The notes beneath the pieces were generated by a model. That model was given only the letters and a program-made list of their open reading frames with translations, ran no database searches and was not told the origin of the DNA. From positions 1,771,001-1,835,000 of the forward strand of contig NZ_CAJRAF010000001.1 of NCBI RefSeq assembly GCF_907164905.1: a stretch of DNA of 64,000 bases, read 5' to 3'. Both the position numbers and the translations under genes were made by a program. The stretch comes from Dyadobacter sp. CECT 9275. GTDB taxonomy: Bacteria; Bacteroidota; Bacteroidia; Cytophagales; Spirosomataceae. Below, piece by piece: positions 1 to 64,000 of this stretch (position 1 is the first letter of the stretch; each line of letters starts with the position of its first letter).

Positions 1-1
1 A

Positions 2-445
2 GATGGCTGGAACGTGATTCAGTCAAAAATTGCGATAGGGTCCGGAGGATTCAGGGGGAAAGGGTTTCTGGAAGGAACGCAAACTAAATTCGATTTTGTA
101 CCCGAACAAAGTACTGATTTTATCTTTTGTACGGTAGGCGAGGAGCACGGTTTCATCGGTACCTTGGTGGTAATATCTCTCTTTGTGGCATTGATATGCC
201 GGCTCGTGATCCTGGCCGAAAGGCAGCGAAGCCGTTTTGCCAGGGTATACGGTTACTGTGTGGCGGGGGTGATATTTTTTCACTTCCTGGTCAATGTCGG
301 GATGACAATTGGCCTTATGCCCGTGATTGGTATACCCCTTCCTTTTTTTAGTTACGGAGGTTCTTCGCTGTGGTCCTTTTCGGTACTCTTATTTATTTTC
401 CTCAAAATAGACGCACAACGGCCATTTACGCTCTCAAGAGGGTGA
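2..445 (+). CDS. rodA: Rod-shape-determining protein RodA, C-terminal part (5' end outside window)
   Basis: RodA is a SEDS-family peptidoglycan glycosyltransferase of the inner membrane that works with PBP2 in lateral wall synthesis. The reading frame is open from base 2 with no start, so the gene begins before the window. The visible part starts with the family signature (QSKIAIGSGG, GKGF, GTQ, then a TDFIF block with a GEEHGFIG turn). It ends with the conserved last helices, including GIPLPFFSYGGSS. At least three membrane segments are visible in the last 147 codons. The QSKIAIGSGG and GTQ blocks fit RodA better than FtsW. It is followed by a repeat-rich spacer rather than another gene on the same strand. 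Confidence 0.9.
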   Translation, partial: DGWNVIQSKIAIGSGGFRGKGFLEGTQTKFDFVPEQSTDFIFCTVGEEHGFIGTLVVISLFVALICRLVILAERQRSRFARVYGYCVAGVIFFHFLVNVGMTIGLMPVIGIPLPFFSYGGSSLWSFSVLLFIFLKIDAQRPFTLSRG

Positions 446-779
446 GTTTTTAGGAGGCAGTTTACTGCAGTAGGCGGTTTACAGTAGGAGGTATGCAGAG
501 TTGATGGCGCTGTGAACTTTGAACTAAAAGCTCTTAACTCCGAGCAGGTAGTTCTTAGTTTTAAGTAGGCAGTTCACAGTAGGCGGTATGCTGAATTGAT
601 GGCTACGTCATCAAATGCCTGGCGGAGAAAAAACTGCTTACTGAAATTGAGAATAGAAAGGACTATCCAAAATATCTCCGTGGAGACTGCTTACCGCCTA
701 CCAAAAACCGCCTACAAAAAAACATACCCCCGAACGGGCAACTACGGTACGGCTCCCCCTGCCTACTAAAAACCGCCAA
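446..779. repeat. Intergenic stretch of degenerate direct and inverted repeats
   Basis: No gene is seen here. A 28-base unit occurs at 481-508 and again at 576-603 with three mismatches. A core reading GTAGGCGGT recurs near 470 and 580. Its reverse complement ACCGCCTAC appears at about 693-701 and 707-715. A 20-base stretch at 696-715 is repeated at 761-780 with two mismatches. The two halves are therefore inverted relative to each other and could fold into a long imperfect hairpin between rodA and the convergent DUF423 gene. Confidence 0.7.
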
Positions 780-1163
780 CTAAACCCCCAGCTTCCCAGC
801 AGCTATAATCAGCAACACCCAGCCAATGATCATCAGCAGGCCTCCAATGGGAGCCGTGGCACCGAATTTTGTGATACCTGTAAAGCAGATCGCATACAGG
901 GATCCCGAGAAAATGATCACCCCTGCGGCAAAGGCATTTCCCGACCAGCCCAAAAGTTTAACGGCATCCGTTCCTGCCCTCTGCATCAATATCCCTACCA
1001 GTACCATGGCCAGGGCGTGATAAAACTGATATTTCACGGCGGTTTCAAAAGTATCCGTTCTTCCCGAAGCTTCCAGCATTCCTTTTAAAGCGTGCGCACC
1101 AAAAGCGCCTAGTGCCACTGCAAGAGCACCCAGAATTCCTCCTGCCTGGATCATAAATTTCAT
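780..1163 (-). CDS. DUF423 family small membrane protein
   Basis: This is a 127-residue protein with about four hydrophobic segments. It shows the DUF423 (YgdD-like) N-terminal pattern of a glycine/alanine-rich helix with GAFGAHAL, followed by a TAVKYQFYHALA block. The function of the family is not established. It lies in the inner membrane by prediction. Length matches the family. The ATG start at 1163 is followed directly by MKFMIQAGG, typical for the family. It is convergent with rodA and divergent from the next gene, so it is probably transcribed alone. Confidence 0.85.
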   Translation of the reverse strand: MKFMIQAGGILGALAVALGAFGAHALKGMLEASGRTDTFETAVKYQFYHALAMVLVGILMQRAGTDAVKLLGWSGNAFAAGVIIFSGSLYAICFTGITKFGATAPIGGLLMIIGWVLLIIAAGKLGV

Positions 1164-1362
1164 AAAATATTAGGTTGGTTATTTCAGATTTATTCGGTCA
1201 ATAGTACGCATACAATGGTTAACGGCTGTGTTTGGTAAGAGCTGATAGTCGTTAATATTTGAATTTGTAACCGTTCAGTAAAGTTAGGCGTGCTCCAAGG
1301 CCAATCCAAGCACTACAGAAGTTTTTCTTTGTTAACTTGCAGCATTGCTGACTAGAATAAAA

Positions 1363-2421
1363 ATGACATTAGACCGATTTATCCAACTCTGGACGCACCG
1401 TTACCATAAAAGCTGCCATATTTTTAAAGCTTATTTTCTGGGATATTCAGCTGCTTTTCATTTTTTATGGCGTAAGCTGTTTTTTAAAAAAGGCAAAGAC
1501 CTGATCGGGATTGTCCGTACCGAACATTTCGGGGATATTGTAGCCGTGGAACCTATTTCACGTTATGTACGGAGTCTGTATCCTGATGCACATATTGTTT
1601 GGTTTGTGAAACCGGTTTTTAGGGAACTGGTAGCGAATAACCCGTCCGTGAATGAGGTTTTTCCGGAATTCTGTATTTCGGAAAGAAAAGCTTTGTTATC
1701 ATTGGGTGTGTTCGACAAGATTTTTGAACTTCAGTTCCGGAATAATAATTATTGTCCAAAGTGCCAGGTTTTTAAGGAAAACCCGATTGCCCAGCAAAGG
1801 AATATTAATGTTTATAATTATTTCAATTACGGAAATCTGCTGGAAGTTTTTGCGCAAAGTGGTGATCTTATTGCTCCAAATGCAGTTTTTCCGGCAGACG
1901 ACCAGCCCAAGTTGTATCTGACAGACGACCACAGGAAGAAGGTAGAAAAGCTGGCTTTGACGAAACCTTACCTCGTACTCCACTGCCAGTCCAACTATAT
2001 CCTTAAGGACTGGCCGGCCGACAAGTGGAACCAGCTGGTTGCCTGGATGGCCGAGAAGTATGACTATCAGATGGTGGAAGTAGGGTTGAAGAGCAATCTC
2101 ACCGTGGCAACGGATAAATACCAAAATCTGTGCGGACAACTATCCATCCTGGAAACCGCCGAAGTAATACGGAATGCCGCCTTTTTTATCGGATTGGACA
2201 GCGGTCCCTCCCATTTGGCTAATGCAGTCGGAACTTACGGGATGATCCTGATGGGCTCTCTCAACGATTTCCCTACTTACAATCCGTATTCCGGTGGTTA
2301 TGGAAGACAGGACAATGCAGTATTCATCAGACAAGAGGGAGAGGTGTGCGCCAACCTTTCCTTTGATTTTGTACAGAATAAAATAGAAGCGGTCCTGGAC
2401 CATTCTGCTCACGGCGTATAA
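1363..2421 (+). CDS. Glycosyltransferase family 9 (heptosyltransferase-like)
   Basis: This is a GT-B fold glycosyltransferase of about 352 residues. Family 9 enzymes add heptose or related sugars to the lipopolysaccharide core at the inner face of the inner membrane. The N-terminal half contains the IGIVRTEHFGDIV strand-loop typical of the family. The C-terminal half contains the nucleotide-sugar binding signature FIGLDSGPSHLANAVG. The frame is open from a TTG at 1345, but the ATG at 1363 gives a more ordinary start. The acceptor cannot be named from sequence. It converges on the YggS-like gene and has no operon partner. Confidence 0.8.
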   Translation: MTLDRFIQLWTHRYHKSCHIFKAYFLGYSAAFHFLWRKLFFKKGKDLIGIVRTEHFGDIVAVEPISRYVRSLYPDAHIVWFVKPVFRELVANNPSVNEVFPEFCISERKALLSLGVFDKIFELQFRNNNYCPKCQVFKENPIAQQRNINVYNYFNYGNLLEVFAQSGDLIAPNAVFPADDQPKLYLTDDHRKKVEKLALTKPYLVLHCQSNYILKDWPADKWNQLVAWMAEKYDYQMVEVGLKSNLTVATDKYQNLCGQLSILETAEVIRNAAFFIGLDSGPSHLANAVGTYGMILMGSLNDFPTYNPYSGGYGRQDNAVFIRQEGEVCANLSFDFVQNKIEAVLDHSAHGV

Positions 2422-2464
2422 CACGCAGAACTTAATAGTACTCCTGCTTTCCTGTGTTTATTAT

Positions 2465-3127
2465 TTATCTGCTGCCAAAAATAGCGCTCCCGATCCGGAC
2501 CATCGTACTTCCTTCCTGCATGGCAAGATGATAGTCACCGCTCATACCCATGGACAGTTCCTTCATGGATATGCTTTTACTTTCCAGTGCGCGGAAAGAA
2601 TCAAACAGCGTTTTCAAACCTCTGAATTCCTGTCTGATTTTTTCAGTATCATCACAATTGGAAGCCATACCCATTAGTCCAATAATTTTAATATGGTCCA
2701 GTTGCCCGAATGCCTCGGACGTCAGGAGTTCGTAAGCTTCCTCTTTTGATAATCCGAATTTGGTTTCTTCCTGAGCAATATAAATCTGAAGAAGGCAGTT
2801 GATCACCCTTTTATTCTTAATGGCCTCTTTGTTGATTTCTTTAAGTAATTTAAAACTGTCCACACCATGGATGAGATAAACGTAGGGGGCTATATACTTA
2901 ACTTTGTTGCTCTGCAGGTGCCCGATCATGTGCCACTCGATGTCCTTGGGCAAACGTTCGTACTTATCGGTCATTTCCTGTACTTTATTTTCTCCGAAAC
3001 GTTTAAACCCCGACTGATAAGCTTCCAGCAAATCTTCGAGTGGTTTTGTTTTGGTAACCGCAATAAGCTTCGTGTTTGCATTTAATTCATTAAGTATTCC
3101 GGTAATATTCTGAGCTATTAGTGACAT
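2465..3127 (-). CDS. YggS/PROSC family PLP-binding protein
   Basis: This 220-residue protein is a fold-type III PLP protein of the YggS/PLPBP family, which buffers pyridoxal phosphate and influences amino-acid and vitamin B6 homeostasis in the cytoplasm. The PLP lysine is expected at K26 within AVTKTKP. The downstream family marks are GENKVQE, IEWHMIGHLQSNKVK and a C-terminal SMGMSGD(Y/F) loop, here SMGMSGDYHLA, which binds phosphate. Length is usual. It is divergent from the coiled-coil gene, sharing a 139-base AT-rich spacer. Confidence 0.93.
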   Translation of the reverse strand: MSLIAQNITGILNELNANTKLIAVTKTKPLEDLLEAYQSGFKRFGENKVQEMTDKYERLPKDIEWHMIGHLQSNKVKYIAPYVYLIHGVDSFKLLKEINKEAIKNKRVINCLLQIYIAQEETKFGLSKEEAYELLTSEAFGQLDHIKIIGLMGMASNCDDTEKIRQEFRGLKTLFDSFRALESKSISMKELSMGMSGDYHLAMQEGSTMVRIGSAIFGSR

Positions 3128-3266
3128 CTCGATACTATAATATTTTGATAATTAAACCATTAAATCAGTAATTTCGCATGAATGCTGTACAAATAGCGTA
3201 TTACTTATTTCAAAATTGAAAAAAACATAGTTCTTTTACCAAACAAACATATAAATAACCTTCTGT

Positions 3267-4208
3267 ATGGACTATAATAAGGAACAAAAACAAGATCGTA
3301 AAACTCTGCTATGGGCGGCTTTGGCGGTTTTGCTAATCCTAAATTTGGTACTTGTCTATTTTATCTATCATGAGAAACAGGAAAATAATGTAAAGGATGA
3401 TATAATTACTGCCAAAACCGAGGAAGTTCTGATTACCAAAACAAAACTGGATTCTATTTCTGCAGAACTGGATGTGAAGATTGCCGAAATTCAACAGCTC
3501 GGAGGCAGCGTGGATTCTCTGGTTTCTTTAAAAGCCCAGCTCGAAAAGGATAAGCAGGATCTTAAAAATGTAAATAGTTACTCCCAGGCCAATTATAATA
3601 AGAAGATCAAATCCTATGAATCAATTCTGAATCAGAAAGATGTTGAGATCAGTCAGTTAAAAGAGCAGTTAGGTATCGTAACTTCTAAAAACGAGGAACT
3701 CAGCCAGCAGGTTTCAGGCCTGGAGTCTGAGCGCAAGCAACTTGCTGACTCGGTCAATAACTATTCCGCAGCCAACAAGGAGCTGAATGAAAAGGTTACG
3801 CTCGCGTCAGCATTAAGGGCTGAGGGCTTGGTGGTGAATGCTGTATCCAGTAAAGGGAAAGAGCGCGCTGGCGGGAAATACAAAGCGAAAAGAATTGACA
3901 AGCTGAAGGTGAGCTTTAAGCTGGCAGAGAATGCGGTGGCCAAACAGAATGAAAAGGATATTTTCCTGCGTATTCTGGATCCGGATGGAGCGGTTCTTTC
4001 GGACATGGCTACGGGGTCAGGATCATTTGTATATGGCGGCAAGGAAATGATTTACAGTTCTAAGGAAACGATAACCTTCTCCAACACGGGGCAGATGATC
4101 GATATTTTCTATGGAAGGGGTGGTATTCAGATGAAAGAAGGCAGATATGCCATAGAAGTCTACAGCGAAGGTTTTAAAATCGGGCAGGGAGATTTTACGG
4201 TTAAATAA
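3267..4208 (+). CDS. Single-pass membrane protein with long coiled coil
   Basis: No named function is recognised. The 313-residue protein has a short basic N-terminus, one membrane helix at about residues 13-35, then a long heptad-rich coiled coil from about 40 to 185. A C-terminal globular region of about 120 residues follows, starting near a basic KYKAKRIDKLKVSF segment. The C-terminal part looks beta-rich (KVSFKLAENAVA, DIFLRILDPDG, GRYAIEVYSEGF), like a small sandwich domain. The topology suggests a periplasmic coiled coil. It sits just upstream of the rpsF operon but is separated from it by a terminator-like hairpin. Confidence 0.75.
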   Translation: MDYNKEQKQDRKTLLWAALAVLLILNLVLVYFIYHEKQENNVKDDIITAKTEEVLITKTKLDSISAELDVKIAEIQQLGGSVDSLVSLKAQLEKDKQDLKNVNSYSQANYNKKIKSYESILNQKDVEISQLKEQLGIVTSKNEELSQQVSGLESERKQLADSVNNYSAANKELNEKVTLASALRAEGLVVNAVSSKGKERAGGKYKAKRIDKLKVSFKLAENAVAKQNEKDIFLRILDPDGAVLSDMATGSGSFVYGGKEMIYSSKETITFSNTGQMIDIFYGRGGIQMKEGRYAIEVYSEGFKIGQGDFTVK

Positions 4209-4232
4209 ATTTAACTGTCTGGAAAAGTGATG

Positions 4233-4269
4233 ATAGGGCTTGGAAATATTAATTCCAAGCCCTATTTTT
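4233..4269 (+). terminator. Rho-independent terminator of the coiled-coil gene
   Basis: There is a perfect 13-bp stem (4233-4245 with 4253-4265), a 7-base AT loop and a run of T residues to 4269. It begins about 25 bases after the stop of the coiled-coil gene. The 3' arm and T-run also supply a promoter -7 box (see the next entry). Confidence 0.8.
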
Positions 4270-4270
4270 G
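4240..4270 (+). promoter_or_regulatory. Bacteroidota-type promoter for rpsF-rpsR-rplI
   Basis: TTG at 4240-4242 is followed after 20 bases by TATTTTTG at 4263-4270. This matches the Bacteroidota sigma-A pattern TTG-N19/20-TAnnTTTG. Transcription would start near 4277, giving a leader of about 58 bases before rpsF. The elements lie inside the upstream terminator hairpin. Confidence 0.6.
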
Positions 4271-4334
4271 CACCCTCATTTTGAGTAAAAGCGAAGTGAG
4301 GATTATATTCATTTAATAATTAATCAATTACCGT

Positions 4335-4715
4335 ATGTCTAAGCATTATGAAACGGTGTTCATTCTAACTCCCATCTTGTCTGAGGCCCAGGCAAGGGAC
4401 GCCGTTGAAAAATTCAGTGCGATTGTCACTTCTAATGGTGGAACAATTGTACATGAAGAAAACTGGGGATTGCGCAAGCTGGCCTACCCCATCCAAAAGA
4501 AAAATTCCGGTTTCTATCAGGTGTTTGAATATTCAGCTGAGGAAGGTGGTGTAGTAGATGTTCTGGAAACAGAATTCCGTCGTGATGAGCGCGTATTGCG
4601 TTTTCTTACCATAGCGCTGGATAAACATTCTCTTGCTTACAACGAGAAGAAACGCAAAGGCTTGGTAGGCAGAAAGAAAGAAGTGTCGACTGAAACTAAA
4701 ACCGAAAACGCATAA
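4335..4715 (+). CDS. rpsF: 30S ribosomal protein S6
   Basis: S6 binds 16S rRNA with S18 in the platform of the small subunit. The 126-residue protein has the family start [13 protein letters not shown], the [11 protein letters not shown] strand and a central [13 protein letters not shown] motif. A lysine-rich tail of about 20 residues is somewhat longer than in E. coli after trimming of its glutamate tail. It is the first gene of an operon with rpsR (3-base gap) and rplI (19-base gap). No ssb lies between rpsF and rpsR, unlike in many Proteobacteria and Firmicutes. Confidence 0.97.
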
Positions 4716-4718
4716 GCT

Positions 4719-4970
4719 ATGTCACTAGTAAACGAACCGGTTGAAAAAAATATTAACCGCAAAAAATACTGCCGTTTCAAAAAGGCAGGTATCAAATACA
4801 TCGATTACAAGAATCCTGATTTCTTATTGAAACTTGTAAACGAGCAGGGTAAAATCCTTCCGCGTCGCCTTACCGGTACCAGCCTGAAATATCAGCGCAA
4901 AGTATCCCAGGCAATTAAAAGAGCACGTCATTTGGCTTTATTGCCATTCGTTGCGGATCAATTGAAATAA
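4719..4970 (+). CDS. rpsR: 30S ribosomal protein S18
   Basis: This 83-residue protein has the S18 core: a [16 protein letters not shown] block and then [18 protein letters not shown]. It ends with the basic helix [15 protein letters not shown] that contacts 16S rRNA. It partners S6 in the platform of the small subunit. The start ATG lies three bases after the rpsF stop, so the two are probably translationally coupled. Length and sequence are ordinary. Confidence 0.97.
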
Positions 4971-4989
4971 TTAGAAAGAGCTACGAACA

Positions 4990-5436
4990 ATGGAAATCAT
5001 ATTAATAACAGATATTGCAGGAGTAGGCTACAAAAACGATATCGTTACTGTGAAGGCAGGATACGGTCGTAACTATCTTATTCCACAGGGATTTGCATTA
5101 TTGGCAAATGCTTCGAACCGTAAAATTGTTGCTGAAAATGTCCGTCAGGCTGCTCACAAAGCTGAAAAGCTGAAAAAAGACGCAGAGGATATCGCAGCGG
5201 CTATTGGTGATCTGACGATCGATATCCGTACTGTTGTTGGCGAAAGCGGCCGTATTTTCGGTCGGGTTACCAACACACAGGTTGCAGACATCCTTAAATC
5301 CAAAGGATTTGATATCGACCGCAAGAAAATTACCGTAGACGACGTGAAGTCGATCGGTACTTACAGCGCGCTGATAGATCTTCACAAAGAAGTGAAGCAC
5401 AAAATTACTTTGAACGTTGTAGCCGCTGAGGATTAA
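4990..5436 (+). CDS. rplI: 50S ribosomal protein L9
   Basis: L9 is a two-domain protein at the base of the L1 stalk that bridges to a neighbouring ribosome. The N-terminal domain shows GVGYKNDIVTVKAGYGRNYLIP with the conserved RNYLIP loop. A connecting lysine/alanine-rich helix occupies about residues 45-75. The C-terminal domain contains GRIFGRVTNTQVAD. The length of 148 residues is standard. It is the last gene of the ribosomal operon and is followed by a strong terminator. Confidence 0.97.
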   Translation: MEIILITDIAGVGYKNDIVTVKAGYGRNYLIPQGFALLANASNRKIVAENVRQAAHKAEKLKKDAEDIAAAIGDLTIDIRTVVGESGRIFGRVTNTQVADILKSKGFDIDRKKITVDDVKSIGTYSALIDLHKEVKHKITLNVVAAED

Positions 5437-5470
5437 TCCTTCCGAAGGTATACGAATTCAGTAACAAAAA

Positions 5471-5499
5471 AAGACAACTCGCGAGGGTTGTCTTTTTTT
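5471..5499 (+). terminator. Rho-independent terminator after rplI
   Basis: A 10-bp stem (5471-5480 with 5485-5494, one G-T pair) with a four-base loop is followed by a T-run. An A-run on the other side could let it act in both directions between rplI and the convergent Kbp gene. Confidence 0.85.
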
Positions 5500-5609
5500 G
5501 TTGTTAACCGTTTCGCTCTAATCCGGTACTTTGATCTGTATTCGGATGATTGATGCCGGATGGCAAGCCCGGCTGCTTTAAGCTTAACGGGTGTGAAAAT
5601 CCAAAACCG

Positions 5610-6062
5610 TTACAGAGCTGGTATGCGCAAAACCTGGCCGGGGTATATCTTGTCAGGATGCGCAAGCATGGGTTTGTTAGCTTCGAAAATAATAGGATAC
5701 TTCATCATGTCGCCATATACTGTCTGCGCAATTTTGGAAAGGGTATCTCCTTTCACAACAGTGTGGTAGGTAGCTTCCGGAGCAGGCGTGGCTACCGACA
5801 GACGGTTATCCACCACTTCTACTCCTTCTACGTTACCCACGGCAAGTGCAATTTTTTCTGCATCAGCCTGTGCGGCAACTTCTCCTTCAATGGTTACAGT
5901 ATCACCCGAAGTTTTCACTGTTAATGAGTTGTAAGGCAACCCCAAAGACTTAACGTGTGCGAGTAAAGCACTGGCCCGCAATGGCTCAGTTGCTGGTGTA
6001 GGAGCCTCTTCCTTCTTGAAGATTTTTTCTCCAACACCTTTAAAAAATGATAATAATCCCAT
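5610..6062 (-). CDS. kbp: BON and LysM domain protein (Kbp/YgaU-like)
   Basis: The 150-residue protein matches E. coli Kbp (YgaU) in length and plan. A short N-terminal GLLSFFKGVGEKIF helix is followed by a BON domain at about residues 28-92 and a LysM domain from about 98 to the end (YHTVVKGDTLSKIA to PGQVLRIP). E. coli Kbp binds potassium in the cytoplasm and is linked to osmotic response; no signal peptide is seen here either. Whether this homologue binds potassium is inferred. It is monocistronic with its own upstream promoter. Confidence 0.88.
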   Translation of the reverse strand: MGLLSFFKGVGEKIFKKEEAPTPATEPLRASALLAHVKSLGLPYNSLTVKTSGDTVTIEGEVAAQADAEKIALAVGNVEGVEVVDNRLSVATPAPEATYHTVVKGDTLSKIAQTVYGDMMKYPIIFEANKPMLAHPDKIYPGQVLRIPAL

Positions 6063-6105
6063 GTTTTTTTTGGTTTTTAATTGAAAATAAATGTGATAAC
6101 TGATT

Positions 6106-6135
6106 CAAAGCTAGATTATTTTCGGAACCGAACAA
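6106..6135 (-). promoter_or_regulatory. Promoter of the Kbp gene
   Basis: On the minus strand TTG (6133-6135) is followed after 19 bases by TAGCTTTG (6106-6113). This is a full match to the Bacteroidota TTG-N19-TAnnTTTG pattern. The expected start site is near 6099, about 37 bases before the ATG. Confidence 0.6.
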
Positions 6136-6302
6136 TTGTTTGACCAAAAAATATCGGCCGCGTCACACCACACTCGGAAAAAATCCCGGTTAAGGGATAT
6201 CACGCATTTTTTTCAATCTGACGGCCCCCCGGAACAGCTGAGAAATGGATTTTGCAATGCTACTCAATTTTTAGCCGCGTATAGCCAGGTTATTTTTTAT
6301 TT

Positions 6303-6336
6303 TTTGACACTTAAAGTTTGTCAGGTTGTACTTTTG
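6303..6336 (+). promoter_or_regulatory. Candidate promoter of glpD
   Basis: TTTG at 6303-6306 is followed after 22 bases by TACTTTTG at 6329-6336. The spacing is a little longer than the usual 19-21 bases. The expected start site is near 6343, giving a leader of about 25 bases. Confidence 0.45.
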
Positions 6337-6367
6337 TAAAACTGATATCAAGCATTAGCCCAATTAT

Positions 6368-8014
6368 ATGAACAGAGATACAGCCATAACCCGTCTGGAA
6401 AATGAAGAATTTGATATTTGTATCATTGGGGCAGGAGCAAGCGGGGCGGGCTGTGCATTGGATGCAGTTTTGAGAGGATATAAGGTAGCATTGGTGGATC
6501 AGGGAGATTTTGCGTCTCAGACTTCCTCCATATCAACAAAACTGATTCATGGAGGAGTAAGATACCTGGAGCAGGCTTTTAAAAAGCTGGATTTTGCTCA
6601 GTTAAAACAAGTACGCCACGGACTGGAAGAACGGCACACCCTGTTGAAAAATGCGCCGCATCTGGCTCGGCCACTGGCGCTGCTTACACCCGTAAGCTCC
6701 TGGCTTGAAGGACTGTATTTTACCATCGGCCTGCGTTTGTATGATCAGTTTGCCATTAACGATTCTTTACCCAAAAGTAAGTGGCTTTCTAAAAAAAAGG
6801 TTCTGGAGCTGATGCCTACGCTGAACCGGCATAAGCTGCACAGCGCCGTTATGTATTATGACGGCCAGATGGATGATGCGAGATATTGTCTTGCGCTGGT
6901 TCAGTCGGCAGTTGAAAATGGGGCTGTTACCGCCAATTATATTTCAGTTACGGGTTTTGGAAAAGAGAGAAACGGGAAAATTAACCGGGTAAAGGCCAGG
7001 GATATAATCGGTGATAAGGAGCTGGTAATCACCGCAAAGCTTGTAATCAATTGTACAGGCCCTTTCTCGGATCATGTCAGACAAATGGCCAATGCTGAAC
7101 TTTACAAGCGAATCCGTCCCAGTAAAGGGGTGCACCTTGTGCTTCCTCCCGGCATTTTGAAAAGTGACTGTGCGATGCTTATTCCGAAAACTTCCGACGG
7201 CAGGGTGGTTTTTGCAATACCCTTTGAAGGAGCAACGATGCTGGGGACAACCGATACGGAATACAGCGAAACCGGTGAAATTCCTGTACTTAACCAGGCT
7301 GAAAAGGAATACCTGGCTGACACACTCAACCCATATCTTGAGAATAAAATGGATCTGAGACAGATTACCGCCGGTTTTGGCGGAATACGCCCTCTGCTGT
7401 CGGCGGATCCGGGCAAATCCACAAAAAGTCTGGTGAGGGATCATGAAGTAGAAGTTGACCCTTCGTCGGGGTTAATAAGTTTGCTGGGAGGAAAATGGAC
7501 TACCTATCGGCTCATGGCCAAAGATACCCTGGATGTGGCGGACCGTATTGCGGGCAAATTAAATGACTGCCTGACAGCGAATTATGTGTTAGCTGGTGGG
7601 GAGCTTTACAGATTTGACCAGTGGAAAGAAATGGAAGTTACGTACTGCCTTGCACCGGACATCTGCCAGCATTTGCTGAAAAAATATGGTTCAAGGGCAG
7701 AGAAAGTAGTAAGGGATCTTCCGTCAAATCCTGATCTGGGTGAAAGACTGCATCCCGGTTATCCCTACATTAAAGCGGAGGTTATATTTGCAGCCACCTC
7801 TGAAATGGCGGTGACGCCGAGAGATTTCCTTGCCCGCCGTATCCGCCTGGAAATAACAGACTGGCAGGCGGCATTGGATTGTGTTCCGGTTGTGGCGGAT
7901 CTGATGGCGTCCGTTTTGGGATGGGATGATGAGAAAAAGAAGGAACAAATATTAACTTATTCCGGAGAACTGAAATACTTTATGGCCATGGCCGGAAAAG
8001 AGATAAGAGTTTAA
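6368..8014 (+). CDS. glpD: Aerobic glycerol-3-phosphate dehydrogenase
   Basis: The enzyme oxidises sn-glycerol 3-phosphate to dihydroxyacetone phosphate using FAD and passes electrons to the quinone pool at the inner membrane. The 548-residue protein has an N-terminal FAD-binding motif (IIGAGASGAGCA, about residues 20-31). It then shows the DAO-family block SSISTKLIHGGVRYLE and FGGIRPLL, and a C-terminal helical domain from about residue 400. Length is typical. The next gene, a ketosynthase-like protein, starts 22 bases after its stop, so read-through into the pigment cluster is possible. Confidence 0.95.
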   Translation: MNRDTAITRLENEEFDICIIGAGASGAGCALDAVLRGYKVALVDQGDFASQTSSISTKLIHGGVRYLEQAFKKLDFAQLKQVRHGLEERHTLLKNAPHLARPLALLTPVSSWLEGLYFTIGLRLYDQFAINDSLPKSKWLSKKKVLELMPTLNRHKLHSAVMYYDGQMDDARYCLALVQSAVENGAVTANYISVTGFGKERNGKINRVKARDIIGDKELVITAKLVINCTGPFSDHVRQMANAELYKRIRPSKGVHLVLPPGILKSDCAMLIPKTSDGRVVFAIPFEGATMLGTTDTEYSETGEIPVLNQAEKEYLADTLNPYLENKMDLRQITAGFGGIRPLLSADPGKSTKSLVRDHEVEVDPSSGLISLLGGKWTTYRLMAKDTLDVADRIAGKLNDCLTANYVLAGGELYRFDQWKEMEVTYCLAPDICQHLLKKYGSRAEKVVRDLPSNPDLGERLHPGYPYIKAEVIFAATSEMAVTPRDFLARRIRLEITDWQAALDCVPVVADLMASVLGWDDEKKKEQILTYSGELKYFMAMAGKEIRV

Positions 8015-8036
8015 ACCGGGATTTCAGATTTTAAGA

Positions 8037-9092
8037 ATGATATATATTACCGATCTGGCATGTATTTCTCCGCAGCCGACATTCGACCATACTTTTTTTG
8101 AAGGGGAGGTACATATTTATAAAGGTGCACGTTACCTGGCAGTTGAGCCAGGGTATACGGACATCATTCCGGCGGGACTCTTGCGGCGGATGGGGAAGGC
8201 TGTCAGAATGGGTGTGGGTGCAGGCTTATCTTTGCTGAGGCATCATCCCGACATCGAAGGCATCATCCTGGGTACTGGTAACGGGGGGCTGGAAGATTGC
8301 CTCAAGTTCCTCAATCAGATCGTAGATTATGCGGAAGGTACGCTCACGCCCACGAATTTTGTTCAGAGTACGCCCAATGCCGTGGCAGGAAATCTGGCGC
8401 TGATGGGCAAACTGACAGGCTACAATGCCACACACGTACACAAGGGGCTGGCATTTGAAAACGCACTGTTGGACGCCATGATGCTTCTGGAAGAGCGTAA
8501 ACTGCATGCTTTGCTCGTAGGGAGTGTGGAGGAAATATCAGATTACAACCATAACATCGATTTCCTGAACGGAAATTTTAAAGAAGGGGATTTTACTTCA
8601 GAAACGCTATTGAAAACCAACACTCCCGGTACTGTCAATGGGGAGGGCGCAGCTTGGTTTGTGGTTTCGGACCGGAAGGACCAGGCTTTGGCTGAAATTG
8701 CCGATATCACTCACACCGGAAATCTCGCGGCAGAAGACCTCGATAACTGGGTTCTGCATTTTTTAAAGCGGAATCAGCTGGAAGCGTCAGAAGTGGAAAT
8801 GCTGATGACCGGTATGAATGGAGATGTCAGAAATGATTATTTTTATACCAATCTGCAGGCAGGTTTATTGAAAGACCGGCCTGTGGTAACTTTTAAAAAT
8901 GTAGCCGGTGAACACCCTACTGCGTCCGCCTTTGCAACCTGGCTTGCCGTGCATATTCTCAGTGGGAGCGGTGTTCCTGCATCTGTAGTATATTCCGGAA
9001 GCCCGGCAGGTATACCCCGAAACATACTCCTTTATAATCACCACCTGGGCGAGCAGCACGCGCTGATTTTGATGAGGTCAGTCAACAGGTAA
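8037..9092 (+). CDS. Ketosynthase-like protein without catalytic Cys (chain-length-factor type), copy 1
   Basis: This 351-residue protein has the thiolase/ketosynthase outline: an AGLLRRMGK start block, GTGNGG, TPTNFVQSTPNAVAGN, a GYNATH turn and a NGEGAAWFVV core. Where active ketosynthases carry the nucleophile Cys, this protein has a VHKGLAFE stretch, with Lys136 at the expected position. The catalytic Cys is therefore absent. Such proteins act as chain-length factors paired with an active ketosynthase in type II polyketide and aryl-polyene systems. It is paralogous to the gene at 26059. It is convergent with the halogenase-like gene and follows glpD closely. Pairing and role are inferred. 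Confidence 0.72.
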   Translation: MIYITDLACISPQPTFDHTFFEGEVHIYKGARYLAVEPGYTDIIPAGLLRRMGKAVRMGVGAGLSLLRHHPDIEGIILGTGNGGLEDCLKFLNQIVDYAEGTLTPTNFVQSTPNAVAGNLALMGKLTGYNATHVHKGLAFENALLDAMMLLEERKLHALLVGSVEEISDYNHNIDFLNGNFKEGDFTSETLLKTNTPGTVNGEGAAWFVVSDRKDQALAEIADITHTGNLAAEDLDNWVLHFLKRNQLEASEVEMLMTGMNGDVRNDYFYTNLQAGLLKDRPVVTFKNVAGEHPTASAFATWLAVHILSGSGVPASVVYSGSPAGIPRNILLYNHHLGEQHALILMRSVNR

Positions 9093-9134
9093 GGAGTAGA
9101 AAGCGTACGATTTTACGCCGCACGCTTGCCAGAA

Positions 9135-10373
9135 TCATTGCTGCACTTCTTTTTCCTTCATTTTGATCACCTTTGCAAGCGTGGGCAGGATGGTGTCGTG
9201 TTTTTTTACGAATGGATTTGCCTGGTCCCATACATAGCCGGCCAATACGGAGCAGATCTGATTTTTGAAAGTGCTATCAATTTCCCTGGCAAATACAATG
9301 GTCTGGAAATCACCGCTGTACCATCCGGCAACATAACTACGGAAAACGTCGATGCCTTTTTGTATGACATCCTCGTAATCCTTCTTCCAGTCAACATTTT
9401 CCCCCTGCAGGTGGCGATGTGTCATTTTGGCCGATAATAATCCCGATGCTGTTGCAAATGTTACTCCGGATGAAAAGATAGGGTCAAGAAATTCGGTACT
9501 GTTACCGGACATCACGAAACCTTCGCCCCACATTTTTTTTACACCAATGGAATAACCCAGAATGTGGCGTGGTTCAAATTTAAGGGCGGAATCGGTAAAA
9601 CGCCCTTTCAGGTCTTCAAACGTACGGATGAAATCCTTGTAACCCTGGCTGTCATTTTCAGCCAGTTCAATAATCTTCTCCTTGTCTCCCACGATACCTA
9701 CGGACGTCGAACCATCGGAAAAAGGGATCGCCCATATCCAGGATTTATTATTGTCGAAAGAATGGACAAAAATATTCTGGCTGGCTTTTTCGGTACGGTT
9801 AATGTCTTCAAGATGAGCGAAAATAGCACCCCTGGGGGTAAAGGAAGAGGGTTTGCTCAGATCGAATAGCCTGGGTAACACACGGCCATAGCCGCTTGAG
9901 TCAATAATGAATTTTGATCGGATCGTGTGTATGGCGCCTTCTGCATCTTTATACTCAATGGTCTGCATGTCAGCAGAGCATTCCACACTCAGTACTTCAC
10001 ATTCAAAATGAACGTCCACGCCTTTTCGGGCGGTTTCCTGGGCGAGCGTCATATCGAATTCACTTCTTTTGACCTGCCAGGTCCAGGTCCATCCCTGTGT
10101 AAACTGTTCGGAGAAAAAGAATTCACATCTTTTTTCTCCTCTCATGAAGGCTGCGCCCGTTTTTTTCTGAAAGTTTTTTTCTTTCACTGCCTCCAGTAAT
10201 CCGGATTCCTCCAGATGTTCCATGCAGCAGGGCAACAGACTTTCGCCTATCTGGAAACGCGGAAATTTTTCTTTTTCAAGGATCGTTACTTCATAACCTT
10301 GTTTTTTTAAATAGGAAGCGGCAACTGTGCCTGCCGGGCCTGCTCCAATGACCACTACGTCAACATTTTGCAT
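9135..10373 (-). CDS. Flavin-dependent halogenase/monooxygenase-like protein
   Basis: A 412-residue FAD protein of the tryptophan-halogenase superfamily. The Rossmann motif VVVIGAGPAGTVAASYL follows the start directly, then RFQIGESLLPCC. An FQKKTGAAF segment places Lys residues where halogenases keep their catalytic lysine. SWIWAIP corresponds to the halogenase hallmark WxWxIP. In pigment clusters such enzymes chlorinate or hydroxylate the aryl head group. Start chosen at the ATG at 10373, because an upstream in-frame start would overlap the preceding gene and add 19 unlike residues. Only two bases separate it from the desaturase-like gene. Halogenase versus hydroxylase cannot be settled by reading. 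Confidence 0.75.
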   Translation of the reverse strand: MQNVDVVVIGAGPAGTVAASYLKKQGYEVTILEKEKFPRFQIGESLLPCCMEHLEESGLLEAVKEKNFQKKTGAAFMRGEKRCEFFFSEQFTQGWTWTWQVKRSEFDMTLAQETARKGVDVHFECEVLSVECSADMQTIEYKDAEGAIHTIRSKFIIDSSGYGRVLPRLFDLSKPSSFTPRGAIFAHLEDINRTEKASQNIFVHSFDNNKSWIWAIPFSDGSTSVGIVGDKEKIIELAENDSQGYKDFIRTFEDLKGRFTDSALKFEPRHILGYSIGVKKMWGEGFVMSGNSTEFLDPIFSSGVTFATASGLLSAKMTHRHLQGENVDWKKDYEDVIQKGIDVFRSYVAGWYSGDFQTIVFAREIDSTFKNQICSVLAGYVWDQANPFVKKHDTILPTLAKVIKMKEKEVQQ

Positions 10374-10375
10374 AA

Positions 10376-11905
10376 CTAAGCGTTTTTTACTTTCTGAACC
10401 AGTGTCTCTTTGTCTAGAAATGAAAAGCACGTAACAAAAGCACTTACAGTGACGCCCAATATGCCATGCAGAGAGACGTTCTGTCCCGTGAGATGTAGAT
10501 TAGGGATTCTGGTTTTCGTGTTAATTTGGGTGCGTGCCGGTGATTGTGATTTTTTTTTGATGCCGTACAACGAACCATCAGGATTTCCGATGTAATCCCG
10601 GAAAGTGAGGGGAGTGGCACTATGCACGGATTTTATTTTGGACCTGATATCCGGGAAAACCTTTTCCAGGTGGGTCAGTACTTTTTCTTCTTTTTCCTTC
10701 TTGAATTCGTAATAGGAGATATCTCTTTCACCCGGTTGGGTCACCGTGTTGTGCGAATGGCTCCATTTCTCTATTTCTGCGGTATTCATGTAAGTCATAA
10801 TGGACATGGAATCCGCAAATTCCGGATGCTTGGATACCGCCGGAGTACAGATAAAATAGGTTTCGGGCCATTCCCTTTCATCATATTGCAGGCCTCCCCA
10901 CACATCATCAATGTCGTGCTGATAAATATTGTAGTTCAGGTAGGGAAAGCTCTTTTCATTAAATGTAAGGTGGACCAGGAAAGTAGAAATGCTATTTTCC
11001 AGCCCCTTTACTCTGTTTTTGTAAACTTTAAGAAAGCGGTCCTCTCCAAAGATATCGATGGTTACCGCAGGATGGACATTGGAGATAAACTCCTTGCCCC
11101 TGATGGTATCTCCGTCTTCGAGAAGCACTTCGGTAACAAGGCCCTCGTCATTGTAATGGGCCGATACTACCTTTTTTCGTTTAAGAATTTTTCCGCCCAT
11201 GCTCCTGATTCTGCGGCTCAGCAATATAGCCAGTTGTGAACCGCCATCCACCAGTTTGTAGGCCCCCGTAAGGTAGCTGTTGATGATCAGGGCATGAACG
11301 TAAAAAGGGGTGTTATGTTTATCCCCCGCGTAAAGCAGATTGGAGCCCGCCAGTACATTTCGAAGCCTCACATTGGTAGTCAGGGTGGCTATGTAATCAT
11401 GTGCATTTAATTCCAGCAGGTCCTCATTCATCTGGTAATTCATTCCAGAAGTCCTGAGGTTGTACAAGGGAAAAAAGCTGCAGGTTTCCTTTATTTTAGC
11501 GCAGTAGGTATCAATGGCCTTTTGCTCGTCGGGAAAACAGGCGATCAGATTTTCTCTGAACTGATCGTATCCCTGGCCATAGTTATATGCTTTCCCATCT
11601 GCAAAACGGATCACATCAAAACGATCTTCATCAAGCCGTTTCAATTTTAAATCCTCCAGGATACCAAAGTACTTAAAAAACTGGTACAGGTTTTCTCCGG
11701 CATCCATACTTCCTATATAATGGACGCCCGTATCAAATATGGTTTTATCCCTGCTGTATACCTGAAGGTTTCCACCGATCTGATGATTTTTTTCAAGAAC
11801 AATCACCCGTTTTCCTTCCGATGCCAGTATGCAGGCACAGGCTAAACCGCCCAATCCACTCCCCACAATGACAAAATCATATTCCTTGTCTGATACCTGC
11901 TGCAT
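10376..11905 (-). CDS. Phytoene-desaturase-like FAD oxidoreductase
   Basis: This is a 509-residue flavoprotein related to phytoene desaturases and retinol saturases (CrtI/RetSat type). The N-terminal FAD motif reads FVIVGSGLGGLACACILASEG, followed by VLEKNHQIGGN. The C-terminal signature is LHLTGQNVSLHGILGV, the adenine/FAD-closing motif of this family. Proteins of this type recur in flexirubin clusters, where they may oxidise or saturate the polyene or an acyl chain. The true substrate is unknown. It is the second gene of a three-gene minus-strand operon, between the MMPL fusion (66-base gap) and the halogenase-like gene. Confidence 0.82.
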   Translation of the reverse strand: MQQVSDKEYDFVIVGSGLGGLACACILASEGKRVIVLEKNHQIGGNLQVYSRDKTIFDTGVHYIGSMDAGENLYQFFKYFGILEDLKLKRLDEDRFDVIRFADGKAYNYGQGYDQFRENLIACFPDEQKAIDTYCAKIKETCSFFPLYNLRTSGMNYQMNEDLLELNAHDYIATLTTNVRLRNVLAGSNLLYAGDKHNTPFYVHALIINSYLTGAYKLVDGGSQLAILLSRRIRSMGGKILKRKKVVSAHYNDEGLVTEVLLEDGDTIRGKEFISNVHPAVTIDIFGEDRFLKVYKNRVKGLENSISTFLVHLTFNEKSFPYLNYNIYQHDIDDVWGGLQYDEREWPETYFICTPAVSKHPEFADSMSIMTYMNTAEIEKWSHSHNTVTQPGERDISYYEFKKEKEEKVLTHLEKVFPDIRSKIKSVHSATPLTFRDYIGNPDGSLYGIKKKSQSPARTQINTKTRIPNLHLTGQNVSLHGILGVTVSAFVTCFSFLDKETLVQKVKNA

Positions 11906-11971
11906 GTACTTGTGACCGAATAAGTATTAAGGTGTGATCTGTAAGTTAATAGGGTGGGTACTGCTTGTTGT

Positions 11972-14900
11972 TTATCCGATGGAGGACAGGATCGCCGGGC
12001 CGTTTTTTTTCAAAATAAACAGAACATTGGAGGTATTGGCGGAGTGTCGCCGCATTTCATAGTCCAGTCCATGTTTTGCTGCAAAATGCCGGATCGTATC
12101 GGAATGAAAGAAATGGAACTCATCCTGTTTTTTATTAAAAGAAAACAAACCGGTTGATAATTTTTCGGTAAGTTTTGTGTTTTCGTGCTGCTCTGAAAAA
12201 TCCGTTATACCATCCCGTATGAAAAGAATTCCCCCGTTCCCGAGCGCTTCTACACAGCGGTTCAGCAAAGTAAACTGTTTTTCCTCTGATAAATAATGAA
12301 GTATATCATTTAAAAAAATTACATCCTGGTGGCTCATTTCATAAGTCATAATATCCTGATAAAAAAAGAGCAGGTTTTCGGTTTTATGATAGCTGTTCCG
12401 GGCCGTCAGGATTTTCTCTTCATCGTAGTCCACACCCTGAATAACCCTATCCGGATTTTTATAATGGAGGAAAAATGAGAGGTAGCCATATCCGCAGCCA
12501 ACATCCAGAATGTGCTTCCGGCCTGCTATCTGTTCATTGTAAAAGGTATAATTTTTCGCTTCAAGTTTCCATTTTATTTTGAAATACCACTCCAGGACCG
12601 GGCCCTTGAAAACATAGTTTGTGAATATCCGGTGTTGAAGGTAGGTTGTGGTTTCCATCTCGTCACGGTACCTGGCATACTCTGCTTTGAAGTGTGCCGA
12701 AATATTTTTTGTGATATCCCTCAGCTGGATACCCCACGATCCGTCGGTAATGCTGATCCTGGGCAGTACCCGTACGTTCAGGCCACCGGAACTTATCAGG
12801 AAATCATTTTTGGGTAAAACCTCTGAGGCGCCATGAATGAGTATAGGCTGAATATCCAGCCCGAGTTCCTGAGCCAGGTGGAAGGCCCCCTTATGAAAAC
12901 GCCCGATCTCTCCATCATAAGAACGGGTTCCCTCCGGGAAAATCAGGAGCGAATAACCGTCTGCAACCAATTGTTTCACCTTTCGGAGGTTTTCCTCGGG
13001 GCCATCCTCTGTATAGATGTACCCCGCAAACCGGATGATCGGTCCAAAAAACGGCGAATTATAAACCCAGCCTTTGACCATGAGTACAATTTTAGGGCTC
13101 ATCATAATGGCCAGCAGGATATCCAGAAAAGAGCTGTGGTTGGCAATGAATATGACGGGCTTGTCGGTTGGCAGGTTTTCGAGGCCTGAGAAATTTTTCC
13201 GGACGTGCGGGCCGGAGTATATCACCGTTTTGGCATAAAACGACAAGGAACGATTGATCATCTCCCTTTTTCTCTTTCTGGAAACCGGGAGCAGTAAAAT
13301 GGTTACCAGCTTGGAATGTAAAAACAGACAGCCCGACAGGAAATAGGTGAAACTACTGATGCTGATCAGAAATGGTAGCAGAGTCACCGGAGCTTTCTTT
13401 CTGGCGATCCGGTTCTGCACGAAGAGATTGAAAATCAGGGGTTGGAAAACGAAGGAGATCAGAAGAATACAGACAATACCCAGCACGCTAATGAGCGCAA
13501 TGGAGTGGATGGCGGGGTGTTTGGCAAAGATAAGCGCCCCCGTTCCGATGATGGTGGTAAGGCCCGACAATATGATGGCGCTCCGGTAAGATTTCAGATT
13601 ATCCTTCCCGTCTTTGTATTTACTCAGCAGACCGTCTGTCACAAAAATACTGAAGTCGTCACCCAGCCCGAAGATGAAAGTAGTAACGACCACATTCACA
13701 AAATTGAACTTTATACCAACCAGTGCCGCAATACCCAGAATCCAGATCCAGCTCATTACCATGGGCAAAAATGTCAGCAGGGCCAGTTCCAGCCTGCCAT
13801 AAACGATCAGTAACGTAAGGAATACAACGGAGGCAGATATCAGGAGTATATAATTAAAGTCGTCTTTTACCATGGTAAGCAGGCTCGCGGCGAGCTCACC
13901 CCGGTCGAAGATTTCGGTGCCAGGTACCGCCCTTAAATCGGCTTTGACATTTTCCAGCTGTGGCAACGGAACAATAACAGGTGTGATGTAGGTTACTTTT
14001 CCGGCTTTGATATCCACCAGGTTGTCAAACCCAAGATCTATTAACAGCTCATTTTTATCTGTATGGTTTGCAGGAAAGGCAACCAGTCTTTTAAAGGAGT
14101 CAAAGGAATGGATACTAAATCCGTTCTGAGCCGACGCTTTATTCAGATCGGAAAATACCTGGCTTTTTTTCTCTGGTGTCCAATACTCTTTCCAGCGCCT
14201 GCTTCGCTCTTCCCGAATATCTGACGGTACCAGGAAAGTCCCCGAGGATATAAAGCTGGTGATTTTTTCCTGTTCCTTTAGTTTCGATAGTTTTTGAAAA
14301 ACCTGGTAATTGGAAGCCTGAGCCCGGTCGTTGGTCGTACTGGTAGCAAATACATATATTCTTTTTTCCTTTGAGGGGTTCAGGCCCGTGAGTTCATTTT
14401 CCCGTTTTTTTAAATCGTCATTCTGGATGCTCAGGTTTTCAAAACTACTGTCAAAAGTAGTAAACTGCGCATAGTAGAGGAATATACCTGTGAGCAGGAT
14501 AATGATCGCCACCACTGGTGTGCGCAACCTCCCCGACCAGCGTGGCAGCCTGAAAAATACGGGTTCTTTTAATGACTGGGTGAAGTCAATCCCGACGCTT
14601 TCCAGGATGACCGGCAGGCCGGTTAAGGTAAAAACAGCAGCGCCCAGCAAACTGAGTGACGCAAAAAAACCAAAATCCTGTAGGACGGTCGAATTTGTGA
14701 AATGAAGTGCTGTAAACGCCATAACAGTGGTAAAACTGCCTGTAAGCAAAGGGGAACTTACCTCTTTTATCGCACTTTGGATGGAGCCGGTGTGCCGGAG
14801 GTGTGTGAAAAAATGAAATGAATAATCCAGCAGGATACCGAAAACCACCGCTCCGGTAGCCAGTGATATGCCTGATACCCCGGGGCGGAAAAACCCCGTG

Positions 14901-15829
14901 ATACCCAGTGCGAACAATCCTCCGAAGAGGCCGGGAAGTATTAAAAACAGGGGCGTCAGTACCTTTCGGTAATAACTGATTAGTAACAGGAGAATAGCGG
15001 TGATGGCAATAAGCATCGTTTTCAGAGAATCCTGCTTGACCTGGATAGCATTTCGGGCAGAAATTTCGAATGTACCGAAGTAGGAAAGCTTGTGGACGGG
15101 GAATTGCCTGTCCCATTTGGTTTTGAAAGCCTCCACCCGGTTGAACAACGCTACGTCTTTTTCTGAATTCCCCGAATTATAGGCCGTAATGGCCGTTACA
15201 AGTATCTTTTTATTGTCACCCGAAAACATTACGCCGTCCGCAACCGAAATTCCACCTGCATTACTTACTGCGTTAAGTCGTCTGAAATAGGGGCCGGTGA
15301 CACCGAGCGGGTCGTTTAAAATGAATTGTTTAAAAAAAGTACCCCCTGGTGCGATCAGTTGTTTTTTGACAGCCGAGACCGACCGGTTTATGGAATCTGC
15401 CGAGAGTCTTGGGGAGAGTACCGCATAATAAGAAGAGTCAATCAGTTGCGGAAAATGATCGTAGGTATAATTGTAAACATCCTGCTGGACGTCTGGACGG
15501 ATTGCCTGGATGTTGATAATCAGTCCCTTGCAGGCCTTGTTCAGGGAGTCGGCAAAGTTCTGAGCCAGCTCCGCTGCGTCGTAAGTACCGGTATTGTCGG
15601 TGTACTCCAGTGAAAATACAATTTGATTGATGAAATTTTTATTCTCTACCAGCCGGTTAAATTCTTCAAAAGTTTTGCCCTTCGGTAAGGTTGCAAAGAT
15701 ACTTTCCGTGATCCTCAGCCTGGAAATTCCCCAGCCCAGCATTCCGGTAATCAGGAGCAGGCCAATAAAAAAACTGAGTTTATGTCTGGAAAGGAGTGAA
15801 TTTAGCCTTAGTAATAGTTCTCCGATCAT
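11972..15829 (-). CDS. Trifunctional MMPL transporter / lysophospholipid-type acyltransferase / SAM methyltransferase
   Basis: This protein of about 1285 residues joins three domains. Residues 1 to about 820 form an MMPL/RND exporter with two groups of membrane helices and two large periplasmic loops. Around residue 895 lies a PlsC acyltransferase domain (NHSSFLD for HX4D, then FPEGTRSYDGEIGRFHKGAF). Around residue 1107 the SAM-binding motif HILDVGCGYGYLSF opens a class I methyltransferase that runs to the end. This fusion type recurs in flexirubin clusters, where it likely exports, esterifies and O-methylates the pigment. The ATG at 15829 is preferred over the TTG at 15841 because the promoter lies just upstream. 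It heads the minus-strand arm. Confidence 0.88.
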   Translation of the reverse strand: MIGELLLRLNSLLSRHKLSFFIGLLLITGMLGWGISRLRITESIFATLPKGKTFEEFNRLVENKNFINQIVFSLEYTDNTGTYDAAELAQNFADSLNKACKGLIINIQAIRPDVQQDVYNYTYDHFPQLIDSSYYAVLSPRLSADSINRSVSAVKKQLIAPGGTFFKQFILNDPLGVTGPYFRRLNAVSNAGGISVADGVMFSGDNKKILVTAITAYNSGNSEKDVALFNRVEAFKTKWDRQFPVHKLSYFGTFEISARNAIQVKQDSLKTMLIAITAILLLLISYYRKVLTPLFLILPGLFGGLFALGITGFFRPGVSGISLATGAVVFGILLDYSFHFFTHLRHTGSIQSAIKEVSSPLLTGSFTTVMAFTALHFTNSTVLQDFGFFASLSLLGAAVFTLTGLPVILESVGIDFTQSLKEPVFFRLPRWSGRLRTPVVAIIILLTGIFLYYAQFTTFDSSFENLSIQNDDLKKRENELTGLNPSKEKRIYVFATSTTNDRAQASNYQVFQKLSKLKEQEKITSFISSGTFLVPSDIREERSRRWKEYWTPEKKSQVFSDLNKASAQNGFSIHSFDSFKRLVAFPANHTDKNELLIDLGFDNLVDIKAGKVTYITPVIVPLPQLENVKADLRAVPGTEIFDRGELAASLLTMVKDDFNYILLISASVVFLTLLIVYGRLELALLTFLPMVMSWIWILGIAALVGIKFNFVNVVVTTFIFGLGDDFSIFVTDGLLSKYKDGKDNLKSYRSAIILSGLTTIIGTGALIFAKHPAIHSIALISVLGIVCILLISFVFQPLIFNLFVQNRIARKKAPVTLLPFLISISSFTYFLSGCLFLHSKLVTILLLPVSRKRKREMINRSLSFYAKTVIYSGPHVRKNFSGLENLPTDKPVIFIANHSSFLDILLAIMMSPKIVLMVKGWVYNSPFFGPIIRFAGYIYTEDGPEENLRKVKQLVADGYSLLIFPEGTRSYDGEIGRFHKGAFHLAQELGLDIQPILIHGASEVLPKNDFLISSGGLNVRVLPRISITDGSWGIQLRDITKNISAHFKAEYARYRDEMETTTYLQHRIFTNYVFKGPVLEWYFKIKWKLEAKNYTFYNEQIAGRKHILDVGCGYGYLSFFLHYKNPDRVIQGVDYDEEKILTARNSYHKTENLLFFYQDIMTYEMSHQDVIFLNDILHYLSEEKQFTLLNRCVEALGNGGILFIRDGITDFSEQHENTKLTEKLSTGLFSFNKKQDEFHFFHSDTIRHFAAKHGLDYEMRRHSANTSNVLFILKKNGPAILSSIG

Positions 15830-15854
15830 GGATAGGGGCAACGTGAGTGTGAGG

Positions 15855-15885
15855 CAAAAATAATGAAATGTATTACTCCTGCCAA
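15855..15885 (-). promoter_or_regulatory. Promoter of the MMPL fusion operon
   Basis: On the minus strand TTG (15883-15885) precedes TATTTTTG (15855-15862) by 20 bases, matching the Bacteroidota consensus. The start site is expected near 15848, leaving about 19 bases before the ATG at 15829. This arrangement supports that start over the TTG at 15841. Confidence 0.6.
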
Positions 15886-15977
15886 CTTATTAATGTTCAA
15901 GGGCAGTATCCGAACAGGTTTGTCAAAGCGGCAAAAAAAGATTTATTTTACGTCATATTTAATATTCTCAACTGTAA

Positions 15978-17507
15978 ATGAATCGTATTTCCCTCGCTCA
16001 CATTGAGCAGCATGCCATTGAAAAGAAGGAATTTATTTTAGCGGACGATGCGCTTGACAAGGTTTCCCGGTCTTTTAACTTTTTGACTGATTTCTCAAAA
16101 GATAAGATTATTTATGGTATCAACACTGGTTTTGGCCCCATGGCTCAATACCGGATCGAAACAGATAAACTCAATAGTCTTCAATATAATCTGATCAGAA
16201 GCCATTCCAGCGGAATCGGCAGACCGCTCAACGAGATATACGCAAGAAGCGTTATGTTGGCGCGTCTTAATTCTTTTTTGCAAGCTAATTCTGGGATCAG
16301 TACCGGTGTAATCAAACAAATTGTTTTGTTTCTCAATCACGGTATCGTTCCCGAAATATTTGAACATGGCAGTGTAGGGGCAAGCGGTGATCTGGTACAG
16401 CTCTCCCATCTGGGTCTTAATCTGATCGGGGAGGGACATGTTTATTACAAAGGTATCCGGCGGGTAACCTCCGAAGTTTTTGCCGAACTGGGCCTACAGC
16501 CGCTTCGAATGGAACTGCGCGACGGCCTCGGGCTTATCAATGGTACCTCCTGTATGACCGGCATTGCTGCGATTAACATCATTTACGCCCAACGGCTTGT
16601 TGAATGGGGTATTGCGGCTTCATCGATGCTCAATGAGGTGGTGGAGGCTTTTGACGATTCGTTTTCCAAAGAATTGAACTCGGTTAAGCATCATGCGGGA
16701 CAGCAGTATGTTGCTCAGCAAATGCGTGAATTTGTGCAGGGAAGCGGAATGATCCGTAACAGGGAAGAACTGTTTAAGGATGATACCGCCCTGCAGCGCA
16801 CCGAATTTGAAAGAAAGATACAGGAATACTATTCCATCCGCTGTGTGCCGCAGATCATTGGTCCCATTGTAGATACCATTAATTATGCACAGGATGTTAT
16901 TGTAAACGAACTTAATTCGACCAATGACAATCCGATTGTAAATCCTGAGGAAAATAATGTTTTTCACGGAGGTAATTTCCATGGCGACTATATTTCTCTG
17001 GAAATGGATAAGGTCAAAATCGTACTCACCAAGTTGTCGATGCTCATGGAACGTCAGCTTAACTTCTTGATGAACAGCAAGCTGAACAATAAGTTTCCGC
17101 CTTTCCTGAACGCAGGAACCTGGGGGTTGAATTTCGGGTTTCAGGGGGTACAGTTTACAGCTACTTCCACAACTGCCGAAAATCAGTCACTTTCTGGATC
17201 CGTATATGTTCACAGTATTCCGAATAACAATGATAATCAGGATATTGTCAGCATGGGAACCAACAGCGCCGTGATGGCGAAGCAAGTGCTGGAAAACGCA
17301 TACCAGGTAATGTCCATTCACATTATGGCGATCTGCCAGGCGATTGACCTGCTGGACAGTGAGGAGAAGGAGCGTCTTTCAGACCAGGCGAAGTCGGTTT
17401 ACACGCAGATCCGCAAAAAGGCCAGCTTCGTGAAAGACGACGTGCCGCAGTCCGAAAGTATTGCTGCCGTTTATGAATATATCAAAGAAACATCATTTAA
17501 ATTATGA
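15978..17507 (+). CDS. Tyrosine ammonia-lyase (HAL/PAL family)
   Basis: The enzyme eliminates ammonia from an aromatic amino acid using the self-made MIO cofactor. The MIO tripeptide is Ala135-Ser136-Gly137 in GASGDLVQLSHL. The substrate-selectivity loop reads SHSSG (residues 75-79), as I remember it in the tyrosine lyase of Flavobacterium johnsoniae, whereas histidine lyases carry SHAAG. Other shared blocks are YGINTGFGPMA and YVHSIPNNNDNQDIVSMG. The length of 509 residues is normal. It heads the plus-strand arm and overlaps the ketoreductase by four bases, so it most likely supplies 4-coumarate as the polyene starter. A weak promoter-like TTG-N21-TATTTTAC lies upstream. Histidine lyase is the alternative, but no hut genes are nearby. 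Confidence 0.85.
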   Translation: MNRISLAHIEQHAIEKKEFILADDALDKVSRSFNFLTDFSKDKIIYGINTGFGPMAQYRIETDKLNSLQYNLIRSHSSGIGRPLNEIYARSVMLARLNSFLQANSGISTGVIKQIVLFLNHGIVPEIFEHGSVGASGDLVQLSHLGLNLIGEGHVYYKGIRRVTSEVFAELGLQPLRMELRDGLGLINGTSCMTGIAAINIIYAQRLVEWGIAASSMLNEVVEAFDDSFSKELNSVKHHAGQQYVAQQMREFVQGSGMIRNREELFKDDTALQRTEFERKIQEYYSIRCVPQIIGPIVDTINYAQDVIVNELNSTNDNPIVNPEENNVFHGGNFHGDYISLEMDKVKIVLTKLSMLMERQLNFLMNSKLNNKFPPFLNAGTWGLNFGFQGVQFTATSTTAENQSLSGSVYVHSIPNNNDNQDIVSMGTNSAVMAKQVLENAYQVMSIHIMAICQAIDLLDSEEKERLSDQAKSVYTQIRKKASFVKDDVPQSESIAAVYEYIKETSFKL

Positions 17508-18235
17508 GCGTTGCGTTAGTTACCGGTGCATCCAGAGGGCTGGGAAGAGCAATTGCGGTTCAGTTGGCCAAGGATCACGGGTTGTATATACTTGTTAATT
17601 ATTCTGCAAATAAGGACGCTGCTGAGGAAACCCTGCGCGAAATACAAAACACCGGAGGCGAAGGTGAACTACTCCAGTTTAATGTACAGACAAAAACGGA
17701 GGTAGACGAGGCGCTTAACAAATGGAGAGAGCAGAACGAAGGAAAACACATTAGTGTTCTGGTGAATAATGCAGGAGTAACACGCGACGGTCTTTTTATG
17801 TGGATGCCCGAAAAGGATTGGGACGATGTCATGAATATTTCCGCCAAGGGGCTGTATAATGTAACGCAGAATGCCATCCAGCAGATGTTGCGCAAACGTT
17901 CCGGCAGGATCGTCAACATTGCGTCGGTATCGGGGATGAAGGGTGTGGCCGGGCAGACCAATTATTCGGCTGCCAAAGGAGCCATTGTTGCAGCCACCAA
18001 AGCTTTGGCACAGGAAGTTGCCAAAAGGAAAATTACAGTGAATGCCGTGGCACCGGGTTTCATTACCAGTGATATGACGAAGGATCTGAACGAAGACGAG
18101 TTAAAACAGATGATTCCGATGAACCGCTTTGGAAAAGCGGAAGAGGTGGCCCATCTGGTGAGTTTTCTTGTTTCCGATAAAGCCGCTTATATTACCGGCG
18201 AGGTAATTAATATCAATGGAGGAATTTATTCTTAG
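17504..18235 (+). CDS. fabG: 3-oxoacyl-ACP reductase (FabG-like SDR)
   Basis: A 243-residue short-chain dehydrogenase that reduces the beta-keto group on ACP-bound intermediates with NADPH. The NADP-binding motif is TGASRGLGRA, then VNNAGVTRDG. The catalytic Ser-Tyr-Lys lie in NIASVSGMKG and NYSAAKGA, and the C-terminus ends with ITGEVININGG. It overlaps the ammonia-lyase stop by four bases (ATGA) and precedes a ketosynthase by three. It is therefore almost certainly the pathway ketoreductase rather than the housekeeping FabG. Confidence 0.9.
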   Translation: MSVALVTGASRGLGRAIAVQLAKDHGLYILVNYSANKDAAEETLREIQNTGGEGELLQFNVQTKTEVDEALNKWREQNEGKHISVLVNNAGVTRDGLFMWMPEKDWDDVMNISAKGLYNVTQNAIQQMLRKRSGRIVNIASVSGMKGVAGQTNYSAAKGAIVAATKALAQEVAKRKITVNAVAPGFITSDMTKDLNEDELKQMIPMNRFGKAEEVAHLVSFLVSDKAAYITGEVININGGIYS

Positions 18236-18238
18236 GTA

Positions 18239-19462
18239 ATGAGTAACAGAGTTGTCATAACGGGTATCGGTATCTACTCTTGTCTGGGTGAAAACCTCGG
18301 CCAGGTGACCCAATCGTTATATGCGGGAAAAAGCGGTATCATATTTGACAAGGCACGCAAAGATTTTGGTTTTCGCTCTGCCCTTACGGGAATGGTTGCG
18401 CGGCCCGATCTTAAACCGTTTTTGTCGAGAAGGCAGCGCATGGGCATGCATGAACCGGCAGAATATGCTTACATGGCTACCAGAGAAGCGCTGGAGACAT
18501 CGGGGCTTGATATTGATTTTCTGGACAAAACCGAGACGGGGATCATCTTCGGAAACGACAGTACCGCGGCCTCGGTGATTGAAGCAACCGATAAAGTGCG
18601 TGAAAAACGGGATACCACGCTGATTGGGAGCGGAGCCATTTTTCAGAATATGAATAGCACCGTCAATATGAACCTTTCAACCATATTTAAGCTGAAAGGG
18701 ATCAACTTTACCTTGAGCGCCGCCTGCGCTTCGGGCTCACACTCCATTGGCATGGGTTATCTGCTGATCCAACAGGGCCTGCAGGAAAGGGTGATCTGCG
18801 GCGGAGCGCAGGAGATCAACATGGAGTCTATGTGCAGTTTCGATGGTCTGGGCACTTTCTCTACGCACGAATCTGAGCCAATGAAGGCTTCCAGACCTTT
18901 TGACCGTGATCGTGACGGCCTGATTCCCAGCGGAGGTGCCGCAACTGTGATACTGGAATCCTATGACGCGGCGGTTAAAAGAGGGGCGCCTATCCTGGCA
19001 GAACTCATTGGTTATGGATTTTCATCCAATGGAGACCATATCTCCAATCCAAGTATAGACGGGCAGGTGAGATCCCTGCAAATGGCACTTGGCCAGGCAG
19101 GCATAGGGCCAGAGGCCATCGATTATATCAATGCACATGCCACTTCCACGCCGGTAGGGGATAGCAGTGAGGCCAGGGCTATTTATGAGGTTTTCGGCGG
19201 GGAAGTACCAGTGAGTTCCACCAAGTCGTTAACAGGGCATGAATGCTGGATGGCCGGAGCGAGTGAGATCGTTTACTCTTTGCTGATGCTCCAGAACGAT
19301 TTTATTGCTCCTAATATCAATTTTGAAAATCCTGATGAAGATTCGGCCAGGATCAACATCGTTCCCGAAACAAAATCTCACAAAATCGACTGTTTTTTAT
19401 CCAATTCATTCGGTTTTGGAGGTACCAACTCCACGCTGATCGTGAGGCGCATTACTTCGTAA
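18239..19462 (+). CDS. Beta-ketoacyl-ACP synthase, Cys-active (KS 1)
   Basis: A 407-residue condensing enzyme of the FabB/FabF group. The nucleophile is Cys163 in SAACASGSHSIG. The two histidines are in INAHATSTPVGD and SLTGHECWMAG, and the C-terminal loop is NSFGFGGTN. The GHE-CW stretch and the C163 position resemble FabB more than FabF. It extends the ACP-bound polyene by decarboxylative condensation with malonyl-ACP. It lies three bases after the ketoreductase. A 176-base spacer then precedes the ACP gene and may carry an internal promoter. Confidence 0.9.
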   Translation: MSNRVVITGIGIYSCLGENLGQVTQSLYAGKSGIIFDKARKDFGFRSALTGMVARPDLKPFLSRRQRMGMHEPAEYAYMATREALETSGLDIDFLDKTETGIIFGNDSTAASVIEATDKVREKRDTTLIGSGAIFQNMNSTVNMNLSTIFKLKGINFTLSAACASGSHSIGMGYLLIQQGLQERVICGGAQEINMESMCSFDGLGTFSTHESEPMKASRPFDRDRDGLIPSGGAATVILESYDAAVKRGAPILAELIGYGFSSNGDHISNPSIDGQVRSLQMALGQAGIGPEAIDYINAHATSTPVGDSSEARAIYEVFGGEVPVSSTKSLTGHECWMAGASEIVYSLLMLQNDFIAPNINFENPDEDSARINIVPETKSHKIDCFLSNSFGFGGTNSTLIVRRITS

Positions 19463-19638
19463 ACGGTACCGTGCTCCTCTTCAAACTTAGTAATTTTGCC
19501 AATAGTGCCTCGTAGAAAATAAAATAGCTGATCTTTTACTACGATTTGTAAAAATTATTGTGTCAAAGGCTATTTTTAATTTCAAAATTTGAGGGCATTA
19601 TGGAAACTATCAGAAAAGAATAAATTAATTTTGTTGCC

Positions 19639-19905
19639 ATGAATGTAATTGACGTAAAAATGAGTTTGGAAGAAGTTATTGAAGGGACAAGAGATTTTTT
19701 ATCCGAAGAATTCGAGGTAGACAGGAATTTAATTCTTCCTCAAAACAGCCTGAAGGAAACTTTGGACCTGGATAGTCTCGATTACGTTGATCTGGTGGTG
19801 CTCATTGAAGAGAACCTCAACATTAAAGTAACAGGTGAAGATTTTAAGGATATCGTCACTTTTGGTGACTTTTATGCACTTGTAAAAAAGAAACTTGCAC
19901 TCTAA
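19639..19905 (+). CDS. Acyl carrier protein 1
   Basis: An 88-residue carrier protein. Ser46 in LDLDSLDYVDLVVLIEE is the phosphopantetheine attachment site, and the surrounding acidic helix II is typical. The DSLDYVDLV helix is close to ACPs of aryl-polyene and dialkylresorcinol clusters. It is followed after three bases by an LpxL-like acyltransferase. A second ACP gene (23444) in the same cluster suggests a division of labour between chain building and starter loading or release, but which does what is not visible. Confidence 0.9.
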   Translation: MNVIDVKMSLEEVIEGTRDFLSEEFEVDRNLILPQNSLKETLDLDSLDYVDLVVLIEENLNIKVTGEDFKDIVTFGDFYALVKKKLAL

Positions 19906-19908
19906 AGC

Positions 19909-20781
19909 ATGAGCCGTTGGGATGGGAAGACCAGAGGGTCCTTAACCGGCTACAAAATATTCCTGTTTTTTATCAGGCATTTGGGTTTGGGCTTTGCCTA
20001 TACTCTTTTAAGGATAGTAACGTACTATTACTATCTGTTTGCTTCGGGCCCAAGAAATATCCTCATTCAATTTTATCAAAATTCTTTTCACTTTTCAAAG
20101 GAGAAGGCCAGAAAACTGGCCCGCAGGAATTTCTATATCTTCGGACAGACGCTTGTGGACAGGGCTGCATTTTTGCTGGGAAAAGTGGATACCTTTAGCC
20201 ATACCTTTGAAAATGAGCAATACCTGGTGGATATCAGAAATGCCGGTAAGGGAGGCATTCTTTTGAGTGCTCATGTAGGGAACTGGGAAACGGCGGGCAA
20301 TCTGCTCAAGGGAAGAATTACGCCAACCATCAATATTGTGATGCTGGATGCGGAAGTGGAGAGTATTAAAAAGTTCATGCAATTGTCAACCGGCGGTCCC
20401 AAGTTTAATGTGATTCCGATTAAAAATGACCTGTCGCATATTATTTCTATCCGTAATGCGCTGATCAGTAATGAGTTTGTGGCCATTCATGCAGATCGGT
20501 ATCTGGACGGTGCGAAATTCATAGAGATGGAATTTTTAGGAAAAACAGCCAGATTTCCGATGGGTCCGTTTATTATTGCTTCCAAATTCGATGCGCCAGT
20601 AACCTTTGTTTTTGCCACAAAGGACGGAACACACAGTTATCATTTAAGTGCAACGGAGCCAATTACTGTGCGTTTGAAGCCTGAGCAAATTGCCAGACAA
20701 TACGTGCAGGAACTGGAAAGGAAAGTGAGGCAATACCCTGAGCAATGGTTTAATTACTACGATTTTTTCAATAATGGCTGA
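19909..20781 (+). CDS. LpxL/HtrB-like acyltransferase
   Basis: A 290-residue protein of the lipid A late-acyltransferase family (HtrB/LpxL/WaaM). An N-terminal membrane anchor lies at about residues 15-45. The HX4E catalytic motif is in SAHVGNWETAGNLL. The mid-region NEFVAIHADRYLDGAKF and the FLGKTARFPMGP block are standard for the family. Within aryl-polyene clusters such enzymes are thought to attach the polyene acyl chain, or an additional fatty acyl chain, to a lipid acceptor at the inner membrane. It lies between an ACP and a dehydratase and overlaps the latter by eight bases. The housekeeping lipid A role is the alternative. Confidence 0.82.
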   Translation: MSRWDGKTRGSLTGYKIFLFFIRHLGLGFAYTLLRIVTYYYYLFASGPRNILIQFYQNSFHFSKEKARKLARRNFYIFGQTLVDRAAFLLGKVDTFSHTFENEQYLVDIRNAGKGGILLSAHVGNWETAGNLLKGRITPTINIVMLDAEVESIKKFMQLSTGGPKFNVIPIKNDLSHIISIRNALISNEFVAIHADRYLDGAKFIEMEFLGKTARFPMGPFIIASKFDAPVTFVFATKDGTHSYHLSATEPITVRLKPEQIARQYVQELERKVRQYPEQWFNYYDFFNNG

Positions 20782-21187
20782 AAAGCAAAATATTCTGGAT
20801 TATATCCCGCATCGTCCGCCGTTTGTAATGTTGGACCGCCTGTTGAGCGCTACGCCGGAAAAATTTGAGTCTGAATTTTATGTGGATGAAGATAATGTGC
20901 TGGTCAGCAAAGGGTTTTTTCTGGAAACAGGGCTGATTGAAAATATCGCGCAAACCAGCGCAGGCGGTTTTGGTTTTCTGGACCGGTCGGAGGACAGTGG
21001 CCCAAGGGTTGGTTTTATAGGTGCGGTTACCAAAGTGGAGGTATATGAACTACCACCCGTCGGCACTACCATATCGACCATCGTGATGCCCACGCATCAG
21101 TTGGGTAATATTGTGATGGTGCGAGGTTCTAATTATCTGAACGACCGGAAATTACTGGAGTGCGAAATGAAAATTGTAATATCCTGA
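20774..21187 (+). CDS. Hot-dog dehydratase-like protein lacking the GHFP histidine (ApeP type)
   Basis: A 137-residue hot-dog protein with a FabZ-like start (IPHRPPFVMLDRLL). The catalytic GHFPG motif of FabZ is replaced by SKGFFLETG, so the active-site His is missing, while the helix with Glu (GLIENIAQTSAG) remains. In aryl-polyene systems the dehydratase is a heterodimer of a catalytic (ApeI) and a non-catalytic (ApeP) hot-dog subunit. This gene fits the ApeP role, with the gene at 28409 as its partner. It overlaps the acyltransferase gene by eight bases. Confidence 0.75.
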   Translation: MAEKQNILDYIPHRPPFVMLDRLLSATPEKFESEFYVDEDNVLVSKGFFLETGLIENIAQTSAGGFGFLDRSEDSGPRVGFIGAVTKVEVYELPPVGTTISTIVMPTHQLGNIVMVRGSNYLNDRKLLECEMKIVIS

Positions 21188-21294
21188 CAGGTCCAGGATG
21201 GGCTGAAAGGTGAACAATAACCAAGGCGAAGGCGGCAAAATTCAGAAAAAATGACTATTCTTGCTGACTCCTAACGCCGTTCTAGAATTAAAAT

Positions 21295-21717
21295 ATGCTT
21301 TCCTCAGAAATTGAAATTGATATCAGATTTAGCGAAACGGATGCGATGGGTGTTGTATGGCACGGTAACTATCTAAAGTTTTTTGAAGATGGAAGGGAGG
21401 CTTTCGGAAAGGCCTACGGCCTGGAGTACCTCACTATTTTTGACAAGGGATATTTTACGCCGATCGTGAAGTCGGAGATTGACCATAAGGCACCTGTTTA
21501 TTACGGGCAGAAAATAAAAGTGATCACAAAGTATATCCCCGCCAAATCTGCTAAAATTCTCTTTGAATATGAAGTAGTTAATCTCACTACCGGCGAGCTT
21601 TGTGCTGTAGGGAAAACCATGCAGGTTTTTCTGGACAAAACTTCCCGTACGCTGGAGCTTCTCACACCCGAATTTTATCATGCGTGGAAGGTCGCCAACC
21701 TCGCTCAAAGCAACTAG
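21295..21717 (+). CDS. Acyl-CoA/acyl-ACP thioesterase (4HBT, YbgC-like)
   Basis: A 140-residue hot-dog thioesterase. The 4-hydroxybenzoyl-CoA thioesterase signature is RFSETDAMGVVWHGNYLKFF with the catalytic Asp. It hydrolyses thioesters and in this context could release or proof-read polyene intermediates; aryl-polyene clusters contain a thioesterase of this family. It starts 107 bases after the dehydratase-like gene and is followed by a ketosynthase eleven bases downstream. Length and motif are ordinary. Confidence 0.85.
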   Translation: MLSSEIEIDIRFSETDAMGVVWHGNYLKFFEDGREAFGKAYGLEYLTIFDKGYFTPIVKSEIDHKAPVYYGQKIKVITKYIPAKSAKILFEYEVVNLTTGELCAVGKTMQVFLDKTSRTLELLTPEFYHAWKVANLAQSN

Positions 21718-21728
21718 TCAGTAGAGTA

Positions 21729-22811
21729 ATGTCTTATATCGGCGCCGAATCGATCATCAGCCCTTTGGGTAATTGTACGGAGGAAAACTGGGACGCGCTT
21801 TGCGCCAACCGCACAGGTATTTCACTGGTGGAAGGCGCGGGTTTTAATGGTGGAGCACTTCATTTGGCCCGAATGGAGAATTTCCAGCCAGCCTTCAAAT
21901 TTGAGAATCTTCTGGTCAAGATTTTAGCCGATATATCTGATAAAATTGATCCCGCCATCATTTCCTCGGATCGGACGCTGGTGATAATCAGTTCTACGAA
22001 AGGTGCCATAAACGAAAGCATCCGGGATCAGTTTGCTTCGGCTGTTCAAAATATTTCGCGGCGATTCAGCCTACGGCATATACCCCTGGTGATTTCAAAT
22101 GCCTGCATATCGGGGGTGCTGGCCATCAATGCAGGAGGTAACCTCATCCGCGCAGGGCACTACGACCATGTGGTAGTATTGGGATGCGATGTCATTTCAG
22201 ATTTCGTGGTTTTTGGATTTCAGTCACTTTTTGCCATTAGTAACCGGCCCTGTGCGCCGTTTGACGCCAGCAGAAATGGAATTACCATGGGTGAGGGCTG
22301 CGCAGGAGTGGTGCTTTCCAAGAGCCTTGAAATTTACAGGGAGCCGCCTCTCCGGCTACTGGAAGGAGCTTCGGCCAATGATGCTAACCATATTTCCGGG
22401 CCATCGCGTACCGGCGAAGGATTGTTCAGGGCCGTAACGCGTACTTTGGCTGATCACAGTTTAACGGCCTCGGACATTGATTTTATTTCGGCTCACGGCA
22501 CTGCCACCGTTTATAATGATGAAATGGAGGCCATCGCGTTTGACAGGCTTGGGATGAATCATATTCCTCTCAATAGCCTGAAAGGGTATTTCGGGCACAC
22601 GCTGGGGGCAGCGGGTGTGATCGAAACGACGGCATCCATGCAGATGTTACGAAAGCAAACACTGATCCGGTGCCTTGGTTTTGAAAACTCAGGGACTTCA
22701 AAGGAACTGAACATTGTAAAAGATAATATCGCAACTCCCTTGCATACCATCCTCAAAACGGCATCGGGCTTTGGGGGCGGGAATGCTTCACTGATTATCC
22801 GTAACCTATGA
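21729..22811 (+). CDS. Beta-ketoacyl-ACP synthase, Cys-active (KS 2)
   Basis: A 360-residue ketosynthase, shorter than FabF by about 50 residues. Cys126 lies in ISNACISGVLAIN. The histidines are in FISAHGTATVYND and GYFGHTLGAAG, and the C-terminus has a TASGFGGGNASLI loop. All three active-site residues are present. The open frame extends upstream to 21600 but that would overlap the thioesterase, so the ATG at 21729 is chosen. It overlaps the next gene, a Cys-less ketosynthase fragment, by four bases, suggesting the two products act together. Confidence 0.86.
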   Translation: MSYIGAESIISPLGNCTEENWDALCANRTGISLVEGAGFNGGALHLARMENFQPAFKFENLLVKILADISDKIDPAIISSDRTLVIISSTKGAINESIRDQFASAVQNISRRFSLRHIPLVISNACISGVLAINAGGNLIRAGHYDHVVVLGCDVISDFVVFGFQSLFAISNRPCAPFDASRNGITMGEGCAGVVLSKSLEIYREPPLRLLEGASANDANHISGPSRTGEGLFRAVTRTLADHSLTASDIDFISAHGTATVYNDEMEAIAFDRLGMNHIPLNSLKGYFGHTLGAAGVIETTASMQMLRKQTLIRCLGFENSGTSKELNIVKDNIATPLHTILKTASGFGGGNASLIIRNL

Positions 22812-23413
22812 GCTTTATTACATCCTACTGCCGGATAAGCCATGATCGCTGTACAGTTAACGGAGAAATGGTCGCCAGCCGGAAATTCACTGAAGACACC
22901 TGGCTCAGGGAGTTGTACAAGGAAACAGGGCTGTCGTACCCGAAGTTCTATAAAATGGATCAGCTGGCTCAGGCAGGGTTTCTTGCCTTTGAAGCACTTC
23001 GGAAGGTGAATCCTGACCTGTCTTCCTATCGGGATGATGCAGTGGCCATGGTTTTTGCAAACAGCCATTCCAGTGCTGATACCGATCAGCGTTTTCAAAA
23101 AACATATCAGGAAAACACAGCTCCGAGCCCCGCTCTTTTTGTATATACCCTGCCCAACATCGTATTGGGCGAAATAGCTATTCTTAACAAGTGGTATGGT
23201 GAAAATATGTTTGCTGTTTTGCCTAACTTCGCGGCTGATTTTTTTGTGAACTACGGAAATATCCTGCTTTCAGGAAATACAGAAGCGGTACTGGGGGGAT
23301 GGCTGGATATACTGGATGATAAAATCGAAATTTTTCTCTTTTTTGTGGAAACAAAAGCGGGTACAGGAATTGACTTCACAGCAAAGAATCTGGCATGTAT
23401 TGCCGGGATATGA
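22808..23413 (+). CDS. Short ketosynthase-like protein, Cys-less (chain-length-factor type)
   Basis: A 201-residue protein that matches only the N-terminal half of a ketosynthase. It has VAMVFANSHSSADTDQRF, then PSPALFVYTLPNIVLGEIAI, then FAVLPNFAADFFVNYGN. There is no Cys in the nucleophile region (the stretch reads LPNFAADFF) and no His-containing C-terminal half. It resembles the short ketosynthase-like subunits that pair with active ketosynthases in aryl-polyene clusters (ApeC type). The four-base overlap with KS 2 suggests that pairing here. A truncated gene is the alternative, but the clean operon context argues for function. Confidence 0.7.
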   Translation: MSFITSYCRISHDRCTVNGEMVASRKFTEDTWLRELYKETGLSYPKFYKMDQLAQAGFLAFEALRKVNPDLSSYRDDAVAMVFANSHSSADTDQRFQKTYQENTAPSPALFVYTLPNIVLGEIAILNKWYGENMFAVLPNFAADFFVNYGNILLSGNTEAVLGGWLDILDDKIEIFLFFVETKAGTGIDFTAKNLACIAGI

Positions 23414-23443
23414 TTGATAATTTATTGCAGAAAGGTAATCAGG

Positions 23444-23707
23444 ATGATAATGGATAACTTAAAAGAAGACTTAAAGAAACAAATCATTGAGCAGCTGAAT
23501 CTGGAAGATATCCAGGTTTCTGATATTGGGGACGATACTTACCTTTTCCGGGAAGAAGGCCTGGCGCTGGACTCGATTGATGCCCTGGAACTCATAGTGC
23601 TGCTTGAGAAATTCCATGGTATTCAGGTCACCAACCCGGAAGAGGGGAAGGAAGCCTTCCTGACGGTCAACACCATGGCGGAGTATATCCGCAGTAAAAA
23701 AGGTTAA
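23444..23707 (+). CDS. Acyl carrier protein 2
   Basis: An 87-residue carrier protein with Ser44 in LALDSIDALELIVLLEK as the phosphopantetheine site and an acidic recognition helix. The frame is open from a TTG at 23414. The ATG at 23444, nine bases after an AAAGG ribosome-binding sequence, is the better start; the ATG at 23450 is also possible. It lies directly between the short ketosynthase-like gene and a metallophosphoesterase. The DSID core differs from DSLD in ACP 1, so the two are distinct carriers rather than a recent duplication. Confidence 0.9.
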   Translation: MIMDNLKEDLKKQIIEQLNLEDIQVSDIGDDTYLFREEGLALDSIDALELIVLLEKFHGIQVTNPEEGKEAFLTVNTMAEYIRSKKG

Positions 23708-23722
23708 TCTCATGCTGGTCTG

Positions 23723-24805
23723 ATGAAAAGTAATCTGCAACTGCTGTACGGAGTTTTACTGTTATGGATACTTTCACAAAGTGCCATTGCGCAGAAAAGC
23801 GATTATGTATCACCAAAGCTCACTGATCCGGCTTCCTGGTCGCTTGTGCTTTTGCCCGACCCACAGACCTATGTCAAATTTGAAAGAAACCAGGCGATTT
23901 TTGACCTGATGACTTCCTGGGTAAGCGAGAATATCGACCCGCTCCAAATCAAAATGGTTTTGTGCACAGGAGATCTCGTAGAACAAAACGAACTCCTTGC
24001 TCCGGACGGTGTCAACGGAAACCAGACAAGCAAGGCGCAATGGCAGGCTGTTTCCCGCGCTTTTGGGCGGCTTGACGGCAAGGTACCTTATGTTGCGGCA
24101 ACGGGTAATCATGACTATGGTTTTAAAAGCGCCGAAAACAGGAACTCCCGCTACAACGAGTATTTTCCGGTTGATAAAAATATCTTGTCTCAAAAGCTTC
24201 TGCGTGAGGTAGGTACTGACTTTCTGGGACAGCCTACACTGGCTAATGCGGTCTATGATTTTACCTCTCCGCATGGTAAAAACTACCTGATTATGGTACT
24301 TGAGTTTGCGCCACGGAATGACGTGATCACCTGGGCAAAAAAGGTGATTGAGCAGCCAAAGTATAAGGATCATCAGGTGATTGTGCTGACCCATTCTTAC
24401 ATGGACTCCGACAACCAGCATATTGTGAAGGAAGAGTATCCGCTGACGGATGTAAATTACGGAGCGGCTATGTTCTCCAGACTTGTGCGGCCCAGTACCA
24501 ACATCAGGATGGTTTTTGCGGGGCACATTGGTTCTCCGGATTCACCAAAAGAGCATGTAGCTTTCCGGACGGATCTGAACAGTGCAGGTAAACCGGTGCA
24601 GCAAATGGTATTTAACGCACAGGCAATGGGAGGTGGCTGGCACGGGAACGGAGGAGATGGCTGGCTGAGAATACTGGAATTTTTACCGGACGGCAAGACT
24701 GTAAAAGTAAAAACGTTTTCACCGTTGTTTGCTATCTCACCAACCACCAGGCAATATGCCTGGAGAACTGAGCCTTTTGACCAGTTCACCTTTACACTGG
24801 ACTGA
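23723..24805 (+). CDS. Secreted calcineurin-like metallophosphoesterase
   Basis: A 360-residue protein with a signal peptide (hydrophobic residues 8-22, then AIAQKS) and a calcineurin-like fold. Metal-binding motifs are LLPDPQTY, VLCTGDLVEQN, ATGNHDYG and a late VFAGHIGSP. It would act in the periplasm. It sits inside the pigment operon, 15 bases after ACP 2 and just before KS 3. This is unexpected for a type II synthase, and it may remove a phosphate from a lipid-linked or sugar-linked intermediate. The substrate is unknown. Confidence 0.8.
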   Translation: MKSNLQLLYGVLLLWILSQSAIAQKSDYVSPKLTDPASWSLVLLPDPQTYVKFERNQAIFDLMTSWVSENIDPLQIKMVLCTGDLVEQNELLAPDGVNGNQTSKAQWQAVSRAFGRLDGKVPYVAATGNHDYGFKSAENRNSRYNEYFPVDKNILSQKLLREVGTDFLGQPTLANAVYDFTSPHGKNYLIMVLEFAPRNDVITWAKKVIEQPKYKDHQVIVLTHSYMDSDNQHIVKEEYPLTDVNYGAAMFSRLVRPSTNIRMVFAGHIGSPDSPKEHVAFRTDLNSAGKPVQQMVFNAQAMGGGWHGNGGDGWLRILEFLPDGKTVKVKTFSPLFAISPTTRQYAWRTEPFDQFTFTLD

Positions 24806-24835
24806 TACTATTTTATTATTCTAATTTAACCGAAA

Positions 24836-26020
24836 GTGGGTGTTCGTATAACAGGAATGGGGATTGTTTCGGCTATTGGCTTAACGGTAGACGAAAATCT
24901 TCAGGCGTTGCGGGGAGAGAAATCCGGGATATCGGTTTCCAAACGCTGGGATGAAAGGAATGACCTGCTGGTGGGGGAGGTGAAAATGAGTAATGAAGAC
25001 CTACTCGTGCGTTTCGGTCTCAGTAATCCCTATCTTTCAAGAACAACCCTTTTGGGTCTTATGGCCGCCAGCGAAGCCTGGGGCACTAACGTACATCATC
25101 CCCAGCTGAAAACAGGTATTATTTCTGCCACTTCCGTGGGCGGCATGGATAAAAGTGAAGTTTTTTACCAGGATTATCTGAAAGGAAATCCTGGTAACTA
25201 TGAAGTACTAAAATACCACGACAGTGGCAATACAACTGAAAACATTGCAAAGCAACTAGGCATTGCGGGGTATATTAATACCTTGTCGACGGCCTGTTCT
25301 TCGGGAGCCAATGCCATTATGCTCGGTGCCCGGCTGATGGAACAGGGAAAGCTGGACCGCGTGCTGGTAGGCGGAATTGACCCGCTCACCAGATTTACGA
25401 TCAACGGATTTAAGTCGCTGATGATCTATGATGATGCCTGGTGCCGCCCTTTTGATGAGTCACGCGCTGGCCTTAACCTCGGAGAAGGTGCTGCTTTTTT
25501 GTTACTGGAGAATGAAAAGAGTTTAAATTTTTCGGGCAATAAAACCCTGTGTTATCTGAGCGGCTGGGCCAATGCGGCAGATGCATACCATCAGACGGCC
25601 TCGTCTCCGGAAGGGAAAGGGGCTACCCTTGCCGTCGGGAATGCGTTGAAGAAGGCAGGGATAACACCGCAGGAAATCAGCTACATCAACGCACATGGTA
25701 CGGGTACAAAGAATAACGATGTGTCGGAGTCTGTGGCTTTGAAAAATATTTTTGGAGACAACATTCCGCCCTTCAGTTCAACCAAAGCTTATACCGGGCA
25801 TACCCTGGCCGCTGCCGGAGCAATTGAGGCGGTTTTTTCTGTTCTGGCGATCAGAGACGGTCTGGTTTTTCCCAATCTGAATTATAGAAACAGTATCGAA
25901 GAGACGGGTTTAGTTCCGGTAACAAGCCTTAAAACAGGGCAGGATATTCATTCGGTCCTTTCCAACTCATTCGGATTCGGTGGAAATAATTCATCATTGG
26001 TATTTGCCCGGGAAGCCTGA
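24836..26020 (+). CDS. Beta-ketoacyl-ACP synthase, Cys-active (KS 3)
   Basis: A 394-residue FabF-type ketosynthase. The nucleophile is Cys154 in LSTACSSGANAIM. The histidines are in YINAHGTGTKNND and AYTGHTLAAAGAIEA, and the C-terminal loop is NSFGFGGNNSSLVF. It begins with GTG at 24836, and the first residues VGVRITGMGIVSAIG align with the usual start of the family. A Cys-less homologue follows after 38 bases, repeating the active/inactive pairing seen at 21729/22808. Confidence 0.9.
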   Translation: MGVRITGMGIVSAIGLTVDENLQALRGEKSGISVSKRWDERNDLLVGEVKMSNEDLLVRFGLSNPYLSRTTLLGLMAASEAWGTNVHHPQLKTGIISATSVGGMDKSEVFYQDYLKGNPGNYEVLKYHDSGNTTENIAKQLGIAGYINTLSTACSSGANAIMLGARLMEQGKLDRVLVGGIDPLTRFTINGFKSLMIYDDAWCRPFDESRAGLNLGEGAAFLLLENEKSLNFSGNKTLCYLSGWANAADAYHQTASSPEGKGATLAVGNALKKAGITPQEISYINAHGTGTKNNDVSESVALKNIFGDNIPPFSSTKAYTGHTLAAAGAIEAVFSVLAIRDGLVFPNLNYRNSIEETGLVPVTSLKTGQDIHSVLSNSFGFGGNNSSLVFAREA

Positions 26021-26058
26021 GTTGTCGTTTTAATCATTGAGATCTAAAAAATAAGTCG

Positions 26059-27015
26059 TTGTATTATATAACTGCCGCATCTTCCATCACCCACCAGCCA
26101 TCATTCGGTAATGATGGATTTTCCTCTGTGATCAGCCCGCTGGCGGAAGGTTCTGAGCTCATCCAACCCAACTATAAAGAATACATTGAGGCAGGCCTGT
26201 TGAGGAGAATGAGTAAAATCCTGCGAATGTCTGTAGCTTGTTCAAAAGACTGCCTGAGGCAGACCAGTACGGATCAGCCAGATGCTATTGTAGTCGGAAC
26301 CGGTCTAGGTTGTCTGCTGGACACCGAGAAGTTTCTGAACAACGTACTTACACTGGAAGGGATGTTACCACCCACATCTTTTATCCAGTCTACCCATAAT
26401 ACCATTGCCGGACAAATATCCCTGAGCCTTGGAAACCATGGATATAATATGACCCACACGCAAAATACGCTGTCTTTTGAATATGCTTTGCAGGACGCTT
26501 TACTGTTGCTGGCGGAAGAGCAGCGGAATATCCTGGTCGGGGCTTCTGATGAGCATATCCCGTTTCTGAACGAAGTATCTGAGCACCTGGGGCAGGGCCC
26601 GGCTGACATACCACTGACTTCAGGTGCTTCTTTTTTTATGGTATCCGAAGAGAGGGAGAACGCATTGGCAGAAATCATTGATGTAGAGGTTGCGGGAGCA
26701 GTGCAGGATATACCCGCTGCTGTTACAGCATTTCTGGCTCATAACGGACTGACTGCCATGGACCTGGATCTGGTACTGTATCCTTCGGCTGATTTTGGTG
26801 GATCGGCTGATTTTCAGTTTGTTAAAAGTGAAGATGCCGGGCTAGCGTTTGTGGAATATTTGCCATACTCCGGTTTGTATGCAACGGCCTCTGCCTTTGC
26901 TCTGCATTTTGCTGTTGACCGGTTCGGGCAGGGGAGAGCGGGTGCGCTTGCATTAGTATGTAATCGGATGAACAGGAATTTGGGTTTAACGCTTATTCGG
27001 TCCGTTGAAGCATAA
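26059..27015 (+). CDS. Ketosynthase-like protein without catalytic Cys (chain-length-factor type), copy 2
   Basis: A 318-residue paralogue of the protein at 8037. Both share AGLLRRM-K--RM, GTG-G, PT-F-QST-N--AG and GYN-TH. Here the nucleophile region reads THTQNTLSFE, with Asn136 at the expected Cys position. The start is TTG, supported because the first residues MYYIT align with MIYIT of the ATG-started paralogue. It follows KS 3 by 38 bases and overlaps the deacetylase gene by eleven bases. A chain-length-factor role with KS 3 is inferred. Confidence 0.72.
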   Translation: MYYITAASSITHQPSFGNDGFSSVISPLAEGSELIQPNYKEYIEAGLLRRMSKILRMSVACSKDCLRQTSTDQPDAIVVGTGLGCLLDTEKFLNNVLTLEGMLPPTSFIQSTHNTIAGQISLSLGNHGYNMTHTQNTLSFEYALQDALLLLAEEQRNILVGASDEHIPFLNEVSEHLGQGPADIPLTSGASFFMVSEERENALAEIIDVEVAGAVQDIPAAVTAFLAHNGLTAMDLDLVLYPSADFGGSADFQFVKSEDAGLAFVEYLPYSGLYATASAFALHFAVDRFGQGRAGALALVCNRMNRNLGLTLIRSVEA

Positions 27016-27769
27016 CATTGTTACATACGCAGCCGCAACGGCCATTGTAGTCCTTGGTTTTATCTTTTGGGAAACCGGATTCGCCTATTTTGTGATCGGG
27101 GGTATTGCTTTGTTGTATCTGAGCATAACGGCTTACGGCTCAGCGCAGATCGGGGCTAATTATTTCCTCAGATCGATTAACCGCGGAACGAAAAAGTCCA
27201 TAGCACTGACTTTCGATGACGGGCCAGATCCTGATAATACTCCCCGGATACTGGCCATCCTGCGTGAAAAACAGGTATCGGCTACCTTTTTCGTGATCGG
27301 GAAGAAAGCGGAAAAAGAGCCCGCGCTTCTCAGGCAAATCCTTGCAGAAGGGCATACCGTTGCCAATCATTCGTACAGTCATAACGTGTTCATCGGCTTT
27401 TTTTCGACGGCGCGGCTGGTCAGGGATTTTGAAAAATGTAATCAGGTTATTCAGGATATCACCGGGAAAAGGCCCGCTTATTTGCGCCCACCTTTCGGAG
27501 TTACTAATCCGCGTTATGCCGCAGTATTACAACAGCTGCACATGCATTCAATTGGCTGGTCGCTGAGAAGCCTGGATACCCGGGCCAAAAATAAGTATCA
27601 GCTGATAGACCGGATATTAACCCGTTTAAAAAAGAGAGACATCGTTTTATTGCACGACCATCTGTCTGTAACGGCGGATGCCCTGGAAGATGTTATCGAA
27701 CATTGCAGGCAAAAACGGGTCGTCATTGAGCCGCTGCACACCATCATTCAAAAAGAACCTTATGCTTAA
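27005..27769 (+). CDS. Polysaccharide deacetylase family protein (NodB domain)
   Basis: A 254-residue protein with one or two N-terminal membrane helices (about residues 6-40) and a NodB-type carbohydrate esterase 4 domain. The motifs are LTFDDGPDPDN (metal-binding Asp pair), NHSYSHN (the two His ligands), RPPFGVTN and a C-terminal VLLHDH. Such enzymes remove N-acetyl groups from sugars or act on related amides at the cell surface. The start is TTG, overlapping the previous gene by eleven bases, and the next gene overlaps its end by eight bases. Co-location suggests modification of a sugar attached to the pigment; this is inference. Confidence 0.83.
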   Translation: MKHNIVTYAAATAIVVLGFIFWETGFAYFVIGGIALLYLSITAYGSAQIGANYFLRSINRGTKKSIALTFDDGPDPDNTPRILAILREKQVSATFFVIGKKAEKEPALLRQILAEGHTVANHSYSHNVFIGFFSTARLVRDFEKCNQVIQDITGKRPAYLRPPFGVTNPRYAAVLQQLHMHSIGWSLRSLDTRAKNKYQLIDRILTRLKKRDIVLLHDHLSVTADALEDVIEHCRQKRVVIEPLHTIIQKEPYA

Positions 27770-28388
27770 GTATCCGATATTTCTTTTCTTGTTTTTTGTT
27801 CAGATACATTCTGTTTCGGCGCAGGATTTTAAACCTGTGCAGGATCCGGCACAGGTTGTGGCCGAACTTAAAAAGTCAGCACAAAACACCGGCAGCATTC
27901 AGGCAAATTTTAAAGAAGAGAAATACCTTGCAGTTTTGAAAGAACCCCAGAAAACAGCAGGAATATTTTATTATCAGAAGGAAAACAAAATGCGGTGGGA
28001 GCAGGAAAGCCCATCCAGGTATATCATTCTGATCAATGGTGATCAAATGCGGGTGAGTGATAACGGCAAGGAGAAAAATGTAGCCGCAGGCCGTATGGCA
28101 GGCCAGATCAAGGATCTGATGATTGGCCTCGTGAACGGCGACTTCCAGGATAATAAGGGATTTTCGAAAGCGTATTTTGAAAAGGCGGATCAATACCTGA
28201 TCGTCCTGACACCTGTGAATAAGAGATTGAAAAATGTGTATTCTAAAATCAGTCTGGTTTTTACCAAGAGCTCGTTCAGGCTGCGGGAACTAACTTTTTT
28301 TGAAAAAAGCGGCGATAAAAGCATCATGAAGTTTTCGAATGAAAAAATCAACCAGCCGATAACTGCCGGAATCTTTGATAAGTTGTAA
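27762..28388 (+). CDS. LolA-like outer-membrane lipoprotein carrier
   Basis: A 208-residue periplasmic protein. A signal peptide (MLKYPIFLFLFFVQIHSVSAQ) is followed by a LolA fold with GSIQANFKEEKYLAVLKEP, then GIFYYQKENKMRWEQ and SRYIILINGDQ. LolA shields lipids or lipoproteins in the periplasm. Aryl-polyene clusters contain a LolA-like protein, thought to carry the lipid-linked pigment to the outer membrane. The open frame extends upstream to 27678, but the ATG at 27762 gives a clean signal peptide and overlaps the deacetylase by eight bases. Confidence 0.85.
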   Translation: MLKYPIFLFLFFVQIHSVSAQDFKPVQDPAQVVAELKKSAQNTGSIQANFKEEKYLAVLKEPQKTAGIFYYQKENKMRWEQESPSRYIILINGDQMRVSDNGKEKNVAAGRMAGQIKDLMIGLVNGDFQDNKGFSKAYFEKADQYLIVLTPVNKRLKNVYSKISLVFTKSSFRLRELTFFEKSGDKSIMKFSNEKINQPITAGIFDKL

Positions 28389-28408
28389 GTCTTTCTGTTT
28401 CATATCTT

Positions 28409-28765
28409 ATGTTTCTTAATAGTTTATACACCGTCAGAAGTATTGATCAGGAAGAGGGCGTTATTATGGCGGAAATCCGGCTGGATGCGTCTCATCCCAT
28501 TTACAGGGGACATTTTCCCGGGATGCCGGTAACTCCTGGTGTTATCCAGCTGGAGATCGTAAAGGAAATTATGCAGCAGCACCTGGGCCGAAAGCTCCGG
28601 CTGAAAAATATGCGGACCTGTAAGTTTTTACAAATTCTTAATCCCGAAGAAACGCCCGTTGTGAATATAGGTATTAAATTTACGGATGGCGAATTTCTGG
28701 AAGTCATGTCATCCGGGTCTTTTAAAGAAACAGTTTATTTCAAGGCCCAGTCGTCCTACGCCTAG
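28409..28765 (+). CDS. Hot-dog 3-hydroxyacyl-ACP dehydratase (FabZ/ApeI type)
   Basis: A 118-residue dehydratase-like protein with the complete FabZ motif HPIYRGHFPGMPVTPG, including the catalytic His, and the helix with Glu (GVIQLEIVKEIM). It removes water from 3-hydroxyacyl-ACP to form the double bonds of the polyene. It is shorter than housekeeping FabZ by about 30 residues. Its likely partner is the His-less hot-dog protein at 20774. It lies 20 bases after the LolA-like gene. Confidence 0.82.
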   Translation: MFLNSLYTVRSIDQEEGVIMAEIRLDASHPIYRGHFPGMPVTPGVIQLEIVKEIMQQHLGRKLRLKNMRTCKFLQILNPEETPVVNIGIKFTDGEFLEVMSSGSFKETVYFKAQSSYA

Positions 28766-28831
28766 CACTGCTGCAGTTACCTCATACCTTCTTTCTCAAA
28801 ACTGATCCAGTCTTAACCCGATATCCCCAAA

Positions 28832-29983
28832 ATGACCCTGGCAGCCATTCAATGTTGTGTCCTTATACCCACTTACAATAATCAGAATACGCTGAAACGG
28901 GTAATTGATGGTGTGCTGGAGTATGCGGAAGCGAAGGATATTTTTGTGATCAACGATGGATCAACGGACCAGACAGCCGTTATTCTGGCTAAGTACCCGG
29001 ACATTCATATCCTGACAAACCAGGTAAACCGGGGTAAGGGATACTCCCTGCGAAAGGGGTTTGCAGAAGCCTATGCCCGGGGGTATCAGAATGCCATTTC
29101 AATAGACTCGGATGGTCAGCATTTGCCGGGAGATATCCCGCTTTTTATCAGCAAGGCTATGGAGTATCCGGGAGCGCTCATCATGGGTTCCAGGAATATG
29201 AACCAGGAGGGAGTTCCGGGCAAGAGTTCGTTCGGTAACAAGTTTTCCAATTTCTGGTTTACTTTTGAAACCGGCCTGACCCTTCCTGATACACAAACCG
29301 GCTTCCGCCTGTATCCCCTTGAACCGATCAGCCAAATCAGTTTATTTACCAATAAGTTTGAAACCGAAATCGAGGTGATCGTTCGGCTTGCCTGGAAGGA
29401 TGTACCCATTGTGCCGGTGAGTATCCGGGTGATTTATGATAAAAATGAAAGGGTAACCCATTTTCGCCCCTTTCGCGACTTTACGCGTATCAGCATTCTC
29501 AATACCTATTTTGTTATCCTCACTTTGCTGTATTACCTGCCCAAGCGGCTGTTGAGGAATGTCAGGCGTAAAGGGCTTTGGGAGATTATCCGGCAGGAGG
29601 CCGTCAAGCCGGAGGAAAGTAACGTAAGCAAGGCAAAGTCCATCGGTTTCGGCTTTTTTATGGGAATTGTTCCTATCTGGGGATTTCAGTTGCTGACGGG
29701 AATTCCCCTTGCCGTTTATTTCCGTATGAACAAAGTACTTTTTCTAACAGCCGCGAATGTCAGCTTACCTCCTTTTATCCCGTTTATAATCTTTGGCAGT
29801 TATAAGTTCGGCGGGTTGTTCTATCGTAACGGGGTGGAACTCACCTCCATGGATAACCTCACGCTGGCGTCTATCCACATGAACATTGTTCAATATTTTG
29901 TTGGAGGGACACTTCTAGCGGGTATAGCCGGAACGGCCGGATTTCTGGTGTCTTATCTCATCCTCAGCATTTTCAGAAAGTAA
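28832..29983 (+). CDS. Glycosyltransferase family 2 with C-terminal DUF2062
   Basis: A 383-residue protein with two parts. Residues 1-240 form a GT-A glycosyltransferase related to dolichol-phosphate mannose synthase (VLIPTYNNQNTL, VINDGSTDQT, NRGKGYSLRKG, AISIDSDGQH, DTQTGFRLYP). The C-terminal part is a DUF2062 domain with several membrane helices (KSIGFGFFMGIVPIWGFQ, ANVSLPPFIPF). Such GT2-DUF2062 fusions recur in aryl-polyene/flexirubin clusters. It probably transfers a sugar at the membrane. It is the last gene of the cluster, and a 326-base spacer separates it from hppA. Confidence 0.83.
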   Translation: MTLAAIQCCVLIPTYNNQNTLKRVIDGVLEYAEAKDIFVINDGSTDQTAVILAKYPDIHILTNQVNRGKGYSLRKGFAEAYARGYQNAISIDSDGQHLPGDIPLFISKAMEYPGALIMGSRNMNQEGVPGKSSFGNKFSNFWFTFETGLTLPDTQTGFRLYPLEPISQISLFTNKFETEIEVIVRLAWKDVPIVPVSIRVIYDKNERVTHFRPFRDFTRISILNTYFVILTLLYYLPKRLLRNVRRKGLWEIIRQEAVKPEESNVSKAKSIGFGFFMGIVPIWGFQLLTGIPLAVYFRMNKVLFLTAANVSLPPFIPFIIFGSYKFGGLFYRNGVELTSMDNLTLASIHMNIVQYFVGGTLLAGIAGTAGFLVSYLILSIFRK

Positions 29984-30309
29984 ACTTCTTTGTTCCGATT
30001 TTTTATACCAGAGCCACTTTCGCGGCAGGATGCCTTACAGTGATTTTTGGCGCGCCCGGGTTGTTCTGGAAGTATCAGGATTTGCTCTTTTTCGGGCCTT
30101 TCACTACCCTGAACAGCACGTTTTTGTATTTTGTCTGGTAACCAGCTCCTTGTGGCATTGTGTCTATTGTGCGGCAGGGAAAATCTCTTTAATTTTTTAT
30201 AAAAACTGTTTGAATTGGCCAAAAAAAGTGGTTTTCCCATTTTGTAATGGCAGGGCAATCTCTATATTTACGAAATTTTAAATTCTTTAACCAAATCCTA
30301 ATCGTTCGC
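29984..30309. other. Spacer between the pigment cluster and hppA
   Basis: No gene with a credible start is seen. One plus-strand frame is open and hydrophobic from about 29990 to 30140 but lacks a start codon. The end of the spacer carries a promoter-like sequence for hppA at 30241-30270. No terminator hairpin for the pigment operon is recognisable. Confidence 0.5.
30241..30270 (+). promoter_or_regulatory. Candidate promoter of hppA
   Basis: TTTG at 30241-30244 is followed after 18 bases by TATATTTA (30263-30270), one base from the TAnnTTTG box. The expected leader is about 33 bases to the ATG at 30310. Confidence 0.35.
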
Positions 30310-32925
30310 ATGAGTTATATTACCTATTTAGTGCCGATTCTTGGCTTAATTGGCTTGCTGGTTATGTTTTTTAAGAGGGGATGGGTTGTCCGACAAGACT
30401 CAGGTGATCCTAATATGAAAGAAATTGCTGATGCCATTGCAGACGGTGCATTAGCCTTCCTCAAAGCCGAATGGAGAGTACTCATCATTTTTGGAATCAT
30501 TGTCAGTATACTTCTGGGATGGTCTGGAACGCTGGTGGAAAATTCCAGCGTATTCATAGGTGTGTCGTTCATTGCCGGGGCCTTCATTTCCGCCTATGCC
30601 GGATATATCGGCATGAATATCGCCACAAAATCAAACGTTCGCACTACGCAGGCTGCACGTACAAGCCTGAGTAAAGCACTGGAAGTATCCTTTACAGGTG
30701 GTTCTGTGATGGGTATCGGCGTGGCCAGTCTCGCTGTAATCGGTCTCGGGGGGCTGTTCATTATTCTCTATTATTCCTTTGTGAAGGAAGGTGCTGACGT
30801 AAACGGTGCGGCCATGGAAAAAGTGCTGGAAGTACTGGCAGGTTTTTCCCTCGGTGCTGAATCCATAGCGCTTTTTGCACGTGTAGGCGGTGGTATTTAT
30901 ACCAAAGCGGCTGACGTAGGTGCTGACCTCGTTGGTAAAGTGGAAGCGGGTATTCCGGAGGATGACCCGCGTAACCCGGCGACCATTGCGGATAACGTAG
31001 GCGATAACGTGGGTGACGTAGCCGGTATGGGTGCCGATTTGTTTGGTTCGTATGTTGCTACCATTCTTGCAACGATGGTTTTGGGGCGGGAGATTATTTC
31101 AAGCGGAGATAATTTCGGAGGTATTGCCCCCATTCTTTTACCGATGGTCATCGCCGGGGTCGGACTTGTGGCATCTATCATAGGAATGCTGCTGGTAAAG
31201 GTAACTTCCGATCAGGGAGATGTGCAGGGCGCATTGAACCGCGGAAACTGGGGCTCAATCATTATTACTCTTGTAGTATCCTATCCTCTGACCATGTGGA
31301 TGTTACCTTCCGGTTCGCTGGTGATCAGAGGAGTGGAGTTCGGTGCAATGGACGTTTTTTACGCTATTTTACTGGGTTCTGTTGTGGGTGCTATCATGGC
31401 GTATGTTACTGAGTATTACACGGCCATGGGCAAACGCCCTGTTCAGTCGATCGTGAATCAATCTTCCACCGGGCATGCAACCAACATCATCGGAGGACTT
31501 TCCGTTGGGATGGAATCTACTGTTATTCCGACGCTGGTATTGGCTGCTGGGATTTTTATCAGTTACGAATTTGCAGGTTTATACGGCGTTGCTATTGCAG
31601 CGGCAGGTATGATGGCTACCACTGCCATGCAGCTCGCTATTGATGCTTTCGGGCCGATTGCCGACAATGCTGGTGGTATTGCTGAAATGGCACATTTGCC
31701 GGAGGAAGTGCGCGGCCGTACGGATATCCTGGATGCTGTAGGAAACACCACGGCTGCCTCGGGAAAAGGTTTTGCAATTGCATCTGCTGCGCTCACTTCT
31801 CTGGCTCTTTTTGCGGCATTTTGTGGTGTAGCTGGTATCAGTGCTATTGATATCTACAAAGCTAACGTACTGGCGGGTCTGTTTGTCGGTGCGATGATAC
31901 CCTTCATTTTCTCTTCCCTTGCGATTGCGGCTGTGGGTCGTGCAGCCATGAAAATGGTGGAAGAGGTGCGTCGTCAGTTTCGTGAAATTCCGGGAATTAT
32001 GGAAGGTACTGCCAAGCCCGAATATGATAAATGTGTGGCTATCTCTACTCAGGCTTCCATAAAGGAAATGATTGCCCCAGGCTTGATAGCCCTGATCGTC
32101 CCGGTGCTCGTTGGTTTTCTTTTTGGACCTGAGGTATTGGGCGGTACGCTGGCTGGTGTAACGGTCTCGGGCGTACTAATGGGTATTTTTCAGAACAACG
32201 CAGGCGGTGCCTGGGATAATGCCAAAAAATCCTTTGAAAAGGGTGCGGTAATCAATGGACAGACTTATTACAAAAAATCGGATCCGCATAAAGCGGCTGT
32301 TACGGGGGATACTGTCGGTGATCCTTTTAAGGATACCTCCGGTCCTTCGATGAACATTCTGATCAAGCTGATGTCTATCGTTTCACTGGTGATTGCCCCG
32401 CATATCGCGGTTACCTCGCATGAGGCGGTAGAGGTAGTGGAAGTGATGGAAACACCGGTGGTTGTATCCGAAACTGCTATTCTGGAGCTGAACGGGATGA
32501 AACTGAATATTGCAGCCTCCGGTACTCCGGTAGAGTCTGCACTACTGGAGTTCATCCAATCGGATGCCAAAGCTGACAAGGAAACCTGGTTCGATTTTGA
32601 CCGTTTGTTATTTGAAACAGGCAGTGATAAACTTAAACCTGTTTCTCAGGAGCAACTTGAAAACGTGGCCGAAATTCTGAAAGCCTATCCGAACGTAAAA
32701 GTCAAACTCGGCGGTTATACGGATAATACCGGAGATTCCGTTGCTAACCTTAAACTTTCCACAGCAAGAGCCGAATCGGTGGAAGGTTCTCTTAGGGACC
32801 TGGGAATTGAGGCTTCCCGGCTGGAGTCCGAGGGGTATGGAGAAGAACATCCTGTGGCTTCCAACGAAACCGAGGAAGGAAGAGCTCAGAACAGAAGGAT
32901 TTCGATACGGGTGACGAGCAAGTAG
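30310..32925 (+). CDS. hppA: K+-dependent membrane pyrophosphatase fused to an OmpA-type peptidoglycan-binding domain
   Basis: An 871-residue ion-pumping pyrophosphatase. The pyrophosphate/Mg site signature is [11 protein letters not shown] (Asp202 to Glu212), followed by [29 protein letters not shown] has Ala482 where K+-independent enzymes carry Lys, so K+-dependent activity is expected; H+ versus Na+ cannot be decided here. After the last membrane helix (about residues 680-700) comes a linker and then an OmpA domain at about 760-871. Asp805 (GYTDNTG) and Arg820 (LSTARAES) are 15 apart, as in peptidoglycan-binding OmpA proteins, and NRRISIRV closes it. The ATG at 30310 is preferred over a frame opening at 30247. 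Membrane pyrophosphatases end outside the cytoplasm, so the domain would face peptidoglycan. Confidence 0.9.
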
Positions 32926-32943
32926 TCCATACCCGTATAACAT

Positions 32944-32975
32944 GCAAAAAACCGGCCTTTTCGCCGGTTTTTTGC
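32944..32975 (+). terminator. Rho-independent terminator after hppA
   Basis: A perfect 13-bp inverted repeat (32944-32956 with 32963-32975) with a 6-base loop and a T-run inside the 3' arm, 18 bases after the hppA stop. Confidence 0.85.
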
Positions 32976-33238
32976 GTTTACTGACCATTCAACCAATAGG
33001 ATGATTGAGTTGATTTTCTCCCGAACAGAAAATGTTGTAATGATCCGGACATCAAAATAGTTACAAATAGGGACTTTGTAGAACAGGCTGATAATTTTAT
33101 TTAAATCTTATTGATTAAATGAATAAAAGTTGTCATGCCAATTATCTAACTTTGCAAATAAGTTGATATTATTATCAGATCTGAGGAACTATAAAAGCAT
33201 TTCTTCGGGTTGTTGTTGCGTAAGTTGCTGTAATACAA

Positions 33239-34471
33239 ATGAGTCGTAAAAGATATTCCTTCATCATCCTGATACTAGGTTCGCTCGCTACTGTGAGTCC
33301 GTTTTCGATCGATATGTATCTCCCGGGTTTCCCCACCATCGCCAGCGACCTTCACACCACCATTGATAAAGTACAATTTTCGTTAACAGGATATCTGATC
33401 GGAATTTGTATCAGCCAGTTGATCTATGGACCGCTGATTGACAGGTTTGGCAGGAAAACGCCCCTGTATGCGGGTTTGGTTTTGTATGTACTCGCATCGG
33501 TCGGCTGTGCGCTGACATCATCCGTCGAAGCGCTGATCATCATGCGTTTTTTTCAGGCAATGGGCGGATGTGTGGGGTTGGTCGCGTCACAGGCGCTTGT
33601 CAGTGATTTGTTTCCTGCCGGAAAAAGAGCGGAGGTTTTTTCCATGATCACACTGGTGATCGCGGTTTCTCCCATGATCGCCCCGACTGTCGGCGGTTAC
33701 GTAACTGTCGGTTTCGGCTGGCAGTGGTTATTTATTATCCTTGCGGGGATTGTGTCCATCATGATTGTTGGGATTTATTTTTTTCTGCCCACCGGCCAGG
33801 CAGCAGATCACTCCATCTCCCTGCGACCGCGCTCGGTACTGGATAGCTATATCACTGTGATCAAACAGCCCCAGTTTCTGATCTACACCCTTGCCGGTGG
33901 AGTGGCTACTGCGGCCCCCTTCGCCTATATTTCTGGGTCTTCAGATGTTTTTATGAATTTATATAAAGTTACGGAGCAGCAGTACGGGTGGATATTTGCC
34001 CTATTGGCGGTGGCTATGATCGGTTCTACCCAGTTTAACCATTTTTTGCTTAAGAAGTATTCCAGTGAACAGGTCATTAAGGTTACCTTGATCGGGCAGA
34101 CTATTATGGGGTTGTTCCTGATCGTCGGAGTTTGGGATCACTGGTTTAACCTGTACAGCCTTATCGGGACGATGTTTATATTTCTGATTGGCCAGGGGTT
34201 GACGGGCCCCAATATCACAGCTCTGTCACTGGCACCGTTTCGCAAGCACACGGGAAGCGCTTCTGCACTAATGGGCAGCTGGAGAATGGGAGCGGGTGCC
34301 ATCATCTCCGCTATCGTCAGTATTTTACATAACGGGACTGCCATGCCTATGGTTGGAATAATGGCCGCCTGTGCCATGGTTGGTCTCGGTATCCTTTATG
34401 CTGGGAATTCGGTAGTGCGGTATCGCGCGAGCAGGCGTGATGTGGAAGAAGAAGTTTCGGTACTGCTCTAA
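33239..34471 (+). CDS. Bcr/CflA family drug-efflux MFS transporter
   Basis: A 410-residue, 12-helix proton antiporter of the major facilitator superfamily. The N-terminus SPFSIDMYLPGFPTIASDL is the Bcr/CflA hallmark. The loop between helices 2 and 3 (GPLIDRFGRKTPLYAG) and RFFQAMGGCVG after helix 4 are also typical. It likely exports small hydrophobic drugs or metabolites; the substrate is unknown. A TAACTTTG box at 33147-33154 lies upstream, but no -33 element at the right distance is seen. It is convergent with the nucleoside hydrolase gene. Confidence 0.88.
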   Translation: MSRKRYSFIILILGSLATVSPFSIDMYLPGFPTIASDLHTTIDKVQFSLTGYLIGICISQLIYGPLIDRFGRKTPLYAGLVLYVLASVGCALTSSVEALIIMRFFQAMGGCVGLVASQALVSDLFPAGKRAEVFSMITLVIAVSPMIAPTVGGYVTVGFGWQWLFIILAGIVSIMIVGIYFFLPTGQAADHSISLRPRSVLDSYITVIKQPQFLIYTLAGGVATAAPFAYISGSSDVFMNLYKVTEQQYGWIFALLAVAMIGSTQFNHFLLKKYSSEQVIKVTLIGQTIMGLFLIVGVWDHWFNLYSLIGTMFIFLIGQGLTGPNITALSLAPFRKHTGSASALMGSWRMGAGAIISAIVSILHNGTAMPMVGIMAACAMVGLGILYAGNSVVRYRASRRDVEEEVSVLL

Positions 34472-34490
34472 TGGTAGGTAGGTAATACAT

Positions 34491-34523
34491 TACGGAGAGG
34501 CTACCGTCTGGTTCCTCTCCGTA
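34491..34523. terminator. Hairpin between convergent genes, candidate bidirectional terminator
   Basis: A perfect 10-bp inverted repeat (34491-34500 with 34514-34523) with a 13-base loop lies between the stop of the MFS gene and the stop of the nucleoside hydrolase. There is no T-run on either side, so termination may need Rho or the call may be wrong. Confidence 0.4.
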
Positions 34524-34528
34524 GCCCT

Positions 34529-35467
34529 TCAGGGGAGTTGCCGGATCGCCTCTATGAGCAGATCCATGAACCGGTCTCTGTCCATATCATAAACAACTTC
34601 TACGTTTGGGGTCTTGTGCAGCACATTGTAGAAATCAACAACCGTTGCTCCCAAAGTAAGTGTTCCCTGGGTTTCCACGTCAACGTAACACTGTTTTGAC
34701 GTGAACATATCTGGCGCTATGAGCCAGGCAATAGCACAAGGATCATGCAACGCTGCGCCGCCATCGAGTTCGACACGGTTTTCCCGGTAAAATTTTGAAA
34801 AGAAATCAAGCATATCTCCTGCCGCTTTTCCTGTGTGGTTTCCAATAGCCCTGAACGCTTCAATATCCTTCTGGAAAACAAGAGCCTTGTGTGTGACATC
34901 CAGGCCACACATCGTAATGTTTACCCCCGAGCCAAAGACAATGGAAGCCGCCTCTGGATCGGCGGCCATGTTGTATTCTGCCAGGGGTGTCATATTGCCT
35001 CGGAAAATACCGCCGCCCATCAGGGAAATTCTTTCGATCTTGTTTTTAAGATGTGGAAATGCAAGGAGAAAAGTGGCTATGTTAGTGAGCGGACCGGTGG
35101 GTACTATAGTAATTTTTTCATCACTTTCCGTCAGGATTTTGGCAATACCCTCCATGGCGGACATCCGCTCAGCCTGGAAAACGGGTGAAGGAAGGATCGG
35201 TCCGTCCAATCCGGTCTCGCCGTGAACATAATCCGAAATCATCAGATTACGCAGCAATGGTTTTTCACAGCCCTTGTAAACCGGTACCCGGGCTTCTATT
35301 AAAGTTAATATCTTAAGGGCGTTCGCAAGTGTCTTTTCCTGGGTTTGATTTCCAGCTGAGGTTGTCACTGCCCGCACATCAAATTTCCCGCTTCCAAAGG
35401 CCAGCATCAGCATGATGGCGTCGTCATGGCCCGGGTCGCAATCTATAATAACAGGAATTTTATGCAT
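34529..35467 (-). CDS. Inosine/uridine-preferring nucleoside hydrolase
   Basis: A 312-residue hydrolase that cleaves the N-glycosidic bond of nucleosides to base plus ribose. The calcium site motif IIDCDPGHDDAIML is at the N-terminus. The mid-region has TIVPTGPLTNIATFL and SLMGGGIFRGN, and the C-terminal half contains a GAALHDPCAIAWL stretch with the His. The frame opens at a TTG at 35479; the ATG at 35467 is the natural start. It lies 65 bases after ribokinase on the same strand, so the two likely form a ribose-salvage unit. Base specificity is not visible. Confidence 0.92.
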   Translation of the reverse strand: MHKIPVIIDCDPGHDDAIMLMLAFGSGKFDVRAVTTSAGNQTQEKTLANALKILTLIEARVPVYKGCEKPLLRNLMISDYVHGETGLDGPILPSPVFQAERMSAMEGIAKILTESDEKITIVPTGPLTNIATFLLAFPHLKNKIERISLMGGGIFRGNMTPLAEYNMAADPEAASIVFGSGVNITMCGLDVTHKALVFQKDIEAFRAIGNHTGKAAGDMLDFFSKFYRENRVELDGGAALHDPCAIAWLIAPDMFTSKQCYVDVETQGTLTLGATVVDFYNVLHKTPNVEVVYDMDRDRFMDLLIEAIRQLP

Positions 35468-35532
35468 GTTCTTTGTCAAATTTGCTGTAATATATCATTT
35501 TATCACGCTGGAATAGCCAACCATTTTTTTGT

Positions 35533-36426
35533 TCAAAGCTCATGTTCATAGGGAGCCGAACTTTGAGCACCTAGCCTTGTTACCGAAATAGCGGCTGCCT
35601 GGCAGGCATATTCACAGGCTTGCACCCAGTTTTTATCCTGCGAAAGTGCTGTAACCAAAGCACCGTTGAAAACATCTCCGGCAGCCGTACTATCCACAGC
35701 TTGTACTGGTAAGGAAGGGATAATTTGATCAGATTCATGGTTTTTCAGGTACACACCCGCCTTGCCCAGCGTAATAATTACATTTTCAACCCCTTTGCTC
35801 AGGAAATAAGCAGCCGCCTTTTTTCTTGAGTTTTCATCCGCCGGCAGGGTACCTGTGATAATCTGGGTTTCCGTTTCATTGGGTGTGATGAGGTACAGAC
35901 CATCCAGGATTTCATCATCAAGTTTTGCAGCCGGGGCGGGGTTAAGTACTGCCTTAATACCCAACTCCTTACATTTTTTGAGGACATACCGCACCGTTTC
36001 CATGGGTATTTCAAGCTGGATGAGGACCAGCGTAACGTTTTCGAAAACTACATCCGGCAGGTCAGCAGCGCGAAGATCCATATTGGCGCCTGAGGCCACT
36101 ACAATTTCATTTTCCCCGTTTTTATTGACTGTAATCAGTGCAACCCCCGAGGCGAATTCCTTTGTTGTGGCGAGATACGCCATATCGATTCCCTCTTTTA
36201 TGAAACCTTCCTGCGCCTGCTGGCCAAAGATGTCGGTCCCTGTTTTGGTGATAAACCGTACATTCGCCCCTAATCGAGCCGCAGCCACGGCCTGGTTGGC
36301 GCCTTTTCCACCCGGGTTCATCAGGAAAGTGCCGCCGAGTACAGTTTCGCCGGGTTGCGGGAATGCATCCGTCCTGACCACCATATCTGTATTGGAACTG
36401 CCTATTACCAGTATCTTTTTTTGCAT
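35533..36426 (-). CDS. rbsK: Ribokinase
   Basis: A 297-residue PfkB-family sugar kinase that phosphorylates ribose to ribose 5-phosphate. The N-terminus has IGSSNTDMVVRTDAFPQPGE and NPGGKGANQAVAAARLG. The catalytic base motif is DSTAAGDVFNGALV near residue 250. The length matches ribokinase closely. It lies downstream of the nitrilase-family gene (160-base gap) and upstream of the nucleoside hydrolase. That order fits use of the ribose released from nucleosides. Confidence 0.9.
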   Translation of the reverse strand: MQKKILVIGSSNTDMVVRTDAFPQPGETVLGGTFLMNPGGKGANQAVAAARLGANVRFITKTGTDIFGQQAQEGFIKEGIDMAYLATTKEFASGVALITVNKNGENEIVVASGANMDLRAADLPDVVFENVTLVLIQLEIPMETVRYVLKKCKELGIKAVLNPAPAAKLDDEILDGLYLITPNETETQIITGTLPADENSRKKAAAYFLSKGVENVIITLGKAGVYLKNHESDQIIPSLPVQAVDSTAAGDVFNGALVTALSQDKNWVQACEYACQAAAISVTRLGAQSSAPYEHEL

Positions 36427-36586
36427 CCGTCTGTTACATGAATGAAGTTGGACTCAATTTTCGGCTTAATGTTAAAGGGTTGACGGCATATAACCAAAAA
36501 AACCTGTGATTCCTGTCGATTGAAGCCGGCAATATCATTGAATATTGATTCGGGATGAAATTTTAGCGTTATATTCCCTATAAACG

Positions 36587-37537
36587 TTATTCTGGTTTCA
36601 TCCAGACTACCTTTTGTTCAGGAGTATGTGAGTCGCCAATGATAGCCCGGTAGAGATCGGGTCTTCGGGCATTCCGGTAACGATGTCCGCCTGCCTGAAC
36701 CAGTTTCTCCGGCGTACAGGTAGCTATTACAAAATCATTATTCAGCTCCCGGCATTCGGCTAGAATATCTCCAAACGGATCCAGAATCATGGAGCAGCCA
36801 TTTTTGAGCTGATCGTCGTCCATCCCAATAGGGTTGGAAAATACCACATAGATACCGTTGTCGTAAGCGCGGGCTGGGAGCCATTTCATAAGCCAGCCAC
36901 GTCCTTTGAGGCCATCAAATTCAATACGCAGGGAGGTAGGGTCAGTAGTCCGGTTATACCAAAGTCCGGGATCCGCAAAGCCAGCACCTGGCCGGGTGGA
37001 GGGGGTCATCATGGTGACGTGGGGCATGAAAATAATATCGGCCTCCAGCAAAGCGGTGGCACGTACATTTTCAATGATATTATTATCATAGCAGATCAAA
37101 ATACCACATTTCCATTGATGGATATCAAAGACAACATACTCGTTCCCCGGTGTTAAATTGGGATTAATAAAAGGGTGCAGCTTTCTGAAACGTGCAATCA
37201 GACCGTTTTTGTCTACGCAGACATAGGCCTTGAAAAGATCACCAGCGGAATTTTTTTCGAACAGACCAGCCAGTATGACAATGTCCGATTGCGCCGCTAT
37301 TCTGATGAGTTCCTGTACACTGGGCCCGTCCGGAATGACCTCTGCTACCTTTGTCAATTCTGTCTTGCTGAGATTTCTTGCAAAGGTATATCCCGTTACC
37401 GAACATTCATGAAAAGCAATGACCTGCGCGCCTTTGGCCGCGGCGTCCGCAGAAAGTTTCCGGATTATGGACAGATTATACGTTTTATCTCCGCTTTTGT
37501 TTTCGAACTGAGCGGTGGCTATCTTGAGTGGTTCCAT
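36587..37537 (-). CDS. Carbon-nitrogen hydrolase (nitrilase superfamily)
   Basis: A 316-residue amidohydrolase with the Glu-Lys-Cys triad of the nitrilase fold. The Glu is in AFHECSVTGY, the Lys in ARFRKLHPF and the Cys in CGILICYDNNI. Such enzymes hydrolyse amides, carbamoyl compounds or nitriles. With ribokinase and nucleoside hydrolase downstream it might process an N-carbamoyl or amide product of base breakdown (beta-ureidopropionase-like), but this is a guess from context. No signal peptide is seen. Confidence 0.85.
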   Translation of the reverse strand: MEPLKIATAQFENKSGDKTYNLSIIRKLSADAAAKGAQVIAFHECSVTGYTFARNLSKTELTKVAEVIPDGPSVQELIRIAAQSDIVILAGLFEKNSAGDLFKAYVCVDKNGLIARFRKLHPFINPNLTPGNEYVVFDIHQWKCGILICYDNNIIENVRATALLEADIIFMPHVTMMTPSTRPGAGFADPGLWYNRTTDPTSLRIEFDGLKGRGWLMKWLPARAYDNGIYVVFSNPIGMDDDQLKNGCSMILDPFGDILAECRELNNDFVIATCTPEKLVQAGGHRYRNARRPDLYRAIIGDSHTPEQKVVWMKPE

Positions 37538-37603
37538 ATTTTTTTAGCAAAACTCGGTTGAAATCTGTAAACCGAATTGTATAAATCCGTCAGGAAGTAA
37601 TTT

Positions 37604-38416
37604 TTATGCTTTTGATATCCACATCAGATTTACAGCAAGGCGGTTGTTGTTTGCGGCATACTGCTTGGGTGTAAGACCTGTCAGGCTGCTGAATTCATGT
37701 ATGAAATGTGCCTGATCATAGTACCCTGCGTCGTAACTAAGTGACGTAAGCGTCAGGGCAGGATTCAGTTTTCTTAATTTGAGATAATGCTGCAAACGTA
37801 TCACTCTTCCATATTTTTTCGGAGAGATACCTACCATCACATCAAACGCTCTTTCTATGGTTCGTTCTGAAACGGAAAATTGCCCGGAGAGTTGTTTCAC
37901 TGATAATTGACCGTTTTCTCTGTCCGATTGGTCAATACAGGCCTGTACGAGTAGAAGTTCACCGGGTTTTCTTATAATTCTTTTCAATAGCCAGTGTTCA
38001 ATAAGTTTTATGCGTCCCACATGGCCTTTCCCAAACATCACCTGTTCACTCAGGCTTTCTGCTTCACGTCCAAAAATATCCGTGAGGGATATAATACTGT
38101 TGGTAAGTTCTTTAGCCGCAACGCTCGTAAACATGGCTAAACCGTACGGCCTGAAAACTACAATCAGCATGCTGATCTTTTTTCCGGCGATCAAATTAAA
38201 ATGCTGGGAGACCTGCCCGTATACCAGGCTCTGAGGGTGTTGGGAAATCTGATCTGAGTATGCTGATTGTTCTTTAAAGGTATCCCCAAAGTGAAATATC
38301 ATACCCGAATGCCCGTCAGGAAAAAAACGGAGGAGGCTATTTTCCTGTGTTTCCCTTTCGATGATCAGATAGTGGCTGATGTAAGGTGCCAGTGGTTTGG
38401 AAGGATAGAATTGCAT
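37604..38416 (-). CDS. AraC family transcriptional regulator
   Basis: A 270-residue regulator. The N-terminal half is a DUF6597-like sensing domain (YPSKPLAPYISHYLIIE and later FFPDGHSGMIFHFGD). The C-terminal 100 residues form an AraC double helix-turn-helix (QLSGQFSVSERTIERAFDVMVGISPKKYGRVIRL, then LTSLSYDAGYYDQAHFIHEFSSLTG). The arrangement suggests a regulator of this neighbourhood or of itself. It is followed at its 5' side by a receiver-like gene on the same strand, 74 bases upstream. Confidence 0.88.
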   Translation of the reverse strand: MQFYPSKPLAPYISHYLIIERETQENSLLRFFPDGHSGMIFHFGDTFKEQSAYSDQISQHPQSLVYGQVSQHFNLIAGKKISMLIVVFRPYGLAMFTSVAAKELTNSIISLTDIFGREAESLSEQVMFGKGHVGRIKLIEHWLLKRIIRKPGELLLVQACIDQSDRENGQLSVKQLSGQFSVSERTIERAFDVMVGISPKKYGRVIRLQHYLKLRKLNPALTLTSLSYDAGYYDQAHFIHEFSSLTGLTPKQYAANNNRLAVNLMWISKA

Positions 38417-38490
38417 TAAGACCTGCTTTCCGGGATTTTGTGCAAAAGATCAGGAGTGGGTAAATACTGTGTGCGTTGAAGAGATTGTTT

Positions 38491-38892
38491 TTAAAAGTTA
38501 AGATTCTGTGCGATGACTTTGTGGAAATCGGAAAGTAATGCGTTTTTGCCGATAAAGTCATGCGCGCCATTTTCCAGAAAGGGGGTTAGTACTTCTTTTT
38601 CACAATCTGAAAAAAGGACCAGCCTGGATAACGGAGATTTCTGCATGGCTTCTCTGAGAATGGGTGTTGCATAGTCCATTTTGGTATGGTCAACCTGGAG
38701 TAATATTAAATCAAAACTGAAGTCGTTAAGGCTTTCGGTAAAAGCTTCGGCGGAAGAAACAAAATAGGATTCGGTGCACAAATCGGTCACTATTTTTTTT
38801 AGAGGCCCATTCAGAATGGAAATCCTGTTAAATATCAACGTCTTTTTCATGATTGAGGCAAGGCTCTCTTCGGTCTTTAGCGGATTACGCAT
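38491..38892 (-). CDS. Receiver-like protein without phospho-acceptor Asp
   Basis: A 133-residue protein with the alternating pattern of a CheY-type receiver domain. At the position of the phospho-acceptor in DLILLQVDHTKMD, Gln66 stands where Asp is expected. The acidic pair near the N-terminus is also missing. The late Lys motif (HDFIGKNALL) is present. Start could be the ATG at 38892 or an internal ATG at 38850 that gives MKKTLIFN. It lies upstream of the AraC gene on the same strand. A phosphorylation-independent switch or protein-interaction role is inferred. Confidence 0.7.
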   Translation of the reverse strand: MRNPLKTEESLASIMKKTLIFNRISILNGPLKKIVTDLCTESYFVSSAEAFTESLNDFSFDLILLQVDHTKMDYATPILREAMQKSPLSRLVLFSDCEKEVLTPFLENGAHDFIGKNALLSDFHKVIAQNLNF

Positions 38893-39247
38893 CCTAAGAA
38901 ACTAAAAAAGTATGATTTCTTTAAATGTTTAAGATAAATTTCGGATATAATGGCATAATTCCACCCCTGAATTGTCTGATTTCCCCTTGTCATCAACCGC
39001 ATTTGAATGGTAGTTTTGTACATCCGGGTTCTGATCTCAGGCTAGCCAACTGTGTGTGTATCGGAGTTGACCGGGACTGCCTTAGTACCGAACTGCTCCG
39101 GTGCTGGCAAGATTGTTTCCAGAAAACGTTGTGACTGTATACCGATAAAATGCAGAAATTTTTGTCCGGATTCCCTGAGGGGTACTGTCTTTACATGAAT
39201 GTAAAGTTTATTTTAAAAGGTATTGATATTCACTAAACCAACAGACT
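38893..39247. other. Spacer between the receiver-like gene and the VOC gene
   Basis: No convincing gene is seen in either direction. A 69-codon frame at 38925-39134 is cysteine-rich and has no family features. Near the end lies a perfect 8-bp inverted repeat (39189-39196 with 39199-39206, spacer GA), listed separately. Confidence 0.5.
39189..39206. promoter_or_regulatory. Perfect inverted repeat upstream of the VOC gene
   Basis: CTTTACAT and ATGTAAAG flank a GA spacer, 41 bases before the VOC start. The symmetry is that of a protein-binding operator; no matching regulator can be assigned. Confidence 0.35.
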
Positions 39248-39631
39248 ATGTTTAAAAACACAAAAGCGTTCAGCGGGTATTCGGTAAACGATCTGGCGAA
39301 GGCAAAGGAATTTTATGGGGAAATACTCGGTCTGGAAGTCTCGGAATCACCAGAAATGCCCGTACTCAGTCTTAAAATTGCAGGTAGTCATGATGTTATT
39401 CTATACGAAAAACCCAACCATGAGCCTGCAACTTTTACTGTGCTTAACTTCCCTGTAGCAAATGTGGACGACGCCGTGGAAAAACTTAAGGCACTGGGCG
39501 TGATATTTGAAAGTTATGATATGCCCGGTCTGGAAACCGACGAAAAGAATATTCTCAGAGGGGAGCCTGAAATTGCCTGGTTTAAAGATCCCGCTGGGAA
39601 TATTCTTTCAGTGCTGCAGGAACACAGGTAA
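39248..39631 (+). CDS. VOC (glyoxalase/bleomycin resistance) family protein
   Basis: A 127-residue single-unit vicinal oxygen chelate protein. It opens with a beta-alpha unit ([25 protein letters not shown]). A mid-sheet VILYEK is followed by the C-terminal [18 protein letters not shown] proteins bind a metal and act on small substrates or resist drugs; here no specific function is assigned. It stands 77 bases ahead of a DinB gene on the same strand. Confidence 0.85.
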
Positions 39632-39708
39632 TCAGCCCCAATGATACCGTTGGCGGAGATAGAGTATCATTGTAAAATCATTTCATCATCTTTAAACAAT
39701 CGGCTCAA

Positions 39709-40206
39709 ATGGAAATCGAAAAATCGGACCGACTTACAGCGTTGGTAGCACTGTACGATATGCAGACAACTTTTTTCAATAATGCATTGGAAGGTATAAG
39801 CGAAATCGACAGCCACAAAAGACTGGATACCAAAGCTAACCACGTTGCCTGGCTCACGGGAAGTTTGGTGGAACAGCGTTTCTGGCTGGTCAGGGAACTG
39901 GGTGACACCGAGCAAAAGCAAGAGGCGGATACATTGTTCCGGGATAACAGAGGAATTCAGGATGAGATTACTTATCCTTCACTGGAAGTTTTCAAAAAGG
40001 ATTGGAAGGCAATAACGCCTGTTTTAAGAGATGCGCTGGCACAGGTGACGGATCAGCAGCTGGAAAATAAGATAGAAATGGGGCCTGGCCAGGCATTTTC
40101 CTTGTTTGATATGATCACTTTCCTCATCTATCGGGAAGCCAACTGCATTGGGCAGATTGCCCTTTGGCGCCGGTTACTGGGGTACCCGCCGATGAAATAT
40201 ATGTAG
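39709..40206 (+). CDS. DinB family protein
   Basis: A 165-residue four-helix bundle protein of the DinB superfamily, which often bind a metal with three His and may act as thiol transferases or stress proteins. The central SHKRLDTKANHVAWLTGSLVEQRFWL block is typical. A C-terminal ITFLIYREANCIGQIALWRRLLGY is the DinB end helix, but the usual last His is replaced by Asn-Cys here. It lies after the VOC gene on the same strand. Confidence 0.75.
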   Translation: MEIEKSDRLTALVALYDMQTTFFNNALEGISEIDSHKRLDTKANHVAWLTGSLVEQRFWLVRELGDTEQKQEADTLFRDNRGIQDEITYPSLEVFKKDWKAITPVLRDALAQVTDQQLENKIEMGPGQAFSLFDMITFLIYREANCIGQIALWRRLLGYPPMKYM

Positions 40207-40339
40207 TATGATTTTTGGTGGGAATCAGTACGGCACTACCTTCGTGTACAATGCATGGCCATTTAAGTTTAGTATTTTTGGCTAACGATAGGATCAGCCA
40301 CCAAGTCATGGGTATCCGGCTACACCAACTATTGGAAAC

Positions 40340-40762
40340 ATGAAGATTTATCAGCGGGAAATACAGTTGAAGGAACGAAAGCGGGGTTTTCACCTCATAA
40401 CTCATGAAATAAGCCAGGTGTTACCTATGGCCACTGAGATTAGTACCGGAATGTGCCAGGTATTTATCCGCCATACCTCCGCTTCGCTGACTGTTAACGA
40501 AAATGCGGATCCCACCGTTCGCAGGGATTTTGAAATGTATTTTAACAAAACGGTTCAAGAGAATGATCCCGCCTATGAACATGATTACGAGGGCGCGGAT
40601 GATATGCCGGCACATTTAAAGGCATCGTTACTGGGCTGTTCTGTGTTGATGCCGATCCGTAGCGGACGGCTGGCGCTGGGAACCTGGCAGGGGATTTACC
40701 TCTGCGAACATCGCAACAGCGGAGGGCCCCGCAGCCTTGTTGTTACGGTTTGGGGGGAATAG
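40340..40762 (+). CDS. YjbQ family (UPF0047) protein
   Basis: A 140-residue protein of the YjbQ/UPF0047 family. The beta sheet segments [20 protein letters not shown] and [17 protein letters not shown] are followed by [30 protein letters not shown] and [10 protein letters not shown]. Family members have been reported to show weak thiamine-phosphate synthase activity, but the main role is unclear. A TATTTTTG box at 40273-40280 precedes the gene without a clear -33 partner. Confidence 0.88.
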
Positions 40763-40795
40763 AGGTGGTTTCTGATTGCAAATAAATGGAGGATT

Positions 40796-40825
40796 TTTGT
40801 TGAGTTCAAAAAATTAATAGATTTA
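40796..40825 (+). promoter_or_regulatory. Candidate promoter of the 2OG oxygenase gene
   Basis: TTTG (40796-40799) is followed after 18 bases by TAGATTTA (40818-40825), one base off the TAnnTTTG box. The leader to the ATG at 40841 would be only about ten bases. Confidence 0.25.
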
Positions 40826-40840
40826 GCAAAAAATCTATAC

Positions 40841-41440
40841 ATGCCTAAATTATTAAACTACCACCGGTACGAAAATTTTCTGGATGCTGAAACCGCACAA
40901 AAGTTACTGGAGTATTGTATAAGTCAGGAAGACGCATTTCGTGATGCAACGGTGAATGACGGAGTGGTAACGAAAGTCAGTATAGAGTACCGGAAAAGTA
41001 TGGTTCTGAAAGATTTAGGGGAGTTTAAGGACATTATGATACGTCGGGTGGCCGAATTCCTTCCTGATATCTTTAAAAAATTAGAGATTGTTCCTTTTGA
41101 TATCAAGACGCACGAACTTGAAATGGCAGCCCATGGAGACGGTGCCTTCTTTCGTGAACATATTGATACCCTGACCGGCGATCAGGAAAAGACAAATGCG
41201 CGGACCCTCAGTCTGGTTTATTATTTTCATAAAGAGCCGAAACAATTTGAGGGCGGAGAGCTCAGTCTGATTCCCTTTGACTTTTTTCCGGGGGATGATA
41301 AGCCCGTTGCTTTGGCGCCGCTGCATAATTCACTGCTGGTTTTCCCTTCCTTTGCTCCGCATGAGGTGCTTCCAGTAAAATGTCCTGATGTTCCGTTTCC
41401 TGGCTGGCGCTTCACCATTAATTATTGGATTTATAAGTAG
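40841..41440 (+). CDS. 2-oxoglutarate/Fe(II)-dependent oxygenase (prolyl-4-hydroxylase-like)
   Basis: A 199-residue oxygenase with a double-stranded beta-helix. The iron ligands are His and Asp in FFREHIDTLTG and the distal His in FAPHEVLPV. The 2-oxoglutarate-binding Arg is in GWRFTINYWIYK. The body has LSLVYYFHKEPKQFEGGEL, as in P4H-family proteins. Substrate is unknown; bacterial members modify proteins or small molecules. No signal peptide is seen. It is convergent with the truncated SDR-like gene. Confidence 0.85.
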   Translation: MPKLLNYHRYENFLDAETAQKLLEYCISQEDAFRDATVNDGVVTKVSIEYRKSMVLKDLGEFKDIMIRRVAEFLPDIFKKLEIVPFDIKTHELEMAAHGDGAFFREHIDTLTGDQEKTNARTLSLVYYFHKEPKQFEGGELSLIPFDFFPGDDKPVALAPLHNSLLVFPSFAPHEVLPVKCPDVPFPGWRFTINYWIYK

Positions 41441-41469
41441 GCAAAATATTAGGCGGAGACTAATCATTT

Positions 41470-41997
41470 TTAAAACCGAAATAATCCCTGGAAGAAATCA
41501 GTGCCGGGATGGAGACAGGATTCGGTAAATCCTCCGGGGGTATAACTGGTCAATTTTTCGAAAGATGTCTCTTCGCCGTATGTGGAAACGGCGTATTCCA
41601 GAATGCGCGCATCGGCATGCAGCAGCAGATTGGGCAATAGCTGGTGGGTAAAAAGCAGACTTGCCAGGTAGTCGGTCTTTAACTTTTGATCCAGTTCTTT
41701 GATTCTGTAATCAGTAAGTTTGCGGTTGTCGCAGAGTTCCCTGTAATGGACGAGCAGGTCAACCTCGAAATTCATATTGATATGATCGCAAACGGTTACA
41801 ATACTGCTCATTAGTGTTTCGTCTACAGCATAGTGATGGACGTGGACAGGATACTGGCGTTGAATTTCCCCGTTTAACACTTGCAACGCATCGTCATGTT
41901 TTCCAAGTAAAATCAAATGTCTGTGCTGCCCGGCCAGTTGCGTGGCAAATGCTGTTCCCCAAGGCGTGTCTGCACCTCTCAATACTGAAAAATTCAT
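41470..41997 (-). CDS. Truncated SDR-like protein
   Basis: A 175-residue protein whose first 60 residues resemble the Rossmann start of a short-chain dehydrogenase, with VLRGADTPWGTAFATQLA in place of the TGxxxGIG loop. LLVHY then stands at the usual NNAG position. The later LTDYRIKELDQKL to LASLLFTHQLLPNLL part looks like the SDR dimer helix, but no Tyr-x3-Lys pair is recognisable at the right place. The C-terminal part is too short for a complete SDR. It may be a non-catalytic derivative or a decaying gene. The stop codon is clean and no frameshift is seen. Confidence 0.55.
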   Translation of the reverse strand: MNFSVLRGADTPWGTAFATQLAGQHRHLILLGKHDDALQVLNGEIQRQYPVHVHHYAVDETLMSSIVTVCDHINMNFEVDLLVHYRELCDNRKLTDYRIKELDQKLKTDYLASLLFTHQLLPNLLLHADARILEYAVSTYGEETSFEKLTSYTPGGFTESCLHPGTDFFQGLFRF

Positions 41998-42124
41998 CCT
42001 GAAAAATGTATTTGTTGAAAATCTCCGACCCGATTAAGGTAAATCAGGTTTGAGTTGTCATGTAACTAGGGCCGGTAACAGTTACCGGGATTTTTGTTGT
42101 TTTACAAAGTAAGGTCACCTGCGC

Positions 42125-42925
42125 ATGGGAAAAAATACTGATTTATCATTACAGGCAGAAGGAGTTAAGGATTTGATTTTTGAATCCGGACACGAAAAAT
42201 CAGGGCCTGAGCAAAGTGAGTTATCTGCCAGCCGGCTTAAAAAGCAGCTCGCGCTCATTAAAGTCATGGCGCAGCTAAGCAGCAGTGGGATAACGGTTTA
42301 CGATCATCATAAGCGTGCCCATGTGTATACTTCCCGAAATTTTTACCATCTGTTCGGATATGACATTTCAGAAAACCAGCCGGTAATTGAAAATCAAATC
42401 TTTGACAGCAAGATACATCCGGATGACTTGTTGGAAATGGAAAGAAATGGTTACCTGGCGATGAAATTCCTGCTAGAATTGCCAGCGATTTGCCGGAAAC
42501 AATATAAAATGGTGAATGAATACCGGATACTTTCAGACAGGGGAGACTATATGCGGGTTATTGAGCAGCATCAGGTTCTGGAACTGGACGCAGCAGGTAA
42601 TATCTGGCTATCGCTTGGTGTGATTGATATCTCTCCGAATCAGGAATTATCCGGCGGGGTCAGCTCGCAGGTACTTAATTTCCATACCGGAGAAATGGTG
42701 CCACTCCTGCACGACGCCCCCGTGTCGGTCACACTCCTTACGGCCAGAGAAAAAGAAATCCTGAGAATGATCAGTAACGGCAAACTGAGCAAAGAGATTT
42801 CTTATCTGCTGGCGATCAGCGTACATACTGTTAATACACACAGGCAGCGTATTCTTGAAAAATTACAGGTCGACAATTCCATTGAAGCGGTATCGAGGGC
42901 CAGGCGCTGGAAAATCATTGCCTAA
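42125..42925 (+). CDS. PAS domain LuxR-type transcriptional regulator
   Basis: A 266-residue regulator. The N-terminal PAS fold spans about residues 55-165 (SGITVYDHHKRAHVYTSRNFYHLFGYD, then KIHPDDLLEMERNGY). The C-terminal LuxR-type helix-turn-helix starts at LTAREKEILRMISNGKLSKEI and continues with VHTVNTHRQRILEKLQV. Such proteins bind DNA in response to the PAS signal. It lies 327 bases ahead of the large PAS kinase on the same strand, so the kinase gene is a likely target; the inverted repeat at 43188-43221 may be its site. That link is inference. Confidence 0.88.
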   Translation: MGKNTDLSLQAEGVKDLIFESGHEKSGPEQSELSASRLKKQLALIKVMAQLSSSGITVYDHHKRAHVYTSRNFYHLFGYDISENQPVIENQIFDSKIHPDDLLEMERNGYLAMKFLLELPAICRKQYKMVNEYRILSDRGDYMRVIEQHQVLELDAAGNIWLSLGVIDISPNQELSGGVSSQVLNFHTGEMVPLLHDAPVSVTLLTAREKEILRMISNGKLSKEISYLLAISVHTVNTHRQRILEKLQVDNSIEAVSRARRWKIIA

Positions 42926-43252
42926 GTTTTTTGAAACGGACGGACATACGAAGCAGAAATAGTTTGTAAATAATGGTAACAACTATTTTTAGTTCATCAT
43001 TTATATGAGTACGAACTAATTCGTTAATTTTTATGGTTAAATTTCCGTTCGTTTTAATGGTCCCGAGATGATTTCGGCTCTGACTTTTTTTGTATGTTCG
43101 GGATACCGTCGGTTATGATAGACATACACAAGAGCTGGTATACGGTGCAGGAAAGTGCATTCTTGCATAAATTGAACTGAACACCAGTATATTAACCATA
43201 AATTGTGTTATGGTTAATATATGCCCTGAAAACGGTAGGATTTTAATCTGGT
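42926..43252 (+). other. Regulatory spacer upstream of the large histidine kinase
   Basis: No gene is seen. It holds the 14-bp inverted repeat at 43188-43221 and is otherwise AT-rich. A weak promoter-like TTTG-N17-TATTTTTA lies at 42963-42991, but it is 260 bases from the kinase start. Confidence 0.5.
43188..43221. promoter_or_regulatory. Perfect 14-bp inverted repeat upstream of the PAS kinase
   Basis: The arms at 43188-43201 and 43208-43221 are perfectly complementary around a 6-base spacer and end 31 bases before the kinase ATG. No T-run follows, so this is not a terminator. The symmetry and position fit an operator or an RNA hairpin near the ribosome-binding site. Confidence 0.6.
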
Positions 43253-46200
43253 ATGGAAGGCCCTCTACGTCTTAAAGAAATATTCAATGCTATGCCCGTC
43301 CCCAGTATGGTAATGCTGGCAGACGTTCCCGTATTTACAATAGTTGAGGCGAATGAGGAATATCTCAGGCTCACCGGCGTTTCCAGAGAAAACCTTCTGG
43401 GGAAAAGTTTTTTTGAGGTATTTCCTGAAAATGTTTATCTGACGTACCCCTATAACAGGGACCTGTTTCAGGAACTGCTTGATAGTAAAAGAGGTAACAA
43501 AACTCCCGTTTTTGAATTTCGTGGACCCGGTAGCGGCAATCTTGTTACTAAAACGAGACATCTGGTATGCACCAATACCCCAGTGTTTGACAAACATCAG
43601 CAAGTAGAGTATATCCTAAGGTCTGTAACTGATATGACAGAAATGCTGTCGACGCGGGCCAGTGAAAAATCGGCTAACGACAGCCTGGTTAAAAAGGAGA
43701 AGTTGCTGAGCGAAACACAGCAGATAGCCCGGGTGGGCAGCTGGGAGGCTAATCTGCTCAGCGGGACACTGACATGGTCGGATGTGGTGCGGGAAATTTA
43801 TGAAGTTACGCCCGATTATATTCCCAGCGTTGTTACTACCTCCTATTTTTACAAGGAAGGAGAAAACCGTGATGCCTTTTTTCGAGCTGTGCAGAATACC
43901 ATTGAGCATGGAACGATGTTTGACCTGGAACTGAATATCACAACAGCAAAGGGGAACGACCGGTGGGTAAGGGTTACGGGTACTTCGGAGCGAAGGGAGG
44001 GTAGCTGTACCAGGCTTTACGGATCGGTACAGGATATTGACGACAGAAAAATAATTGAACGAAAACTGATCGAGTCACGGAACCAGTTTGAGTCGCTCGT
44101 TCAGACCGTTGATGGTATCGTCTGGGAAGCGGATGCACAAACCTTCGAGTTTTCTTTCGTCAGTGATCATGTGAGGCACATACTGGGATATAGCCCGGAG
44201 CAGTGGCTAAGCGACCCTTATTTCTGGGTAAAACACATTCATGCAGATGATCTGGAACACACCCTGAATTATTGCCGCGCCAATACCAGGGATGGTAAAA
44301 ATCACACCTTTGATTACAGAATGATCACCGCTGCGGGGAACATTGTTTGGATCAAAGATGTGGTATCGGTGATTTCAGAAAAGGGGATTCCGACGCTGTT
44401 GCGAGGCGTAATGGTGGACATTACAGAAACCAAACGGTTTACTGAGCTGGAAAGCCTGGAAAAGATTGTCCTTGAATTAAATTCACTGAAAGGTAGTACA
44501 GTGGAAGAAGTACTGGACGTATATCTGAAGGGAATTGAAGCAATTTTCCCGCACATGATTTGCTCCATCCATCAGGTTAGCAACGGACGTCTTCAGAACT
44601 GGTCCTCGGCGTCATTGCCTGCTGCTTATGTGGCATCGGTTGAAAATCTGCTCATCGGGAGGAACACCGGATCCTGCGGGACAGCAGCCTTTCTTAAACG
44701 AAGGGTGATTGTAAGCGATATTGAAAATGATATCCGCTGGAAGGGCTATAAAGAACTCGCTCTGGAACACAACCTCAGGGCATGCTGGTCACATCCGATC
44801 ATCAATTCAGAGGATCGCGTGGTGGCAACTTTTGGGATTTACTATCAGGAGATAAAAAAACCCAATGAAGAAGAGCTTAAGGTAATAGACCGCTCTGCTG
44901 CCATACTGAGGGTTATACTGGAAAGCAGACAAAGCGCGGAGGCACTTGAAGAAACTTCCTTCCTGATGGAGCAAGGACAGGAACTGGCTCATTTTGGTAC
45001 GTGGCAATGGGATATCCCGCATAACAGAGTCAAATGGTCGGATACACTATATTTTATTTACGGGCTCGACAGGCATCATTTCAAAGCGACATTTGAAGGG
45101 TATCAGGAGCTGCTCCACCCGGAAGATAAGGAAAGAGTGAGGAGGACGGTATTGAGTGTTTTGGAAACCAGAAGGGATATCGTTTTTGAAGAGCGCATTA
45201 TTCGGCCGAATGGTGAAATACGGCATCTTAAATCCTGGGGCCGATTGAAAACAGATGAAAAAGGCGCACCCCTGAAAATGATAGGCGCGTGCCTGGATAT
45301 CACGGACAGTAAAAAGATACAGGAAGAATTGCTTGCCAGCGAAGCACGGTTAAGGAGCCTGGTTGATGCACAGACCAATTATGTCATGCGTATTGATCTA
45401 GGCGGAAGATATACGTACTACAATAAGAAGTACCAGGAAGATTTCGGCTGGATTTTTGATATAGATGACCTGATCGGGCAGGATAGTATTATTACGGTGC
45501 ACGCATCCGACCGCCGCTCGCTGAGGGAAGCGGCCGAAAGCTGTATCAGAAATCCCAACAAGGTATATCAGATTGAGGTAAATAAAATTAAGAAGGGGGG
45601 CGGCGTGAGGGCCACACTCTGGCATTTTGTATGTCTGGCAGATTCCGAAGGAAGGCCTTTGGAAATACAATGTACCGGCCTGGACGTGTCTGACAGGAAG
45701 AAAATGGAAAATGCCTTAAGGATTAGTAATGAACGGTACGAGTATGTGAATAAAGCCACTAACGATGCCATATATGACAGAGACCTGGTGCGAGATCACA
45801 TTGCCTGGGGAGATGGCTTTCACCGGATGTTCGGATATCAGATCAGTGACGAAAGATATCCTATGGATAAGTGGAAGTCGCTGTTGCATCCTGCTGATGT
45901 CCAGGCAACGGACTTAAGCCTAAAGGCTACACTTGACGATCCCGCACAGCATAGCTGGAAGGCTGAGTACCGGTTCAAAAAGGCAGATGGAGAATACGCT
46001 TTTGCCAAGGAAAACGGATATCTGATCAGAGACAGGAAAGGCAGGGCGATCCGTATGATCGGGGTGCTGAGAGATATTACGGAAAGAAAGAGAACGCAGT
46101 TAAAGTTATACCGGAAATCCCGGCTTCTGGCAGCAATAGCAGAAGTAGACAGTAACTTGCTGCAGCATAAAAATTGGTTTAAAGCGCTGGAACAGTCGTT

Positions 46201-47731
46201 TGCTATCGTGGGAAAAGCGGTGGATGTGGACCGGGCCTATTATTTTGGAAATCAAGCGGATTTTGGAACCGGGAGAAAGGTTTTCGTTCAGCAGCTTGAA
46301 TGGAATTCGGGTCATTTTGCACCCCGCGGCAACAATCCTGAATTACAGGAAGTCTCACATAAAACTGTACAGGACAAAATGTCTTCGCTAATGGAAGGGC
46401 GGCCATACACTGCTATCATGGATAACCTCACAGACTCTGACTTTAAAACCAGGCTGATTGAGCAGGATATCCGGTCGGTAATGATTTTGCCGATTTTCGT
46501 GAAAAACAAATTTTATGGATATATCGGTTTTGATGATTGCCGCACCGCAAGGGAATGGGATGACGACGAGGTATCATTCCTGAAAACCATAGCAGTCAAT
46601 GTTGCCAAGGCCATCGAAATTGAAGAAGCGGACAGTGCACTTTTGACTGCATTTGAAGAAAAAAACAAAACCCTGGAAAGTATTCAGGATGGATTTTATG
46701 CGCTTACCAGTGACTTTACGGTTACCTACTGGAATAAAGAAGCAGAAAATCTGCTGGGGATCAAAAGAGAGGATATCGTCAACCGTAACTTTTGGGAGGT
46801 TTTTCACGAAAACGATTCTTCCCAATTTTTTAAACAGTTTACCAAAACACTCACAGATCATGCACCGGTCCGTTTTGAGGAATACCATGCACCGCTTGAC
46901 AGGTGGTTTGAGGTAAGCGCTTTTCCTGCTGAGGCAGGCCTTACAGTTTATTTTAAAAATATTACTGAAAGGAAATTATCGGAAGAAAAATTAATAGAAA
47001 TGCATCACGAGCTGGAAAAACATCTGAAAGTGCTGGCGGTGTCTAACGCCGAGCTGGAACAGTTCGCTTATGTAGCCTCTCACGACCTGCAGGAGCCATT
47101 GCGAATGGTAACCAGCTTTCTTACCCTCCTGGAAAAAAAATATGGGGAGATACTGGATGAAAAGGGAAAGAAATATATCTTTTTCGCCGTGGATGGCGCC
47201 CGCAGAATGCGGCAGATCATTCTGGACCTGCTAGATTTCTCAAGAGTAGGGAAAGCAGAGAACAGTCTGGAGAAAATTAACCTGAACACGCTGATTGCGG
47301 AAATATTAACTCTTTATCAGAAACAAATTCAGGAGAAAAAGGCAAAAATAAAGTACGGTACTTTGCCGACGGTCTACTCATTCCATACCCCTTTAATGCA
47401 GGTATTCCAAAACCTGATCAGTAACGGACTCAAATATCAGCCTGAGGGACAAATTCCGCAAATCACCATTTCTTCAGTGGAAACAAGCGCATTTTGGGAA
47501 TTCTCAGTAAAAGATAATGGAATAGGCATCGATCCGCAGTATTTCGATAAGATTTTTATTATCTTTCAACGTCTGCATGGCAAAGATGAGTATTCAGGGA
47601 CAGGAATGGGTTTGGCCATCACAAAAAAAATTGTGGAAAACCTGGGTGGTAAAATCTGGGTGGAATCCACCAGGGGTCTCGGAAGTACGTTCCATTTTAC
47701 GATTGCAAAACACAAGGAAACAACGTTATGA
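43253..47731 (+). CDS. Large soluble PAS/GAF sensor histidine kinase
   Basis: A 1492-residue histidine kinase with no membrane segment or signal peptide, so it is a cytoplasmic sensor. In order I see several PAS folds (repeated VEYILRSVTDMTE, LYGSVQDIDDRK, LRGVMVDITETK, MIGACLDITDSKK and similar PAC endings). A GAF domain lies at about residues 400-550 and another at about 955-1120, then a further PAS. DHp follows with His1277 in YVASHDLQEPLR, then the ATPase (NLISNGLKYQP, KDNGIGIDP, GTGMGLAITKKI). No receiver is fused. The next gene is a REC-PAS protein and likely partner. Ligands of the sensor domains are unknown. Confidence 0.9.
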   Translation: MEGPLRLKEIFNAMPVPSMVMLADVPVFTIVEANEEYLRLTGVSRENLLGKSFFEVFPENVYLTYPYNRDLFQELLDSKRGNKTPVFEFRGPGSGNLVTKTRHLVCTNTPVFDKHQQVEYILRSVTDMTEMLSTRASEKSANDSLVKKEKLLSETQQIARVGSWEANLLSGTLTWSDVVREIYEVTPDYIPSVVTTSYFYKEGENRDAFFRAVQNTIEHGTMFDLELNITTAKGNDRWVRVTGTSERREGSCTRLYGSVQDIDDRKIIERKLIESRNQFESLVQTVDGIVWEADAQTFEFSFVSDHVRHILGYSPEQWLSDPYFWVKHIHADDLEHTLNYCRANTRDGKNHTFDYRMITAAGNIVWIKDVVSVISEKGIPTLLRGVMVDITETKRFTELESLEKIVLELNSLKGSTVEEVLDVYLKGIEAIFPHMICSIHQVSNGRLQNWSSASLPAAYVASVENLLIGRNTGSCGTAAFLKRRVIVSDIENDIRWKGYKELALEHNLRACWSHPIINSEDRVVATFGIYYQEIKKPNEEELKVIDRSAAILRVILESRQSAEALEETSFLMEQGQELAHFGTWQWDIPHNRVKWSDTLYFIYGLDRHHFKATFEGYQELLHPEDKERVRRTVLSVLETRRDIVFEERIIRPNGEIRHLKSWGRLKTDEKGAPLKMIGACLDITDSKKIQEELLASEARLRSLVDAQTNYVMRIDLGGRYTYYNKKYQEDFGWIFDIDDLIGQDSIITVHASDRRSLREAAESCIRNPNKVYQIEVNKIKKGGGVRATLWHFVCLADSEGRPLEIQCTGLDVSDRKKMENALRISNERYEYVNKATNDAIYDRDLVRDHIAWGDGFHRMFGYQISDERYPMDKWKSLLHPADVQATDLSLKATLDDPAQHSWKAEYRFKKADGEYAFAKENGYLIRDRKGRAIRMIGVLRDITERKRTQLKLYRKSRLLAAIAEVDSNLLQHKNWFKALEQSFAIVGKAVDVDRAYYFGNQADFGTGRKVFVQQLEWNSGHFAPRGNNPELQEVSHKTVQDKMSSLMEGRPYTAIMDNLTDSDFKTRLIEQDIRSVMILPIFVKNKFYGYIGFDDCRTAREWDDDEVSFLKTIAVNVAKAIEIEEADSALLTAFEEKNKTLESIQDGFYALTSDFTVTYWNKEAENLLGIKREDIVNRNFWEVFHENDSSQFFKQFTKTLTDHAPVRFEEYHAPLDRWFEVSAFPAEAGLTVYFKNITERKLSEEKLIEMHHELEKHLKVLAVSNAELEQFAYVASHDLQEPLRMVTSFLTLLEKKYGEILDEKGKKYIFFAVDGARRMRQIILDLLDFSRVGKAENSLEKINLNTLIAEILTLYQKQIQEKKAKIKYGTLPTVYSFHTPLMQVFQNLISNGLKYQPEGQIPQITISSVETSAFWEFSVKDNGIGIDPQYFDKIFIIFQRLHGKDEYSGTGMGLAITKKIVENLGGKIWVESTRGLGSTFHFTIAKHKETTL

Positions 47732-47892
47732 AAAATGGGTTTATTTTACATACTAACATATCGTATCACAGCCACACTAGTTGTTTCGTAACCCTGTCTG
47801 AAAAACCAGGCGTATTTCCCGGGTTACTTCCGGGATTGACAGTTTATGGACCAATATAATGAAACTCCCCTTTTAAATAGTGTAAGTGACTG

Positions 47893-48894
47893 ATGGAAAA
47901 GGATAAGAATCCGTATCGTATTTTAGTGATTGAGGATAACGCCGGCGACTTTGCCCTGATTGAAGATTTTTTGCAGGAACAGATTTCAACCCCTGAAATT
48001 TACAGAGCAAGAAATTTCAAAGAGTCCGAACAACTGTTAACCGCCGAAAACCATGCATTCAGTGTGATCCTGCTGGATCTGTCGCTGCCGGATAAAAGTG
48101 GTGAAGAGTTGATTACCGGAGTGCTTTCTATCAGTGCCGGTACTCCTATCATTATCCTTACTGGCTATCCCGATGCTTCGTTCAGTATCAAGTCGTTGTC
48201 ATTAGGTGTTTCTGACTATCTGCTGAAGGATGAGTTGTCGGTTTCCTCACTTTACAAAAGTATACTTTACAGTATTGAAAGAAAGAAAAAATCAGTTGAA
48301 CTGGAAGAATCCGAAAAGAGGTATGTAGACCTTTTCCAGCTGAGCCCCCAACCGATGTGGGTTTATTGTCTGGAAACCTTCCGTTTTTTGAACGTCAACA
48401 ATGCAGCTATCAATCACTACGGGTATAGCCTCGAAGAATTTTTGTCGATGACCACCCGTGAAATAAGACCACCCGGCGAAATTCCTTCGCATGAAGAGGC
48501 AGCCCTGCTGGCGGCTGCACAAAATGAGCTATACTATACGGGGATATTCCGTCACAAGAAAAAAAATGGGGATATTATCCATGCTGAAATAAGGAGCAGT
48601 GCCATTCAGATGGACGGAAAAGATTCAAGGCTGGTGCTGGTGAATGATATTACTGAACGTTACAACTACATTGAAGCCATTGAAAAGCAGAACGAAAAAT
48701 TGCAAAAAATAGCATGGATGCAGTCGCACGTCGTGAGAGCTCCGCTTGCAAGGCTGATGGGTGTCGTGAACCTCATCAAAAACTATCAGAATTCCGATAT
48801 TGAGAAAAACGAATTGCTGGATCATATCCAGACCTTCGCTTACGAGTTGGACTCCATCATCCGCGAAATTTCAGGGAAAACCAGCCAGGTCTGA
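47893..48894 (+). CDS. REC-PAS protein ending in a DHp-like helix without ATPase domain
   Basis: A 333-residue response regulator. The receiver (LVIEDNAGDFALIE, VILLDLSLPDKSG) has phospho-acceptor Asp62 and late Lys in SDYLLKDELS. A PAS domain spans about residues 140-260 (LVLVNDITERYNY). The C-terminus carries a histidine-kinase-like helix with His279 in QSHVVRAPLARLMG, but no ATP-binding domain follows. It may receive phosphate from the large kinase and pass or store it. It lies 161 bases after the kinase gene. Confidence 0.85.
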   Translation: MEKDKNPYRILVIEDNAGDFALIEDFLQEQISTPEIYRARNFKESEQLLTAENHAFSVILLDLSLPDKSGEELITGVLSISAGTPIIILTGYPDASFSIKSLSLGVSDYLLKDELSVSSLYKSILYSIERKKKSVELEESEKRYVDLFQLSPQPMWVYCLETFRFLNVNNAAINHYGYSLEEFLSMTTREIRPPGEIPSHEEAALLAAAQNELYYTGIFRHKKKNGDIIHAEIRSSAIQMDGKDSRLVLVNDITERYNYIEAIEKQNEKLQKIAWMQSHVVRAPLARLMGVVNLIKNYQNSDIEKNELLDHIQTFAYELDSIIREISGKTSQV

Positions 48895-49385
48895 AAATAA
48901 GCGGGAAAGATCCATAAAATAAGGCCTGTCCCTTCTTATGCGCTCAGTCAGGGGTGCGGTTGGTGATAGAATACCATACTTCATCGAGTACAAACCCACT
49001 TTATTTCCGTCACTATCCATAAAAGAGGGAAGGAAGCTGATTTCGTTCAGCTTTATTCCGGTCTGCCGCTACTCCAACGTCCGGATACATTTGGACAACT
49101 AGCTTAACGCACGCTTTGGCTGAAAGATTTGGTTTCCAAATGAGCTGAACGTACAATGGTAAGTTATAAATACATAGTTTTTTTCTCGGATAAGTCTGCC
49201 CGTGATTAGCTAGAGAGTATGGCAGAGGTGATCGGGCCATGGAGGTATCAATCAAGGATAAAAAATGAGCTTCCACGTGAGGGTAGTATTGTGCCGAAAG
49301 GCTCTTTTTAACTTGTCACCTGCTTTTATATTTTGTAAAACAGGGACATAAGTTGGAATTTAATCTAAAATCAGCTCGCGCTATT
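48895..49385. other. Spacer after the signalling island, with a gene remnant
   Basis: Apart from the minus-strand VOC remnant (about 48960-49068), no gene is visible. An 87-codon minus-strand frame at 49013-49276 overlaps the remnant in another frame and has a VOC-like neighbour only through a frameshift. No terminator for the REC-PAS gene is recognisable. Confidence 0.5.
48960..49068 (-). pseudogene. Degenerate C-terminal remnant of a VOC family gene
   Basis: Read on the minus strand after an in-frame stop at 49069-49071, the frame gives LNEISFLPSFMDSDGNKVGL followed by YSM. This is the typical last strand of VOC proteins (xxFxDxDGNxVGLYS). No start codon and no N-terminal half are visible in this frame, and the frame runs on past the usual VOC end. 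I read it as a decayed gene fragment; the rest may lie in other frames within 49069-49276. Confidence 0.5.
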
Positions 49386-50795
49386 ATGTTTGAATCACAA
49401 GACCGATATATATCCCGTCGTGAATTTATCAACCGGGCGGGCGCGGCAGGTTTGCTGGCGCTCAACCTGCCGGATACCTTTAGTTCAGATGCTACTGCTC
49501 AACCTATGAAAAAGATTACGATCAAAAATGTTGATTCAAATTTTGAAAGAGAACCTTTAAATCCATACCGTTTTAAAGGAAGTGCTATCACTGATAGCTG
49601 GCAGGGCATATCCATGCTGGAATCCGATTCGGGAATAAAAAAGGTGGGGCTGGCAACACAAGGCGTGCTTTGGTCAGATTCCCGGGTTTTTGCGGCTCAT
49701 TCGGAAAGCGCAGGGAACGCACTTATGTACGCCATGAGTGAGCAGGCACTTCAGATGGTGAAAGGAACCTCCTTTACCAATCCTGTTCAGTTGCTCGACG
49801 ACCTTTTGCCTGAGGTGCTGGCCTATGGAAAAAAAATCACGGGTAATCCGGATCTGAGAAAAACTTTTGCGCTCAATGCCCTCGTATCGGTCGATAATGC
49901 GGCATGGCTGTTGTATGCGGCGGAAAATAAAATGGGCCAGTTTGATGAACTGATACCGGCGGCTTACCGTCCGGGCCTCTCATACCGGCACAATAAAGTG
50001 GCTAGTATCCCTTCCTTCAGTGTAGGAACATCCGCCGAACGTATCAAGCAGGCGGCTGATGAAGGATATTTTATTATGAAACTAAAAACCGGGTCGGCCG
50101 GAACGCAGCAGGAAATGATAGAAAAAGATATTGCTTTCCTCACAGCGGTACACAAAGCCATTGGTCATTACGAAACCCCATATACCAAAAACGGAAAAAT
50201 TCCTTACTATTTTGATGCCAACGGGCGGTATGAAAAAAAGGAAACACTGCTGCGGTTTTTGGACCATGCGAAAAAAATAGGCGCATTTGATCAGATTGCC
50301 GTCATAGAAGAACCTTTTGAAGAAAGCAACGAAACATTTGTTGGAGATTTGGGCGTTAGAATTGCGGCAGATGAAAGCGCGCACACAGTAGAAGACGCGG
50401 CACACCGGATAGAACTCGGGTACTCGGCCATAGCGGTAAAAGCCATTGCCAAAACGCTGAGTATGACCATGAAAATCACACAATTGGCTTACGAAAAGAA
50501 GGTACCTTGTTTCTGTGCCGATCTCACGGTAAATCCGATTCTGGTGGATTGGAACAAAAATGTTGCTGCGCGGCTGCAGCCATTTCCCGGTATGTCGGTG
50601 GGCCTGCAGGAAACCAACGGTCATCAGTATTACAAAAACTGGGAGCGGATGATGGCCTATCACCCCAAAGCGTCTGGTTCCTGGATACGGACACAAAAGG
50701 GAGTTTATCCTACCGACGCCTCGTTTTATGCGGAAAGCGGGGGGATTTTAACACCTTCGGAACATTATGACAATCTTTTCAAGGCTAAAAGCTAG
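49386..50795 (+). CDS. Tat-targeted enolase-superfamily protein (mandelate racemase/epimerase-like)
   Basis: A 469-residue protein with a twin-arginine start (YISRREFINRAGAAGLLALN) and an enolase-superfamily barrel. The lid residues and the KxK pair (IMKLKTGSAG) are present. The metal ligands are in FDANGRYEKK, VIEEPFEE and IAADESAHT, and a late KAIAKTL supplies the second Lys. This resembles dipeptide epimerases (Ala-Glu type) and related sugar-acid enzymes. The frame opens at a TTG at 49353; the ATG at 49386 gives a normal Tat signal. It precedes a metallophosphoesterase and an ACS-type transporter, which together suggest uptake and processing of an organic acid or peptide. Confidence 0.82.
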   Translation: MFESQDRYISRREFINRAGAAGLLALNLPDTFSSDATAQPMKKITIKNVDSNFEREPLNPYRFKGSAITDSWQGISMLESDSGIKKVGLATQGVLWSDSRVFAAHSESAGNALMYAMSEQALQMVKGTSFTNPVQLLDDLLPEVLAYGKKITGNPDLRKTFALNALVSVDNAAWLLYAAENKMGQFDELIPAAYRPGLSYRHNKVASIPSFSVGTSAERIKQAADEGYFIMKLKTGSAGTQQEMIEKDIAFLTAVHKAIGHYETPYTKNGKIPYYFDANGRYEKKETLLRFLDHAKKIGAFDQIAVIEEPFEESNETFVGDLGVRIAADESAHTVEDAAHRIELGYSAIAVKAIAKTLSMTMKITQLAYEKKVPCFCADLTVNPILVDWNKNVAARLQPFPGMSVGLQETNGHQYYKNWERMMAYHPKASGSWIRTQKGVYPTDASFYAESGGILTPSEHYDNLFKAKS

Positions 50796-50961
50796 GAGAA
50801 GCAGACAGGCACACTCGCATGAAAACCGGCTTTGCAGGTTCTTGCCCAAGCAACGGCCCGGATTTTCTTTCAGTCTGAGTATTTCAGTGTTGTCCCTTAT
50901 TACTTGGTATATTTTCGGTCTTAAAGTCTTTTAAGGATATTTATCTTATTCTTTTTTATTC

Positions 50962-51948
50962 ATGCAGATCAAACGACGTGACTTTATTCAGAGTGCTGTT
51001 GCCGTTACGACGGTACTTAGGGGAAATCAGGAAAAAGGTAACAGAGACGAGCAGAGAAGCAAGTTTTCCCTGGATCAGAATAAGGTTAAAATTTATTCCC
51101 CGGATTTTAAAACGCCCGTAAAGGTACTGCTAGTATCTGATACGCACCTGTGGATGGACGATCAGCGTGGTGAACCCTATACCCAATACAGCGGCCGCAT
51201 GGCCAAAGCATATAATGTAACACGTCATTTTCAAACCGGTGAGCCCACCAATCCCAATGAGTCATTTGAGAAAATGATCAGGTTGGCAAAGGATTCAAAA
51301 GTAGATTTACTTTCATTACCGGGTGACCTTTTCAGTTTCCCATCCGAAGCAGCCATTGACTGGGTAACCCGGCAACTTGGCGAATCCGGCGTTCCTTTTC
51401 AGTATGCAGCCGGTAACCACGACTGGCACTACGAAGGTATGGAAGGAACCCTTGCGAGTCTGCGCAACCAATGGACGACTCAAAGGCTGGGGCCTTTGTA
51501 CCAGGGCGACCATCCGCTGATGACGGTCAGGGAAATACATGGGATACGCATTGTGATGCTTGATAACTCCATTTATGAGATTTTGCCGGAACAGCTAACG
51601 TTTTTCAGAGAGCAGGTTAAAACGGGCAAGCCGCTGGTACTTTTTGTACATATTCCGCTTTATGCGCCAGGGAGGCCCGTTAGTTTCGGCTGCGGACATC
51701 CGCAATGGGGCTGGGATATTGACAAGAGTTTTACCCTTGAACGCCGTCCCAGATGGCCCAAGGCAGGACATACCTCCACCACCATGGATTTTCATAAAGA
51801 GGTTTTTGCTGCCTCAAACTTACTGGGGGTATTTGCAGGGCATACGCACAAACAGTCTCTGGATGTAATCAATGGTATCCCTCAGTTTGTTACAGCCGCC
51901 AATGCCATGGGTGCGTTTATGGAAATTGATTTTTTGACTGTGGAATAA
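50962..51948 (+). CDS. Tat-like secreted calcineurin-type metallophosphoesterase
   Basis: A 328-residue phosphoesterase. The N-terminus IKRRDFIQSAVAVTTVL is a twin-arginine-like signal with a short hydrophobic core. Metal-binding motifs follow in order: LLVSDTHLWMDD, LSLPGDLFSFPS, AAGNHDWHYEGM, VLFVHIPLY and FAGHTHKQSLD. It acts on an unknown phosphate ester in the periplasm. It lies 166 bases after the enolase-superfamily gene and 69 before the MFS gene, all on the plus strand. Confidence 0.85.
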   Translation: MQIKRRDFIQSAVAVTTVLRGNQEKGNRDEQRSKFSLDQNKVKIYSPDFKTPVKVLLVSDTHLWMDDQRGEPYTQYSGRMAKAYNVTRHFQTGEPTNPNESFEKMIRLAKDSKVDLLSLPGDLFSFPSEAAIDWVTRQLGESGVPFQYAAGNHDWHYEGMEGTLASLRNQWTTQRLGPLYQGDHPLMTVREIHGIRIVMLDNSIYEILPEQLTFFREQVKTGKPLVLFVHIPLYAPGRPVSFGCGHPQWGWDIDKSFTLERRPRWPKAGHTSTTMDFHKEVFAASNLLGVFAGHTHKQSLDVINGIPQFVTAANAMGAFMEIDFLTVE

Positions 51949-52017
51949 AACGCGTTTCCTGTCCATTCGAACAAACCGTTTACAGTACCACTGGCATATT
52001 CTCTCCTTCGCCAAATC

Positions 52018-53256
52018 ATGAAAAAACGTTATCAGGTTCTGTTTGCCCTTTCTCTTCTTTCTGTAATTACATTTTTAGACAGGGTTGCCATCAGCGTTGC
52101 AGGGCCCAAAATCATGACAGACCTGGACCTGAGCAAGGAACAGCTGGGGTGGATATTGGGGATTTTCGCGCTTGCCTATTGTGCATTTGAAATACCCACC
52201 GGCCTGCTGGGCGACCGTCTCGGGGCTAAAAAGGTTTTAATACGTGTAGTATTGTGGTGGTCAGTTTTCACGGTGTTCACTGGCTTTGCCACCGGCTTCG
52301 GTATGTTGCTGATCATCCGTTTCCTGTTTGGGGCCGGAGAAGCAGGAGCTTATCCAAATACCGCCATTGTACTTTCCAAGTGGTTTCCCGTTCTGGAACG
52401 GGGGCGGGCGCAGGCATGGATATGGTCGGCCAGCAGAATGGGTGGTGCACTGACACCCTTTTTGGTCATCCCGATCCAGACCCATTTTGGGTGGAGAGCA
52501 AGTTTTCTTTTTTTGGGAGTACTGGGGATATTGTGGGTTGTTTTCTGGAAATACTGGTTTAAGGAGCAGCCCTCGGAAATGAAAGGAATTTCTGAAAAAG
52601 AACTTAGCGAAATTACCAGCCACAGAAACCAGCCCGAAGCACACCCCAGGTTTTCCTGGACCATTTTCAGGAACCGGAACCTGTTGCTGCTGATGGCGAT
52701 GTATTATTGCTACGCATCAGGAGCATTTTTTTTCCAGGCCTGGCTCCCCACCTATTTGCAGAAAGGAAGAGGGCTCAATGATGGGGATATGTCTTTTATT
52801 ACTTCGTTTTCATTTGTTTTGGGCGCTTTAGGTTGTCTGTCGGGGGGGTATGTTTGTGATTATCTCGTTAAAAGGATGGGGCCGCGGTGGGGCCGGGCAT
52901 CCGTTGCCCTTACAGGCCTAGGGCTCTCTGGACTGTTTATGCTTATCTCAGTTTTTATCACTGATAATGGTGTGGCAACCGTGCTGCTGTCGGCAGGATT
53001 GGGGCTGATGGATTTCACAATTCCGGCTTCATGGTCAACGGCGATGGATATTGGAGGAAAGAATTCCGGGTTTATTTCGGGCGCGATGAATACCGCCGGG
53101 CAGGTAGGGAGTACCATGAACACCATCGGCTTTGGGTATCTGGTGACTGCGTTTGGAAACAATTATCACGCCCCTGTCATGCTGCTGGCTATTCTGCTGA
53201 TTGCAGGAGCGTTGCTCTGGCTTAAAATAGATGCTACCAAAAAGATAGTATTCTGA
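52018..53256 (+). CDS. MFS transporter of the anion:cation symporter (ACS) family
   Basis: A 412-residue, 12-helix transporter. The start LSVITFLDRVAISVAGPKIM and the FALAYCAFEIPTGLLGDRLGAKK loop are typical of the ACS family, which takes up hexuronates, glucarate, galactarate and similar sugar acids. A RFLFGAGEAGAYPNTA helix 4 is also characteristic. It is the last gene of the enolase-phosphoesterase set, so the substrate is probably the same acid that the enolase-superfamily protein handles. The exact substrate is not visible. Confidence 0.85.
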   Translation: MKKRYQVLFALSLLSVITFLDRVAISVAGPKIMTDLDLSKEQLGWILGIFALAYCAFEIPTGLLGDRLGAKKVLIRVVLWWSVFTVFTGFATGFGMLLIIRFLFGAGEAGAYPNTAIVLSKWFPVLERGRAQAWIWSASRMGGALTPFLVIPIQTHFGWRASFLFLGVLGILWVVFWKYWFKEQPSEMKGISEKELSEITSHRNQPEAHPRFSWTIFRNRNLLLLMAMYYCYASGAFFFQAWLPTYLQKGRGLNDGDMSFITSFSFVLGALGCLSGGYVCDYLVKRMGPRWGRASVALTGLGLSGLFMLISVFITDNGVATVLLSAGLGLMDFTIPASWSTAMDIGGKNSGFISGAMNTAGQVGSTMNTIGFGYLVTAFGNNYHAPVMLLAILLIAGALLWLKIDATKKIVF

Positions 53257-53312
53257 TCTAAGGCACCGTGGCTGATATTATAACTACCATTAAACCGGCA
53301 TTTGTAAATTAA

Positions 53313-53693
53313 ATGAAAAACTGTTTTTGTGGTTCGGATGAGCCATTTTCCCGTTGTTGCGGACAAGCCATCAAAGGTACGGTTCCGTCAGAATCTGCTG
53401 AGAAGCTGATGCGTTCGCGGTATAGCGCTTATGTGATGGCGGCAGTTGACTACCTCATCGCGACCACCCATGTTTCTCGCAGAGCAAGGCTTGTGCAAAA
53501 GGAAATTGAGCAATGGGCGAAAACAAATAACTGGCAGCGGTTGGAAATCATATATGCTGATACGTACAGCGTGGAATTCAAAGCTCATTTCCGCGATCGG
53601 AGCGGGAAAAAGCAGATCCATCATGAGAAATCTGCTTTTGTTTTTGAACAGGGTCGCTGGTACTATCTGGATGGTGAATTTGAAGATTTATAG
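53313..53693 (+). CDS. YchJ family SEC-C motif protein
   Basis: A 126-residue protein. The N-terminal SEC-C zinc-binding motif reads MKNCFCGSDEPFSRCCGQ, with four Cys. It is followed by the YchJ domain (SAEKLMRSRYSAYVMAAVDYLIATTH, then VEFKAHFRDRSGKK and the late FVFEQGRWYYLDGEF). The family has a nuclear-transport-factor-2-like fold, and its role is unknown. Length fits. It lies 56 bases after the MFS gene and may be read with it. Confidence 0.9.
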   Translation: MKNCFCGSDEPFSRCCGQAIKGTVPSESAEKLMRSRYSAYVMAAVDYLIATTHVSRRARLVQKEIEQWAKTNNWQRLEIIYADTYSVEFKAHFRDRSGKKQIHHEKSAFVFEQGRWYYLDGEFEDL

Positions 53694-53780
53694 CCATCCT
53701 TACGGTACTATTTGAGACAGTACTCCTTTTAGGAAAGTTTGGCTGGTGAAGGTGTATGATTTCTTGTAAATAAAAAAAAT

Positions 53781-54356
53781 ATGAGAAAGTTACATGGAAA
53801 AGGTACGGATAGGGTACTCGCCTTTCTGTTTGGGTTGCTTAATATTCTCCTGATTTTTTTGTTTGCCATCAGCGATGATTTCCTGCACTGGGCTTTTACC
53901 CGTCATCAAAATCAATGGAGCTGGTATATCCGCCCATTTTTTCTCATTCCCTTTTGTTTCAGTGCTTACAGGCACAGTTTTGCGGGTATGCTGGCGTCTG
54001 TTTTTCTATTGTTTACGAGTATGTTCTGGTTTCCGGAACCGGATAATATAGACCCCGATGTACGGATGTTTCTTCAATTTGAGATCAACTGGCTAAAGAG
54101 TCCCTGGGGGGCGGGCAAAATATTCTCGCTGTTTCTGATACCCTTGTCTTTCACCATGCTGGCTGTCGCCTTCTGGAAAAGAAGTTTTCCCTTCGGACTT
54201 GCCGTGCTGGCCTTCATGGCATTAGGGAAGATAGCCTGGTCTGTTTGGGAAGGCGGGTCTTTCGGGAAATCTGTAATCGTACCGGCAACAGCGGGTCTGG
54301 TTGTAACCTCCCTGCTTATTTATTACGCCTGGAGAAGGGTAAATTCAAATGGGTAA
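53781..54356 (+). CDS. Uncharacterised integral membrane protein
   Basis: A 191-residue protein that I do not recognise. Five to six hydrophobic segments are visible, at about residues 13-32, 45-62, 65-82, 108-132, 137-155 and 167-185. It has a cytoplasmic-looking basic start. No charged catalytic motif stands out. It is followed by a terminator and preceded by an 87-base spacer after YchJ. A bias to Trp and Phe (SWYIRPFFLIPFCF) is notable but not informative. Confidence 0.6.
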   Translation: MRKLHGKGTDRVLAFLFGLLNILLIFLFAISDDFLHWAFTRHQNQWSWYIRPFFLIPFCFSAYRHSFAGMLASVFLLFTSMFWFPEPDNIDPDVRMFLQFEINWLKSPWGAGKIFSLFLIPLSFTMLAVAFWKRSFPFGLAVLAFMALGKIAWSVWEGGSFGKSVIVPATAGLVVTSLLIYYAWRRVNSNG

Positions 54357-54449
54357 CAGGTATACTTCATTGAGAGGGCCGGGCATACCTGAGTGAGGCA
54401 GGTGGATTTAATTTTCCCGAAATTTTATTGTAAAGTGTTTTAACAAACG

Positions 54450-54478
54450 AGAGGCATTATGTCTCTCTTTTTATTTTG
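54450..54478 (+). terminator. Terminator after the membrane protein gene
   Basis: An 8-bp stem (54450-54457 with 54461-54468, one G-T pair) with a three-base loop is followed by TTTTTATTTT. Confidence 0.6.
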
Positions 54479-54865
54479 CCCCAACACTTTTTCAGGAGCC
54501 GCAGGTGACACGGATAGCAAGTCCTGTTTTCAGGTGTTAAAAAACTTTCTTGGCTGCAAAGGTTTGCGAAAAGGTTCGCGGAATTTTTTTAACTAATTTA
54601 TTTGCAGGGAGTTAAATAAAATTCAATATTTCGGGTATAAGTGTTTGTTTGACACAATAGGTAGTACGGTGTGTTGGCTACAAAGTAAACCGGAAGATAT
54701 GAAAATAATAGGAGCAGCTGTCCACAAACGTGCCGGATGAAAAGCGGCTGGCAGACAATTGGGGAAACAAACCCATCTGGCGCTTGCTGCTGCTCAATAA
54801 AACACATAGGACATCTGGCCATTTTTCTTACACGATCAGTTTTTAATTCATTTCTGCTTCCGGAT
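54479..54865. other. Spacer upstream of the secreted esterase
   Basis: No gene is seen. The frame of the esterase is open from 54737, but the first 43 codons do not look like protein and precede a clear signal peptide. A minus-strand frame of 74 codons at 54598-54822 has no family features. No promoter with both boxes is recognised. Confidence 0.5.
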
Positions 54866-56764
54866 ATGCTAAAAAAGATTAAACCAAAATATGGGGTATG
54901 TTTCGCGACTTTCCTGCTCGTCTTTCCAGTTTTTATTTATGCACAGAATATACCTTATCAGGATCTCACACACAACAGCAAGGTCTTTGGCCATCAGAAG
55001 TGGTACCGTCTTTATCTGCCGGCGGGGTATGAAAATTCTGATAAGCACTATCCTGTCATTTACTTTTTTCATGGCTGGGGAGGTCGTTATTTTAAGGATG
55101 ACAATGCCCGGCTGGAATACGAGAAGCTCAAAACGTTGGTAGATAAGTATCAGTGTATCATGGTGATGTGGGATGGGAACCTGGAAGAAAAACAGCCCCG
55201 GCCTTACAACGTGGGTGACCATGCGGATATCCGTTTTGAAGTTCAAATGAAGGATTATTTTTCTGAGCTGGTAAGATACGTAGATACCACCTACCGGACG
55301 TTGACGGACCGCGGGCACAGGGCGATAATAGGTTTCAGCATGGGTGGGTTTATGTCACTGTATCTGGCCGGAAAGTATCCTCATTTGATAAATTCTATAG
55401 TGAGTATGATGGGCAGTCCTGAGTTTTTTGTGGGTACTCCTGCCAACCATACTTTGTACCCGGTGAGATATACCTTTGAAAATTTGCAGGAGGTAAAAAC
55501 CAGGGTTCACACCAGCCCGACGGATATCCTGTACTATCTGAACGAAGAGGTAAGGAGAGGGGCCGCCTGGCAGGGGAAAACCGTGGAGTTTGAGGAATTT
55601 CCGGGCGGACACATGGTGGACCTGCCTGGACAAACCTCGGTATTTGAAAAGGCCATGAAATTCGCTTCTGATTCTTTTCAGACTGATCATAAAAAACCGG
55701 CAAAATGGTCACACTACGACCTTTACGGTGATTTTGAAGTATGGGGGTATGAGCTCCGCAGCAGTAAAACCCAGCCCGGATTTATTTACCTCAAAGACGT
55801 TGAACAGGGAGGCTTCGGATTATACACCAAAAAATGGCTGCCACGTGGGCCTGTTATGGAAATGGATAAAATTACGCTGAAAACAGCCCCGCTTTACACG
55901 CCTGATTTTTTATATAACACGGTATTATTTTCACAGAAAACCGGAAAAGTGACTCCCGGAAAAGTGAAGAGTGATTCAAATGGAACATTATCTTTTGAAC
56001 TGGATGCTGCGGGGAATGAGATAGGGATTTTTACTGAAAACAGCCCCGTCAGCTGGAAGGTGGCGGATTACACGATAGGGTCAGGGAGTAAGTATCTGAC
56101 AGCGGATAGTACCAATCAGTTGTATCTGAAATTATTCAACAGAGGGGCAACGCCGCCCGAGAGGGACGATATCAATGTCATTGTGGAATCGCTGGAAAAT
56201 GATGTCGTAATCGGCAGTACGTGGGTTTCTGCTAAACCGGATTCCGGAGTAAGAGTCTTTGTTTTACCACCATGCCGGATAAGCAGTTTCAGGAAACCTG
56301 TCTTACATGGAGAACCGGCAGACGTACGTCTGAGGATTACCATTAAAAATGGAAGTTCTGAGAAAGTTGAAATTTTAAGAATTCCGTTCTATTATGATGT
56401 TCCTTACTTTCGGAACCTTAAAATCGACGATGGAGCTGAGGTGCGGGGAGAGGCACTAGGGAAGGGAAACGGGGATGGAAAGGTAAACCGGGGAGAAAAA
56501 ATTCTGGTATATGAGGGAAAGAACCGCCTGAGAATCTATTCAGAAAACCCGTTTGTGCAGAACTTCAAAGAAGAGTTTACGGATGAAATTATTCCGGCAC
56601 GCTGGCCCGATGGCTTTACCCAAAGCTCAGTGATCAGTATCTCTCCTGACTGTCCTGACGGGCAGGAAATCGAATGTTTGGCAAGTTATGAAACCAAAAC
56701 ATTCAACCCTATCGAACGAAAACTTACCTGGGGGAGGGTCAAACTGAAAGTTTATAAAAAATGA
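54866..56764 (+). CDS. Secreted alpha/beta hydrolase (esterase D-like) with C-terminal beta domain
   Basis: A 632-residue exported protein. The signal peptide is in MLKKIKPKYGVCFATFLLVF with cleavage near IYAQN. Residues to about 270 form an alpha/beta hydrolase with an oxyanion region (IYFFHGWGGRYF), the nucleophile elbow GFSMGGFMSLYL and a late His in FPGGHMVDLPG, all as in esterase D/feruloyl esterase-like proteins. The remaining 350 residues have several beta-rich segments and no catalytic motif. The substrate may be a polysaccharide ester. Start chosen at 54866 for the signal peptide. It overlaps a deacetylase remnant by four bases. Confidence 0.82.
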   Translation: MLKKIKPKYGVCFATFLLVFPVFIYAQNIPYQDLTHNSKVFGHQKWYRLYLPAGYENSDKHYPVIYFFHGWGGRYFKDDNARLEYEKLKTLVDKYQCIMVMWDGNLEEKQPRPYNVGDHADIRFEVQMKDYFSELVRYVDTTYRTLTDRGHRAIIGFSMGGFMSLYLAGKYPHLINSIVSMMGSPEFFVGTPANHTLYPVRYTFENLQEVKTRVHTSPTDILYYLNEEVRRGAAWQGKTVEFEEFPGGHMVDLPGQTSVFEKAMKFASDSFQTDHKKPAKWSHYDLYGDFEVWGYELRSSKTQPGFIYLKDVEQGGFGLYTKKWLPRGPVMEMDKITLKTAPLYTPDFLYNTVLFSQKTGKVTPGKVKSDSNGTLSFELDAAGNEIGIFTENSPVSWKVADYTIGSGSKYLTADSTNQLYLKLFNRGATPPERDDINVIVESLENDVVIGSTWVSAKPDSGVRVFVLPPCRISSFRKPVLHGEPADVRLRITIKNGSSEKVEILRIPFYYDVPYFRNLKIDDGAEVRGEALGKGNGDGKVNRGEKILVYEGKNRLRIYSENPFVQNFKEEFTDEIIPARWPDGFTQSSVISISPDCPDGQEIECLASYETKTFNPIERKLTWGRVKLKVYKK

Positions 56765-56946
56765 AATACTGGCTGGCTTTGTTGGTGGTGGTAACGGCGA
56801 AGGGAAACGCAACGGCGCAGAAAACTGCCACAGGCAAAAGGCAGATTGTTATTTTGAAAGCCGATGACCTGATGTTCCATGATAGTGTCAATGCATTTTC
56901 CCCGAGTGAGACAGGTACCAAAATTAACCCGATTTATCTTGCCTGA
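56761..56946 (+). pseudogene. Broken polysaccharide-deacetylase-like gene, N-terminal fragment
   Basis: A 61-residue fragment that begins with a signal peptide (KYWLALLVVVTAKGNATAQK) and then RQIVILKADDLMFHDSVNAF. This resembles the start of secreted deacetylase-like proteins (VIILKADDL). After residue 48 the similarity stops and the frame ends within 13 bases of the convergent metallo-beta-lactamase gene. The rest of the barrel is missing, so I read it as a truncated gene. It overlaps the esterase stop by four bases (ATGA), the normal coupling of an operon partner. Confidence 0.6.
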
Positions 56947-58211
56947 TAGGGACCGTGAACCGCCTTTACGGAAAGGTTTTCATTGCTATCGTTCAGGATA
57001 ATAACCTGGTAGGTTTCACCACCGGGAGCTACCCGGATCACGATATGGCCTTTATCACTTTTTAGTTTATTAAGCAACTCTCCGATCACCAGCTTGTTGG
57101 CTTCCAGCATATCGGTAGCGAATATATCCCGCTCCCCCTGATAGATCTGCTGGGAATAGAGCCTGTCGAGCACATCATGTCCGGGATGATCTGACGACCA
57201 CACCGGGATCACCACAATTCTTGGTCGCAGGGAGGCTAGCAACGCGTCATTCTGAGAGTCCCTGTTTCCATGATGATCGAGAATGTGGGCATCCACAGGC
57301 CCCACAATTTTTGATACCGGTGTCTCCACATCGTTCCAAAGCGGAGCTCCGAACCGGAGTACCCCCGGCATGTCTCCACCCGAAAAATAATCGAATTTCC
57401 CATAGCTGATCCTCACACCGATACTGCACATGTTTTCGCTGGGGTACTGCCCGGGCGCCAGGCTTTTAAGGTCCGGAAAAAGCTTTTTGGTAGTCGTGCC
57501 CAGTCCTGTCCATAACTCTCCGTTAGCAATGATATTCCTGACCTCGAAGTGGTCATCAAACTTTGTTTTGTTACGAAGCAGCACAATCTGATCGTTACGG
57601 CCCGGCTTGCTTTGCTCGAAAACCGTACTTTTATTTTTTCGCTGCCAGTTTACGAATATTTTATAGTTGGTCATTACCTCATCTTTCAGCGGGGAAGGGT
57701 AGGCATAAGCAGGCCAGCCTCTGTCAATAATTTTATCAATAGGTAAATACGCCGCCACTTCCGTGATCCCGGCAAGTTTGAAACCTCCTTGGTCCGCCAT
57801 TTTAGAGATACTTGAAGGCATTCCCATGTGGTCGTCGTGGAAATGGGTGAGCTGCGCATAATCAAGTTTTGGAGGCAAGCTGCTCATTGTCATTACTTTG
57901 CTGATATACCGTGCTATCCATTCGCCCGGCTGCTTTTCCGGACCCGGCACTGCGGCAGTGTTCCGCGCACTTTGGGTTCTCGGATCAGTCGGGTCCAGGG
58001 CACCCGCATCAATCAGGAGCGTAGTACCATCGGGCAGAATAAAAAAGGTGGCATTTCCTCTTCCAGTATTGATGTGGTGGATATCCATTTCCCCTTCTTT
58101 CCAGGCAGGCAGTGTTTCTCCTGCCTTTTGGGAATAAGCAGAAGCGGAAATGAAAATGAATAATACATTTGTTAAAATGCTTGAAATAAGAAAGTTGTAT
58201 TTTAGATGCAT
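56934..58211 (-). CDS. Secreted metallo-beta-lactamase-fold hydrolase (ComEC-like)
   Basis: A 425-residue exported protein. A signal peptide (MHLKYNFLISSILTNVLFIF, cleaved near SAYSQK) is followed by the metallo-beta-lactamase fold: HHINTGRGNATFFILPDG, LLIDAG, the zinc motif THFHDDHMG and a later HILDHHGNRDSQN with more His. Such proteins act on diverse phosphoesters or amides. The frame opens at a TTG at 58244; the ATG at 58211 gives a clean signal peptide. Its 3' end overlaps the deacetylase remnant by 13 bases, which suggests that a deletion brought the two ends together. Confidence 0.83.
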   Translation of the reverse strand: MHLKYNFLISSILTNVLFIFISASAYSQKAGETLPAWKEGEMDIHHINTGRGNATFFILPDGTTLLIDAGALDPTDPRTQSARNTAAVPGPEKQPGEWIARYISKVMTMSSLPPKLDYAQLTHFHDDHMGMPSSISKMADQGGFKLAGITEVAAYLPIDKIIDRGWPAYAYPSPLKDEVMTNYKIFVNWQRKNKSTVFEQSKPGRNDQIVLLRNKTKFDDHFEVRNIIANGELWTGLGTTTKKLFPDLKSLAPGQYPSENMCSIGVRISYGKFDYFSGGDMPGVLRFGAPLWNDVETPVSKIVGPVDAHILDHHGNRDSQNDALLASLRPRIVVIPVWSSDHPGHDVLDRLYSQQIYQGERDIFATDMLEANKLVIGELLNKLKSDKGHIVIRVAPGGETYQVIILNDSNENLSVKAVHGPYQAR

Positions 58212-58414
58212 CGCTGGAAGCAGATTGTGTGACAGGTCTTTCAAATTTAAGGAGCTTCCGCCAGAAAATTATCGGATGCCGGAAAATGTAACAGAAAGGA
58301 AATGTGTTTCAGTTTATCACCGGTTTGAGAAACGAAACACCGGCGCTTTCAAAAAATGATATCTTAAAGTATCTTGCTGTAATAATCGTTTTATAAGCCA
58401 CCACCAACCACAGC

Positions 58415-58642
58415 ATGTCTGCTTCAGCCGGTAAGTATCTGATCATTGCAGGACTGCTCATCCTTTTTATCGGATGTGCGGTTTACTTTTTGGGGAACAA
58501 GTTATCATGGTTGGGACGCCTGCCGGGAGATATCAGAATAGAAAAGGAGAATTTTAAATTTTATTTTCCAATCACCACGATGATCCTTTTCAGCGCTTTG
58601 CTGAATTTGGTGATTCTGCTGGTCAGAAAATTCCTGCATTGA
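58415..58642 (+). CDS. DUF2905 family small membrane protein
   Basis: A 75-residue protein with two membrane helices (about residues 7-27 and 50-70) separated by NKLSWLGRLPGDIRIEKENFKFYFP, the DUF2905 signature. The function of the family is unknown. It is convergent with cydB, separated by 34 bases. Confidence 0.9.
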   Translation: MSASAGKYLIIAGLLILFIGCAVYFLGNKLSWLGRLPGDIRIEKENFKFYFPITTMILFSALLNLVILLVRKFLH

Positions 58643-58676
58643 AATCTGAGGAGAAAACAGTATTAGTATAACTACA

Positions 58677-59684
58677 TTATGCACTTCCCTTTTTTTGAAA
58701 ACTGTAGATAAGATATCCCAGTGCCGGCAGAATGAATATACTTCCCAGAAGCAGGGCCATTGCGAGGGTATAGATCGTCTGCTCTTGCCCGCTGTGTTCC
58801 AGCAGCGACAGATAGCCTCCGTTTTTCAGGATCACGATATTAGGAAAATGCTTGAAAGTGGTAGTAATCAGGATCATCGTTACCTGAAAACCGGCCAGCG
58901 GGCGAAGCCATCTGATGTTGCCGATATAAAGCAGATACCACATGAGTATCAGTGAAAGTGTGGCGGAAATAATGGCGGTTCTGCCCACCCAGTTACCGAA
59001 TACCCAATCCATCAGCGGGATATGTTCCAGATAAGAGGCAATAAAAACCAGTACGCCGCAAACCACGGCAGCGATGTTGAAAAACTGTGCTTTATGCGCA
59101 AACCGCAGCCTTTCCTGGTCTGTTTCGGCCTCACCTATGAGGTATACCGCTGCCAGAAATCCGCAGATAGCAACGGTAAAGAGGCCGACCGAAATTGAAA
59201 AAAGATGCATCCAGCTGAACAGGTAGGCGTCTGCGAAATTATCGGCTCCCGTGTCTATATGCCCCGAAACGGTACTGCCTGCAATAATTCCCAGAAAAAA
59301 CGGGGTGATGAAACTGGAATATTCAAAGATGGGGGTATAGATGTTCTGCATGTCGTCCTGTACCGCATCATAATGCCTGAAGGTGAACGCTGTGCCCCGG
59401 GCAATGATACCTAAAAGCATAATCGTAAGCGGAATATGGAGATGTACCGACATGGTGGCATAGATGACCGGAAATCCAACAAAAAGTATGACGATGGCAA
59501 TGATCAGCCACATATGATTAGCCTCCCACACGGGGCCTATGGCCTCATAGAGGGTTCGGAGGGTCTTGCTTTTATTTTTACGCGAAGTAAAAAGCTCAAT
59601 GATCCCCGCACCGAAATCTGCGCCTCCCAGGAGCAGATAAAGCAGGATAGAAGCCCAGAGATAAGTAATTACTACATAGAGCAT
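58677..59684 (-). CDS. cydB: Cytochrome bd ubiquinol oxidase subunit II
   Basis: A 335-residue inner-membrane subunit with about eight helices. The N-terminus WASILLYLLLGGADFGAGIIELF and the GPVWEANHMWLIIAIVILFVGFPVIYA segment are typical of CydB/CioB. It partners CydA in the cytochrome bd-type quinol oxidase, which reduces oxygen to water with high affinity and resists cyanide in some forms. It follows cydA by 49 bases in the same operon. No CydX-like short gene is recognised nearby. Confidence 0.94.
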   Translation of the reverse strand: MLYVVITYLWASILLYLLLGGADFGAGIIELFTSRKNKSKTLRTLYEAIGPVWEANHMWLIIAIVILFVGFPVIYATMSVHLHIPLTIMLLGIIARGTAFTFRHYDAVQDDMQNIYTPIFEYSSFITPFFLGIIAGSTVSGHIDTGADNFADAYLFSWMHLFSISVGLFTVAICGFLAAVYLIGEAETDQERLRFAHKAQFFNIAAVVCGVLVFIASYLEHIPLMDWVFGNWVGRTAIISATLSLILMWYLLYIGNIRWLRPLAGFQVTMILITTTFKHFPNIVILKNGGYLSLLEHSGQEQTIYTLAMALLLGSIFILPALGYLIYSFQKKGSA

Positions 59685-59733
59685 AGCAAGCAGATTAAAT
59701 CGGGTATTGGTTTAAGATTTTTCATAAGCAGGT

Positions 59734-61059
59734 TTAGTGTGTATTTTCATTGGAGGTATCATATAAGGTTCCCACCATTTTAATCTGACGGTAAAGCATG
59801 AACACAACAATCACGGCCAGGGAAATGTAAACGGCTGAAAATAAATAAAATGAATAGGCAATGCCGGGCATCGGTGTAACGGCTTCGGCGGTACGCATAA
59901 TCCCGTAAATGATCCACGGTTGCCTCCCCACCTCGGTAACCGTCCAGCCTGCCTCTACTGCCATAAATCCCAAGGGAGTAGCCAGTACAAAAAGTTTCAG
60001 AAGCCAGCCGTTTGAGAGCCAGTGTTTCCTTTTCCAAAAAGCGAAAAAATAGAGAACCGATAGCAGCATCATGGCCATACCCATCCCTACCATCAGCTGA
60101 AAAGCGTAATGGGTGATCGCCACCGGGGGCTGGTCTTTCTCAGGTATAGAATCCAGTCCACGGACCTCTGCTTGGAAATTTCCATGTGCCAGAAAGCTCA
60201 GGAAGCCCGGTAATTCCAGCGCATAATCCACTTTTTTATGCTTTTCATCGGGAATGCCGCCGATGATAAGAGGCGCTGCTTTTGAGGTATGGAAATGAGC
60301 TTCCATGGCCGCCAGTTTAGCAGGCTGCCGCAACGCCACATCTTTGGCAGAAATATCTCCGCTTAACGGCTGGATCAGTGCGGCCGTACATCCGAAAATA
60401 GCGGCAATGGTAAAGGATCTGGTGTGAAACAGAACATTCTGCCTCCGCAGGATCATCAGCGCATGCACACCGGCCACGGCAAACCCGGTGGCGGCAAAAG
60501 CAGCTATGGTCATATGTAAGGCCTGAGAAAACCAGGCATCGTTGAACATGGCTGCAATGGGATCAATGTTGGTATACTGTCCGTTTGTAAAGTCGAAACC
60601 GGCGGGACTGTTCATCCACGCATTGGCGGCCACCACCAGTATCCCGGAAGCCAGGCCGGAAACTCCCACAATTACACCGGTGAACCAGTGAAACCATTTA
60701 TTAAAGCGGTCCCAGCCGTAAAGGAAAAATCCCAGGGCAATGGCTTCAATGAAAAATGCCGTTCCTTCAAGCGAAAACGGCATTCCGAAAATAGGTCCCG
60801 CATGTTTCATGAATTCAGGCCATAAAAGACCGAGTTCAAAAGAGAGTACTGTTCCGGAAACCGCACCGGTGGCAAAGAAAATGGCCACTCCTTTGCTCCA
60901 TGCTTTGGTGATATTTTTGTAAACGATATTGCCGGTTTTCAGCCAGTAGAAATGGGACACGGCCATAAAAAACGGCATCACCATTCCGATGCATGAAAAT
61001 ATGATATGAAAACCAAGAGAAAGGGCCATCTGAGACCGGGCCGCTATAAAATTATCCAT
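59734..61059 (-). CDS. cydA: Cytochrome bd ubiquinol oxidase subunit I
   Basis: A 441-residue subunit that holds hemes b558, b595 and d. Heme-ligand His18 is in SLGFHIIFSCIG. A second His is in QALHMTIAAFAATGF. The quinol-binding signature TEVGRQPWIIYGIMRT is near residue 370. The Q-loop is short, as in the CIO-type members, consistent with a length below that of E. coli CydA. It is the first gene of the cydAB operon. No FNR or ArcA-like site was found in the 265-base spacer upstream. Confidence 0.95.
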   Translation of the reverse strand: MDNFIAARSQMALSLGFHIIFSCIGMVMPFFMAVSHFYWLKTGNIVYKNITKAWSKGVAIFFATGAVSGTVLSFELGLLWPEFMKHAGPIFGMPFSLEGTAFFIEAIALGFFLYGWDRFNKWFHWFTGVIVGVSGLASGILVVAANAWMNSPAGFDFTNGQYTNIDPIAAMFNDAWFSQALHMTIAAFAATGFAVAGVHALMILRRQNVLFHTRSFTIAAIFGCTAALIQPLSGDISAKDVALRQPAKLAAMEAHFHTSKAAPLIIGGIPDEKHKKVDYALELPGFLSFLAHGNFQAEVRGLDSIPEKDQPPVAITHYAFQLMVGMGMAMMLLSVLYFFAFWKRKHWLSNGWLLKLFVLATPLGFMAVEAGWTVTEVGRQPWIIYGIMRTAEAVTPMPGIAYSFYLFSAVYISLAVIVVFMLYRQIKMVGTLYDTSNENTH

Positions 61060-61292
61060 GGCAGGCTTGCTATGATTACGAAAAATCTTTTCCTCAGAAT
61101 ACTGTCGGCCGCACCTTCAATTTCGACATATTTGCGCGGATGAATACATGGATTACTTCTGAAGAGTGATGGGGCCAAAGCTAAGCACCGATGGCCGCAA
61201 ATGCTATTAATTATAGGGAAATTGTTGGGCTATTGTTGTGAAAATAGGAGAGTTCAATGGCAGCTGAAGTAGTAAGAAACCCTGCGGGTGTT

Positions 61293-61300
61293 TACTTTTG
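61293..61300 (+). promoter_or_regulatory. Possible -7 box upstream of the sugar isomerase-like gene
   Basis: TACTTTTG matches the Bacteroidota -7 box 24 bases before the ATG at 61325. No TTG is present at the expected -33 distance, so the call is tentative. Confidence 0.3.
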
Positions 61301-61324
61301 CACTATCATAAAAGATCACAGCCG

Positions 61325-62257
61325 ATGACTTATTTATCCAGACGTCACTTTCTCAGAACAGCCGGAGCGGGCACCGTGCTGGCCTTGGCCGGAGGGCATG
61401 TTATTTCTGTTCCTAACGTCAGCAAACTCCGTCTTGGCGGGCCGATTTTCCTGAAAAGTACTGATCCTGAAGAACTCGCCAGGGAACATCGTCGGCTGGG
61501 ATATGGCGCGGCTTATGTACCTGCTCTGGAACTAAAAGATACCGACAGAATTATGGCCGTCCGAAAAGCTTATGCCGCTCAGAACGTGGTGATTGCAGAG
61601 GTTGGGGCCTGGGTGAACATGCTTGACAGTGATGCTGTAAAGAGAAAGAAAAACCTGGATTACGTAATCGGGCGGCTTGCATTGGCGGAGGAAGTCGGGG
61701 CGTTGAATTGTGTCAATATCGGTGGCTCCTACAACCCCTTGCAATGGGACGGTCCTGATCCCCGGAATATGACCCGGGAATATTTTGACGCTACCGTTGA
61801 GAACTGCCGGAAAATAATTGACGCTGTAAAACCGCGATCGGCCAAGTTTTCCCTTGAAATGATGGGATGGAGCCTGCCTGACGGCCCCGACTCATACCTG
61901 AAATTCATCAAAGCCATTGACCGGCCCGCGTTTGGGGCACATGTTGATATTGCCAATATCCTCAACAGTCCCGAACGGTACTACAATAATGCTGCATTGA
62001 TTAACGAGACTTTCAGAAAACTTGGGAAATGGATCACATCTTGCCACGCCAAGGATGTGTTCGGGAAAGATGTACATCTGGCTGAGACCATGCCTGGGAA
62101 AGGTGCTCTGGATTACAATGCTTATCTCAGAAACGTGGCCGCACTTTCCAGAGAAGTGCCCTTCATGCTTGAACATTTAAGGACTCCGGAGGAATATGAT
62201 CAGGCCCGTTCTTTTGTCGTGAAAAAGGCGCAGGAGCTTAGTATTCAGTTGGTGTAA
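61325..62257 (+). CDS. Tat-targeted sugar phosphate isomerase/epimerase-like protein
   Basis: A 310-residue protein with a Tat-like signal (YLSRRHFLRTAGAGTVLALA) and an AP-endonuclease-2/sugar isomerase TIM barrel. Metal-site candidates are in LEMMGWSLPDG, AHVDIANILN, SCHAKDVFG and MLEHLRTPEEY. Such proteins act on keto/aldo sugars or inosose. The frame opens at a TTG at 61298; the ATG at 61325 gives a cleaner Tat signal. It is followed by a hairpin that may terminate its transcript. Confidence 0.85.
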   Translation: MTYLSRRHFLRTAGAGTVLALAGGHVISVPNVSKLRLGGPIFLKSTDPEELAREHRRLGYGAAYVPALELKDTDRIMAVRKAYAAQNVVIAEVGAWVNMLDSDAVKRKKNLDYVIGRLALAEEVGALNCVNIGGSYNPLQWDGPDPRNMTREYFDATVENCRKIIDAVKPRSAKFSLEMMGWSLPDGPDSYLKFIKAIDRPAFGAHVDIANILNSPERYYNNAALINETFRKLGKWITSCHAKDVFGKDVHLAETMPGKGALDYNAYLRNVAALSREVPFMLEHLRTPEEYDQARSFVVKKAQELSIQLV

Positions 62258-62274
62258 TCGAATGGCAGTCGTTC

Positions 62275-62309
62275 CTGCCTGGCGGGTTAACTTAATTCCC
62301 GCCTGGCAG
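62275..62309 (+). terminator. Hairpin after the sugar isomerase-like gene
   Basis: A 12-bp inverted repeat with one mismatch (62275-62286 with 62298-62309) and an 11-base loop, 18 bases after the stop. It is followed by only three T residues, so termination is likely but not certain. Confidence 0.45.
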
Positions 62310-62418
62310 TTTCAGAAGGATACGAGAATTGATCCTTTATGTCAGATAAAAATCAGCGCTTAAATTGCCTTGATCATCAGTAATTTGTAGTGTCATTTGA
62401 GATTTTAATCATAGCATC

Positions 62419-63315
62419 ATGTCCAATATTAGTATTATCATTGAAGAACGCCCGGCTGACATCGGTAATTTTCTGGTAGGCCGTTTGCTGCCGTTCCGGA
62501 GCAAGCGCATGGTAGGGCCTTTCGCTTTTATTGATCACATGGGGCCCGCCAACCTGAACGAGTATCAGAATATTGATATCGGCCCGCATCCGCATATTGG
62601 CCTGTCGACGCTCACATACCTGTTTGAAGGTGCAATCATGCATCGGGACACGTTGGGGATGAAAGTGGAAATAGCACCCGGGCAAGTCAACTGGATGACG
62701 GCCGGAAAAGGTATCGTTCATTCGGAACGGACGCCGGAATACCTCCGGCATACCGATAAAAAGCTGCATGGTCTACAGATATGGGTTGCTCTGCCGAAGG
62801 ATCTCGAACAAATGGAACCTACCTTTTTTCATGCCAATGCGGAAGATATCCCGACTTGGGAGCACGAGGGCTTACATTATAAGCTAATTGCCGGTTCGGT
62901 TTTCGGTAAACAGTCACCGGTGCCGGTTTACAGTGATCTTTATTTTTTTGAGATTAAAACGGAAAAACGGCAGACTATAAAAATTGGAGAGGAGCTGTTC
63001 GGTGAAACGGCCTTATACATTCTGGAAGGAACAGTGGAGAGCGAAGGGAACATTTATGAGCCTAAAAGGATACTGGTAGCCAAAAACAGTTCGCTTTGTG
63101 AGTTTGTGATGGAAGCCGGAACCACAGTATATATTTTCGGTGGAGAGCCGTTGCCGGAAGAACGGTTTATTTACTGGAATTTTGTTTCGTCTGATCCTGC
63201 TTTGATAGAACAGGCCAAGCTGAACTGGCAGGCAGGAAATTTTCCTGTCATTGACGGTGAAGGAGACCTGGTACCTTTGCCACCGGTGACACCGGGTTTG
63301 AAACCTAAAAATTAA
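62419..63315 (+). CDS. Pirin family protein
   Basis: A 298-residue bicupin protein. The N-terminal cupin has the pirin metal motif FAFIDHMGPANL to DIGPHPHIGLSTLTYLFEG with His and Glu ligands, and then IMHRDTLGMKVEIAPGQVNWMTAGKGIVHSE. The C-terminal cupin is degenerate, as usual for pirins. Bacterial pirins are iron proteins and some are quercetinases; the role here is not visible. It lies after the sugar isomerase-like gene, with its own 161-base spacer. Confidence 0.9.
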   Translation: MSNISIIIEERPADIGNFLVGRLLPFRSKRMVGPFAFIDHMGPANLNEYQNIDIGPHPHIGLSTLTYLFEGAIMHRDTLGMKVEIAPGQVNWMTAGKGIVHSERTPEYLRHTDKKLHGLQIWVALPKDLEQMEPTFFHANAEDIPTWEHEGLHYKLIAGSVFGKQSPVPVYSDLYFFEIKTEKRQTIKIGEELFGETALYILEGTVESEGNIYEPKRILVAKNSSLCEFVMEAGTTVYIFGGEPLPEERFIYWNFVSSDPALIEQAKLNWQAGNFPVIDGEGDLVPLPPVTPGLKPKN

Positions 63316-63471
63316 TACTGAACCGGCGCTTGTCCCCATGACTTATCTCGGGTAATAGCATTGAGAATATCTGAAGGTAATAGCATTCCGCCAGTTGTTA
63401 CTGGGAAATAATATGATGTACTGAAATTAATTGTAGTTCAAAAACTGTTCTGACTAAAACATATTTACATT

Positions 63472-63981
63472 ATGAGCACTTTTGACGAAACAACCACCGT
63501 GCAGTCGGGCAAGGAATTATTTATTAAAATGGTCATATCCAACTGGGAACTGCAGAATACAAGGCTGAATAGTCTGCTGGAAAAGCTTTCGGACGAGCGA
63601 ATTGCTGAAGAAACTGCGCCTGGGAGGAATGCAGGCATTTATATACTCGGACATCTGGCAGCGGTGAGCGATGGAATGCTTCCGTTACTGGGATTGGGCG
63701 AGCGGAAATATCCTGAGCTTGACAAGCTTTTCCTGACGAGTCCGGACAAAGCAGGGCAGGAGTATCCCACACCAGGCCAACTAAGATTGTACTGGAGTGA
63801 CATTAATGAAACACTTTCCAGCCGATTTTCCCAAATGGAGCCCAGTGAGTGGTTTGAAAAACATACCTCCATTTCCGAAGAGGATTTTGCCAAGGAACCC
63901 CACCGTAACAAACTCAACATACTGATCAATCGTACCAACCACCAGAGCTATCATTTTGGCCAGCTGATCTATCTGAAATAA
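63472..63981 (+). CDS. DinB family protein
   Basis: A 169-residue DinB-superfamily four-helix bundle. The His ligands are in YILGHLAAVSDGMLPLLGLG and the C-terminal TNHQSYHFGQLIYLK, which keeps the usual His-x3-His. Earlier LEKLSDERIAEETAPGRNAG is typical. The protein is distant from the DinB at 39709, sharing only the fold. The function is unknown. It is the last gene in the window and is complete. Confidence 0.82.
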   Translation: MSTFDETTTVQSGKELFIKMVISNWELQNTRLNSLLEKLSDERIAEETAPGRNAGIYILGHLAAVSDGMLPLLGLGERKYPELDKLFLTSPDKAGQEYPTPGQLRLYWSDINETLSSRFSQMEPSEWFEKHTSISEEDFAKEPHRNKLNILINRTNHQSYHFGQLIYLK

Positions 63982-64000
63982 TTCTCAGGTTCAAGAATAT

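Follow-up and report, generated by a model that had tools for sequence, protein, structure and literature searches.

An open reading frame in the window (the whole 64,000-nucleotide stretch of Dyadobacter sp. CECT 9275 DNA analyzed here) runs on the forward strand from position 30310 to position 32925 in one unbroken frame and encodes an 871-residue membrane pyrophosphatase, predicted to be a K+-dependent H+ pump, that ends in an OmpA-type domain. Pfam places the pyrophosphatase family PF03030, full length and with its catalytic motifs, at residues 13 to 695 (forward strand, 30346 to 32394; 884.7 bits), a core also recovered by Foldseek, and PF00691 at residues 767 to 862 (forward strand, 32608 to 32895; 69.9 bits against a curated cutoff of 27.2), a region that also matches solved OmpA-type relatives. 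A first-pass annotation of the window had described a complete pyrophosphatase core continuing in frame into an OmpA-type domain, and the single frame and the two Pfam matches bear out both parts of that description.

An alternative in-frame ATG lies upstream, at position 30247; we rejected it as the start because all 73 database proteins in our alignment, which includes the window's own, begin at the methionine encoded at 30310, so that M1 is invariant. Thirty-nine bases 5′ of the start codon is a weak candidate for a Bacteroidota-type promoter (TTTG, an 18-base gap, and TATATTTA; forward strand, 30241 to 30270). The pattern scanned for, TTTG-TANNTTT, the Bacteroidota consensus, occurs 7 times in the window against 6.4 matches expected by chance, and a sigma-70 scan gave 2 matches against 5.7 expected. 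Farther upstream, between 24836 and 29983, the window encodes two ketoacyl synthases, a polysaccharide deacetylase, a LolA-like protein, a FabA/ApeI-like dehydratase, and a glycosyltransferase with DUF2062, a set of genes that recalls those for aryl polyene or flexirubin synthesis.

It is virtually inconceivable that two separate genes were joined here by an error of assembly or sequencing: nothing was found in favor of such an error, and the same join recurs in independent genomes of many genera. A database search with the tail returned 759 proteins, and 119 of the best 120, which were listed, carried PF00691 together with PF03030, the co-occurrence in one protein that the first-pass annotation had proposed looking for. 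The names among these listed matches include Dyadobacter, Runella, Spirosoma, Larkinella, Fibrella, Rudanella, and Arundinibacter, the nearest named match being from Dyadobacter. A second search, with the tail from a genome of the same class and another order (G366), returned 1025 proteins, and both domains were present in all of the best 120 listed. The organisms named among those 120 were Chryseobacterium, save for one protein labeled Lupinus albus (P0216); this fused pyrophosphatase is of the Chryseobacterium type and is encoded on a contig of 4.8 Mb, so the plant assembly was most likely contaminated with bacterial DNA. Because both domains occur together in 119 of the 120 listed proteins, the join is seen in genomes of many genera, and purifying selection acts on the tail (see below), chance is excluded along with assembly error.

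The type of pump can be read from the residues of the ion gate. According to three published accounts (PMC5150537, PMC10897367, PMC6882861), K+-dependent pyrophosphatases have alanine at position 12.46, and the ion-gate glutamate is at 6.53 in Na+ pumps and others, at 6.57 in plant-type H+ pumps, and at 5.43 in the H+ pump of F. johnsoniae. The window protein has Ala482 at 12.46 (within GNTTAA; forward strand, 31753 to 31755), Glu184 at 5.43 (forward strand, 30859 to 30861), Gly246 at 6.53, and Ala at 6.57. For this numbering we assumed the anchors R191 (5.50) and D243 (6.50), which agree with an alignment to VrPPase. Glu184 is unchanged in all 73 aligned proteins, and glutamate occupies 5.43 in 45 of the 49 pyrophosphatase cores compared. 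Ala at 12.46 and Glu at 5.43, with no Glu at 6.53 or 6.57, is the combination of the Glu5.43 subclass of K+-dependent H+-pyrophosphatases; the 6.53 glutamate that marks Na+ pumps is replaced by Gly246. The window protein is predicted from these residues to be a K+-dependent proton pump. Since it has Ala482 and Glu184 without a Glu at 6.53 or 6.57, the database name for the group, “sodium-translocating pyrophosphatase,” is probably wrong, and the proteins of this group that carry the label, judged by their gate residues, probably pump protons. The F. johnsoniae H+-pyrophosphatase has the same residues (Ala at 12.46, Glu at 5.43, and no Glu at 6.53 or 6.57); set beside it on these residues, the window protein differs in carrying the OmpA tail. 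The window genome has one PF03030 gene and, in addition, a soluble pyrophosphatase of family PF00719.

An AlphaFold model built from the 73 fused proteins, rough and of modest confidence (mean pLDDT of 67.3, with values below 50 at residues 655 to 678 and 694 to 721), shows sixteen long helices, the last at residues 661 to 703 (forward strand, 32290 to 32418). This helix is followed by a disordered linker at residues 704 to 721 (forward strand, 32419 to 32472), by an accessory segment at residues 722 to 757 (forward strand, 32473 to 32580), of which residues 722 to 750 form a beta hairpin and a helix, and by the OmpA-type end. When the model was searched with Foldseek, the top 36 rows were solved pyrophosphatases with target TM scores of 0.83 to 0.87. 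The first OmpA row, 5wtp_C from Capnocytophaga, superposed at 5.5 Å over 132 columns; 5wtl_D, also a Capnocytophaga OmpA, did so at 1.2 Å over 103 columns with 44% identity, and other Capnocytophaga OmpA chains did so at 1.2 Å over 102 to 103 columns.

The VrPPase alignment and the model put the catalytic motif where helix 16 begins, on the same side as the PPi site in the cytoplasm. Because there are sixteen helices and the catalytic residues open the last of them, the C terminus of the pump would lie outside the cytoplasm, an assignment for which we took the membrane topology of the pyrophosphatase family as given; the model thus supports the periplasmic C terminus that had been claimed in the first-pass annotation. 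Both OmpA tails and tails of another type of domain, YceI, occur at this same end of other pyrophosphatase genes, which fits a periplasmic terminus.

What the tail might bind is suggested by PorE of Porphyromonas gingivalis, the C-terminal domain of which has been solved with a peptidoglycan fragment that is contacted by the side chains of Asp576, Asn584, and Arg591 (PMC7192894). The domain shares with the pump tail an OmpA_C fold and an Asp-Asn-Arg triad, Asp805 (forward strand, 32722 to 32724), Asn813 (forward strand, 32746 to 32748), and Arg820 (forward strand, 32767 to 32769) having exactly the PorE spacing of 8 and 15 residues, although PorE is an outer membrane lipoprotein of the type IX secretion system and the window protein is an inner membrane pump. 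The three residues also align with those of Acinetobacter baumannii OmpA (3td3). The first-pass annotation had pointed to Asp805 and Arg820, 15 residues apart, as a peptidoglycan-binding pair; the numbering and the spacing are correct as given there, but the match to PorE makes the contact set three residues rather than two, with Asn813 as the third member of the predicted triad. Peptidoglycan of the Bacteroidota is typically of the meso-diaminopimelate type; Asp805 is the predicted holder of the diaminopimelate amine, and Arg820 is predicted to form a salt bridge with its carboxylate.

Asp805, Asn813, and Arg820 are each unchanged in all 73 aligned fused proteins, and the triad is kept in all 13 proteins of another alignment, which shares 5 proteins with the first and adds 8 Chryseobacterium-type sequences from the other order. 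Among the long tails of the window's family, the triad is complete in 45 of 46, the remaining one having Ala in place of Asn. Some OmpA-fold domains act by protein contacts, as does YfiB, which is among the solved relatives, and the tail could in principle bind another periplasmic or outer membrane protein instead of peptidoglycan; the conservation of the very residues that contact peptidoglycan argues against this, and we regard it as very unlikely.

The coding sequence of the tail also bears the mark of constraint. Among 11 fused genes of genus g1 (55 pairs), median dN/dS was 0.018 for the core, 0.051 for the OmpA part, and 0.133 for the linker region, so that residues 701 to 757 had the highest value in that genus; synonymous sites are saturated in these comparisons (mean dS of 1.65 to 1.77 in g1) and several pairs yielded no estimate, so the values should be read for their order alone. 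Other genera resembled g1 but were less regular: the OmpA part exceeded the core in g35 and g47, about equaled it in g17, and fell below it in g43, while g36 yielded no value. Judged from these codon comparisons, the tail is under purifying selection, and because this selection goes together with triad invariance, the tail is best described as a selected domain with an intact predicted binding site.

A pyrophosphatase was present in 203 of the 222 genomes of the window's bacterial family and in 145 of the 148 genomes of a phylum-wide sample; in the latter, OmpA tails were seen in at least five genomes, the window's included, in the part of the long-frame genes that was read. Classified by tail length, 113 family genes, chosen for genus coverage rather than at random, comprised 46 with a full OmpA tail, 3 with shortened remnants, 1 cut by the end of a contig, and 63 with no more than 53 residues; tail state was set by length, and a YTD-type motif was present in the 46 long tails. 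Pumps without the tail occur in the same genus as fused ones. When 102 family cores were placed on a carefully built tree, the tail state changed at least 16 times, a number also obtained with a quick tree. The count ranged from 14 to 17 over 1000 bootstrap trees and was 12 when weak branches were collapsed; two of the changes on the careful tree fall within genus g1 alone. These counts are blind to direction, gain or loss. The careful tree was built without 11 of the 17 unfused g16 rows, and the class scored as fused took in the contig-cut copy (L127) along with the three remnant-like rows. One further gene, L029 of genome G013, is a fused gene split over several frames, either through sequencing error or because it is broken, and is absent from every tree.

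So many changes of state raise the question of whether the domain is merely a tolerated passenger, an old fusion of no use to the pump that is drifting away. The repeated changes, at least 12 on the 102-gene tree, would suit such a history, as would three copies that keep pieces of the OmpA domain (L008, L099, and L130) and four tail-free proteins (L110, L119, L121, and L133) that retain what looks, by eye, like the linker of their fused relatives. L130 is just above the PF00691 cutoff (28.4 against 27.2 bits), and L008 and L099 gave no PF00691 match in Pfam. These remnants and retained linkers point to loss of the tail in some cases. The passenger explanation is nevertheless hard to square with the purifying selection on the tail and its conserved triad, or with the finding of such tails on pyrophosphatases whose cores are distant and in Paucibacter and its relatives, and we think it unlikely. 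Even in the remnant L008, the 62 OmpA codons that are left have a dN/dS of 0.066 relative to its sister in genome G099, which counts against reading it as decay.

Not every change of state need be a loss. The tails of g22 and g36 group with those of g18, g29, g34, and g48 (support of 100/100), but their cores lie in the opposite half of the core tree, and because the two trees disagree on these genera, exchange of tails between genes is possible. The tails of genus g1, for their part, form one group (99/93). The core of family f36 is distant from those of the window's family (branch length of 1.26), yet its tail belongs to a clade that also contains most of the family's tails and the tails of f20 and f25 (97/94); a remote core with a tail inside this clade points either to an independent fusion or to transfer of the tail.

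The nearest free-standing relatives of the tail are proteins of about 420 residues, found in 8 genomes, that are 53 to 61% identical to the window protein from residues 728 to 732 through residue 871. All four that we tested (L142 to L145) contain both PF06078, the DUF937 family (64 to 92 bits), and PF00691, and their layout is a DUF937 part, one hydrophobic helix (seen by eye), a linker, an accessory segment, and the OmpA domain. They come from the same bacterial family as the window and bear the same accessory segment and triad as the pump tail, with the DUF937 part and the single hydrophobic helix in place of a pump. In other genera, the match to pump tails begins just past this helix, at about residue 219 to 286 of 440. 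The simplest history for the fusion would be that the post-helix part of a DUF937-OmpA protein became joined to helix 16. A single origin for all the pump tails is not established by the tail tree, in which they are set apart from the DUF937-OmpA rows at support of only 92/83 and with just four outside rows. Because the DUF937-OmpA proteins carry the segment and the triad after a hydrophobic helix, the accessory and OmpA module seems to act from the inner membrane in these proteins as well.

Across 48 genomes of the genus, the fusion and a DUF937-OmpA gene occurred together in 11, a fused or remnant copy alone in 4, the DUF937-OmpA gene alone in 2 (one of which, G024, had no pyrophosphatase match), and neither in 31. 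Fisher's test gives a p of 4e-6 for the co-occurrence, but on the tree it goes back to just one to two independent pairs, and we rejected a functional link between the two genes as unsupported beyond descent. Our search of open-license literature found no paper in which DUF937 is discussed together with OmpA.

The most likely reading of this fusion, in our judgment, is that the tail tethers the pump to the cell wall. Membrane pyrophosphatases are dimeric. A dimeric, K+-dependent, H+-pumping pyrophosphatase would expose an OmpA-type domain outside the cytoplasm on a flexible linker, and Asp805, Asn813, and Arg820 would grip the diaminopimelate of peptidoglycan, so that each dimer would be held to the wall non-covalently at two points. 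Moored in this way, the pump would move sideways less and would itself serve as a link between membrane and wall. Taken whole, as a wall-moored pump whose linker-borne domain grips peptidoglycan, this proposal seems to us rather probable. Because tail-free pumps exist, the link would be useful only in some lineages, and any benefit of the tail would be conditional, given the minimum of 12 changes of state on the 102-gene tree.

The flagellar stators MotB and PomB offer a likeness, for they too combine an ion-conducting unit in the inner membrane with an OmpA-type domain, which in their case has an anchoring role. The stator is a motor channel with one helix per subunit, whereas the window protein is an enzyme pump with sixteen helices. 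In the stators, the wall-binding part is also thought to gate the channel, and by analogy the pump's domain might bind the wall in such a way that tension or spacing between wall and membrane alters pump activity. In MotB and PomB a domain of this type occupies the corresponding end of the ion-conducting unit, and the pump's linker is attached to helix 16, where published work on the pumps places the ion-gate lysine K16.50. However, this linker is predicted to be disordered and evolves fast, which would make it a poor transmitter of force, and unfused relatives hold the same gate residues; such regulation is thus quite unlikely. Besides the stators, the likeness extends to the photosystem I subunit PsaB (PDB 7f4v_aB, presumably from Gloeobacter), an energy-converting membrane protein of 872 residues in which residues 753 to 864 match the OmpA domain, although its core is unrelated to pyrophosphatase.

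The first-pass annotation knew of no described function for such a fusion. The architecture is in fact already in print: according to a 2024 review, pyrophosphatases of Paucibacter and its relatives have OmpA-like C termini of about 110 residues, the role of which was stated as still to be elucidated (PMC11210485). Compared by description, the two cases share a PF03030-type core followed in frame by an OmpA-like C-terminal domain, but the Paucibacter example is K+ insensitive and the window protein is of the K+-dependent Glu5.43 type and comes from the Bacteroidota. This difference in pump subclass speaks for separate origins of the two fusions. A text search of that review gave no match to Dyadobacter or Spirosoma, and the four passages on Bacteroid organisms that it returned are unrelated to the OmpA-like domain. 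Among the papers listed in a search of open-license literature, judged by title or opening of the abstract, none treats the fusion in Bacteroidota, which is weak evidence of absence. The window protein adds another pump subclass and another phylum to the kind of OmpA-pyrophosphatase already reported; it stands out because its triad is conserved, its tail is under selection, and a single genus offers both fused and unfused pumps as a natural series. Membrane pyrophosphatases have mostly been studied as bare pumps; the fused proteins form a large, selected set with a probable wall anchor, and the close unfused pumps of the same genus are natural controls that make the question of mooring directly testable.

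OmpA is not the only domain found at this end of the pump. YceI-like tails, YceI being a periplasmic type of domain, occur in nine genomes of the same order under six family codes (L031, L064 to L067, and L071 to L074); the four tested matched PF04264 at 124 to 146 bits, and the other five were recognized by eye. Two database proteins likewise combine PF03030 with PF04264. Among seven YceI fusions, three (G248, G030, and G026) are on a Ser5.43 type of pump and four are on the Glu5.43 type. A peroxiredoxin tail (PF00578, 130.7 bits) is present in the 0.9-Mb genome G315 (L075 and L174), the tail in its relative G269 being only 26 residues long, and some f24 and f26 pumps have unnamed tails, six of which measure 68 to 145 residues, counted from the beginning of the SMNIL or SLNIL stretch of helix 16. 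It is possible, and we suggest it tentatively, that in this group of bacteria the extracytoplasmic C terminus of pyrophosphatases acts as an exchangeable socket to which OmpA, YceI, peroxiredoxin, and unnamed small tails have been repeatedly joined and from which they have been lost, physically coupling a PPi-driven pump to envelope tasks that differ between lineages, with wall mooring the commonest of these in the window's family.

The f18 pyrophosphatases (L068 to L070, L168, L169, and L178) share a C-terminal tail of their own. The two tested by Pfam had no OmpA match, hhalign gave a probability of 25%, and the Asp and Asn of the triad are absent by eye; the tail is perhaps a degenerate OmpA domain. 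The short tails of f26 pyrophosphatases (L147 to L150) have in common a FEGTEAEVKA-like motif, and two of them contain a cysteine-rich stretch.
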